A stretch of DNA of 38,198 bases from Gammaproteobacteria bacterium. GTDB lineage: Bacteria; Pseudomonadota; Gammaproteobacteria; Pseudomonadales; Azotimanducaceae. The DNA is taken from positions 1-38,198 of the forward strand of contig PBRP01000100.1 of assembly GCA_002726655.1 (NCBI GenBank). Direction: 5' to 3'. Of this stretch, positions 1-38,198 are shown piece by piece (the first letter of the stretch is position 1; each line of letters begins with the position of its first letter). A program made the position numbers and the translations under genes. The notes under the pieces were generated by a model that ran no database searches, had not been told where the DNA came from, and saw nothing but the letters and a program-made list of their open reading frames with translations.

Positions 1-256
1 AAGGGGCAATGTAGAGGGTACTGTTAACGCAAGGTGCGCAGTCTAGCAGATACCTGATTTGTGTCTCTGACCTTTTCCATGCTATCTGCTTTTAGCCGGG
101 CGTATGGGGGCTGGCGATTTTCGCAGAGAAAATTGCACCATCTTGTATATTTCTACCCAAAATGACCGAACTCCGGTAAAAAATGCGTCAAATCAAACTT
201 TAGTTAGGTTTAATTGACAATAATGGGCTATACCCTGGCTTTGACTTGGTACATAA

Positions 257-270
257 TGCAACGCGTTGTA
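257..270. promoter_or_regulatory. CG-centred palindrome, possible LacI-family-type operator
   Basis: CAACGCGTTG at 259-268 is a perfect 10-bp palindrome; the flanking T257/A270 also pair while G258/T269 do not. A symmetric site with a central CG is the general style of LacI-family operators, and such regulators often control TonB-dependent receptors for carbohydrates in marine gammaproteobacteria. That family assignment is inference: no regulator gene lies in the window and a palindrome this short can occur by chance. Confidence 0.3.
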
Positions 271-325
271 CTTATTGGTGGTTTAGGGTTTAGAATCGAT
301 ATTTAAGCTGTCTCAGGAGGGTATA

Positions 326-367
326 ATGATTGCCTGTTTGTCAGGCAAACAGTCCAGGCCAATATAA
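326..367 (+). CDS. Possible 13-codon leader peptide overlapping a hairpin
   Basis: ATG at 326 follows a perfect AGGAGG (315-320) with a 5-nt spacer and opens a reading frame of 13 codons ending in TAA at 365-367 (MIACLSGKQSRPI). The inverted repeat TTGCCTG/CAGGCAA (330-336 and 342-348) lies inside it, overlapped by a competing GTTTG/CAAAC pairing (336-340 and 346-350). Translation could therefore influence RNA folding before the receptor gene. The same bases contain TATAAT (322-327), so the element may instead be a promoter -10 box, although no good -35 sits 16-18 bp upstream. The peptide has no obvious run of one amino acid, as classical attenuators have. Confidence 0.3.
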   Translation: MIACLSGKQSRPI

Positions 368-409
368 AAGGTGACCGGAACAATAAAATCTATTAATGGG
401 GGAAGGTAA

Positions 410-2869
410 ATGAATCTAACCAAAAAATTTGTGCTATCTGGCGGTGTGTTCGGCGCCATAGTACTGGCTCTCACTTCGCTGCCGTCTGTGGTTTATGCTG
501 CCGACAGAGCGATTGAGGAAGTTATCGTCACGGCGCGCCAAATGGAGGAAACGCTACAGGATGTACCTGTAACGGTTTCTGCCTTCTCGCAGGAAGATAT
601 GGCACGATATAACGTCCAGAACCTTGCTGATGCATCCAATCTCGTACCGGCTTTTAATATTTACCAGGGTGGTTCCGGCAATGGCTCCAACCTTTTTCTT
701 CGCGGCATCGGCTCGAGTTCCATCAGCTCCGCTTTCGACTCCTCTGTGGCGGTCGCCATTGACGGCGTGGTCGCCAACACAGGCAGGATAATCCACAACG
801 CCTACCTGGACATGGCCCAGATAGAGGTATTGAAAGGACCACAGGCCCTCTACTTCGGTAAAAGTGCGACCGCGGGCGTGTTATCAATTACCACCAATGA
901 TCCTGGTGACGAATTGGAAGTTATTGCCTCAGCCGGTTATGAAACCGAGACGGACGCGACCTATGCCGAATTCATTATCTCAGCGCCACTTGGCGATACC
1001 TTTGGCTATCGCTTAGCTGTGGGTTGGATGGATACAGATGAACTCTTCAGGAATAACTCGCCCTGGGCGGTCAATCAGGACCTAACTGAGGAGTCTACGA
1101 ACCACCGTCTGACCCTCTTGTGGGATCCAACTGACAACCTGCAGATGCGGTTCAAGTTGAACGACTCCAATTACAAGAACGATGGCCCTGGTTCCATCAC
1201 CGAGAGGCACTGCGTGGATGGGACTGCCCAGTACAATAAAGGCGGAGTCGTCGGACCAAGCCCAAGCTTCTATGAAGATTGCGAGATTAATGGGACGACA
1301 GCTCGTTCGGATCCTTGGCCCAATAGCTACGTGGGCGATATAAAAGGCAAAGACGGTGGTGATGGACCCGGGGTACCTTACCTCGACCAGGACCTGCTAC
1401 TGACATCCCTTGAGATCGATTGGCAGTTTAGCGACACCCTCGATCTGACCTGGGTTACCGGATGGATGGACCAGGAAACTAACGACATTGGCCAGTACTG
1501 CTACTGTGCATCCGGCGTGCCCGGTACAACGGCAAAACCAACTGAAGCTCTCGGTTTCTTTGCTTCCTGGTCGCAGAATATCTACGAGGGATTCACCCAG
1601 GAACTGCGTTTAGCCAGCGACTTCGATGGTTCATTTAACTTCATGGCAGGCTTCTTCTACGAGGACGCCCACCAGGAGTTCAACACGGACCAGTACGCAG
1701 TGAACCTCACCCGCTTGTTGGGCCCGGACCCCGTTACCGGCATCGGCTCAGACTGGCGCAAAGACCACACGCTGGACACGGAAACCTATTCGTTTTTCCT
1801 CGCTGGTTACTGGGAGCTCAGTGACTCCATCGAAGTCACAGCGGGCGCCCGCTACACGGACGTGGAAAGAGACGGCTATATCGACATAGTAACGATGCAT
1901 GCCATGGGTGTTGCGATATTGGGCTTTCTGCCCGCAGGCAGCCAGATTTCAGGCCTCCACTTCGAGGACGATAATATATCGCCTGAACTTGCTGTTACCT
2001 GGCACGCCACTGATCAGTACACCTTCTACGCCGCCTACAAGGCTGGGTACAAGCCAGGCGGCGTTGACAACAGCGTACTACCAAGTGCGTCGCTTGATCC
2101 AAACGCCACCAGCTACGACTTCATTATCTACGAGTCCGAAGAGGCAGACGGCGGAGAAGTAGGCATGAAGTCGGTACTGCTTGACGGCAGCATGCGCCTC
2201 AACGCGACCATCTATCACTATGTCTATGAAAACCTTCAGGTACAGCAGTTCGACTCCCAAGCCATCCAGTTTAATACGGAAAATGCCGGTGAAATGACCA
2301 CCAAAGGTTTCGAATTCGACGTCTTGTGGAACACACAGGTAGAAGGTCTGTCACTGCGTGCGGCCTGGGCCTTTACTGATACAGAGTATACAAAGTCCTT
2401 TTTTATTGGCGATAACGACGTTAACGGTCTAGGTCGTGAGTGGACTCCTGATGTTGCCGGGAATCTGGGTCTGACTTGGGATGTCCCTCTAAACAATGAC
2501 TGGACACTGAGTTTCAGCGCTGACTTACGCTACAGTGACGACTACGTTACTAATTACCCGGAATGTGATTCAGGTGATCCCGCGACGGGGGCTGTTGGCT
2601 GTAAGGATGTATCCACCATCTGGACCCCGGGCTTCGCCTGGAAACAGGACAGCTTCTGGCTGTATGACGCATCAGTGCGGCTGGCCTCAGAGCACGTTGA
2701 ACTATCCCTGTCCGGTGTGAATCTGGCCGACGAGCGGTTCATATTCCACGAACGCTCCATACCAGGCAACATACCTGACATGAGCGGCGCAGGAACGGCC
2801 CTTCAGGACAATGCCCGCTACGTTAACCAGGGTCGTAAGGTTACCCTTAGGGCAACGTTTAGGCTCTAG
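410..2869 (+). CDS. TonB-dependent outer-membrane receptor
   Basis: This 819-residue protein is an outer-membrane gated barrel that imports a scarce ligand using energy from TonB-ExbBD. Residues 1-30 form a signal peptide with likely cleavage after VYA. A TonB box (IEEVIVTA, about 35-42) follows, then a plug domain with the typical FLRGIG and LKGPQALYFG motifs (to about 165) and a long barrel rich in alternating beta-strand patterns. Several cysteine pairs lie in predicted extracellular loops. The length is usual for the family. The last residues are TFRL, so the terminal residue is Leu where BamA-recognised barrels usually end in an aromatic. The ligand cannot be read from sequence; no siderophore or sugar genes adjoin it. 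The start is supported by a GGGGGAAGG stretch just upstream. The gene stands alone, with a long upstream leader and a terminator immediately after. Confidence 0.93.
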   Translation: MNLTKKFVLSGGVFGAIVLALTSLPSVVYAADRAIEEVIVTARQMEETLQDVPVTVSAFSQEDMARYNVQNLADASNLVPAFNIYQGGSGNGSNLFLRGIGSSSISSAFDSSVAVAIDGVVANTGRIIHNAYLDMAQIEVLKGPQALYFGKSATAGVLSITTNDPGDELEVIASAGYETETDATYAEFIISAPLGDTFGYRLAVGWMDTDELFRNNSPWAVNQDLTEESTNHRLTLLWDPTDNLQMRFKLNDSNYKNDGPGSITERHCVDGTAQYNKGGVVGPSPSFYEDCEINGTTARSDPWPNSYVGDIKGKDGGDGPGVPYLDQDLLLTSLEIDWQFSDTLDLTWVTGWMDQETNDIGQYCYCASGVPGTTAKPTEALGFFASWSQNIYEGFTQELRLASDFDGSFNFMAGFFYEDAHQEFNTDQYAVNLTRLLGPDPVTGIGSDWRKDHTLDTETYSFFLAGYWELSDSIEVTAGARYTDVERDGYIDIVTMHAMGVAILGFLPAGSQISGLHFEDDNISPELAVTWHATDQYTFYAAYKAGYKPGGVDNSVLPSASLDPNATSYDFIIYESEEADGGEVGMKSVLLDGSMRLNATIYHYVYENLQVQQFDSQAIQFNTENAGEMTTKGFEFDVLWNTQVEGLSLRAAWAFTDTEYTKSFFIGDNDVNGLGREWTPDVAGNLGLTWDVPLNNDWTLSFSADLRYSDDYVTNYPECDSGDPATGAVGCKDVSTIWTPGFAWKQDSFWLYDASVRLASEHVELSLSGVNLADERFIFHERSIPGNIPDMSGAGTALQDNARYVNQGRKVTLRATFRL

Positions 2870-2915
2870 GTCTGCTCTGTCCCTCAAGCTCTTGAAGAGG
2901 GATAATGAAGTAAAT

Positions 2916-2944
2916 AAAAAAGCCACCCAAGGGTGGCTTTTTTT
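2916..2944. terminator. Bidirectional intrinsic terminator
   Basis: GCCACC and GGTGGC pair around a CAAG loop, flanked by a run of A on the left and seven T on the right, so the hairpin has a U-tract on both strands. It lies between the convergent receptor gene and tatB-like gene and can end both transcripts. A weaker inverted repeat (CCCTC/GAGGG) precedes it at 2881-2901. Confidence 0.9.
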
Positions 2945-2960
2945 ATACTGTCCTGAATCT

Positions 2961-3275
2961 TCAGGCTGTCGGTGATTTATTATTGAGGCTGTTCAGCAGA
3001 TCGATATTAGCCGATTGCAAATCATCATCGAGACTTTTAAGGGCTTCCTTGTCCTTCTCAAACCCTTCCCGTATGGATTCCATACGCAACTGTTCACGAA
3101 TCTCATCGGTACCGATTTCATTTTCAATGTCTGCTTTCAGCTCGGCAAACCTACGCCTTAGCTGGGCATACCAGCGGCCCGCCTCGCGCAACTGCCGTGG
3201 CAGGTTCTCAGGCCCCGCTACTAGCAGTGCAACGGTGGCAATAAGCAGCAGTTCGGTAAACCCTATATCGAGCAT
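2961..3275 (-). CDS. tatB: TatB-like twin-arginine translocase component
   Basis: This 104-residue protein has the TatA/TatB architecture: a short N-terminal membrane helix (about 6-20), a Gly-Pro hinge (21-22) and a long charged amphipathic helix. Glu8 and the GPENLP motif are features of TatB, which forms the substrate-receptor complex with TatC, rather than TatA. It is the last gene of the leftward redox operon, 14 bp after the cytochrome c gene, with no tatA or tatC nearby. The first gene of the same operon encodes a protein with a clear Tat signal, so this may be a TatB paralogue serving that substrate. It could also be the cell's only TatB, displaced from tatABC; the window cannot decide. 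The symbol rests on family resemblance. Confidence 0.8.
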   Translation of the reverse strand: MLDIGFTELLLIATVALLVAGPENLPRQLREAGRWYAQLRRRFAELKADIENEIGTDEIREQLRMESIREGFEKDKEALKSLDDDLQSANIDLLNSLNNKSPTA

Positions 3276-3289
3276 TATGGTTTCTATTA

Positions 3290-4093
3290 TCAGTGAGCAG
3301 CCTGATGGCCCTCATGATCCTTGTTGTAGATACCTTTGGGTAGAATCGGTGCCCGCTCGGGTCTTAACTGAGCATACCCGCTGTTCCTCGCTCCCTGCTG
3401 AACATCATGCGGATTATGGCACTCGGTGCAGACCCACCAGCGTTTCTTGCCCGTTGATGCCCATTCGCCGATGCGCTTGCCGTGAATACCATCGCGCCAG
3501 TCCCGATAGATAGGCCCATGACACTTGCCGCAAAGCTTCTGTGGTTCATCAAAACTGACCTCATTACCGAAATTATCCACCAGCTTATTACGCGTATCAC
3601 TATGGTGACAGTCAAGGCACCAGATGCCACCTCTGCCATGCTGGAGATCACTTGCGTCCGGTACGACATCCCCGTGCATAACCAGTTTACGGGGATTCGG
3701 ATCATCATTCTTAACCGGGAAGGTGCCGTTATGACAGGCAACGCCACAAACCGGCAGAAAACCCAGTTGCGGCGCCCTTGGTTTGACAACCGCCTCACCT
3801 TTTGAATAATCCGCTTCAATCTTCATCTCACCCATTGGTTCAGTGCCATCAAAGGGATCACCCCACCAGAGCACCCCACCCGCCCTGGGCGAACACTTGA
3901 CGTTGGGCAGTCCTTCAGCGATTTCCGTCTTCTTGACCTCAGAGCTGCCCTCGCGGCTCTCAAAACAGACAGTTTCCTCTTCGGCGAAGGCAAGGGGCGA
4001 ACTCGCCGCCAGCACCCCAAATAGCACCAGTTGATTCATCTTCATGAAAGCCATGTCTCGAAACCTATCTAAATGTCCAGTTCGATTATTCAT
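3290..4093 (-). CDS. Periplasmic four-haem cytochrome c
   Basis: The protein carries four haem c attachment sites: CGVACH (116-121, a CX3CH form), CLDCH (159-163), CGKCH (188-192) and CTECH (222-226), numbered from the ATG at 4093. Extra histidines (MHGD, LQHG, GIHGK and the C-terminal HEGHQAAH) could be distal ligands. A signal peptide ends at about AFA, residue 37, so it should act in the periplasm as the electron acceptor or donor of the membrane complex encoded upstream. The ATG at 4093 overlaps the preceding gene by 8 bp; internal ATGs at 4054 and 4045 would give a more usual signal-peptide length and are good alternatives. It resembles the multihaem subunits of Dsr-, Nrf- or Hmc-like complexes in general form, but I do not recognise a named family. 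Confidence 0.85.
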   Translation of the reverse strand: MNNRTGHLDRFRDMAFMKMNQLVLFGVLAASSPLAFAEEETVCFESREGSSEVKKTEIAEGLPNVKCSPRAGGVLWWGDPFDGTEPMGEMKIEADYSKGEAVVKPRAPQLGFLPVCGVACHNGTFPVKNDDPNPRKLVMHGDVVPDASDLQHGRGGIWCLDCHHSDTRNKLVDNFGNEVSFDEPQKLCGKCHGPIYRDWRDGIHGKRIGEWASTGKKRWWVCTECHNPHDVQQGARNSGYAQLRPERAPILPKGIYNKDHEGHQAAH

Positions 4094-5297
4094 TTGCCTG
4101 TTTCACCTCACCAAGGAGAATGCCGATCGCACCCTTCAGTAGAATCGTGAGTATCAGAAAGCCAATCGCCCAATTCCCCAGGCAATTGCTTATCTCGATA
4201 AGGGTGGGCGAATACTCGGTAAATTCACCAATAGGCGTCGGGATAGAGCCTGGAATAAGCAGCCCCATTCCCTTCTCAACCCAGATACCCGCAAACAACA
4301 CTGCACAAATGAAGGGCAGCACCGTGTAGTTCTTGCGAACCTTGGGAATCAGCAGCAGCACCCAGCCAACAATCAGAGCAATGAGCGACACCCAGAACCA
4401 GATTACCAGGTTGTTCAGACCATGCTTACCAAACATCAGGTATTGCAACCCACCTGAATGTTCAGTCGGGTGATAGAGTTCCGTTACCACTTCTGACATT
4501 GTCAGGAAGAGTGCAATGGTAAGGCAGGCCACAACAATCGTAGAAAGCATGTCGATGGCCTTGTCTTCAATCCACAATGCCGTTTTATTGCGAATAATGA
4601 GAAAGATGATGATGATGAGTGCAGGGCCTGCGGCGAAGGCAGTCGAGATGAAGCGAATAGGCATCATACCGTGATGCCACATGGGTCTTGCCGGCATGGT
4701 ATTGATCAGGAACGCGGTGATCGTATGAATACTGATCGCCCAGACAATTGATACAAAAATGAGCGGCAGGTACCAACTGTTGTTAAGTGGTCTGCCTGTA
4801 TACTTTTGATAGAGGAAATAGAATCCACCGACAAAGTTCAGCAGCAGATAGATGGTCAAAACCAGGGTATCCCAGGTCAACATTGAATTTGGCCAGTTGA
4901 AGATGCCGATGACCGGTACCATGTGCCAAAGCCTCTCCGGCCTCCCCATATGGGACATGACAAACAAAAGGCACATCACCACTGCGGCGATCGCAAGCAT
5001 TTCCCCCAGCACCGTGACCTTATGTAGTGGCTCATACTTATAGACATAGGCAGGGAAAACGACCGTAACGGCCCCTGCGGCAACACCCACCAGAAAGACA
5101 AAATTTGCCAGGTAAAGACCCCAGCTCACCTGGTCAGTAAGCCCGGTCACAATCATTCCCTGCGTAAATTGCTGGTAATTGCCGTATGCCCAGGGGATGA
5201 GGAAGAGTGCGAGAAAGCCCATCCATAAATAGAACTGCTTGCCGCCTTTAGCTACATAGGTGACATAATCGATGGTGAATTTGATTAGTGTTGTCAT
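4086..5297 (-). CDS. NrfD/DsrP/HybB-type integral membrane quinone-interacting subunit
   Basis: This 403-residue protein is almost entirely hydrophobic, with about ten predicted membrane helices, the form seen in the larger NrfD-family members such as DsrP, HybB and the Act proteins. A GRPER motif after the third or fourth helix and a PARPMWH segment resemble conserved family elements. These subunits exchange electrons or protons with the quinone pool and bind an iron-sulfur partner. Here that partner is the upstream protein, whose gene ends 11 bp before this ATG; the cytochrome gene starts 8 bp before this gene's end. A GGGGGAAAGG Shine-Dalgarno precedes the ATG at 5297. No molybdopterin subunit is present in the window, so this is not a complete DMSO, polysulfide or tetrathionate reductase. 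Confidence 0.9.
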   Translation of the reverse strand: MTTLIKFTIDYVTYVAKGGKQFYLWMGFLALFLIPWAYGNYQQFTQGMIVTGLTDQVSWGLYLANFVFLVGVAAGAVTVVFPAYVYKYEPLHKVTVLGEMLAIAAVVMCLLFVMSHMGRPERLWHMVPVIGIFNWPNSMLTWDTLVLTIYLLLNFVGGFYFLYQKYTGRPLNNSWYLPLIFVSIVWAISIHTITAFLINTMPARPMWHHGMMPIRFISTAFAAGPALIIIIFLIIRNKTALWIEDKAIDMLSTIVVACLTIALFLTMSEVVTELYHPTEHSGGLQYLMFGKHGLNNLVIWFWVSLIALIVGWVLLLIPKVRKNYTVLPFICAVLFAGIWVEKGMGLLIPGSIPTPIGEFTEYSPTLIEISNCLGNWAIGFLILTILLKGAIGILLGEVKQANE

Positions 5298-5308
5298 GGC
5301 CTTTCCCC

Positions 5309-6403
5309 CTAATCCGTGAAGTAGAAAAATTTAGGATAGGTGTTTACTTCAGCCTTGAGCCGGAACACTCTCTTTCTATCGAGTACTCTTCTTACTTCAC
5401 TATCGGGATCCAGCAGGTTGCCAAACTTCCGCGCTCCTACCGGACAGACTTCAACACAGGCCGGATAACGGCCATGGCGAATCCGTTGGATACAGAAGGT
5501 GCATTTTTCAACCACACCCTTCATTCTCGGTCGATTGCCCAGGTAGTGGGTCTTGGGATTCATCTCTTCTTTGGGTAATTTTGGCTCGCCCCAGTTAAAT
5601 CTCCGTGCCCAGTAGGGGCAGGCGCCGATACACATTCGACAGCCGATGCACCAGTTATAATCAACGACGACAGGGCCATCAGGTTCGCGATAAGTCGTTC
5701 TTACCGGGCAGACCTTCACGCAGGGAGGCTTTTCACACTGCATGCAGGCGATTGGCATATAGTGGGAATCTGCCTCAGGTACCTTTTCGGGTTCATAGTA
5801 GTGCTCACCTTCAAGAACCACACCTGCCGCGCTGTAGGCATTGCCACCAACCTGAATGCCATAGTCACCGGGATACCCATCATTGAGTTTTTCCTGGGTG
5901 AACTCACCCTTCTCCATCTTGAGTACTCGAATCCACTCGATCTCCTGCTCATCACCGCGGGTCTGATTGTTCTCCTGAACGCAGGCCTTAACACAGCGGC
6001 GGCAGCCGATACATTTTTGAATATTGAGGGCATAGCCAAACAGGACACCCTCCTGGGCATCCGTGCCATCTACCGTGACGTTCTTGCCATATTCTTTGGA
6101 ATAACGTTGCTCCAGACGCGAAATGGACTCCTGCTTCTCCTCATCGGTCATCAGCCGATAGGCGCCTTGAAAGTGTTCCGCCCAGCTTGTGTTTGCCTTG
6201 GCATCATCACTACCAGTGACCAGCGCAGCAGTGCCTACCAGTGAGGCAGCGCTTAACCCGGCGCCCTTCTTTAAGAATCCACGACGTGACTCCGAGGCAG
6301 GGGCTTGATCTTCAGTTCCGACGGGGTTCCACTGCTGTATGGGGTTTCCAGCCGATGCTGGATCACCAGTAATATCAACAACAGGTATCTTTTCTTCTGG
6401 CAC
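5309..6403 (-). CDS. Tat-exported ferredoxin-like subunit with four [4Fe-4S] motifs (DsrO/HybA/NrfC type)
   Basis: The predicted protein has a twin-arginine signal (SRRGFLK, arginines about 40-41) followed by a hydrophobic Ala/Leu-rich segment, so it should be exported folded with its clusters. Four cysteine groups follow at about 131-141, 220-233, 252-262 and 301-320; together they supply 16 cysteines for four cubane clusters, as in HybA, DmsB, NrfC and DsrO. It should relay electrons between the membrane subunit and the cytochrome encoded downstream. I place the start at the GTG at 6403 because GGAGG lies 6 nt upstream; the frame is open five codons further to a TTG at 6418 that lacks such a site. 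It is the first gene of the operon and lies about 91 nt downstream of a predicted anaerobic promoter. Confidence 0.9.
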   Translation of the reverse strand: MPEEKIPVVDITGDPASAGNPIQQWNPVGTEDQAPASESRRGFLKKGAGLSAASLVGTAALVTGSDDAKANTSWAEHFQGAYRLMTDEEKQESISRLEQRYSKEYGKNVTVDGTDAQEGVLFGYALNIQKCIGCRRCVKACVQENNQTRGDEQEIEWIRVLKMEKGEFTQEKLNDGYPGDYGIQVGGNAYSAAGVVLEGEHYYEPEKVPEADSHYMPIACMQCEKPPCVKVCPVRTTYREPDGPVVVDYNWCIGCRMCIGACPYWARRFNWGEPKLPKEEMNPKTHYLGNRPRMKGVVEKCTFCIQRIRHGRYPACVEVCPVGARKFGNLLDPDSEVRRVLDRKRVFRLKAEVNTYPKFFYFTD

Positions 6404-6493
6404 GACATTCCTCCACAAACTGTATATATCTCAAAGGATTTAGCTATTCGCCACTTTCGAAGGCCGACCAGCAATAGGGTCAGCGATCAGGGT

Positions 6494-6541
6494 AAGCTGG
6501 AAAATAACAGATTCGAGATTAAATTCTTTGACCTAGATTAA
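6494..6541 (-). promoter_or_regulatory. FNR/Anr/Dnr-like class II promoter of the redox operon
   Basis: TTGAC-CTAG-ATTAA at 6528-6541 matches the FNR/Anr/Dnr consensus TTGAT-N4-ATCAA at eight of ten fixed positions. On the minus strand an extended -10 (TG one base before TATTTT, hexamer at 6501-6506) lies where it should be if the box is centred at -41.5, the class II activator position. The predicted start of transcription is near 6494, giving a leader of about 91 nt before the GTG at 6403. In the plus direction the -10 candidate is poorly spaced, so control of the leftward operon is the better reading. Whether the activator senses oxygen or nitric oxide cannot be told. Confidence 0.5.
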
Positions 6542-6635
6542 GTAATGTTGCGTTTTTAATCGTTTTGTTAATATCGTACTATTGCAACATGCAACTTTTG
6601 GCATAATTTATTTGAGAACTCACCAAACGAATCCA

Positions 6636-6977
6636 ATGAACCCGAAAACAAAAATCTATTTCGGTCCACCTATCCACGTGTTGACGGAAGGTCAGAACAA
6701 TACGCTGGAAATCAGCGGGAAGCTGAATCGGACGGCTGAACGATATATGGAAATTATGAAGGATCATGGTTTGGAGTTGGCCGAATCTGAAAGAGCATGC
6801 TTGACACAAATCTGTGATTTCGGTTTCATGGCGCCCTATGAGATTCGCGAACTGCCAATCGACGTCAGAATGACGAAGTTTGAGGCAGAGGGTCTGGATA
6901 AAGAATGCCTTGCTCAAAAATTGGAAGCAGCCTCCATCGCGGATTTAATTTCAGTTGTTGAAGACCTAGGATTCTAA
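6636..6977 (+). CDS. Small hypothetical protein coupled to the methyltransferase
   Basis: I do not recognise this protein. From the ATG at 6636 it has 113 residues, is soluble, acidic and probably mostly helical, with no signal peptide, membrane helix or metal-binding cysteine set (two scattered Cys-bearing segments, RACLTQIC and KECLAQ). A longer form from an ATG at 6582 is possible, but that start lies very close to the divergent promoter and neither start has a strong Shine-Dalgarno. Its TAA overlaps the ATG of the methyltransferase gene by one base (TAATG), which indicates translational coupling and a shared role. It could be an accessory or regulatory partner of the methyltransferase; that is inference from position only. 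Confidence 0.7.
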   Translation: MNPKTKIYFGPPIHVLTEGQNNTLEISGKLNRTAERYMEIMKDHGLELAESERACLTQICDFGFMAPYEIRELPIDVRMTKFEAEGLDKECLAQKLEAASIADLISVVEDLGF

Positions 6978-7741
6978 TGACACCAAATTCAGAAATAGCG
7001 TTCACCAAGAACGAATCAGATCGTGCCGATTCTTTCTCAGAAATCTGGGATGTTGAGCTAAACAAAGTCTTCGCCGACGTGGCTGATTATTATGATCGTG
7101 CCAATACTGTTGCGAGTCTGGGTATGCTGGGTATCTGGCTAAAGAAATTTGTCGCAACCATCGATGTCCAGCCAGGGAACAAGGTTCTAGACGTCTGCGC
7201 AGGGACCAATGTAATGGGCATCACCATGCTGAAGAAGGAGCCCAACCTTGATGTCCAGGCAATGGATAGAAGTCCCGATATGCAGCGAGTCGGCGCGGAA
7301 CGGGCCACTAAACGTGGATTCACCATCAAATCCGACATTGGTGATGTGCACCAGTTACCCTATCCTGATGATCACTTTGATGTGGTAACCCTGCAGTATG
7401 CCTCCCGCCACCTCCGTATTCTGCAGGTGTGTAAGGAGATTCACCGGGTGCTCAAACCCGGGGGTCATTTTTATCACTGCGATATGTTGCGTCCCCAGAA
7501 CCCTATCGTCGAGAAGGCTTATTATGCCTACCTCTATTTCTGCCTGAGATTCACTTCCTGGTTGTTCAGCTCCAACAAAGCAGCGCTCAATTGCCAGGAT
7601 TATTTCATCGAGGCACTCAAGGTGTTTTATTCCGCGGAAGAACTGTCAGACCTGATGCGCACCGCGGGATTTACCACCGTCGAACACAAGCGTGTCGTGG
7701 GCGGAATGGCTGCCTTTCATAAGGCCGCCAAAGCAAAGTAG
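6977..7741 (+). CDS. UbiE/MenG-related SAM-dependent methyltransferase
   Basis: This 254-residue protein is a class I methyltransferase. Motif I (VLDVCAGT, about 70-77) binds S-adenosylmethionine, and RVLKPGGHF marks the later Rossmann motif. Segments on both ends resemble UbiE, the C-methyltransferase of ubiquinone and menaquinone synthesis: FADVADYYDRAN near residue 32, the stretch after NPIVEKAYYAY, and the closing GGMAAFHKA. It departs from UbiE at usually conserved places: YDRAN instead of YDLMN, and ASRHLR where UbiE has a GLRNV-like element. I read it as a paralogue with another, perhaps quinone-like, substrate rather than as the housekeeping enzyme. Its divergence from a quinone-linked redox operon across one control region fits a role in quinone tailoring, but this is unproven. 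Confidence 0.8.
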   Translation: MTPNSEIAFTKNESDRADSFSEIWDVELNKVFADVADYYDRANTVASLGMLGIWLKKFVATIDVQPGNKVLDVCAGTNVMGITMLKKEPNLDVQAMDRSPDMQRVGAERATKRGFTIKSDIGDVHQLPYPDDHFDVVTLQYASRHLRILQVCKEIHRVLKPGGHFYHCDMLRPQNPIVEKAYYAYLYFCLRFTSWLFSSNKAALNCQDYFIEALKVFYSAEELSDLMRTAGFTTVEHKRVVGGMAAFHKAAKAK

Positions 7742-7768
7742 CAGAGTATTGATGGGCTGTATATTTGC

Positions 7769-7792
7769 AGTCTGTCCGGACGGCTACAGACT
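7769..7792. terminator. Hairpin between convergent genes, possible terminator
   Basis: AGTCTGT (7769-7775) pairs with ACAGACT (7786-7792); an inner CCG/CGG pairing extends the stem with a two-base bulge. It lies between the methyltransferase gene and the end of the kinase gene and overlaps the kinase stop codon. No T-run follows on either strand, so it may be a weak terminator or an RNA-end stabiliser. Confidence 0.35.
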
Positions 7793-9229
7793 CACCCCAT
7801 GGCGGGCGGATAAATCACTGAGCAGGCCAGAAAAACTGGACCTTAGCTGCGGTTTATCATGCCAGTTTTCCATGAACCTGTGGAGATCACGGCTAAAAGC
7901 GCGCTCAAAGCTCTGTTGATTTTTGTGTTCTTTCATTCCATCCAGGTCAATCATCACCGGACCCTTGCCAGTCATCACAAAGTTAGTTGCTTTCAGATCA
8001 CCGTGAGAAATCTGCACATCGGACAACTCCTGAAGGATTCTGGCTATGGCTTCTAATTCACCCTGGAGATCAGGGCTCAGGCTCATGGATGCATCGGGTC
8101 CCTCGATGAACTCAGATATCAGGTAGGCCGATGATCGTAAAGGTCCGATCCGGTTTTCAATCATCGCAACCGGTTTCAGTGCTGGGATTCCAAGGAATTC
8201 CAATCGATGCGCATTCTTCCATGATTGCCAGGCACGACTTTTGCGGAAGATTTTCATTAGTCCATGCCAGGGATTCTTAATGTTATATCGCTTTACCACC
8301 AGAGAACGGTCAGATAGTCGCACCAGCGCGACGGTTGCTGAATTGCCGTCCTTGAGCAGCTCGCCTGCCTCGATAAACCTGTCAGGTGTCGTCATCAGCT
8401 CTGCCAACTCGGCGCTATAGGCCTGTCTCTCGCAAACCTCATATCTGGTGAACCTTGTTCGACAATGGAACCGAGTGCAATCTCGGAAGGTCTTGTTAAT
8501 ATAGTCAAGCTTCCGAGATTCCCTTAGTCTCTGTACTTCATTTTCGAATTGCCCTAGTCGCCCTTCAATAATTCGCCAACCGCGATATTCCATATACCGA
8601 CTGAATACATCGTCTATCAGTACGTCAAAGCGCGGGTAAAGCTGTGCAAAGAAAAGCGCAAGATTGCTCAGACCCTGTTTTTCTGGCAATGGTGCCTCGC
8701 CTCTTTGCTCTACCGCCCCACCATCAATAGTGTTGATTTCCCCTTCACTGAGAAGAAAGTTGTCAAGGTGAATATCATGTTGAACGACGCCATGATCATG
8801 CAGTTTTGCGAGGATTTTTGTGACTTGAATAAGGATGTCAGTCTGGCTCGCCGGTTCATGAGACAAGGTCCATTGCTGCTCAATATTGACAACATCCGGC
8901 AGATAGCGGAATGCCAACAGGCGTCCATTGTCGAATTCACCCTCCCACAACAGTTCCGGTGTCCTGACACCCGCACGTGCGATCGCAAGCACTCCAGTCC
9001 GTTCCCGTAAGGCATACTTGGCAGCGGACTTGCCGAGGAAGGTTTTCACCAGAATCTGTTCGCCTTCATATTCCGCCAGGGCCACTATTCTTCTTCTGGG
9101 TAAAAGGCGAAGCACCTTCAAATAGGACAGCTCGACTTTATCGGCACCAGGCTTGCGAACGACAAGCCGAAACGGCGTTCGCACATCGCGCTCGGCGTTG
9201 ATAAGGTTCCTTGCGTCAAACGTATTCAT
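7784..9229 (-). CDS. LPS-core-associated protein with two kinase-like domains
   Basis: The protein (481 residues from the ATG at 9229) contains two consecutive lipopolysaccharide-kinase-type folds. The first has HDIHLDN at about 151-157 and IDGG at about 168; the second has HGDLKATN at about 409-416 and MIDLDG at about 426. Both keep the catalytic-loop Asp and Asn and a candidate metal Asp, so both may be active. A homologue of similar length follows the core kinases in the Pseudomonas aeruginosa waa cluster. The likely role is phosphorylation of LPS core sugars at the inner membrane, though one domain could act on something else. I prefer the ATG at 9229, with AGGGA five bases upstream, over a TTG at 9250. 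It is the last gene of the long leftward run. Confidence 0.82.
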   Translation of the reverse strand: MNTFDARNLINAERDVRTPFRLVVRKPGADKVELSYLKVLRLLPRRRIVALAEYEGEQILVKTFLGKSAAKYALRERTGVLAIARAGVRTPELLWEGEFDNGRLLAFRYLPDVVNIEQQWTLSHEPASQTDILIQVTKILAKLHDHGVVQHDIHLDNFLLSEGEINTIDGGAVEQRGEAPLPEKQGLSNLALFFAQLYPRFDVLIDDVFSRYMEYRGWRIIEGRLGQFENEVQRLRESRKLDYINKTFRDCTRFHCRTRFTRYEVCERQAYSAELAELMTTPDRFIEAGELLKDGNSATVALVRLSDRSLVVKRYNIKNPWHGLMKIFRKSRAWQSWKNAHRLEFLGIPALKPVAMIENRIGPLRSSAYLISEFIEGPDASMSLSPDLQGELEAIARILQELSDVQISHGDLKATNFVMTGKGPVMIDLDGMKEHKNQQSFERAFSRDLHRFMENWHDKPQLRSSFSGLLSDLSARHGVSL

Positions 9230-9279
9230 GACTATCCCTGATACCCTCAAAATACCTGGTCATGGATTGGCTCTCTCGA

Positions 9280-10041
9280 TCATCGTCTACCTTCAAAAAA
9301 AGATAGAATTCGCCCAATTTTCTTCTTATGTGCAGAATCCAGCCTGTTCAGACCGGCATAGCGTAAATAGAATTTCAGCCGCTGGGTTCTGGTAAGTGCG
9401 CCTTCAGCAATCATATCCAGGCAGGCCAGGTCTTTGATTACTCCTCTTCTTCGCAGCGGTGCCAACTGCCATCCTCTTAGTTGCCTTCCTGCCGGGCAGT
9501 CAATTATATATACCTCGGTATCATCCTCACAACTTGCAAGGATATTGCGCCACTTTAGATCAGTATGGACAAACCCATGCTCATGCATGATACCAACATG
9601 GGTCGACAACCGATCAATTAGATTTTCAACCCAGGCCCTGCGCTTGAAGCAGGAGTTTTCCTGCTTGAGCAGTTTTAGAAGATCAGTAGCTCCGGCAACG
9701 CCTTCGGTTACGATTATCCCTTGCCGGGCACCCACCAGGCGCGTTTCTTCCCCATAGGCCACCAGTCTGGCCGTTGGTATACCGAAATGTTCGAATAGCT
9801 GCGCGTTCTCCCACTCCGCCCGCACGCGGCTGCGTCCGATGAAGTGCCGAAGGAATCTGCCACGGCTTTCATACCGCTTGATGTAGTAGTGCCTGGATTC
9901 GACACTAAGTATCATCAGGTTGCTCATCCAGTTGCCATCCAGCACTGTTCCCGCCTGGTTCCAAGTCTTTGAAAATGAAGAGAAAGCCTGTGATTCTGCA
10001 TCGGACACACCACACAACTTCCAGCTGACCTTAGTTTCCAT
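9280..10041 (-). CDS. LPS core heptose kinase, WapP/WaaY-like
   Basis: This 253-residue protein belongs to the lipopolysaccharide kinase family. Lys55 (YYIKRY) is the likely ATP-binding lysine, HTDLKWRN (159-166) the catalytic loop, and IIDCPAGR (179-186) replaces the DFG-type metal loop. The family phosphorylates heptose residues of the inner core in the cytoplasm before export. Its ATG lies inside the end of waaP (11-bp overlap), so the two are translationally coupled. Pseudomonas aeruginosa has two small kinase genes (wapP, wapQ) after waaP; here there is only one before the double-kinase gene. I leave the symbol blank because I cannot tell which of the two it matches best. Confidence 0.82.
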   Translation of the reverse strand: METKVSWKLCGVSDAESQAFSSFSKTWNQAGTVLDGNWMSNLMILSVESRHYYIKRYESRGRFLRHFIGRSRVRAEWENAQLFEHFGIPTARLVAYGEETRLVGARQGIIVTEGVAGATDLLKLLKQENSCFKRRAWVENLIDRLSTHVGIMHEHGFVHTDLKWRNILASCEDDTEVYIIDCPAGRQLRGWQLAPLRRRGVIKDLACLDMIAEGALTRTQRLKFYLRYAGLNRLDSAHKKKIGRILSFFEGRR

Positions 10042-10870
10042 TCGACCTGCCTGGCGTAGCTCTTTGATATTGCAGATTCGAGATCCAGTCTGGTAATTCA
10101 GTTTTGTCCTGTAGATACAGTCGTTTTGCTCGCTCTATTACAGCAGACCAGAAATCCTCTTCTTTTTGTAAAATCTCACGTAAGGGGAGTCCGGAGTAGA
10201 TTTTCATGAAACGAAACAGATCGCGTTTTGTAAGCTCAAGATGGAACGATGAGAACAACAGCGCACCAATATCCTTTACTCGCCAGCGAAGCGGTGTCTC
10301 ACTTCTGATTTGTGCTCGATGAAGATCAATAAGATAGACAATGGGTACTTCCTGTTTACTCGATGCAATATCCAGCAGGAAGTGGCAAATATAATAGTCC
10401 CTGTGGTTCACCCCGTTGTCATGCAACAGTTTCGATACAACTGCCAGCTTCTCCAGCAACTTCCGTTTTAGCGTAATGGACATCTTTCTGCTACAGAAAT
10501 CTTCGAGACTTACGGTATTTTCGAGTTCGCGAGTCACGACGCATGACTTGATTTTCGCGGGGTTCCACCCTTCACTAACATAGGCAACCGGGGTCATGGT
10601 ATTGACTCCCAGTTCCTTCAGCCTGCGCAGTGCTTGCCACTCATTTGAAGCACCGAGTACCGGTACTCTGAATTGCACCAGGTTCTTTAGTATTTCACCC
10701 CATCCGACACCAAAATGAGACTTGACGAAATATCCCTTTCCCTTCCACTCGAAGCGAAGCGTTTTCCTGTTGTCGATTTCCCTGTATATCTCGCCTTCAA
10801 GTTCGGACAGCGAACGAAAAAGATCAGTGGAATCAACACACCCTGTGAGATCGTCAGCAAGATGTTGCAT
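10031..10870 (-). CDS. waaP: LPS core heptose I kinase WaaP
   Basis: WaaP phosphorylates heptose I of the inner core with ATP, a step needed for outer-membrane integrity and, in Pseudomonas aeruginosa, for viability. The 279 residues are close to the family length of about 265-270. Highly typical segments are GWGEILKNL (about 57-65), the VPVLGASNEW region (about 69-78) and NHRDYYICHFLLD (155-167), with the catalytic Asp in HRD at 158, and IDLHRAQ (181-187) with the second metal-binding Asp. The gene follows the double glycosyltransferase by 46 bp and overlaps the next kinase gene by 11 bp, as expected in a waa cluster. Identification is firm. Confidence 0.95.
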   Translation of the reverse strand: MQHLADDLTGCVDSTDLFRSLSELEGEIYREIDNRKTLRFEWKGKGYFVKSHFGVGWGEILKNLVQFRVPVLGASNEWQALRRLKELGVNTMTPVAYVSEGWNPAKIKSCVVTRELENTVSLEDFCSRKMSITLKRKLLEKLAVVSKLLHDNGVNHRDYYICHFLLDIASSKQEVPIVYLIDLHRAQIRSETPLRWRVKDIGALLFSSFHLELTKRDLFRFMKIYSGLPLREILQKEEDFWSAVIERAKRLYLQDKTELPDWISNLQYQRATPGRSNGN

Positions 10871-10916
10871 GGATAGGACCCTTGAGGAGATTAAGGTTCA
10901 TCTGTCTGAGCTGATT

Positions 10917-13226
10917 CTAATTAATGTAGGAAGTGATAAAGCCTGCCGCTCTCTCTGGCATGCTGTAGATGTCAGCTACCTTTGAGTAGGCAAGTCCATT
11001 TTGTTTCCACGATGGCCTCTCACCCGAGGTCATCATATCGAGAAGCAATTCATTGAAATCACCTTGCTGGAAAGGAGAACAGACCAGTTTCCCGGCCTTG
11101 GCATCAGTGACATGGTGTGCATAACCACAAACATCGGTCGCGAGCACCGGCAATCCGGCCACGATGGCCTCGAGTATTACAGTACCGGTATTTTCCATAT
11201 AGGCTGGATGCACCAGTAAATCAGCCCCCAGGAGGAATCTTGGTATGTCAGTACGGCCTTTCAATATCGTTACCTGACTTTCCAGATGAAGGCGGGCCGC
11301 CATCCGCCGGAAGGACCCCGGTGCATCCTGACCTATGGCAATCAACCTGGTCCTGCGCCTTATCGAATCGGGTAAATCACGCATACCTAGTAGAATCCGA
11401 TCCAATCCTTTTGTAATAAAACCGGAGCCGACCATCAGCAGAAGTTTTTCTTCCTCTCCCATCGAGAATTCCTCACGAAGTCCGACACGAATTTCTTCGC
11501 TGCCATCAGGCGCCATCCTGTCCCTGCCTATACCTGGCGGTAGCAGGTGAAAGCGCGACAGGGGAGTATTGTAGTGTCTAAGAAAAATTGGCTTTTGAAC
11601 TTCAGATATCATCAGGATCTTGGTTTCAGCTGTAGGTTCAAATACGGCTTTTTCTGAACGAGAGAAATGCCTGTAGCGGGGAATAGATCGGTACAACCTT
11701 CCCCGCTGGGTCTGTGCTTTCTCTTCGTAACAGGAGTCTGCTGCATAATATACATCCAAGCCAGGCATCTTGTTAAAACCGATAACACCATCCGCGGGGT
11801 CACAGATGAGGTGACGCCCCACCCAATGAGAAAATCTCCTGTATCTCGAATGATTAGTTATGGCGGTAACAGGCACAATGATGACCTCGAACCCTGGGGG
11901 AATTTCTCCCTGCCAAAGCAAGGTGTAGACTCTTATTTGATAGCCCCGCTTCTGGCACTCCTCGGCTATGCGTATAAAGTCCCTCTGCAGACCGCCAAAA
12001 GGGAAGTACTTAAAAAGGCAAAAGGCAAGAATCAGCGGCTTTGACTTCTCAAGCTTTCGCTTGGCAGTAACGTTCTCTATGATTTCAGTTGCTTTCTTGT
12101 GTAATGAATAGATATTGGCAGTATTCGCAAATTGTTTGGCATTTAGCCTCCACTCATCACGCCTGTCGCATTCAATCATTTCCAGCAGTTTTTCATTGAG
12201 TGCAACCTGCTTGAACGGGCTCTCAATCAGGCAACCAACGTTAGCCTCGGTCACATAGTGTCCCCAACCACAAATATCCGTTGCCAAAACGGGAAGCCCG
12301 GCAACGATTGCCTCGAGCAGGATAATCCCCGCATTCTCATCAAGTGCAGGATGTAACAAAACGTCACTGGCCAACAAAAATTCTGGCACATCATCGCGAC
12401 CCGATAAAATTGTTACTTGTTTTCGAAGCCCCAACGCGAGAACCACCCTCTGAAATGGGGCTGGATTGTCCTCGCCTATTACAAATAGCTTTGTTCTTTC
12501 CCGAATACCTTTTGGCAGTGACCTTAGCGCATACAGCCCCCTATTGAGTCCCTTCTTAATAAATCCCGATCCAACCATCAACAATACAATTTCATCGTCT
12601 GCCAGACCCAGTTCCCGGCGCTTTCTGGCCCTTATTTCTTCCCCGTTATTAGGTGCGATTCGATCTCTGGATATGCCTGGTGGCAAAAAGTGCAGTCGAT
12701 CTGATGGAGTCTGGTAGTGCTTTTCGAAGAAGGGCTTCTGAGTCTCAGAGATCATCAATACTTCGGTATCGCAGTTTTCTGCAAATACCGCCTTCTCGAA
12801 TTTTGCGAAATGGCGATAACGGGGTAGCAGACGATACAGCCAACTCCGCTGGGTTTGCGCCTTCTCTTCATAACAGGAGTCAGCAGCGTAGTAGATATCA
12901 AGATCCGGCATCTTATTAATACCAACAACGCAATCCACGGGATTACCACGAAGCGCATCCTGAATCCAGTATGAGAATCTCTCATAAAGTGTATGGTTAG
13001 TCAGAGCATCGACCGGCACGATGACCACATCGAACCCCTCTGGAATATCACCACGCCACACCAGCGTGTATACCCGGATCTGATGACCCCGCCTTTGACA
13101 CTCTAGAGCTATGCGAATGAAATCTCTTTGTAAACCACCATACGGAAAGTACTTATAAAGGCAAAACGCCAGTTTTACTCCGGTGGATGGTTCACTTTGA
13201 GGATCTGTGACTGTAACGCTTGCCAA
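10917..13226 (-). CDS. waaG: Tandem fusion of two WaaG-type glycosyltransferases (GT4)
   Basis: WaaG transfers the first hexose (glucose in E. coli, galactosamine in Pseudomonas) onto heptose II of the LPS core and is about 370 residues long. This protein has 769 residues because it holds two complete copies, about 18-388 and 398-769, joined by a short charged linker. Each copy has the KYFP-GGLQRDFIRI N-terminal loop, a VGSGF..KGL.R segment and the EX7E catalytic motif (E297/E305 in the first; the equivalent pair near 678/686 in the second), so both look active. The aligned first 60 residues differ at only about 13 positions. The start is a TTG with GGAGG four bases upstream; it overlaps the end of waaC by 52 bp and no later in-frame start precedes the first domain. 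No stop or frameshift separates the copies. The copies might add two sugars or act as a tethered pair. Confidence 0.92.
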   Translation of the reverse strand: MASVTVTDPQSEPSTGVKLAFCLYKYFPYGGLQRDFIRIALECQRRGHQIRVYTLVWRGDIPEGFDVVIVPVDALTNHTLYERFSYWIQDALRGNPVDCVVGINKMPDLDIYYAADSCYEEKAQTQRSWLYRLLPRYRHFAKFEKAVFAENCDTEVLMISETQKPFFEKHYQTPSDRLHFLPPGISRDRIAPNNGEEIRARKRRELGLADDEIVLLMVGSGFIKKGLNRGLYALRSLPKGIRERTKLFVIGEDNPAPFQRVVLALGLRKQVTILSGRDDVPEFLLASDVLLHPALDENAGIILLEAIVAGLPVLATDICGWGHYVTEANVGCLIESPFKQVALNEKLLEMIECDRRDEWRLNAKQFANTANIYSLHKKATEIIENVTAKRKLEKSKPLILAFCLFKYFPFGGLQRDFIRIAEECQKRGYQIRVYTLLWQGEIPPGFEVIIVPVTAITNHSRYRRFSHWVGRHLICDPADGVIGFNKMPGLDVYYAADSCYEEKAQTQRGRLYRSIPRYRHFSRSEKAVFEPTAETKILMISEVQKPIFLRHYNTPLSRFHLLPPGIGRDRMAPDGSEEIRVGLREEFSMGEEEKLLLMVGSGFITKGLDRILLGMRDLPDSIRRRTRLIAIGQDAPGSFRRMAARLHLESQVTILKGRTDIPRFLLGADLLVHPAYMENTGTVILEAIVAGLPVLATDVCGYAHHVTDAKAGKLVCSPFQQGDFNELLLDMMTSGERPSWKQNGLAYSKVADIYSMPERAAGFITSYIN
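10920..13172 (-). repeat. waaG: Diverged in-frame tandem duplication inside the waaG gene
   Basis: The two halves (about 12065-13172 and 10920-12030) can be aligned along their full length at the protein level and in long patches at the DNA level, for example around 11700-11790 and 12845-12930. The differences there are largely third-position changes. That pattern indicates an older duplication in which both halves have been kept under protein-level selection. Confidence 0.85.
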
Positions 13227-14215
13227 ACAGCCTCCGGGGTTATGTGCTCAATACATGGAGGATAGATTTTACTCGAATTGGCCTCAACCGGATACCGGCA
13301 TATTCTTTTTCTGCAAGGAATGCATGGTAAGTGATCGCTAACTAACACTGTCTGCAGGTCTCCGTGAATACCCGTCAGTGTCGGATCAGTAGCGCCGTAG
13401 ATAGCAACCAGTGGTAGACCCAACGCACTGGCAACATGACCAAGGCCTGTATCAACGGAGACTGCCGCGGAGCAGGTACCCATAATCGAGATGAGTTCGG
13501 AAAGGGGTATCGAAGACAATCTTGTCGCTCCAGTGTTTGCAGCGATCGCCTCTGCACGTCTCGACTCTCCCTCGTTACCCGACGGAATCAGCACCTCATA
13601 GCCCTCTTCGATAGCCATACGGCACAGGGAACACCAGTTTGCGACCGGCCACAATTTCGAATCCCAGCTTGTGCCATGCAGAAGTATGATGGTCCTTGAT
13701 CCCTGTGAGTCGACGGTCGCAGGTTGCAAACCATAATCCACCAGCCCACCAGATTCATAGCCAAGGAGCCGGGCAAATAGCTGACGCTGACGTTCAACAG
13801 CGTGTAGATTTTTCTTAACGGTTATCGTCCTGCGATAAGTTAAGCTGGCAAGAGATTCACGAGCGGATTGCCAACTGAATCCTGATACAGACCCTTTCGC
13901 TAACATACCAACAATGGCGCTCTTTATCAGCCCTTGCCCGTCAATGATCAAATCGTAATGATTCGCCTTGAGGATTCGACAAAATTCCGCAATTTCGCCG
14001 CTTCGCAAAGAAGCAAGCCAGTTCTTTCTCCACCGGCGAATTGCAATGGGAATCACCTCATCCACCTGCGGATGCGTCTCTGGAATACATTTGAAGCCTT
14101 CCTCGACCACCCAGTGGAACTTAAGGTTCGGGAGCTCTCGCCTTGCCTCCACGACAGCAGGCAGCGCATGAACCACATCTCCCATGGAAGACATTTTAAC
14201 GACAAGGACCTTCAC
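13175..14215 (-). CDS. waaC: LPS heptosyltransferase I WaaC
   Basis: WaaC adds the first L-glycero-D-manno-heptose from ADP-heptose to Kdo of the inner core, in the cytoplasm. The 346 residues match the family (about 320-355). Typical features are the N-terminal VLVVKMSSMGDVVHALPA segment, where Asp13 is the expected catalytic base, and the nucleotide-sugar region SVDTGLGHVASALGLPLVAIYGATDP near residue 255-280. The start is GTG at 14215, overlapping the TGA of waaF in a GTGA junction, so the two genes are tightly coupled. Its 3' end contains the start of the double waaG. The C-terminal part has several cysteines (CIPCRKRIC) of unknown role. Confidence 0.93.
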   Translation of the reverse strand: MKVLVVKMSSMGDVVHALPAVVEARRELPNLKFHWVVEEGFKCIPETHPQVDEVIPIAIRRWRKNWLASLRSGEIAEFCRILKANHYDLIIDGQGLIKSAIVGMLAKGSVSGFSWQSARESLASLTYRRTITVKKNLHAVERQRQLFARLLGYESGGLVDYGLQPATVDSQGSRTIILLHGTSWDSKLWPVANWCSLCRMAIEEGYEVLIPSGNEGESRRAEAIAANTGATRLSSIPLSELISIMGTCSAAVSVDTGLGHVASALGLPLVAIYGATDPTLTGIHGDLQTVLVSDHLPCIPCRKRICRYPVEANSSKIYPPCIEHITPEAVWQALQSQILKVNHPPE

Positions 14216-15225
14216 AAAATGTTGTCCAGCACCTTATCAACCACACGATGCAGCCGTTGGGGCTGCAACCTGGTCAGGCATTCCTTGTGATCAAGAGGGC
14301 ATGTTCTTTCAAAGCAAGGACTGCAGGACAACTCTCTGCTGAATATTTCCACCTTCTGCGTCAGTGGCGGTGTAAAGACTGGAGATGTAGAGCCATATAA
14401 CACGACGGTTTCACAACCCATCGCCGATGCAATGTGCATAAGTCCTGAATCGTTGCTGACTACCAGCCTGGAAATAGCCATCAGGTCGACAACATCGACC
14501 AACGTCGTCTTTCCAGCTAGATTGTGGCAATACTCGGTCTTTTCAATGCCATCACAGATCCTTTCCGCTGCCACATCATCCCTCGGTGATCCGAATATCC
14601 ATACCTGTAAACCATTTTCTATACCGTAGTTGGCCAAACTGGCGTAATGTTCTTCGGGCCATTTCTTGGCGTCACCGAATTCTGCCCCAGGACATATACC
14701 CATCACCGGTCGTTCCTGGTCCAGGTCAAGTCTCTTAAGACATTCTTCCTGGTTTCTAGAATCAAGCTTGAGTTCAGGGTAGGCAATATTCGCCGGATCT
14801 TGCTCATCTCCCAGGGCGACGAAGCGATCAATCATCCGGGGTAAGCGCTGTTCATCCAGTGAACGAATATCATTTAGCAGGAAGTAGCGCATTTCACCCA
14901 GGAATCCGGTTCGCTTTCCAATCCCGGCAAAAAATGGCACAAGTGCGGATTTGGCTGAGTTAGGTAGAACAATAGCCTGCTCGTAATCATCAAGTGACCT
15001 GGCAAATCGCCGACGATACAAGGGTCTCAACTCACCATGGGACATTTCAAAAAGAATACTCCGGCTAACTTCCGGCATCCTTTTGGTCACGGCTAATGCC
15101 GCCGCGGGAGCCATCACGTCAATCGTGACGCCAGGTCTGGTTGAAAGGAGCGACTTAAAAAGTGTCTGCGCCATTACCATGTCGCCGACCCATGAGGGAC
15201 CCACGACAAGAACTCGATCCATCAT
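14212..15225 (-). CDS. waaF: LPS heptosyltransferase II WaaF
   Basis: WaaF adds the second heptose to the inner core, using ADP-heptose. The 337 residues are close to the family length of about 348. The start VLVVGPSWVGDMVMAQ and the acceptor-side ITIDVMAP-like segment are diagnostic, as are the donor-site VVSNDSGLMHIASAMG stretch near residue 255 and the Cys-rich CSPCFERTCP end. Two ATG codons are adjacent at the start (15225 and 15222). The gene follows ilvE by 4 bp and overlaps waaC by 4 bp, the same order as in Pseudomonas. Confidence 0.95.
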   Translation of the reverse strand: MMDRVLVVGPSWVGDMVMAQTLFKSLLSTRPGVTIDVMAPAAALAVTKRMPEVSRSILFEMSHGELRPLYRRRFARSLDDYEQAIVLPNSAKSALVPFFAGIGKRTGFLGEMRYFLLNDIRSLDEQRLPRMIDRFVALGDEQDPANIAYPELKLDSRNQEECLKRLDLDQERPVMGICPGAEFGDAKKWPEEHYASLANYGIENGLQVWIFGSPRDDVAAERICDGIEKTEYCHNLAGKTTLVDVVDLMAISRLVVSNDSGLMHIASAMGCETVVLYGSTSPVFTPPLTQKVEIFSRELSCSPCFERTCPLDHKECLTRLQPQRLHRVVDKVLDNIL

Positions 15226-15229
15226 TCTC

Positions 15230-16162
15230 TCAACTGCTTACCAGGGTCGACCATTCGGGATGTTCAGATCTCCTACCCATCACCTGGTCAAAATACATGG
15301 TCTGAAGTTTTTCAGTAATGGGGCCACGACCACCAGCTCCGATCAAACGGCCATCGAGCTCCCTAATCGGCAATACCTCCGCTGCTGTTCCAGTAAAGAA
15401 TGCTTCGTCGGCGATGTATACTTCATCCCTTGTGATACGCCTTTCTCTGATTTCAAGATTCAGCTCGGCAGCTAACGAAAACACGGTATCCCGGGTAATT
15501 CCCTCCAGGCAGGAAGTAAGTTCCGGGGTTACAAGTTTCCCATCTTGCACAAGAAAAATATTTTCACCACTGCCCTCGGCGACATAACCCTCGTTGTCCA
15601 ACAACATGGCCTCCTCACAACCACTGTCCAGCGCTTCCCTTAGCGCCAGCATGGAATTTATGTAGTTGCCGTTGGCCTTCGCTTTACACATGGTTATGTT
15701 GACATGATGCCTGGTAAATGAAGACGTTCTTACCTTTATGCCGTCCACTCTTGCCTCGGGAGTCATATAGTTTGGCCATTCCCAGGCAGCGATGATGCAG
15801 TGAGACTTCAACCCTTCTGCTCTCAAACCCAAAGCCTCAGATCCATAAAAACACATAGGTCTAAGATAGGCCTCCTTGAGACCATTTTCCCTGACAACCT
15901 GAATCTGTGCCTGGATTAACTCTTCACGGCTGTATGGAATAGAAAAATCGAGAATATGTGCTGAGCGGAACAACCTTTTGGTATGCTCTTCCAGACGAAA
16001 TATAACTGGTCCTTTTTCTGTGGCGTAGGCTCGCACACCTTCAAATACACCGAGTCCATAGTGCAGTGTATGCGTTAAAACATGTACCTTTGCCTCGCGC
16101 CAGGGTACAAGTTCTCCATCAAACCAGATCACCCCGTCTCTGTCGGCTAAAGAATCTGTCAT
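15230..16162 (-). CDS. ilvE: Branched-chain amino acid aminotransferase IlvE
   Basis: IlvE moves the amino group between glutamate and the 2-oxo acids of valine, leucine and isoleucine, using pyridoxal phosphate. The 310 residues match fold-type IV transaminases. The PLP lysine is expected in CKAKANGNYIN near residue 159; VAEGSGENIF (about 193-202) and FFTGTAAEVLPI near residue 257 are family signatures. AGGAAAG upstream supports the ATG at 16162. It sits 26 bp after glnE and 4 bp before waaF. The glnE-ilvE-waa order is a conserved neighbourhood in Pseudomonas and relatives, not a metabolic pathway. Confidence 0.95.
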   Translation of the reverse strand: MTDSLADRDGVIWFDGELVPWREAKVHVLTHTLHYGLGVFEGVRAYATEKGPVIFRLEEHTKRLFRSAHILDFSIPYSREELIQAQIQVVRENGLKEAYLRPMCFYGSEALGLRAEGLKSHCIIAAWEWPNYMTPEARVDGIKVRTSSFTRHHVNITMCKAKANGNYINSMLALREALDSGCEEAMLLDNEGYVAEGSGENIFLVQDGKLVTPELTSCLEGITRDTVFSLAAELNLEIRERRITRDEVYIADEAFFTGTAAEVLPIRELDGRLIGAGGRGPITEKLQTMYFDQVMGRRSEHPEWSTLVSS

Positions 16163-16188
16163 CTATCTTTCCTGTCTCATTTGCTATC

Positions 16189-19053
16189 TTATTGTTGGTT
16201 ATTGGCAGGCTGATTAGTCATATATTTGCGCCAAGTGGAAACCACTGCCTGCCGATGTTCCTGCAGCAGTTGATACGAAGCCAGTTCCCCGCCCAACCAC
16301 TGGTAATGAACTACGGACCGAAATGCAAGATACGCCTGCTGCAACATCCTGACTTCATCTGAACTGAACAGGCCCTGAGCTCCCAGTTCATCCAGTACCC
16401 GCATTTTGTCTGTCCACCGGGCAAGCCCGGCATGTTCAGGCGTCCATGCGAGAACCGCGTATTGGACCATAAATTCAATATCAACAATAGCCCCGATATC
16501 ATGTTTCAGATCGAACTCCGGGAGCAGCATACTTGTATCTTCTTTGATCTCGGAGGAACTATCGCTGGAAATATGATGACGCATCTTCTCCCTCATACTG
16601 ATTACATCATTCCTCAACTTCTCAAGATCCCTGGGAAGCGCGAGCACACGAGCACGAACTTCTGAAAATTTTTCTCCAAGGGCGTGATCTCCAGCGACGA
16701 ATCTCGCTCGAACGAGCGCCTGATGCTCCCAGGTCCAGGCATCGTTTCTGAGATATCTGTCAAATGCTTGAATAGTGGTGACAATAGACCCCTTTTTACC
16801 AGAAGGCCTCAAACGCATATCTACCTCGTAAAGTGCTCCAAAACGCGTAAACGTCGTAACGAGATGAATGATCCTTTGCGCCAGACGAGAAACAAAAACG
16901 TTATTGTTGATGGGCTTGTCTCCATCCGTATTACCATGAATATCGCCATCGAAAAGAAAAACCAGGTCAAGGTCAGAGCCATAAGCCAGCTCAATTCCCC
17001 CCAACTTACCGTAAGCGATGATCGCAAATTGTCCCACTTCACTGCCTGGGTCCTTGCCAAGTGGTTGCCCATGCTTTTCAACCAGTTGATGCAATGCCAG
17101 ATCCAGGCATTTCTGCAGCACCAGCTCTGCAATTACCGTCAGGGCATCGGAAGCTTTCATCACTGGTAGCAGGTCCAGCAGTTCATAGACTGCTACCCGG
17201 AGAACTGCGGCATTCTTAAACTGGCGCAGGGTATCCATCTGCGATTCCAGATCATGCTCGTCTAGGGCCATCATCATGCTATCCAGTTGCCCGGCCATTT
17301 CATGCCTCGTAACGGATACCTCATCACTAGCTCTGCCCGACAATTCATATAGAAGAATAGGATGCTCGGTAAGTTGTTCAGCGACCCATGAACTCATTGC
17401 ACACAGATCAACTGTCCTTCTCAATGCGTCCGCATTTTCCAGCAAGAACGCGAGATATGTGCTGCGGCGCAAAATGGCGTCAATGATCGGCAACAGCCTT
17501 ATAAGTGTGATGTCTGCATCCTGCTGCCTTGCGGTAAGCGCAAGTAGAGCGGGTATCAGCTTTCTCACCCTTTCCTGTCCAATCTGCTGAAGGTCATTAA
17601 CTCTCTCTACTAAGCCCATCAGGAGTCTGCCGGCAGTTTCCGGTGAAGCAAACCCCGCCTGAGACAGTAATTCCTGCGCCTGGGAGGATTCAGGCTCAGC
17701 CCAGATGGTAACCCACAAGAGGTTACCTTCGATGAGATTGGCAGTTTCAACCTGGTTGTCACGCATCAAGGATGAAAAGCACTGCTTAACTGCCTGACGA
17801 TGAGCCTCAAGCGCTTGTTTATATTCCTGCCAGCTTGTGAATCCCATCACCTCAGCAAGGCGTACCTGGGATACTTCGGAAGTGGGTAACATCTGAGTTT
17901 GCTTATCGTCTTCACCCTGAATCGCGTGCTCGGAATTGCGCAGGAAGACGTATGCTGACTCCAGCGATCCAACATCGTCTTTAGGCAAATACTCATCTTC
18001 CCCCATGACCTTCATCACCGATCGCAACCTGCGTTCCTGCAATCGCGAATTGTTTCCACCAAAAATCAACTGATGAGTCTGTGCAATAAACTCAATTTCC
18101 CTAATTCCCCCGGCACCGAGCTTAATATCCTGACCCAGCTCTTTGAGCTCAACTTGCCTGTCAATTAGCCGCTTCATCTCCCGCAGGGATTCAATCGCCC
18201 CAAAATCGAGATGTTTTCTGTAAACAAAGGGCTTCAGCCAATCCAGAAAACTCTCACCAAGTGAAAGGTCTCCAGCTACTGCCCTTGCCTTAATGAATGC
18301 ATACCTTTCCCAGTCCCGACCTTGTTCCAGAAAGTACTTCTCCAGCGCTGTTCTGTGCATAATCAGTGCACTGCTTTCACCATAGGGTCTTAGTCTCACA
18401 TCCACACGGAATACAAACCCATCCTCTGTAGTAGCACTAAGGGAGGCTATCAACTGACGGGAGACACGAAGGAAAAATTCCTGGTTGCTGATTTCTTTTC
18501 CAGATTCAGAAAGTGCAGATCCCTGCCTGTCGTACAAAAAGATCAGATCAACATCAGAAGAGAGATTGAGCTCCTTTGCGCCAAGCTTGCCCAACGCAAG
18601 TACACACATTTCCTGTACAGCTCCATCAGCAGATTCCGGCGCACCGAACTTTTGGCAAGCTTTCTGATAGTGATACTCAAGGCACAACGAAATACATACG
18701 TCAGCCAGCTCTGACAAATCATCAGTGGTTTCATGAAGATCTGCACAACGTGAAAAATCTCTATAAATGATCCGCGTCATTTCCCGGCGCCGAACTCGCC
18801 GCAAGGCAGAATCAAATTCCTTAACTTCCAGAGGCTGTTTGAGGAGGTTTCGTACCCTGGTATTCAGTACACCCTTTTCATAGGGCCGGATGAGGTCCCC
18901 GGACTCGGCCAGGTCGCCAATGATATCACTATGGCGCGACACCGAATGACAAACGTAATCACTTAGCCTGCATACCCTAATAAACTGTTGAATGACCGCA
19001 CTTGACGAGTTGGCCAGCAGGCTCGAGACCTGTGTTTCAAATTCCTTGCTCAT
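16189..19053 (-). CDS. glnE: Glutamine synthetase adenylyltransferase/adenylyl-removing enzyme GlnE
   Basis: GlnE attaches AMP to glutamine synthetase when nitrogen is plentiful and removes it when nitrogen is scarce, under PII control. The 954 residues compare with 946 in E. coli. Two nucleotidyltransferase domains are visible: the deadenylating domain with LGKLGAKELNLSSDVDLIF at about 154-172, and the adenylylating domain with YGKLGGIELAYGSDLDLVF at about 675-695, each with a DxD metal pair. The ends are intact. It starts 18 bp after the ATPase gene and precedes ilvE by 26 bp, suggesting one transcript. No PII or glutamine synthetase gene lies in the window. Confidence 0.96.
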   Translation of the reverse strand: MSKEFETQVSSLLANSSSAVIQQFIRVCRLSDYVCHSVSRHSDIIGDLAESGDLIRPYEKGVLNTRVRNLLKQPLEVKEFDSALRRVRRREMTRIIYRDFSRCADLHETTDDLSELADVCISLCLEYHYQKACQKFGAPESADGAVQEMCVLALGKLGAKELNLSSDVDLIFLYDRQGSALSESGKEISNQEFFLRVSRQLIASLSATTEDGFVFRVDVRLRPYGESSALIMHRTALEKYFLEQGRDWERYAFIKARAVAGDLSLGESFLDWLKPFVYRKHLDFGAIESLREMKRLIDRQVELKELGQDIKLGAGGIREIEFIAQTHQLIFGGNNSRLQERRLRSVMKVMGEDEYLPKDDVGSLESAYVFLRNSEHAIQGEDDKQTQMLPTSEVSQVRLAEVMGFTSWQEYKQALEAHRQAVKQCFSSLMRDNQVETANLIEGNLLWVTIWAEPESSQAQELLSQAGFASPETAGRLLMGLVERVNDLQQIGQERVRKLIPALLALTARQQDADITLIRLLPIIDAILRRSTYLAFLLENADALRRTVDLCAMSSWVAEQLTEHPILLYELSGRASDEVSVTRHEMAGQLDSMMMALDEHDLESQMDTLRQFKNAAVLRVAVYELLDLLPVMKASDALTVIAELVLQKCLDLALHQLVEKHGQPLGKDPGSEVGQFAIIAYGKLGGIELAYGSDLDLVFLFDGDIHGNTDGDKPINNNVFVSRLAQRIIHLVTTFTRFGALYEVDMRLRPSGKKGSIVTTIQAFDRYLRNDAWTWEHQALVRARFVAGDHALGEKFSEVRARVLALPRDLEKLRNDVISMREKMRHHISSDSSSEIKEDTSMLLPEFDLKHDIGAIVDIEFMVQYAVLAWTPEHAGLARWTDKMRVLDELGAQGLFSSDEVRMLQQAYLAFRSVVHYQWLGGELASYQLLQEHRQAVVSTWRKYMTNQPANNQQ

Positions 19054-19071
19054 ACGCGTGATTCGCCTACA

Positions 19072-20862
19072 TTACTCCACGCCAGAAAATGGCGCCACGC
19101 GCAACACCTCAGCAATGGTGGTATCTCCCACTCCAACCTTCTGTGCCCCACTAAGGCGCAGAGTTTTCATACCCTCCTTCATGGCTGAAATCCGGAGCTT
19201 ACCAACGTTTACGTCAGCTTGAACATGGACCTTGATCTTGTCCGTCAGGGGCAAAAGCTCGTAGATACCCTCCCTGCCCATGTAGCCGGTATCGCGACAC
19301 TCAAGGCACCCTATCGGTTGATTCATCAACGCAGGTAGTTTTACTTTCCAGGGTGCGGTCAGGACCTTCCATCCATCTGGGTCCATTTCACCCGGTGCCT
19401 TGCAGTGGGGACACAAGGTTCGTATCAGGCGTTGAGCCATAATACCAAGCACCGTGGCCTTGATCAGATACGGTGCCACCCCAAGTTCCAACAACCTCGT
19501 TACTGCCGATGGGGCATCATTGGTATGCAGGGTTGAGATTACCAGGTGGCCCGTTAAAGCTGCCTGGATTGCCATCTCCGCTGTTTCAAGATCTCTAATC
19601 TCACCAATCATGATAATATCCGGATCCTGCCGCAGCAGTGCACGAATCCCATCGGCAAAATTGAGATCAATATTGGATTGAACCTGCATCTGGTTGAAGG
19701 AGGGCTCCACCATCTCTATAGGATCTTCGATGGTGCAGACATTAACGTCGCTGGTTGCCAGTTGTTTCAAGCTGGTATACAGGGTCGTGGTCTTGCCTGA
19801 GCCAGTGGGACCTGTAACCAGAACGATACCGTTTGGATTTTTCACCATCCCTTCCCAACGATCGTAATCTTCATTCTCGAGTCCCAATTCTGCAAAGGTC
19901 TTTAGCAAGATATCGGGATCAAAGATTCGCATGACCATCTTTTCGCCATGGGCTGTTGGCAAAGTCGACAGCCTTAATTCCACCTCGTGAGCGTCCTGGG
20001 TCTTTGTTTTCAGCCGACCATCCTGAGGGCGTCTTTTTTCTGCTACATCCATTCGCCCCAGTGTCTTGAGGCGACTCGTAACCGCAGTCATGACGGGAGG
20101 TGGCAGCTCATAAACCATATGCAAGACTCCATCAATCCTGAAACGAACCCTTCCCTTGTCACGTCGCGGTTCTAGATGAATATCACTTGCTCTCTGGTTA
20201 AACGCATACCCCAGTAACCAGTCAACGATATTGACTATGTGGGCATCATTGGCCTCCAGGGAATCCAACTGGCCAAGTTCAAGCATCTGCTCGAGGTTGG
20301 TCAGTGAACTAACATTGATACCCTGGGCGCTGGCCTGATTTACAGACCTGGCCATCGTATAAAACTCGTTGGTGTACTGGCGGATATTTGCTGGATTCGC
20401 AATCATGCGGGTGATCACCTTGCCCGGTTGAGATTGCTCTATAGTGGCTTCCCAAGCCGATACATAAGGTTCCGCACTGACGATCACAACTTCATCATCA
20501 AGTACATCAATTGCCAGGATCTGGTGGCGTCTGGCAAATTCGGCCGACATGACCTTTGTTACGACCTGAGAATCTATCTTGAGGGGATCAATCCGCTTGT
20601 ACGGCTGATCGGCTTTTTCACACAACCATAGGGTCAGCGCTTCCAGATCAAGAACCTTCCCTTCATGCTTCTGATCACTGGCCGGTTCCTGGGCAACCAG
20701 TTCCAGTGGATGCCAGTTAAGCTGATCCTTTGATCGGGTCTTCATGCTGAGTCGATCAGCGTCACTAACTGACAATCGGCCATCAGCAACCAGGTCGTTC
20801 AGTAAGGAGCGAAGATTTAACGAAATGTCTGGTTTTCTGGCGTTAACTTCCTGAAGAGCCAC
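19072..20862 (-). CDS. GspE/PilB-family secretion or pilus assembly ATPase
   Basis: This 596-residue protein is a hexameric ATPase of the type II secretion/type IV pilus family, acting at the cytoplasmic face of the inner membrane. It has an N-terminal MshEN/GspE-N-like region, Walker A GPTGSGKTT (351-359), the Asp box CTIEDPIE (about 376-383), Walker B around DIIMIGEIRD (415-424), the His box (439-449) and a tetracysteine zinc site (C484, C487, C519, C522). All catalytic elements are intact. No pilin, platform protein or other secretion gene is adjacent, so it is an orphan and its partners are unknown. The start is GTG at 20862 with AGGGTG just upstream. Its position before glnE suggests co-transcription with the glnE-waa run. 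Confidence 0.88.
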   Translation of the reverse strand: MALQEVNARKPDISLNLRSLLNDLVADGRLSVSDADRLSMKTRSKDQLNWHPLELVAQEPASDQKHEGKVLDLEALTLWLCEKADQPYKRIDPLKIDSQVVTKVMSAEFARRHQILAIDVLDDEVVIVSAEPYVSAWEATIEQSQPGKVITRMIANPANIRQYTNEFYTMARSVNQASAQGINVSSLTNLEQMLELGQLDSLEANDAHIVNIVDWLLGYAFNQRASDIHLEPRRDKGRVRFRIDGVLHMVYELPPPVMTAVTSRLKTLGRMDVAEKRRPQDGRLKTKTQDAHEVELRLSTLPTAHGEKMVMRIFDPDILLKTFAELGLENEDYDRWEGMVKNPNGIVLVTGPTGSGKTTTLYTSLKQLATSDVNVCTIEDPIEMVEPSFNQMQVQSNIDLNFADGIRALLRQDPDIIMIGEIRDLETAEMAIQAALTGHLVISTLHTNDAPSAVTRLLELGVAPYLIKATVLGIMAQRLIRTLCPHCKAPGEMDPDGWKVLTAPWKVKLPALMNQPIGCLECRDTGYMGREGIYELLPLTDKIKVHVQADVNVGKLRISAMKEGMKTLRLSGAQKVGVGDTTIAEVLRVAPFSGVE

Positions 20863-21003
20863 TGCACCCTATTCCATTCATATGAATTTCGTCACACAAG
20901 CTTACACCTTTTCTCGAGCCTTTTCCCTGCAGGGTGCAGGACGCTGCAGCTGGAAAATTGCTACACTGGATCGTCTCAATCAGCACAATTAAGAAGGAAA
21001 TTC
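20863..21003. promoter_or_regulatory. Divergent control region between the ATPase gene and argE
   Basis: In the argE direction an extended -10 (TG-C-TACACT, hexamer 20962-20967) lies about 36 bp before the ATG, with no strong -35, which such promoters can lack; AAGAAGGA gives a good ribosome site. A perfect 12-bp palindrome, ATTCATATGAAT (20876-20887), is nearer the ATPase gene. Its half-sites recall ArgR boxes but point outward compared with the E. coli ARG box, so I do not call it one. Confidence 0.4.
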
Positions 21004-22149
21004 ATGCCGCAGAGCCCAGGATTGGCGGAAATGATCGGGCAACTCATTTCCACACCTTCCATCAGCAGTACGCTTACGCAATTTGACCAGGGCAACCTTG
21101 CGGTCGTGGATATCCTTGCGAACTGGCTGCAACCACTCGGTTTTGAAATCACAATCAAACCGATCGAGGGAAAACCTAATAAGGCCAACCTGATAGCAAA
21201 AAGAGGAACTGGTAACAATGCCCTGGTGCTATCGGGTCACACTGATACTGTCCCCCTGGATGAATACCTGTGGCACACCAACCCCTTTTCTATCACGGAA
21301 AAGGATGATCGCTGGTACGGCCTTGGCACCTGTGACATGAAGAGTTTCTTTGCACTCGTCATTGAGGCAATGCGCCCCTTGCTTGACAGAGACTTCAAGC
21401 ATCCGCTGATTTTGCTCGCTACTGCTGATGAAGAATCCACCATGAGCGGCGCCCGAAATCTAACGGCCGATGACCTTGCCAGTGCCAAATTTGCTTTGAT
21501 AGGAGAGCCTACTGGCCTCAAACCTGTTAAGCAGCATAAAGGTATCATGATGCTTCGAGCATTGATCACAGGGACATCAGGACATTCGTCAAACCCTGAA
21601 CTAGGCCGCAATGCACTTGATGGTACTGCCATGCTCATTGAAGAGATAGTGCAGTTCAGGAATGAAATCAGGTCCGAATATATCAACGATGACTTTGACG
21701 TACCCTCGCCTACCCTCAACCTGGGCTGTATACACGGCGGGGACAATCCAAACCGAATCTGCGATCACGTCGAACTCGCATTTGATGTTCGCGTTCTTCC
21801 AGGCATGAGCAATGATGAGATCCGACACTCTCTGGCAAAACGCCTGCAAACCAGGCTGCAGCAGGCCGAACTCAAGTGTGATCTCGATCTGATGCACCCC
21901 GCCGTAGCGCCCTTCGAGAATACAGAAAAGGGGCTTCTCTCCCTGCTGGAACAGATTTCCAGAAGTTCGGCAAAATCCGTTGGCTTTGCCACTGAAGCAC
22001 CTTTCCTGAAAACCCTGGGCCTGGACACTGTTATCCTGGGTCCTGGCTCTATTGATCAGGCGCATCAACCAAATGAGTTCATTCCCCTAAACCACATTGA
22101 TCCCAGTATTGATATAATCCGACGCCTCATTGCCCAGCTTTGCTGTTAG
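21004..22149 (+). CDS. argE: Acetylornithine deacetylase ArgE
   Basis: ArgE hydrolyses N-acetylornithine to ornithine and acetate in linear arginine synthesis. The 381 residues match E. coli ArgE (383). Metal-binding motifs of the M20 family are in place: GHTDTVPLD with the first His and Asp near residue 80, GTCDMKS with the bridging Asp near 113, DEESTMSG with the catalytic and metal Glu near 144, GEPTGL near 170 and a late His in DQAHQPNEF near 355. It is the first gene of a two-gene unit; the end of its frame meets the beginning of argA. Promoter features lie at 20962-20967. Confidence 0.95.
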   Translation: MPQSPGLAEMIGQLISTPSISSTLTQFDQGNLAVVDILANWLQPLGFEITIKPIEGKPNKANLIAKRGTGNNALVLSGHTDTVPLDEYLWHTNPFSITEKDDRWYGLGTCDMKSFFALVIEAMRPLLDRDFKHPLILLATADEESTMSGARNLTADDLASAKFALIGEPTGLKPVKQHKGIMMLRALITGTSGHSSNPELGRNALDGTAMLIEEIVQFRNEIRSEYINDDFDVPSPTLNLGCIHGGDNPNRICDHVELAFDVRVLPGMSNDEIRHSLAKRLQTRLQQAELKCDLDLMHPAVAPFENTEKGLLSLLEQISRSSAKSVGFATEAPFLKTLGLDTVILGPGSIDQAHQPNEFIPLNHIDPSIDIIRRLIAQLCC

Positions 22150-22157
22150 CCAGCCCC

Positions 22158-23450
22158 ATGAGTGACAACAAAAAACATATTAAGTGGTTTAGGGATTCAT
22201 CTCCCTACATAAATGCCCACAGGCATAAGACTTTTGTCTTGTATCTTGGTGGCGATGCTTTGGAGTCGGCGAACCTACCCAATATCATCGCTGATATTGC
22301 CCTGCTAAACAGCCTTGGAGTAAGGCTCGTGCTGGTGCATGGCGCAGCGCAACAAATCGATCAACAACTCCAGAACCAGTCAAAATCATGGGAGATACTC
22401 GACAATAAACGCGTCACGCCTCCTGAGCTACTGAGGGAAATTGTCCAGATAATTGGTGGTATAAGAGCCAACATTGAGGCACGTCTGAGCATGGGGCTGG
22501 TAAATTCTCCAATGCATGGGTCAGGCATAACGGTAGTATCCGGGAATTTTGTAAAGGCGAAACCCGTTGGAATTGTCGACGGTATTGACTTTCAAAACAC
22601 GGGAGCAACAAGAAGAATTGATGCAGATGGGATATGCCAACAATTGGACAATGGTGCCATTGTTCTTGTCTCTCCACTGGGTTATTCACCTTCCGGCGAG
22701 ACTTTCAATCTTGACTCCATTTCCCTCGCAGCTGACGTCGCCATCGCACTAAATGCGGTGAAACTTATATACTTCAGCAGCGAACCCGGCATCAGGGACA
22801 GTGACGGGAAAATTCGCAGTGAGCTGCAGGCCGATATTACCTCCCCCATAAGCATGAGCCCCGCTGAGGATTATCTGTTCTACCTAACTAGTCAGGCTTG
22901 TCGCAAAGGAGTAGATCGTTGCCATATAGTCAGCTACGTTAAGGATGGGGCATTGCTTGAAGAACTATTTACCCGCGATGGATCTGGCACACAGATTACC
23001 CGCGTCAGCTACGAGCAGATACGCAAGGCGGTACCCGAAGACGTGCCGGGAATCATACATCTCATTGAGCCCCTCGAGCAGGAAGGAATCCTAGTAAAAC
23101 GCTCCAGGGAGCTGATTGAGTCAGAGATTGAGCAGTTCACCATCATAGAGCGCGACGGCCTGATTATATGCTGCGGTGCACTGTATCCCTTTGCCGCAAA
23201 AGGTGAACTGGCGTGTCTTGTGACTCACCCTGACTACAGGGAGGGTGACAGGGGTGAATCGCTATTGTCATCTATCGAGGAGCGAGCAAAATTGCAGGGA
23301 CTAACCAGCCTCTTTGTACTAACCACTCAATCGGCACACTGGTTTGTCGAGCACGGTTTTGTAGAAGGAAACGTCTCGGCGTTACCCGATGGCAGAAAAT
23401 CCTTTTACAACTACCAGCGAAACTCCAAATTCTTTGAAAAACCTCTCTAA
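22158..23450 (+). CDS. argA: N-acetylglutamate synthase ArgA
   Basis: ArgA acetylates glutamate from acetyl-CoA, the first and usually arginine-inhibited step of arginine synthesis. The protein has an amino-acid-kinase-like regulatory domain at the N-terminus (LGGDALES, VLVHGAA near residues 28-60) and a GNAT acetyltransferase domain at the C-terminus (from about 290; LACLVTHPDYR and the following GESLL form the acetyl-CoA site). I choose the ATG at 22158 because it aligns with the start of E. coli ArgA; the frame is open to a TTG at 22140 that would overlap argE by 10 bp. Neither has a strong Shine-Dalgarno, so translation may depend on argE. Having argE before argA means both ends of the acetyl cycle are made together, in the linear route. 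Confidence 0.94.
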   Translation: MSDNKKHIKWFRDSSPYINAHRHKTFVLYLGGDALESANLPNIIADIALLNSLGVRLVLVHGAAQQIDQQLQNQSKSWEILDNKRVTPPELLREIVQIIGGIRANIEARLSMGLVNSPMHGSGITVVSGNFVKAKPVGIVDGIDFQNTGATRRIDADGICQQLDNGAIVLVSPLGYSPSGETFNLDSISLAADVAIALNAVKLIYFSSEPGIRDSDGKIRSELQADITSPISMSPAEDYLFYLTSQACRKGVDRCHIVSYVKDGALLEELFTRDGSGTQITRVSYEQIRKAVPEDVPGIIHLIEPLEQEGILVKRSRELIESEIEQFTIIERDGLIICCGALYPFAAKGELACLVTHPDYREGDRGESLLSSIEERAKLQGLTSLFVLTTQSAHWFVEHGFVEGNVSALPDGRKSFYNYQRNSKFFEKPL

Positions 23451-23642
23451 ATGATGCTCAGTCATACCGATTAAACATCATTGATTCTGCCCGGGCTCTA
23501 CTTCGCGATCAACAAATCTTCGCAGGCTGACTGGACACAAGCTAGCTGGTTCCGGTCCGTAAATAGAGAAATTTGGCCAGATATCACAACACTACAATAA
23601 CGTTAGATATATAAATCAATCACTTAGGAAGAACTGGGTCGT

Positions 23643-24182
23643 CTAGGATAGCCAACTCGATCTTAGTATTTCTACGAAAGACGTCGGATTTTCGGGAGTA
23701 ATAACCAGGGTCCGGTCCGGAAAACGCAGGATAACGCAGTTTTTCCTGTCCGTCGCATACGCCTCATAGACACCCAGCTTTCTGCTCCTGCACCGCTTCC
23801 CAGTGAATGCAAACAGACCACCGTTACTCATGACATAAGTCCCCACCATGGCAGTCGGGTCCTCCTCGATAGATTGCAGGCTTTCCAGAGCAAACACTGT
23901 CTCAGCACCAAACCGCTCAACCACCAGTTGGTCACCGCTGATGACATAGCGACGTATAAACTGGCTAAGGAATGCCCAGCTCAGCAAACCCAGGGTGATA
24001 GCCCAACCCAGCAAAGCCAGAATCAACATCTGATTACCACCGGCAGCAAGAAGGATCAGGGGAAATCCAATGAATAGCACAACTGTTGAGGCACTGATCC
24101 AACCGAGCGTTGCACCCCACGTCGCCCTGAACTGCGAGGAGCAGTCTCCTTCAACTTTAGTGCGCTTAGAATCAGGTACCAT
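23643..24182 (-). CDS. Membrane protein with bacterial PH-like domain
   Basis: This 179-residue protein has a short cytoplasmic N-terminus, two membrane helices (about 27-48 and 52-73) and a C-terminal beta-rich region of about 100 residues with the look of a bacterial pleckstrin-homology domain (ERFGAETVFALESLQSIEED, then NCVILRFPDRTLVITPENP). Proteins of this kind are widespread and mostly uncharacterised; some take part in envelope stress or membrane-protein organisation. The function here is unknown. A GAAGG stretch supports the ATG at 24182. It is the last gene of the leftward group from lgt and has about 190 bases without features on its other side, up to argA. Confidence 0.75.
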   Translation of the reverse strand: MVPDSKRTKVEGDCSSQFRATWGATLGWISASTVVLFIGFPLILLAAGGNQMLILALLGWAITLGLLSWAFLSQFIRRYVISGDQLVVERFGAETVFALESLQSIEEDPTAMVGTYVMSNGGLFAFTGKRCRSRKLGVYEAYATDRKNCVILRFPDRTLVITPENPTSFVEILRSSWLS

Positions 24183-24251
24183 CGACCTTCACATCTATCA
24201 TGAATTGATTAACCATCCCTTTTCCACCCTACTATCAATTTGATTAAGCAA

Positions 24252-24410
24252 TCACTCACACATCTCCGGAGCCCCTTTCGCGACAACGTCATTTACTGCT
24301 AAGACCTGGCTATTGTTGATGCCCTGCTCAATCCAGGTTCTACCCTCTGTATTCGGGTTCAACGGCAAGGGAGAATCGACCACCTTGACCCATTTGCTTT
24401 CCTTGGTGGA
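24252..24410 (-). pseudogene. Orphan coding-like fragment, probable 3' remnant of a lost gene
   Basis: Between the PH-domain gene and the GFA gene, the minus strand holds an open frame of 52 codons from just after a TAG (24411-24413) to TGA at 24252. Its translation reads like real protein, with segments KWVKVVDSPLPLNP, TEGRTWIEQGIN and VLAVNDVVAKGAPEMCE, yet it has no ATG near its beginning and no ribosome site. I read it as the C-terminal end of a gene whose front was deleted or disrupted. I do not recognise the family. It could also be an unlucky open frame or a small gene starting at an internal GTG. Confidence 0.4.
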
Positions 24411-24432
24411 CTACTTTTTATACTCCTCTCAC

Positions 24433-24789
24433 CTACCACTTCACCCTTGTATCGGTGTGAATTTCATCGATTACCTGGGGCTTGTACTCTGAATCCAGGC
24501 TAGCAATGGCAACATAGACCGTATCTGGTTCATCAACACTACTGGCCCACTCGAGATTGGAACCGCACTCTCGACAGAATCTGCGGGTCGCTGATTCGGA
24601 AGACTGGTAGCTGGACAAGTCATCCGGCTCACAGAAATATTCCAGGTCCGCCCTCGGAACGCCTGCATAAGTTGAAAACAGAGCACCATGTTGCTTTTGG
24701 CACATTGTACAGTGGCAGTGCGTTACCCCCGAAAGTTCACGCTTTATCTCGTACCTTACTGATCCACACAGACAACTTCCTCGATACAT
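24433..24789 (-). CDS. GFA-family (glutathione-dependent formaldehyde-activating-like) zinc protein
   Basis: The 118 residues show the GFA fold signature: CLCGSVRYE (about 6-14), HCHCTMCQK (about 25-33) and CRECGSNL (about 73-80), which supply zinc-binding cysteines. The founding member was described as condensing formaldehyde with glutathione, but most family members have unknown substrates. Here the protein ends at TRVKW, shortly after the point where many family members continue for another ten or so residues, so the C-terminus may be slightly cut; an unexplained coding remnant follows. Its ATG lies 20 bp after the end of hemE on the same strand. Confidence 0.85.
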   Translation of the reverse strand: MYRGSCLCGSVRYEIKRELSGVTHCHCTMCQKQHGALFSTYAGVPRADLEYFCEPDDLSSYQSSESATRRFCRECGSNLEWASSVDEPDTVYVAIASLDSEYKPQVIDEIHTDTRVKW

Positions 24790-24809
24790 GGTTATTTTTC
24801 CTCAATCGG

Positions 24810-25844
24810 CTAAACCTGGTATTCCTGCACGACCCTAACCAGTGCCTTCACATTCTCCACCGGAGTTTCAGGAATAATACCGTGACCCAGATTAAAGATA
24901 TGCCCGGGTCTTCCGTTCACTTCCTGGAGCAGTTCGGTGGCTCTTTGTTCAACATATTGCTTCTCCCCACACAGGATTATGGGATCCAGATTCCCCTGCA
25001 CCGACATGGCACCAATCTTGTCCCAGCTTTCAACCAGGGGAGCGCGCCAATCAAGGGCCATGACATCACAACCCGCGTCAGCCATCAGGGATAGCAGGGC
25101 AGGATTGCCGGTACCAAAATGAATGATGGGTACCCGACCGGATATACTCTCGATAAGCCGGCGACTATGCGGCAAGACAAAATCACGATAATCCTGTGGC
25201 GAAAGACACCCGACCCAACTGTCAAAAATCTGCACGGCCTGGACGCCTGAATCGATCTGGTAATTCAGGTAGTCAACGGTAATAGTGGTTATTTTGGTCA
25301 GCAGTTCATTCCACGCCGATTCATCGCCGTACATCAGGCGTTTAACAAAAATGTAATTTCGGGAACCCTTACCCTCGATGGCATAGGAAGCCAATGTGAA
25401 AGGTGCCCCACCAAAACCTATCAGCGGTATATCCGCTGGGAGTTCCTGGCGAATCAACTGAATGGCCTCAGCAATGTAGGGCATAGCTTCGGCAGAATTC
25501 TCAACCCGGATGGCATCTATATCTGCATTGGAACGAACGGGATTGTCAATGTTGGGGCCAACACCGGGTAAATAGTCCAGAACCAGACCCATCGGCTCCA
25601 GAATCGGCAGAAGGTCGGCGAACAGGATTGCCGCATCAACCCCAAGAATTCGCTGGGCATCACAAGTTACTTGAGCAGCCAGATGTGGGGTCTTAAAAAA
25701 ATCGAGGCTTTTGGTACTACCCTTGACCTGGTGATACTCCTCCATATATCTACCCGCCTGGCGATTGAGCCAGATAGGCGTATGGTCCGTCTTTTCACCT
25801 CTACACGCCTTGAGGAAGGGTGAGTCATACAAGGCCTGGTCCAT
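24810..25844 (-). CDS. hemE: Uroporphyrinogen decarboxylase HemE, atypical lineage
   Basis: HemE removes four carboxyl groups from uroporphyrinogen III to make coproporphyrinogen III, for haem. The 344 residues match the family. Conserved elements are RQAGRYMEEY (about 28-37), the catalytic Asp in LFADLLPIL (about 74-82), the Tyr in LASYAIEG (about 151-158) and the late NLGHGI His (about 318-323). Other places differ from enterobacterial and pseudomonad HemE: WLNRQAGR instead of WMMRQAGR, FDSWVGCLSP instead of FDTWGGVL, and IHFGTGNPALL in place of the TLFTKGGG-type stretch. These features look to me like the HemE of groups such as Planctomycetes or Acidobacteria, which would mean transfer or an ancient paralogue. 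It follows the adenylate cyclase gene by 46 bp. Confidence 0.93.
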   Translation of the reverse strand: MDQALYDSPFLKACRGEKTDHTPIWLNRQAGRYMEEYHQVKGSTKSLDFFKTPHLAAQVTCDAQRILGVDAAILFADLLPILEPMGLVLDYLPGVGPNIDNPVRSNADIDAIRVENSAEAMPYIAEAIQLIRQELPADIPLIGFGGAPFTLASYAIEGKGSRNYIFVKRLMYGDESAWNELLTKITTITVDYLNYQIDSGVQAVQIFDSWVGCLSPQDYRDFVLPHSRRLIESISGRVPIIHFGTGNPALLSLMADAGCDVMALDWRAPLVESWDKIGAMSVQGNLDPIILCGEKQYVEQRATELLQEVNGRPGHIFNLGHGIIPETPVENVKALVRVVQEYQV

Positions 25845-25890
25845 AATTTTCCAAATTCATCAACAAGGCGGCAGATTATACCTGTGGATC

Positions 25891-27177
25891 TCAAACAGTG
25901 CTCAATAACCTGAACCTGGGCGCATCAAAGGAAGTTTCACTGTTACGCATACCTTTGACAGATACGATCGATATGGCTCCAGCTATCCCCTTGACACGAA
26001 CAGGTGACATCATCTCGCCCGTCACCTCCCCCTTGACCAGTTCCCAGGTGACCCGGGAGACCAGGATCGCATCTCGTTCCGCAATACTCTCGAGCCGGCT
26101 GGCGATGTTTACCACACCACCAATAGCGGTGTAGTCCATTCTTTGCCTGGAGCCAAAATTTCCTACTGCACAGTAACCGGTATGGATGCCGATGCGAATA
26201 TGTAATCCTGCCGATATTCCCTCTCGATCCCATTTATTCCTCAGTTCCTCGAGCTTGGCACACATACCGACCGCCATTCGTACACAGGCTACCGCATCCT
26301 GCGCGTAACCCCTCGAGTCCGGTGCGCCAAAGAAAACCATGACTCCATCACCCATAAATTTGTCTACCGTGCCCCCGTGTTCAATTGCAATCTCTGCCAT
26401 TTCATTGAGATATTCATTCAAGATAGGTGTCATGGTTTCCTCCGGCAGGCCATCCATCAGTTTGGTGAACCCTTCGATATCAGAGAAGAACACGGTAAGC
26501 TTTTTCCGTGTGGTCGGCATGTTACCAACTGTTTCGAGAGATGCTGCCAACTGTGGAGAGACATACGGACGTAGTCGATTGTAGATTCCCTGCAGCAGTA
26601 TTCTGTCCTGATCAATTTCTCGCCGCCGATTCTCAAGATCGGAAGTGTTTAGAAATCCAAGGCTCGCCACCAACCCCCCGTAACCGACTATTAGAATCGA
26701 GGAAAAAATGTTCGTTAGCAGCCACCCCTGTGTAGAAATGTTGGGATCCAGAATGAGGTAAGACAAACCACACGATACCAACAGAATGCCAATGTTGATC
26801 ATCAGCATTCGGGGCTTTGCCACCATCAAGGTACCCATAACTAGAGCCGCAATGATGGCAACACTCACAAGCAGGTTAAATTCGGCTACGATGATCATGA
26901 TACCCACCAGGGCTCCGTCGGGCAGTAACCCATAGCGAGCGCCGACCGCATCGTTCTTAACATGGCCACAGATAAAGCGGTGCACGTACGGATAAGCAAG
27001 CAGGAAGACCAGAAAAAGAGCGTAGGAGACGGTCGCCTCTGTATACAACAGGCGGCTGGCGAAAATCAGGACCGAAATACAGTAGGCAAAAACCCTAGCC
27101 TTATGGATAGTCTGAATAAAGTGATGTAATGTTTCCCGCAGCGCCATATCAATATCATGACGACATTGATCTCGCAT
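25891..27177 (-). CDS. Membrane-bound class III adenylate cyclase (CyaB-like)
   Basis: The N-terminal 180 residues contain about six membrane helices, resembling a MASE2-type sensor domain; the C-terminal region from about 225 is a class III nucleotide cyclase. Metal-binding aspartates are in FFSDIEGF (Asp233) and FMGDG (Asp277). The ATP-selecting Lys273 (VDKFMGD) and Asp348 (MDYTAIG), and the transition-state Asn357 and Arg361 (NIASRLE), are all present, so it should make cyclic AMP and not cyclic GMP. The layout matches Pseudomonas aeruginosa CyaB, which signals through Vfr to virulence and type IV pili. The sensed signal is unknown. It lies between fabV and hemE on the same strand. Confidence 0.92.
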   Translation of the reverse strand: MRDQCRHDIDMALRETLHHFIQTIHKARVFAYCISVLIFASRLLYTEATVSYALFLVFLLAYPYVHRFICGHVKNDAVGARYGLLPDGALVGIMIIVAEFNLLVSVAIIAALVMGTLMVAKPRMLMINIGILLVSCGLSYLILDPNISTQGWLLTNIFSSILIVGYGGLVASLGFLNTSDLENRRREIDQDRILLQGIYNRLRPYVSPQLAASLETVGNMPTTRKKLTVFFSDIEGFTKLMDGLPEETMTPILNEYLNEMAEIAIEHGGTVDKFMGDGVMVFFGAPDSRGYAQDAVACVRMAVGMCAKLEELRNKWDREGISAGLHIRIGIHTGYCAVGNFGSRQRMDYTAIGGVVNIASRLESIAERDAILVSRVTWELVKGEVTGEMMSPVRVKGIAGAISIVSVKGMRNSETSFDAPRFRLLSTV

Positions 27178-27245
27178 GAAACAGGATCAGTCCTAAAACT
27201 ATGTGGGACTATTATCTGCCGCGTTGTTAGTTTTTTCTGTAGGTG

Positions 27246-28442
27246 TCAGCCACTGGGCACAAGCTCCATTTCCCACGCAGGGTCAACATCCGCTTCATAG
27301 TCAGCACCATCGAAGCCAAAACCATACAGTTCCATGAAGGCCTGACAATATCCCTCAAAATCAGCCAGATCACTCTGGGTTGTGGAGTTCACATCAGACC
27401 ACTTATCATTGATATAGGCCTGTATGTCATCTGCAAGTTCGAGATCATCCATGCGAATTCGCCCCTCATCATCCGTCCCGGGATTACCTGGCGAAAAGAG
27501 CCTGGTGGCAAACAGCCTTGTAGTCTGTTCGATACACCCCTCATGAGTACCAGCCTGTTTCATCGCCTTGAACAATAGGGAAATGTAAACCGGCATACCA
27601 GGGATGGCTGACGCGGCCTGCGTAAGCACACCTTTCATGACGACTACCTGTGCCCTGCCGTTTACCCCGGACATAGGCTCTTTAAGCGCCATCGCTGCCC
27701 GATCCAAATCTTCCTTTGCCTTGCCAATAGTACCGTGGTTGTAAATAGGCCAGGTTACCTTACTTCCGAGATAGGTATAGTTCGTGGTAATGCAACCATC
27801 TGCCAATACGCCTGCCTCCAACATCGCAGCAATCCACCCCTCCCAGTCCTCGCCACCCATGACCTTAACCGTATCCGCCACTTCCTCTGGGTTCGCCGGC
27901 TCCAGGCTAACGGCTCGAAGCTCACCTGAATTGATATTGATGGTCATGCCGTCATAAGGTTCACCAATTGGCTTTAAGGTCCCTCTTACGACAGATCCAT
28001 CGGACAATTGCCGTGCGGGTGCTGCAAGGGAGTAAACCACCAAATCCACCTGGCCAAGATCTTCCTTGATCAGGGCAATCGTTGCCCGCTTAACCTCTTC
28101 TGAATAGGCATCCCCATTGATGTTCTTAGCATACAGGCCTTCTTCCGTGGCCAGCTCGGCAAAAGCAGCCGACTTATACCAGCCAGGGGAAGCAGTGTGT
28201 GTTTTTTTCGCAGGACGTTCGAAAAAGACCCCAATAGTCGCAGCATTGCTCCCAAAGGCAGCACTGATTCTTGATGCCAAACCATATCCACCGGATGCGC
28301 CGATGATCAGGACCCGCGCCGGTCCGTTACTGATTTGCCCCTGTGACACGACATAATCGACCTGGCGCTGAACATCCATCGCACAACCCGAGGGATGTGA
28401 GGTAGCACACATGAAACCTTTGATTCTTGGTTTGATTATCAT
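27246..28442 (-). CDS. fabV: Enoyl-[acyl carrier protein] reductase FabV
   Basis: FabV catalyses the NADH-dependent last reduction of each fatty-acid elongation cycle. The 398 residues match the family (about 400). The N-terminus MIIKPR.KGFMC is typical; the cofactor loop IGASGGYGLASR (about 47-58) and the Tyr-X8-Lys active site (Tyr234, Lys243, in IYNHGTIGKAK) are intact. FabV enzymes resist triclosan, unlike FabI, so it may give natural tolerance if it is the only or main reductase. It follows lgt by 44 bp. The link to lgt is not a known conserved pair; both concern envelope lipids. Confidence 0.95.
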   Translation of the reverse strand: MIIKPRIKGFMCATSHPSGCAMDVQRQVDYVVSQGQISNGPARVLIIGASGGYGLASRISAAFGSNAATIGVFFERPAKKTHTASPGWYKSAAFAELATEEGLYAKNINGDAYSEEVKRATIALIKEDLGQVDLVVYSLAAPARQLSDGSVVRGTLKPIGEPYDGMTININSGELRAVSLEPANPEEVADTVKVMGGEDWEGWIAAMLEAGVLADGCITTNYTYLGSKVTWPIYNHGTIGKAKEDLDRAAMALKEPMSGVNGRAQVVVMKGVLTQAASAIPGMPVYISLLFKAMKQAGTHEGCIEQTTRLFATRLFSPGNPGTDDEGRIRMDDLELADDIQAYINDKWSDVNSTTQSDLADFEGYCQAFMELYGFGFDGADYEADVDPAWEMELVPSG

Positions 28443-28486
28443 TGATGCTCCAATCGTTCCAATCGAATTGGGTGATGATACCTCAC

Positions 28487-29269
28487 CTATATGGAATTCC
28501 GCCGGTAACTGACTACCAGAAATGCAATACCGAACAACACCATCGGCGCCGAAAGCAGTTGACCCTGAGTCAGCCAGCTAAATGCTACGAACCCAATGTG
28601 GCCATCTGGTTCCCGGAACAATTCCGAAATAAATCTGAGTGACCCGTATCCCAGGAGAAACATTCCTGAAACAGCCATTACCGGCCTCGGCTTTGCTGAA
28701 AATAGCCACAAAATTCCCAGCAAGACTGGACCTTCCAGTATCGCCTGATAAAGGCTCGAGGGATGCCTGCCAGCCACCTCGCCCGGGTATATAAGAGCCC
28801 AGGGCACCTCCGTCACTCTCCCGGGCAGTTCGCCATTGATGAAATTGCCGATTCGCCCGCAACCCAATCCCAGTGGAATGCTGGGTGCAATAAAGTCGGT
28901 CACGGTAAAAAATCCACGGTGAAACCTTCTCCCATAAACCCACAGTGAAACAAATACCCCAATCATGCCCCCGTGAAATGACATGCCTCCCTGCCAGACC
29001 TTGAATATGACCAGTGGATCTGTCGCGAGCTGTTCATACCCGTAGAACACCATGTAGCCAATCCTGCCCCCGAGGATAATCCCCAGAACCGCATAAAAAA
29101 CTATGTCGGATATTGCTTCACCTGACCAGCCAAGGTTCTGCGTTCGGCTTCTCTTGCCAAGGACCCACCAGGCCAGCGAAATACCAACGAGGTAACTGAT
29201 GGCATACCAGTGAATACTCACAGGTCCAAGGCTGATGGCTACTGGGTCAAACTCTGGATAGTGCCACAT
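28487..29269 (-). CDS. lgt: Prolipoprotein diacylglyceryl transferase Lgt
   Basis: Lgt is an inner-membrane enzyme that moves diacylglycerol from phosphatidylglycerol to the lipobox cysteine of prolipoproteins. The 260 residues contain seven predicted helices. FHGGMIG (about 97-103) and the Lgt signature CGRIGNFINGELPG (about 137-150) hold the essential His and Arg residues. In E. coli the order is rppH-ptsP-lgt; here an NRDE-family gene on the other strand lies between ptsP and lgt, and fabV follows instead of thyA. A predicted lipoprotein substrate is encoded in this same window at 33685. Confidence 0.95.
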   Translation of the reverse strand: MWHYPEFDPVAISLGPVSIHWYAISYLVGISLAWWVLGKRSRTQNLGWSGEAISDIVFYAVLGIILGGRIGYMVFYGYEQLATDPLVIFKVWQGGMSFHGGMIGVFVSLWVYGRRFHRGFFTVTDFIAPSIPLGLGCGRIGNFINGELPGRVTEVPWALIYPGEVAGRHPSSLYQAILEGPVLLGILWLFSAKPRPVMAVSGMFLLGYGSLRFISELFREPDGHIGFVAFSWLTQGQLLSAPMVLFGIAFLVVSYRRNSI

Positions 29270-29354
29270 GATCGGTCTCTACTCATCGAAACACCTATTA
29301 TCCAGTAACTCGCTGCTCTGATAAACTCCAGCTCTCTCTCATTTGTTTCGTTTT

Positions 29355-30086
29355 ATGTGCCTGATTCTTTTCGCTGTGCAACCCAACGACAGGCTACGGC
29401 TGGTGATAGCCGCAAATCGTGACGAACTCTATGGCCGACCATCAAACAGCGCCGAATACTGGCAAGATTCCCCCGCGGTATTAGGTGGCCGTGACCTGCA
29501 GATGGGCGGCACCTGGCTCGGTATCAGCAAGCAGGGCAGGTTTGCCGCTGTAACCAATTTCAGGGAGACACCAGCAGACCCGCTTCCACCACGCTCACGG
29601 GGAGAGCTATGCAGCAAGTTTCTAACCACCAGCCTCTCGGCCAGAGACTACCTGAAAGGAATCCAGTCACTGAAGCACGAATATCGCGGGTTCAACCTGA
29701 TTCTGCATGACGGGTCAGACATGTACTATTACAGCAACCGCGCTGATAGCATCAGGATACTTGAGCCGGGCTTCTACGGATTGAGCAACCAGCTCCTGGA
29801 TTGTGACTGGCCGAAAGTTAAAAAGGGTCGGCTCAAGATGGCGCACATCGTTCAGAGTCACTCACAAACTAACTTACTTCACCGGGAACTGTTCGATCTT
29901 TTGTTCGACAAGGGAGATGGTGAACCTTTCTCCAACAGCTTTATTGCAGCCGATGAGTACGGGACCTGTGCCGCAACCGTACTCAGCATTACAAGTGAGG
30001 GTGAAACAAGTTTCCAGGAGCAGGGATTTTCAAGTAATGGCAAACGGGAACAACTTAGGAGCTACTCCCTCCTACTTCCGTCTTGA
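29355..30086 (+). CDS. NRDE-family protein (TANGO2-like, predicted Ntn-hydrolase fold)
   Basis: The protein begins MCLILFAV, continues to the defining AANRDE motif at about residue 20-25, and includes GGRDLQMGGTWLGI (about 47-60), all signatures of the NRDE/TANGO2 family. Cys2, exposed after Met removal, suggests an N-terminal nucleophile hydrolase, although no reaction is established for the bacterial members; eukaryotic TANGO2 has been linked to haem or lipid handling. I choose the ATG at 29355 because it places Cys at position 2; a TTG at 29343 is also in frame. It is divergent from lgt, and its last 15 bases overlap the end of ptsP on the other strand. It interrupts the usual ptsP-lgt adjacency. 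Confidence 0.86.
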   Translation: MCLILFAVQPNDRLRLVIAANRDELYGRPSNSAEYWQDSPAVLGGRDLQMGGTWLGISKQGRFAAVTNFRETPADPLPPRSRGELCSKFLTTSLSARDYLKGIQSLKHEYRGFNLILHDGSDMYYYSNRADSIRILEPGFYGLSNQLLDCDWPKVKKGRLKMAHIVQSHSQTNLLHRELFDLLFDKGDGEPFSNSFIAADEYGTCAATVLSITSEGETSFQEQGFSSNGKREQLRSYSLLLPS

Positions 30087-32339
30087 ACGCACAATCTGCC
30101 CAAGGCCTGCCTTTATCATCTGATCATCCACATACTCTTTGATCTGGAAAGCATCATCCATTTTCAAAGCCATGTTGAGGATCTTCTTGGCCTTGCTCAG
30201 TTCAATAGTTGTCAGCGCCTTCTTCACCATCAACAGATTGGTTGAATTCATTGAAAGTACATCATAGCCCATCGCCATGAGCAGCAATGCACCAGAAGGG
30301 TTGCCTGCCATCTCACCGCAGATACCAACACCCTTTTTCTCGCTATGGGCACAATCCACTACCTGTTTGAGAGCCTGTAGTATTGATGGGTGAAATTCCT
30401 GGTAAAGTTCCGACACCCTGGAGTTATTTCGATCCACAGCCAGCATATACTGGACCAGGTCGTTGCTGCCCACTGACAGGAAGTCTACCCGCTTGGCTAT
30501 ATCCCGGGCTTGAAACACAGCTGCAGGCACTTCTATCATGACTCCCACATCCGGTTTTTTGACTCTCGTGCCTTCTTCAATAACTTCCTGGTAGCACTTG
30601 TCTATCAGTCTGATGGCCTCGTCAACCTCTGCGATACTGCTCACCATCGGCAGCATTATTCTTAAATGCGCATCGATTCCTTCATTCGCCCTGATCATTG
30701 CCCTGATCTGGGCAATGAAAATCTCAGGATGATCTAACGTAACCCTGATTCCTCTCCATCCTAGAAACGGGTTCTCCTCCTCAATGGGGAAATAAGGCAA
30801 AGCTTTATCACCACCAATATCCAGAGTTCGCATCGTGACCATTTTTGGGGAAAATGCCTTCAGGTGTTCCCTGTAGATGATCCGTTGCTCTTCTTCCGTC
30901 GGGAACGCATCATTCATCATGAAGTGTACTTCGGTCCTATATAGACCAACGCCTTCAGCACCTCGATCAAGTGACCTGGCAACGTCTGTCATCAAACCGG
31001 TGTTTACCCAGAGCCTGGTTCTGTGACCATCCGGTGTAACGCACCTCTTGTCTTTTAGTTCCTCAAGCCCCTCCACGAGCATTGCCTCTTCCCGGGCGAC
31101 CTTTCTGTAGTAGCTAAGTTGCGCTTTACTGGGATGAGTGATCAGGGATCCCTGAAATCCATCGATGATTATGGGTTTGCCATCAATCAACTGCACCGGC
31201 AAGTTTTCAACTCCCATGATCGTCGGTACACTCATGGCTTCAGCCAAAATGGCAACATGGGAACTCCCTGAACCCTTGACGGATACAAAACCCGCCAACC
31301 TGTCCCTGGGAACCACAGCCAGGTCAGCCGGCGCCAGTTCTTCACTGACCAGTATGGTGTCTTTCGGAAATTTTACCTTGCGGGTATCACTGCTCTGCAG
31401 TCGCGCCAACACCCTCGTGCCAAGATCACGAATATCTGCTCCACGCTCGCGAAGATAGTCGTCTTCCATCGCATCAAACATTGCGACATGTTCCAGCACG
31501 ACGGCACTCAGCGCGCTTTGTGCCCACTCTCCTTTTTCTATTCGTGCAACCACCTCCCCACTAATTGCGCTGTCATCCAGCATACGCAGGTAGGCTTCAA
31601 ACAGGCCAAGTTCCTCCGGTCTCAGACGATCAGACAATTTGCCAGAGGTGGTCCTGATTTCGTCCCGTGTAACCTCCACGGCATCTTCAAACAGGCGAAT
31701 TTCCTTGCGGATGCTTTTTGCCTTCCTGACTGGAACATTATCAAGGCGTGCCTTTGGAAATATGACAGCTACGGTCCCAATGGCAACTCCAGTCGCACCC
31801 GACATGCCCTCAAAGCTACTCGAGGGTATGTTCTCCGATTCAGCCAGCAGCAGGGATCCAGTCGCCCGGGCATGTGCAATAACACCGGCCAACTGAGCAG
31901 AAAGTGTTATTAGGAAGGCCTCCTCGCTATCATCAAACCTGCGCGCTTTCTTCTGCTGCACAACCAGAACACCAAGTACTTTCCGATAATGGATAATCGG
32001 TACACCCAGAAATGAGTGGTACTTCTCCTCACCGATTTCGGCTACATACCTATTTCTAGGGTGCTTCTGGGCATCTTTCAAATTCACTGGTTCTGCCCGC
32101 TCACCTACGTAGCCAACCAGCCCTTCATCCAGATCCAGGGTCACCTTGCCAACCACATCGGGATTCAGACCCCTGGTGGCCATAAATACATACTTGTTGC
32201 GATCATCATCCAGCAGATAAACACTGCATACTTCAGTGCCCATGACTGATTGAACCCGATCCACGATAATGTCGAGTGCCCGGGAGAGATCCCTGGCGGA
32301 GTTGACTTCCTGTATTACCTGGCGAAGAACTTCAAGCAT
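30072..32339 (-). CDS. ptsP: Phosphoenolpyruvate-protein phosphotransferase PtsP (enzyme I-Ntr)
   Basis: PtsP is the first enzyme of the nitrogen phosphotransferase chain: it takes phosphate from phosphoenolpyruvate and passes it to NPr (PtsO), controlling nitrogen, potassium and envelope functions. The 755 residues comprise a GAF domain (about 1-160) that can sense glutamine and 2-oxoglutarate, the swivelling phosphohistidine domain with His361 in GSGSSHVAILAEA, and a C-terminal PEP-binding barrel with GVGLYRTE near residue 450 and the catalytic cysteine in GICGEMAGN near 685. It follows rppH by 18 bp, as in E. coli. Its 3' end overlaps the convergent NRDE gene. Confidence 0.96.
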   Translation of the reverse strand: MLEVLRQVIQEVNSARDLSRALDIIVDRVQSVMGTEVCSVYLLDDDRNKYVFMATRGLNPDVVGKVTLDLDEGLVGYVGERAEPVNLKDAQKHPRNRYVAEIGEEKYHSFLGVPIIHYRKVLGVLVVQQKKARRFDDSEEAFLITLSAQLAGVIAHARATGSLLLAESENIPSSSFEGMSGATGVAIGTVAVIFPKARLDNVPVRKAKSIRKEIRLFEDAVEVTRDEIRTTSGKLSDRLRPEELGLFEAYLRMLDDSAISGEVVARIEKGEWAQSALSAVVLEHVAMFDAMEDDYLRERGADIRDLGTRVLARLQSSDTRKVKFPKDTILVSEELAPADLAVVPRDRLAGFVSVKGSGSSHVAILAEAMSVPTIMGVENLPVQLIDGKPIIIDGFQGSLITHPSKAQLSYYRKVAREEAMLVEGLEELKDKRCVTPDGHRTRLWVNTGLMTDVARSLDRGAEGVGLYRTEVHFMMNDAFPTEEEQRIIYREHLKAFSPKMVTMRTLDIGGDKALPYFPIEEENPFLGWRGIRVTLDHPEIFIAQIRAMIRANEGIDAHLRIMLPMVSSIAEVDEAIRLIDKCYQEVIEEGTRVKKPDVGVMIEVPAAVFQARDIAKRVDFLSVGSNDLVQYMLAVDRNNSRVSELYQEFHPSILQALKQVVDCAHSEKKGVGICGEMAGNPSGALLLMAMGYDVLSMNSTNLLMVKKALTTIELSKAKKILNMALKMDDAFQIKEYVDDQMIKAGLGQIVRSRRK

Positions 32340-32357
32340 GGATACGTTGCTGGGCTC

Positions 32358-32888
32358 CTAGTAGTCGAGGCACTTTGAAATACACGGCGCCAGTTCCTTC
32401 ATGGCTTTCCGGTAGACTTCCTGCTTAAAAGAAACTACCTGTCCCAATGGGTACCAGTAACTGACCCAGCGCCAATGGTCGAATTCCGGTGTAGCTGAAT
32501 GAGAGAAGGATACAGCAGAATCATCTGCTAACATCTTTAATAAATACCATTTCTGTTTCTGGCCCACAAATTCAGGTGAATTCTGCCTCAGCAATCTCTT
32601 GGGCAACTTATACCGCAGCCAGCCACGAGTCGATTCAACTATCTCAACATCTTCCGGATCCAACCCCGTCTCTTCCTTCAACTCTCGAAACAGGGCTTCT
32701 TCAATTGATTCATTCGAGTGAATCCCGCCCTGGGGAAATTGCCATGCGTCTTGACCTGCGCGCCGAGCCCACAAGACGCTGCCCTTATCATTGGCTACTA
32801 TAATGCCGACATTAGCCCGATATCCATCTCCATCAATCACACTGAATTTCCCTTTTAGAACAGTTGGATTCGTTTCATCTAGTTTCAT
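32358..32888 (-). CDS. rppH: RNA pyrophosphohydrolase RppH
   Basis: RppH removes pyrophosphate from the 5' end of triphosphorylated transcripts, exposing them to RNase E. The Nudix box ([20 protein letters not shown] region, about 54-76) has the required Gly, Arg and Glu residues, preceded by the family's WQFPQGGI. Total length is 176 residues with the ATG at 32888. E. coli RppH begins at the equivalent of the GTG at 32840, 16 codons further on, so the short N-terminal extension may be real or a start choice; both have a weak purine-rich site upstream. It leads into ptsP. Confidence 0.95.
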
Positions 32889-32965
32889 TGTCCCTGAAAC
32901 TTCTTACTTGAGCAATCTGGGCTCCATCACGCGGTTAGCAGAAGGCTCTTTCTCAAATTCACGGT

Positions 32966-32993
32966 TTCACCAGGATGGAAGCAAAGCTACACT
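32966..32993 (+). promoter_or_regulatory. Possible sigma-70 promoter for the HAD/imelysin pair
   Basis: TTCACC (32966-32971) and TACACT (32988-32993) are separated by 16 bp, each matching the consensus at four of six positions. Transcription would start near 33000, about 20 bases before the GTG of the HAD gene. The site lies in the 131-bp divergent space between rppH and the HAD gene. Confidence 0.4.
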
Positions 32994-33019
32994 AGGTATC
33001 TTTATCTGTAGGCAAGCCC

Positions 33020-33676
33020 GTGGCACTCGCGATATTTGACCTTGATGAAACCCTGATTTCCGCCGATAGTGATCATGAATGGGGGAAATTCCTTGTCCGC
33101 AAGGGCCTGGTTGATGCGGAAGTGCACAATCGCCTGAACGATCAATTCTATGCTCAATACAAGCAAGGCAACCTGGATATCAACGCCTATCTTGAGTTCG
33201 CCTGTTCATTCTTACCCAGACTATCCGTTGCGGAGCTGCATTCATACCGACGGGAGTTTATGGTAGATGTGATTGCCCCTTTGATTCTACCCCTTGGTCG
33301 ACAGCTGATTGCCGACCACAGGGAGGCCGGAGACTTTCCACTCGTTGTCACATCTACCATAGAATTTATTACCGCACCCATTGTGCAGTCACTGGGTATA
33401 AGTACTCTGATCGCCCCGGGTCTGGAAATGAGGAATAATCGGTATACGGGAAATATTGTAGGCACTCCCAGTTTTGCCCAGGGCAAAGTAACCCGTCTGA
33501 ATCAATGGCTTGAAGGTCGGAGCAAGGACTTAAGCGGAAGTTTTTTCTATACCGACTCACACAATGATCTACCTTTGCTGAAGTTGGTTGATCACCCGGT
33601 TGCAGTTGACCCTGATGACACCTTGCGAGCCGAGGCTAAAAAGAGACAATGGCAGATACTTTCCCTCCGAGATTAG
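33020..33676 (+). CDS. HAD-IB family phosphatase (SerB-like; possible histidinol-phosphatase)
   Basis: This 218-residue protein has haloacid dehalogenase motif I FDLDETL (residues 6-12, nucleophile Asp6 and acid Asp8), motif II VVTSTIEF (about 108-115), and motif IV YTDSHNDLPLL (about 178-188) with metal-binding aspartates. A cap segment sits between motifs I and II, as in phosphoserine phosphatase. The gene next to rppH in Pseudomonas aeruginosa encodes a close architectural counterpart that has been reported to act as histidinol-phosphate phosphatase, which makes that a good guess here. The start is GTG at 33020, with AGG seven bases upstream. An imelysin-type gene follows 8 bp after its stop. 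Confidence 0.88.
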   Translation: MALAIFDLDETLISADSDHEWGKFLVRKGLVDAEVHNRLNDQFYAQYKQGNLDINAYLEFACSFLPRLSVAELHSYRREFMVDVIAPLILPLGRQLIADHREAGDFPLVVTSTIEFITAPIVQSLGISTLIAPGLEMRNNRYTGNIVGTPSFAQGKVTRLNQWLEGRSKDLSGSFFYTDSHNDLPLLKLVDHPVAVDPDDTLRAEAKKRQWQILSLRD

Positions 33677-33684
33677 GGACACCA

Positions 33685-34728
33685 ATGATGCGGATTGCGC
33701 TCTTGCTGCTGTTCATCTTGATCGCAGGGTGCGATGAGCAAACCACTCCGCGCTCAACCGGGACTCGCTCCCTTGATTCAATCAGTCTGGTTCTCGTTGG
33801 ACGAATAGTGGATCGATTTCAGAAGGTCAATAGAGACCACTCAAAAAACACGATCATCGCCAGCGACGCTTTGCTTGTTTCCGTTGAGAACTTTCTCGCT
33901 GATCCAGGCGAACAGCAGCTGCAGTTGATAAAGGATAATTGGTATCAGGCCCACAATACTTTTCTGGCAGCCAATTTCTCCCTGTTCACAGATCAGGACA
34001 AAAATGTATTTTTAATCGATGCCTGGCCCATACAGGGTGGATTTCTGGATTCCTTACCTGAATACCCACACAGCGGCATAATCAGTGACGTGGCGCTCAC
34101 AATTACAGAAACCTCTATTCGAAATCAGCATGGAATTACCGACGCACAGGAAGTGAGCCTTGGTTTTCACGCACTGGAGTTTCTGATTTTCAGTAGGACT
34201 CCGGACGATTTCACAATATCTGATGATGAAGTAAAGGTAAGAAGAAGGCAGGCTCTCGCCCTCATTGCTCAGCTGCTTAACCAGGATATCAACTCGATGT
34301 TAGTGAATGCTGATCGGGTCCAGAGCGGCATCCACGCTACCCTGAACAAGGGCAACATGTATGGAGTACTCAAGCAACTGTTACATAGGTCGCACAAGAA
34401 GGTGCAGTTTCTCTTTAGTGAGGCCAACAGTATCAGCAACGAAAATACCGGCCATTCTCGTTTCAGCAAGTCATCATGGAGCAACCTTGGCACCCAGGTC
34501 GAAGTGCTGAGTGAGCTGACAAACGAGAATACTGCGATGAATCGGGTTTTTACGCTGCTCGATCAGAAAACCTCTGCAGACTACCGGCAGACACTGGTTC
34601 AGGCTACAGATACGCTTTCAAAAAGAAAGCGGAACGAAGAAAACCTCGCCCGCGTTACTCTGCTACTCGCCGCACTCGGACACCAACTTGGAGACCTCAA
34701 TATCGTCCTGGAGAATTCCACACCTTGA
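33685..34728 (+). CDS. Imelysin-family (M75-like) lipoprotein
   Basis: The start at 33685 gives about 347 residues with a lipoprotein signal: a hydrophobic segment then IAGC, so the mature protein is lipidated by Lgt and anchored in the envelope. Inside is LGFHALEFLIF near residue 170, matching the imelysin GxHxxE motif (His-Ala-Leu-Glu), with long helical segments on either side typical of the two-bundle imelysin fold. Family members (EfeO M75 domain, IrpA, ICMP) are tied to iron uptake, though peptidase activity is doubtful. The earlier in-frame ATG at 33649 overlaps the HAD gene and would bury the signal, while AGGGA sits before 33685. No iron-transport partner gene is adjacent. Confidence 0.86.
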   Translation: MMRIALLLLFILIAGCDEQTTPRSTGTRSLDSISLVLVGRIVDRFQKVNRDHSKNTIIASDALLVSVENFLADPGEQQLQLIKDNWYQAHNTFLAANFSLFTDQDKNVFLIDAWPIQGGFLDSLPEYPHSGIISDVALTITETSIRNQHGITDAQEVSLGFHALEFLIFSRTPDDFTISDDEVKVRRRQALALIAQLLNQDINSMLVNADRVQSGIHATLNKGNMYGVLKQLLHRSHKKVQFLFSEANSISNENTGHSRFSKSSWSNLGTQVEVLSELTNENTAMNRVFTLLDQKTSADYRQTLVQATDTLSKRKRNEENLARVTLLLAALGHQLGDLNIVLENSTP

Positions 34729-34737
34729 TGCACAACA

Positions 34738-36192
34738 TCATAGGGTCTGTGCCAGATCAAGGTCCCTCGCTGCCTTTACGTCATCCAGCCTTTTAACGGG
34801 CATGTTGTAGGGCGCTCCGGTAACCTTTTCAGGGCAATCGCTTGCTTCTTTCAAGATACAGCTTAAAGCCTCAACAAAGCCGTCAATATCTTCCCGGCTC
34901 TCTGTCTCCGTTGGTTCAATCAGCAGGCATTCCGGTACAAGCAAAGGAAAGTATATTGTTGGCGCATGGTAACCATAATCCAATAGCCGTTTGGCGAAAT
35001 CCATTGCGTTAACACCAAGCTGATTTGCCTCCCTGGACAAGGTGACAGTGAATTCATGAGTAGCCCTTCTTTTCGGGTAAGCTAATTTGAATCCCGCTTG
35101 CTCCAGTCGATGTGCCAGATAGTTCGCGTTCAAAGTTGCATATTCGCCAACCCTGTGCATTCCCTTCTTGCCTAACAATCTTGCGTAGGCATAAGCTCTT
35201 AACAGGATGCCCGCATTCCCCATGAAGGCTGAAAGCCTACCAATTGTTTCCGGGTGCTCTTTCTCGTCACTCCAGTAGTAAAACTCTTTGCCCTGGCGCT
35301 CTGTTCTGCCAACAATTGGAGTCGGAATAAATGGAGCCAGTCTTGATCCCACACCAACGGGTCCCGAACCCGGACCACCTCCGCCATGCGGTGTGGCAAA
35401 AGTTTTGTGCAGGTTCATATGGAGAACATCAAACCCCATGTCCCCTGGCCTAACCTTTCCCAATATCGCGTTCAGGTTGGCACCATCGTAGTACAACAGG
35501 CCTCCAGCCTCGTGAACAACGGCAGAGATTTCCTTTATCTGACGCTCAAATACGCCGCAGGTTGAAGGGTTTGTCATCATTAGACCGGCAGTTTGTGGTC
35601 CAACCACCTTTTTCAATTCACCGAGATCCACGTCACCCTCAGCATTAACAGCAATTTCACGAACTCTATAGCCACACATGACTGCAGTCGCAGGATTGGT
35701 CCCGTGCGCAGCAGAAGGAATGAGCATCTCTGTTCGCCCGGTGTCATCGTTCTTGTCATGGTATGCACGAATCATCGCGACACCCGCCAACTCACCCTGG
35801 GCACCTGCCATGGGTGTTAATGAGACAAGCTCCATGCCCGTCACATCCTTCAGGCACTCCTGCAGCTCAAACAAGCATGCAAGGAAGCCCTGGCTCTGTG
35901 CCTCCGGCGCATAGGGATGCCTGTTCAGGAAGCCAGGAATAGTTGCCGCCTTGTGTGCCCCCCTCGGGTTGTACTTCATGGTGCAGGAACCGAGTGGGTA
36001 GAATTCACCATCAACTGAGAAATTTTTCTTTGACAGGTTAGTGAAGTGCCTCACAACCTGCAGTTCAGAAACTTCCGGCAATCGAGCGGGAGCCTTTCGC
36101 AAATGGCGCTCGGGGATATTGATTTCAGTATCCATTCGCTGGTACTGCGCTTTCGCACTTCTGCCTTGCCCACCAAAATCAAAGATCAACAT
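34738..36192 (-). CDS. gcvPB: Glycine dehydrogenase (decarboxylating) subunit 2, GcvPB
   Basis: With GcvPA this forms the P-protein of glycine cleavage, which decarboxylates glycine and hands the aminomethyl group to lipoyl-GcvH. The 484 residues carry the PLP lysine in LHKTFATPHGGGGPG near residue 272. Other family segments are LGSCTMKYNPR near 68 and SAAHGTNPA near 160. I choose the ATG at 36192 because GGAGG lies just upstream and it begins MLIFDF; the frame is open further upstream into gcvPA but that extension is not homologous. It follows gcvPA by 4 bp and ends 9 bp from the convergent imelysin gene. Confidence 0.95.
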   Translation of the reverse strand: MLIFDFGGQGRSAKAQYQRMDTEINIPERHLRKAPARLPEVSELQVVRHFTNLSKKNFSVDGEFYPLGSCTMKYNPRGAHKAATIPGFLNRHPYAPEAQSQGFLACLFELQECLKDVTGMELVSLTPMAGAQGELAGVAMIRAYHDKNDDTGRTEMLIPSAAHGTNPATAVMCGYRVREIAVNAEGDVDLGELKKVVGPQTAGLMMTNPSTCGVFERQIKEISAVVHEAGGLLYYDGANLNAILGKVRPGDMGFDVLHMNLHKTFATPHGGGGPGSGPVGVGSRLAPFIPTPIVGRTERQGKEFYYWSDEKEHPETIGRLSAFMGNAGILLRAYAYARLLGKKGMHRVGEYATLNANYLAHRLEQAGFKLAYPKRRATHEFTVTLSREANQLGVNAMDFAKRLLDYGYHAPTIYFPLLVPECLLIEPTETESREDIDGFVEALSCILKEASDCPEKVTGAPYNMPVKRLDDVKAARDLDLAQTL

Positions 36193-36196
36193 TGAT

Positions 36197-37552
36197 TCAC
36201 ACCTCCAATACCGATTGTAGGCTCGCAATAAAATTATCGATATCAGCTGGGGTTTTCGTTTCCGTAACATTGACCAGCAAACAGTCTTTAAGCCGCTCGT
36301 CAAATCTGCCCAGATCATAGCCCCCGAGAATGCCTTGTTCAGCCATACCTTCTAGGACCTGCCCTGCCGGGGCTGGCAGCTTCAGCACCCCCTCGTGGAA
36401 CCGCGCGCCCGGGAATCGTGACTCTACACCGGGCAGAAGGCACGCCTTTTGGAACAAGACCCCCAGGCCATGGTGGCTTTGTTTGGCAACTTCCCGAAGC
36501 CCTTCGTCTCCCATTAGGCTCATATAGATTGTAGCCGCGGTGACCAACAATCCCTGGTTGGTACAAATATTTGAGGTCGCCTTTGCGCGACGAATGTGCT
36601 GCTCCCTTGCCTGCAGGGTCAGGGTGAATCCTTCCTTGCCATCAAGGTCAACAGTTCTGCCGATAATTCTGCCGGGCATTTGCCTGACGATCGCTTGCCT
36701 GCAACACATGATGCCGAGGTAAGGACCACCAGATGACAAGGGTATGCCAAGTGGCTGACCTTCGCCCACCACAATATCTGCACCCTCGCTACCCCATTCA
36801 CCTGGCGGATTCAGCAAACCCAGGGACAGGGGATTGACCACACCAATCACAAGGACACCTTCCTTATGTGCCCAGTCTACCAGGTGATCCACGTCTTCCA
36901 GGCCACCAAAGAAATTTGGATTGGACAGGACTAGAGCCGCGTAATCTTCACCCTCAGGTAGCCTTGCTGTATCGATATTCCCGGTTCCCGGGTCCCATTC
37001 AAGGGTATCTATACGGATCTGCTGGTTGCGTACTATGGACCTGCAGGTTGCAAGATAGGCAGGATGTACGTTGCCCGCACAAAGGATCTTCTTCGATTTC
37101 GATTTTCGATTTGCCCTGACCGCCATCAGCATCGCTTCTGCCAAGGCGGTGGCACCATCGTATACTGACGCATTGGCTACATCCATGGCAGTCAAGCGGG
37201 AAATCATCGTCTGGTATTCGTAGATCAGTTGCAGCAGCCCCTGGCTTGCCTCCGCCTGGTAGGGAGTATAGGCCGTAAGAAATTCACCACGACTTGTCAG
37301 TTCCCAAACTGCACTTGGAATATGGTGTTCATAAGCACCCGCCCCCAGGAACGACAAAGCGACTTCATCTCGTCGTGCGCGTTCATTCATAAGCCGAAGC
37401 AGTTCCATTTCGGAAATACCTTCGGGGATTTGCGAGAGTTCACCTGCCCTCAAATCCATTGGAATTTCATCGAACAGTTCCTCGATAGAGTTCACTCCAA
37501 TGGACTCGAGCATGAACTTCTCATCTTCAGGGGTGTGCGGCACAAAGGGCAT
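36197..37552 (-). CDS. gcvPA: Glycine dehydrogenase (decarboxylating) subunit 1, GcvPA
   Basis: This 451-residue protein is the N-terminal half of P-protein, encoded separately from GcvPB. The MPFVPHT start, [13 protein letters not shown] near residue 67, [10 protein letters not shown] near 95 and GGPYLGIM near 272 are characteristic, as are the late [11 protein letters not shown] residues near 328. It lacks the catalytic PLP lysine, as expected, and pairs with GcvPB to build the active site. It begins 42 bp after gcvH. E. coli and most Pseudomonas encode P-protein as one chain of about 950 residues; this split form is common in Firmicutes, Thermus and archaea. Confidence 0.95.
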
Positions 37553-37594
37553 TGGGTCAGGTTCCTATCGGGTCAAGGCAAATTAGTCATTGGA

Positions 37595-37990
37595 TTAGTG
37601 ATCATCCTCTTCGCAGAGTTGCCGATATTCTCCTGTATTCATCAATGAATTCAGCTCGGCGCTGTTCCCAGGCTTTAGCCTGAACAACCATCCAGTATCG
37701 TAAGGTGCATCATTGACAATCTCGGGATTATCTTCCAGCTCACTGTTTGTTTCTATCACGGTTCCTGATATTGGACTGTAGTAGTCAGACGCTGCCTTTA
37801 CGGATTCAATAACCCCTGCCTCACCTTCAGCTTTCAGGCTTGTATTAGTCTCCGGTAGTTCAACATAAACTACATCCCCCAATGCTTCCTGTGCATAATC
37901 GGAAATGCCTATCGTCACACTGCCATCACTCTCGAGCCGCGCCCACTCATGTGTTTTTGCAAATCTCAATTCTTCCGGAAATTCTGCCAT
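37595..37990 (-). CDS. gcvH: Glycine cleavage system H protein
   Basis: GcvH shuttles the aminomethyl group from P-protein to T-protein on a swinging lipoyl arm. The 131 residues match the family length. The lipoylated lysine is Lys65 in GVIESVKAASDYYSP, and HEWARLESDG near residue 14 and FRLKPGN near 107 are conserved. It sits 24 bp after the end of gcvT and 42 bp before gcvPA, so gcvT-H-PA-PB form one operon. Confidence 0.96.
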   Translation of the reverse strand: MAEFPEELRFAKTHEWARLESDGSVTIGISDYAQEALGDVVYVELPETNTSLKAEGEAGVIESVKAASDYYSPISGTVIETNSELEDNPEIVNDAPYDTGWLFRLKPGNSAELNSLMNTGEYRQLCEEDDH

Positions 37991-38014
37991 CTTTTCGTCC
38001 TTCCTCTAACGATA

Positions 38015-38198
38015 TTATTGTGTTTTGTATACCTGCCGGCCATTGCGAACGAAGGGGAGTGTTACCTCTTGCACCACCAACTGTTTACCCCTGATCGCCA
38101 CCGTTAGTTCGCCCTGGGTCTCTGATACACGTGCCAATGCGATGGAATGCTGCAAAGTCGGCGAGAAGGCACCACTAGTTGTCTCTCCAACCTTCTGC
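38015..38198 (-). CDS. gcvT: Aminomethyltransferase GcvT, C-terminal end only (window edge)
   Basis: The last 60 codons and stop (TAA at 38015-38017) of gcvT are visible; the rest lies beyond the window. The translation contains VGETTSGAFSPTL, HSIALARV, IRGK and PFVRNGRQVY, the usual end of T-protein, which transfers the methylene group from GcvH to tetrahydrofolate and releases ammonia. It is the first visible gene of the gcv operon. A glycine riboswitch or promoter would be upstream, outside the window. Confidence 0.92.
   Translation of the reverse strand, partial: QKVGETTSGAFSPTLQHSIALARVSETQGELTVAIRGKQLVVQEVTLPFVRNGRQVYKTQ

Follow-up and report, generated by a model that had tools for sequence, protein, structure and literature searches.

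What is encoded by an operon that combines an exported iron-sulfur protein, a quinol-binding membrane subunit and a multihaem cytochrome, with no catalytic subunit next to them? The locus raising this question lies in a window of 38,198 nucleotides (the whole stretch of DNA that was analysed) from contig PBRP01000100.1 of a gammaproteobacterium of the Azotimanducaceae. The original prediction described positions 2961-6541 as an operon of an Fe-S protein, an NrfD/DsrP-like protein, a four-haem cytochrome c and a TatB-like protein. Every open reading frame was found at its place, all on the minus strand, and family scores and synteny agree with this description (Table 1). Related NrfD subunits (39-83% identity) were retrieved with their surroundings from 42 loci; an Fe-S homologue adjoins in 39 and a cytochrome homologue in 40, so the gene set is not a product of chance. 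We refer to these three genes as the trio. Two linked genes on the plus strand, the last two rows of Table 1, were missing from the prediction.

Table 1. Features of the redox locus in the window (strand and basis of assignment as given by the analysis)
Feature	Position	Strand	Basis
TatB paralogue	2961..3275	-	TIGR01410
Tetrahaem cytochrome c	3290..4093	-	four haem sites, N-terminal signal-like stretch
NrfD/DsrP-like quinol-binding integral membrane subunit (predicted)	4086..5297	-	PF03916, NCBIfam DsrP, tree
Tat-exported four-[4Fe-4S] protein, DsrO-like	5309..6403	-	NCBIfam DsrO, Pfam Fer4_11, Tat motif, 16 Cys
FNR-like site TTGAC-CTAG-ATTAA	6528..6541	.	2 mismatches to consensus TTGATNNNNATCAA
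Acidic 113-aa protein 'UP1', AcrIE10-like fold	6636..6977	+	conserved beside trio; profile and fold match
UbiE-type methyltransferase paralogue	6977..7741	+	PF01209, 136 bits

The start of the Fe-S gene at GTG 6403 is favoured by relatives and by a Shine-Dalgarno-like GGAGGAAT; the ORF tool gives TTG 6418 (5309-6418). Its product carries the Tat motif SRRGFLK and 16 cysteines in four sets of four, scores 184 bits against NCBIfam DsrO (under the cut-off of 200), and is 67-85% identical to those window-type relatives that have a full-length copy. In the tetrahaem cytochrome the first haem site is CXXXCH and sites 2-4 are CXXCH; two cysteines beyond the haem sites, C43 and C67, are invariant across 10 aligned copies. 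The CXXXCH motif was rejected as a hallmark of the entire window type, since eight window-type cytochromes from the Desulfobacterota side (L150-L152, L157-L161) have CXXCH there. The TatB paralogue passes the TIGR01410 cut-off of 56.5 with 73 bits. A second tatB, 47% identical to the trio-linked one, is found on contig C143 of the genome and is followed by a tatC-like ORF; for the TatB copies that relatives carry close to the trio, identification is by tblastn alone.

Does the membrane subunit belong to a family that already explains the locus? It matches Pfam PF03916 with 114 bits and NCBIfam DsrP (NF045798) with 363 bits, over the cut-off of 350, and DsrMKJOP, with its O- and P-like subunits, is the nearest curated family by score. 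This cut-off has no discriminating power, however, because it is also passed in 35 of 40 genomes with trio loci, while nine of the 13 dsrMKJ-linked copies in our tree score 450-510 (full range 371-510). In that tree, a quick search without bootstrap, 41 window-type rows stand on one side of a branch with an SH-aLRT of 93, which is under the starred level, and of 100 with L194 added. DsrP1 (13 rows, SH-aLRT 98) and DsrP2 (five rows, 100) stand apart from them; homologues of DsrM, DsrK and DsrJ adjoin all 13 DsrP1 rows, the family names having been confirmed on L138. The quinone site separates the groups as well. All 39 aligned window-type rows have His116, and all 39 keep Lys342 at the proposed gate; Asp occupies the position of His116 in every aligned row of the dsrMKJ-linked (13) and the other tetrahaem-type (24) proteins. 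Judging from spacing (Tyr52-Asp106, Tyr62-His116), His116 should correspond to Asp106 of the Desulfovibrio vulgaris DsrP. When this TMH2 residue is changed, DmsC (where it is His) is described as losing quinol oxidation and PsrC (where it is Asp) as no longer supporting polysulfide respiration (PMC8076601). The clade-wide replacement of Asp by His at the site of quinol protonation presents an adaptation open to direct test.

The same evidence bears on the possibility that the set is a relict or accessory DsrJOP of a Dsr system, a reading to which the DsrP score over the cut-off lends support. The window differs from DsrMKJOP in having no DsrMK adjoining (neither DsrM nor DsrK lies beside the set at this locus), a haem count of four rather than three, a His at the quinone site where DsrP has Asp, and a clade of its own. 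No DsrA over the cut-off was found in the genome, which is 91% complete, and six trio genomes fetched at their second, weaker DsrP match all have a separate DsrM-DsrK...DsrO-DsrP locus elsewhere. We consider a Dsr relict very improbable and reject it on the absence of DsrA over the cut-off, the tree, synteny, the residue and the separate rDsr loci. Placement of the NrfD subunit inside DsrP, which the original prediction had named as the outcome that would count against it, is suggested by the NCBIfam score and contradicted by tree, synteny and quinone-site residue. The automatic label 'sulfate reduction DsrP' on the trio misleads where no Dsr enzyme is present.

A better match is already in print. 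A paper of March 2026 reports a dsrOhPh-tetrahaem locus from cable bacteria, Betaproteobacteria and Gammaproteobacteria; it is described as forming its own clade near reductive DsrP, with a separate rDsr in most of the Gamma- and Betaproteobacteria looked at there, and is proposed to transfer electrons from quinone to the periplasm (PMC13047784). By this description the window locus fits the type (TMH1-DsrOhPh-tetrahaem): both join genes for DsrO-like and DsrP-like proteins with one for a tetrahaem cytochrome, dsrMKJ being absent from the locus, and each has a clade of its own that occurs in Beta- and Gammaproteobacteria and beyond, with rDsr alongside in some genomes. No TMH1 was seen in the window, which in turn adds the TatB paralogue, the AcrIE10-like protein and the UbiE paralogue, all three absent from section 11 of that publication. 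What is new here is the conserved 113-aa partner, the UbiE-type methyltransferase paralogue and the TatB paralogue beside the trio, and the enrichment of FNR-like sites among relatives. Of other known systems, CbcSTU (Cbc4) of Geobacter likewise unites a c-type cytochrome, the Fe-S protein CbcT and the membrane protein CbcU with no catalytic subunit, and is described as a menaquinol:ferricytochrome c oxidoreductase (PMC11434368). The likeness is one of description, and window-type cytochromes of Beta- and Gammaproteobacteria differ in the CXXXCH of their first haem. SirCD of Shewanella, which is linked to SirA, offers another parallel. It is a quinol dehydrogenase of Fe-S and NrfD type that is able to feed several respiratory pathways, and the pair as described is without a tetrahaem subunit (PMC11434368).

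Does a catalytic gene ever join the set? It is absent at most loci, in keeping with the original prediction, and present at some: a molybdoenzyme adjoins the trio in at least six of 41 window-type loci. In L011, L012 and L016 the trio lies beside a DmsA-like operon, and in L157 (PhsA-like) and in L159 and L161 (assigned by clustering only) beside a molybdoenzyme and a pentahaem cytochrome. The adjacent molybdoenzymes that were scanned come nearest to reductase models (DmsA-like in L012 and PhsA-like in L157; beside sister complexes, NapA-like in L168 and ArrA-like in L166), all below the curated cut-offs, which favours quinol oxidation by the complex. Octahaem proteins adjoin three sister complexes; for the one scanned the nearest model is no reductase but hydrazine dehydrogenase (52 bits against a cut-off of 900). 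In L014 and L025 multihaem proteins of unassigned kind lie close to the trio and may include hidden partners. The trio, alone or, itself or in its sister complexes, beside DmsA-, PhsA-, NapA- or ArrA-like enzymes, would be a plug-in electron supply.

We put at about 0.72 the probability that the window encodes a quinol:cytochrome c oxidoreductase of dsrOhPh-tetrahaem type that stands alone and is probably ion-translocating. The original prediction of a stand-alone quinone-cytochrome oxidoreductase is still the best reading, with a single NrfD match and neither DsrA nor NrfA over the cut-off in the 91%-complete genome. It counts against this reading that no partner enzyme could be singled out among 24 PF00384 matches in the genome. 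NrfABCD identity was rejected for want of a PF02335 match over the cut-off; one match of 20.9 bits falls within a heptahaem ORF on contig C83. An octahaem enzyme as a hidden partner in the own genome was likewise discarded, as PF13435 found only this ORF, matched at two places. By eye, the ORF also shows TPR-like repeats. UbiA is over its cut-off in the genome scan, and the sole MenA-like protein reaches 42 against a cut-off of 102.

A somewhat unlikely alternative is that the complex is a split enzyme rather than a general module, serving as dedicated donor to one unlinked reductase of its own genome, for example of the DMSO-reductase family. The molybdoenzymes adjoining the trio in at least six of 41 loci could be taken as precedents, yet among the 12 of 24 own molybdoenzyme loci compared, the closest to the Rhodocyclaceae DmsA-like protein is a TorA-like one at 29% identity, which has its own TorC/NapC-like donor adjoining. 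The 24 PF00384 matches leave room for the opposite direction of flow, in which periplasmic type II molybdo-dehydrogenases that oxidise hydrocarbons or steroids would pass electrons to the tetrahaem cytochrome and on into quinone: type II or ethylbenzene dehydrogenase models are nearest for five of the nine own catalytic subunits scanned (L049, L050, L051, L052, L056). Against this stand the reductase-like neighbours of the relatives and the many trio carriers that, judging from their names, are presumably sulfur oxidisers or denitrifiers, organisms in which type II dehydrogenases would not be expected. Qrc gives a precedent for electrons passing from cytochrome c3 into quinone (PMC8076601), and we regard reverse flow as quite unlikely.

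How might a stand-alone quinol:cytochrome c oxidoreductase work? The same proposal is reached for dsrOhPh-tetrahaem in PMC13047784. Quinol would bind the NrfD subunit near the periplasmic face, where His116 would take the proton. The electrons would then travel along the four [4Fe-4S] clusters of the exported subunit into the tetrahaem cytochrome, which would deliver them to soluble periplasmic carriers or to reductases whose genes lie in other parts of the genome. A probable task of the linked TatB is to help export the Fe-S subunit, and low oxygen probably induces the genes through an FNR-type regulator. The analysis establishes the genes, their families, the clade and the synteny, and the lack of any Nrf or Dsr enzyme over the cut-off in the genome; from these we infer the activity of the complex, its direction, proton pumping, partner, TatB role and regulation.

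The control by FNR claimed in the original prediction probably holds for the family and is weakly indicated for the window. Sites were scored against TTGATNNNNATCAA, which we take to be the FNR consensus. The site in the window has two mismatches, is equalled in score by a fraction of 0.24 of shuffles, and is not significant alone. Sites with at most one mismatch occur in six of 26 upstream regions (the window included in the set), against 0.37 expected; four of 30 regions had been dropped, L126 having no upstream sequence and L011, L012 and L016 a Fe-S gene that is not first.

The gene for UP1 runs divergently from the four-gene operon. UP1 is a distant relative of the anti-CRISPR protein AcrIE10, by sequence profile (E 7e-8, residues 26-111) and by fold (Foldseek probability 1.00, TM 0.76, E 1e-3; VIA Z 11.2 over 110 residues, rmsd 3.9, next row 3.6). 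AcrIE10 is described as binding Cas7e and blocking type I-E CRISPR (PMC13131331); UP1, about 18% identical in the structural alignment, is encoded on a chromosome, in linkage with a redox operon. Tblastn found no UP1 relatives on plasmids or phages. In the PHROGs scan, phrog_14350, annotated as of unknown function, matches 19 of the 23 family members, at best with an E of 1.4e-6, and the PADLOC scan gave weak matches alone (best E 0.002, one named DNA-binding HTH). We tentatively raise, as a reading less likely than not, that UP1 represents a branch of the AcrIE10 fold that is cellular and serves the quinol:cytochrome c complex as a chromosomally encoded accessory (assembly or Tat chaperone, or regulator), and that a phage or plasmid anti-CRISPR was recruited from its family. 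In that case, some of the proteins behind the broad conservation reported for AcrIE10 may belong to redox operons and not be CRISPR inhibitors. With an anti-CRISPR fold in a conserved partner of the trio, a cellular origin of AcrIE10 can be put to the test. A role as DNA-binding regulator was not adopted: the family is acidic (pI 4.4-5.8 across 23 rows), although one AcrIE10 structure entry carries the title of a DNA complex, and a search for a binding site by eye gave nothing claimable. A link between UP1 and a split Tat protein was also dropped, as a Tat-like motif lies within the Fe-S protein itself wherever sequence sufficed (there was too little only in L013 and L193).

The ATG of the UbiE paralogue overlaps the UP1 stop codon, and its homologues adjoin the trio in L008, L009, L170 and L192. 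Genome-wide, the highest-scoring UbiE match lies on C143 beside a ubiB-like ORF and is 28.6% identical to the paralogue.

The four genes of the original prediction are found on the minus strand and match their description (table). The Fe-S protein carries a Tat motif and 16 cysteines grouped as four ferredoxin-like sets; its start is placed at a GTG at 6403, with GGAGGAAT ahead of it, in preference to the TTG at 6418, because the sequences of relatives start in the same way at that point. It scores 184 bits against the NCBIfam DsrO model (cut-off 200), the NrfD protein 363 bits against DsrP (cut-off 350) and the product of the last gene 73 bits against TatB (cut-off 56.5). Complexes of the kind formed by the Fe-S protein, the NrfD protein and the cytochrome (the trio) are already known, and the window's is therefore a variant. 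PMC13047784 (BMC Genomics, March 2026) reports dsrOhPh-tetrahaem loci from cable bacteria, some Desulfobulbales and Beta/Gammaproteobacteria, as a clade apart from DsrP that is also present in 5 of 16 examined genomes without sulfur metabolism. Electron transfer from quinone to the periplasm is the function proposed there; CbcSTU and SirCD are analogues described earlier (PMC11434368).

Features of the window and of loci fetched from relatives (L numbers)
Sequence	Positions	Strand	Feature
Window	2961-3275	-	TatB paralogue
Window	3290-4093	-	Tetrahaem cytochrome c
Window	4086-5297	-	NrfD/DsrP-like protein
Window	5309-6403	-	DsrO-like Fe-S protein
Window	6636-6977	+	113-aa protein
Window	6977-7741	+	UbiE-type methyltransferase
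Window	10917-13226		769-aa protein, glycosyltransferase by eye
L012	3606-15763		One operon: DmsA-like reductase, pentahaem cytochrome, TorD-like protein, trio, 113-aa protein, NtrC-type two-component system
L014	2253-8216		Upstream of trio: 802-aa protein with seven haem sites, NapC/NirT protein
L025	2559-8816		Upstream of trio: several multihaem proteins of unknown kind
L026 (Thiodiazotropha)	12220-13830		After trio: two small one-haem proteins (both cytochromes c by Pfam), two unknown proteins

Of the four haem sites in the cytochrome, the first is CXXXCH. This motif comes first in 26 of 26 full-length cytochromes of the window type (the clade of the window's NrfD) in one listing, window copy included; L023 contributes a truncated copy there with a single CXXCH, and no cytochrome ORF was called for L019. 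A second set of loci has CXXXCH in the cytochromes of L125, L126, L153, L169 and L170, and CXXCH instead in eight Desulfobacterota-side copies (L150-L152, L157-L161), which rules out CXXXCH as a signature of the whole window type and makes it a mark mainly of the Beta/Gamma branch.

An NrfD subunit inside the DsrP family was to count against the original prediction. The complex belongs to Dsr by score alone and not by tree, dsrMKJ linkage, quinone-site residue or any other evidence. DsrM, DsrK and DsrJ homologues adjoin all 13 loci of the DsrP1 clade (at L138 with NCBIfam scores of 470 vs 300, 708 vs 400 and 164 vs 100 bits). Scores against the DsrP model are 371-510 bits for these 13 linked copies (450 or more in 9) and 385-440 for the scored copies from other tetrahaem-linked loci (sister complexes). 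Window-type copies reach 326-363 when sampled on the Desulfobacterota side and, truncated copies aside, 334-382 in the Beta/Gamma set, so that the 350-bit cut-off fails to separate these groups. This cut-off of NCBIfam NF045798 admits complexes without DsrMK, and automatic annotation thereby overstates DsrMKJOP; a Flammeovirga plasmid gene annotated as DsrP is 42% identical to the window's NrfD. In an NrfD tree of 97 rows (quick search, SH-aLRT only; 13 copies left out beforehand as duplicate, near-identical, truncated or superseded by longer fetches, and L028, L043, L129 and L187 dropped for coverage), the window type is one side of a branch with support 93, or 100 with L194; the clades DsrP1 and DsrP2 have 98 and 100, and the remaining tetrahaem-linked rows are not a single group. 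In six trio genomes the region of the second, weaker DsrP match was fetched, and each shows the order DsrM-DsrK...DsrO-DsrP there, with a DsrP 22-26% identical to the queries. Calisto and Pereira (PMC8076601) tie quinol protonation to one NrfD-family position. With equivalences drawn from motif and spacing, this position is Asp in 13/13 DsrP and 24/24 sister tetrahaem rows and His in 39/39 window-type rows, as in DmsC, NrfD and ActC and unlike DsrP; Lys329, the proposed proton gate of DsrP, corresponds to the invariant Lys342 of the window type.

Two genes that the original prediction left out, encoding the 113-aa protein and the methyltransferase, belong to the set. Homologues of the former adjoin the trio in 22 of 42 fetched loci, or 22 of the 27 beta/gamma ones, divergently upstream in 11 and downstream on the same strand in 11; they are absent at L013, L015, L016, L025 and L026, the contigs of L013 and L025 ending inside the trio. 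Among 369 genomes sampled evenly from the class, each searched whole with a profile built from trio neighbours, the gene occurs in four, all among the seven carriers of window-type NrfD (at least 60% identity; one a contig-end fragment) and beside the trio, and in none of the remaining 362 without such an NrfD. Neither Pfam (E up to 10) nor NCBIfam (E up to 0.01) contains a match to the protein. A 23-row profile of its acidic family, run against the PDB, retrieves the anti-CRISPR AcrIE10 (E 7e-8, residues 26-111), and its AlphaFold2 model (pLDDT 81.9) matches AcrIE10 in Foldseek (probability 1.00, TM 0.76) and in VIA (Z 11.2, next row 3.6; 110 residues, rmsd 3.9); since a VIA Z below about 13 in helical proteins may reflect common arrangement alone, the kinship is drawn from the sequence profile and from the distance in Z to the next row. 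The 113-aa protein is a distant relative of AcrIE10 and of phrog_14350, and a conserved redox-operon partner, which suggests that not every gene of the AcrIE10 kind encodes a CRISPR inhibitor. Its putative role would be, in our order of preference, that of an assembly or Tat chaperone, then that of a regulator. According to a review, AcrIE10 acts at Cas7e to prevent Cascade assembly and is broadly conserved across phyla; part of this conservation may consist of proteins like the present one.

The methyltransferase gene, the second UbiE-type gene of the genome, overlaps the preceding gene. The genome's best UbiE match, on contig C143 beside a ubiB-like ORF (named by eye), is 28.6% identical to its product, and homologues of 56-60% identity adjoin the trio in L008, L009, L170 and L192. 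RquA, a relative of UbiE, makes rhodoquinone, and the paralogue could serve special quinone tailoring; UbiA is present in the genome, and MenA is matched only weakly. TatB is likewise a second copy: the other tatB, 47% identical, lies further along C143 with a tatC-like ORF (named by eye), and TatB homologues occur near the trio in eight further gamma loci, at two different positions. With both paralogues beside it, the trio is therefore seen with apparent helpers of its own, for what looks like export and perhaps for quinone modification. The PMC13047784 account of the locus does not mention the helper genes or the AcrIE10 link, and a literature search judged by titles or abstract openings returned no paper treating them together. 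At L150, L157, L158 and L159, Desulfobacterota-side loci of the window type, a small separate protein (94-107 aa, Tat-like signal by eye) is encoded upstream of the Fe-S gene; it may correspond to the published TMH1, which was described as occurring in cable bacteria alone (PMC13047784).

The predicted lack of a catalytic subunit holds for the window, whose operon stands alone, and breaks down in a minority of relatives: a catalytic gene joins the set in at least 6 of the 41 loci of the window type, given that several contigs are short and that the multihaem proteins of L014 and L025 are not counted (NCBIfam, at E up to 1e-10, matches neither the 802-aa protein of L014 nor a neighbouring 704-aa protein in L025). 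Three of the six (L011, L012, L016; Rhodocyclaceae, Azonexus, Propionivibrio) have genes for a pentahaem cytochrome and for DmsA-like, DmsB-like and TorD-like proteins ahead of the trio and for a histidine kinase and an NtrC-type regulator after it, families being scanned on L012 and assigned by clustering in the other two. The DmsA-like enzyme of L012 (TIGR02166, 617 bits, cut-off 778) is an uncharacterised member of the DMSO/selenate family. The other three (L157, L159, L161) have a molybdoenzyme next to the trio, together with a pentahaem cytochrome; the one molybdoenzyme scanned (L157) is nearest PhsA (307 bits, cut-off 694). Sister complexes adjoin a NapA-like enzyme (L168, 674 bits vs 904), an ArrA-like enzyme (L166, 1097 vs 1600), a molybdoenzyme with NapB (L031), octahaem proteins (L031, L036, L040; that of L036 nearest hydrazine dehydrogenase, 52 vs 900 bits) and, in eight loci, mostly decahaem proteins of one family.

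Because the linked enzymes are reductase-like, quinol would most likely be oxidised at the NrfD subunit, perhaps with proton translocation, and electrons would most likely pass through the Fe-S protein and the tetrahaem cytochrome to periplasmic acceptors. Small one-haem proteins after the trio, in L026 and, by size and haem motif, also in L192 (genome G350, again two with two unknown proteins), are possible electron acceptors of the tetrahaem cytochrome. The reverse direction, with electrons passing through the complex into quinone, is kept alive by the hydrazine-dehydrogenase-like neighbours of sister complexes and by the type II enzymes of the window's genome. That genome has no DsrA or NrfA over cut-off and 24 PF00384 matches, all unlinked to the operon; of nine of its own catalytic subunits that were scanned, five come nearest the type II dehydrogenase model, two are like formate dehydrogenase, one is like TorA and one is NarG. 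Four molybdopterin oxidoreductase matches lie on contig C147, and several in the genome are nearest the type II/ethylbenzene dehydrogenase model, a hint that hydrocarbons or steroids may be oxidised anaerobically.

FNR control, as originally proposed, is supported for the family by enriched sites and not for the window's site by itself. FNR-like sites with at most one mismatch occur in 6 of 26 upstream regions against 0.37 expected, one of them perfect (0.01 expected); 15 of the 26 reach only three or four mismatches, and the site is therefore not universal. Elsewhere in the window, the putative glycosyltransferase consists of two tandem halves 58% identical to each other, amid genes that resemble an LPS cluster.
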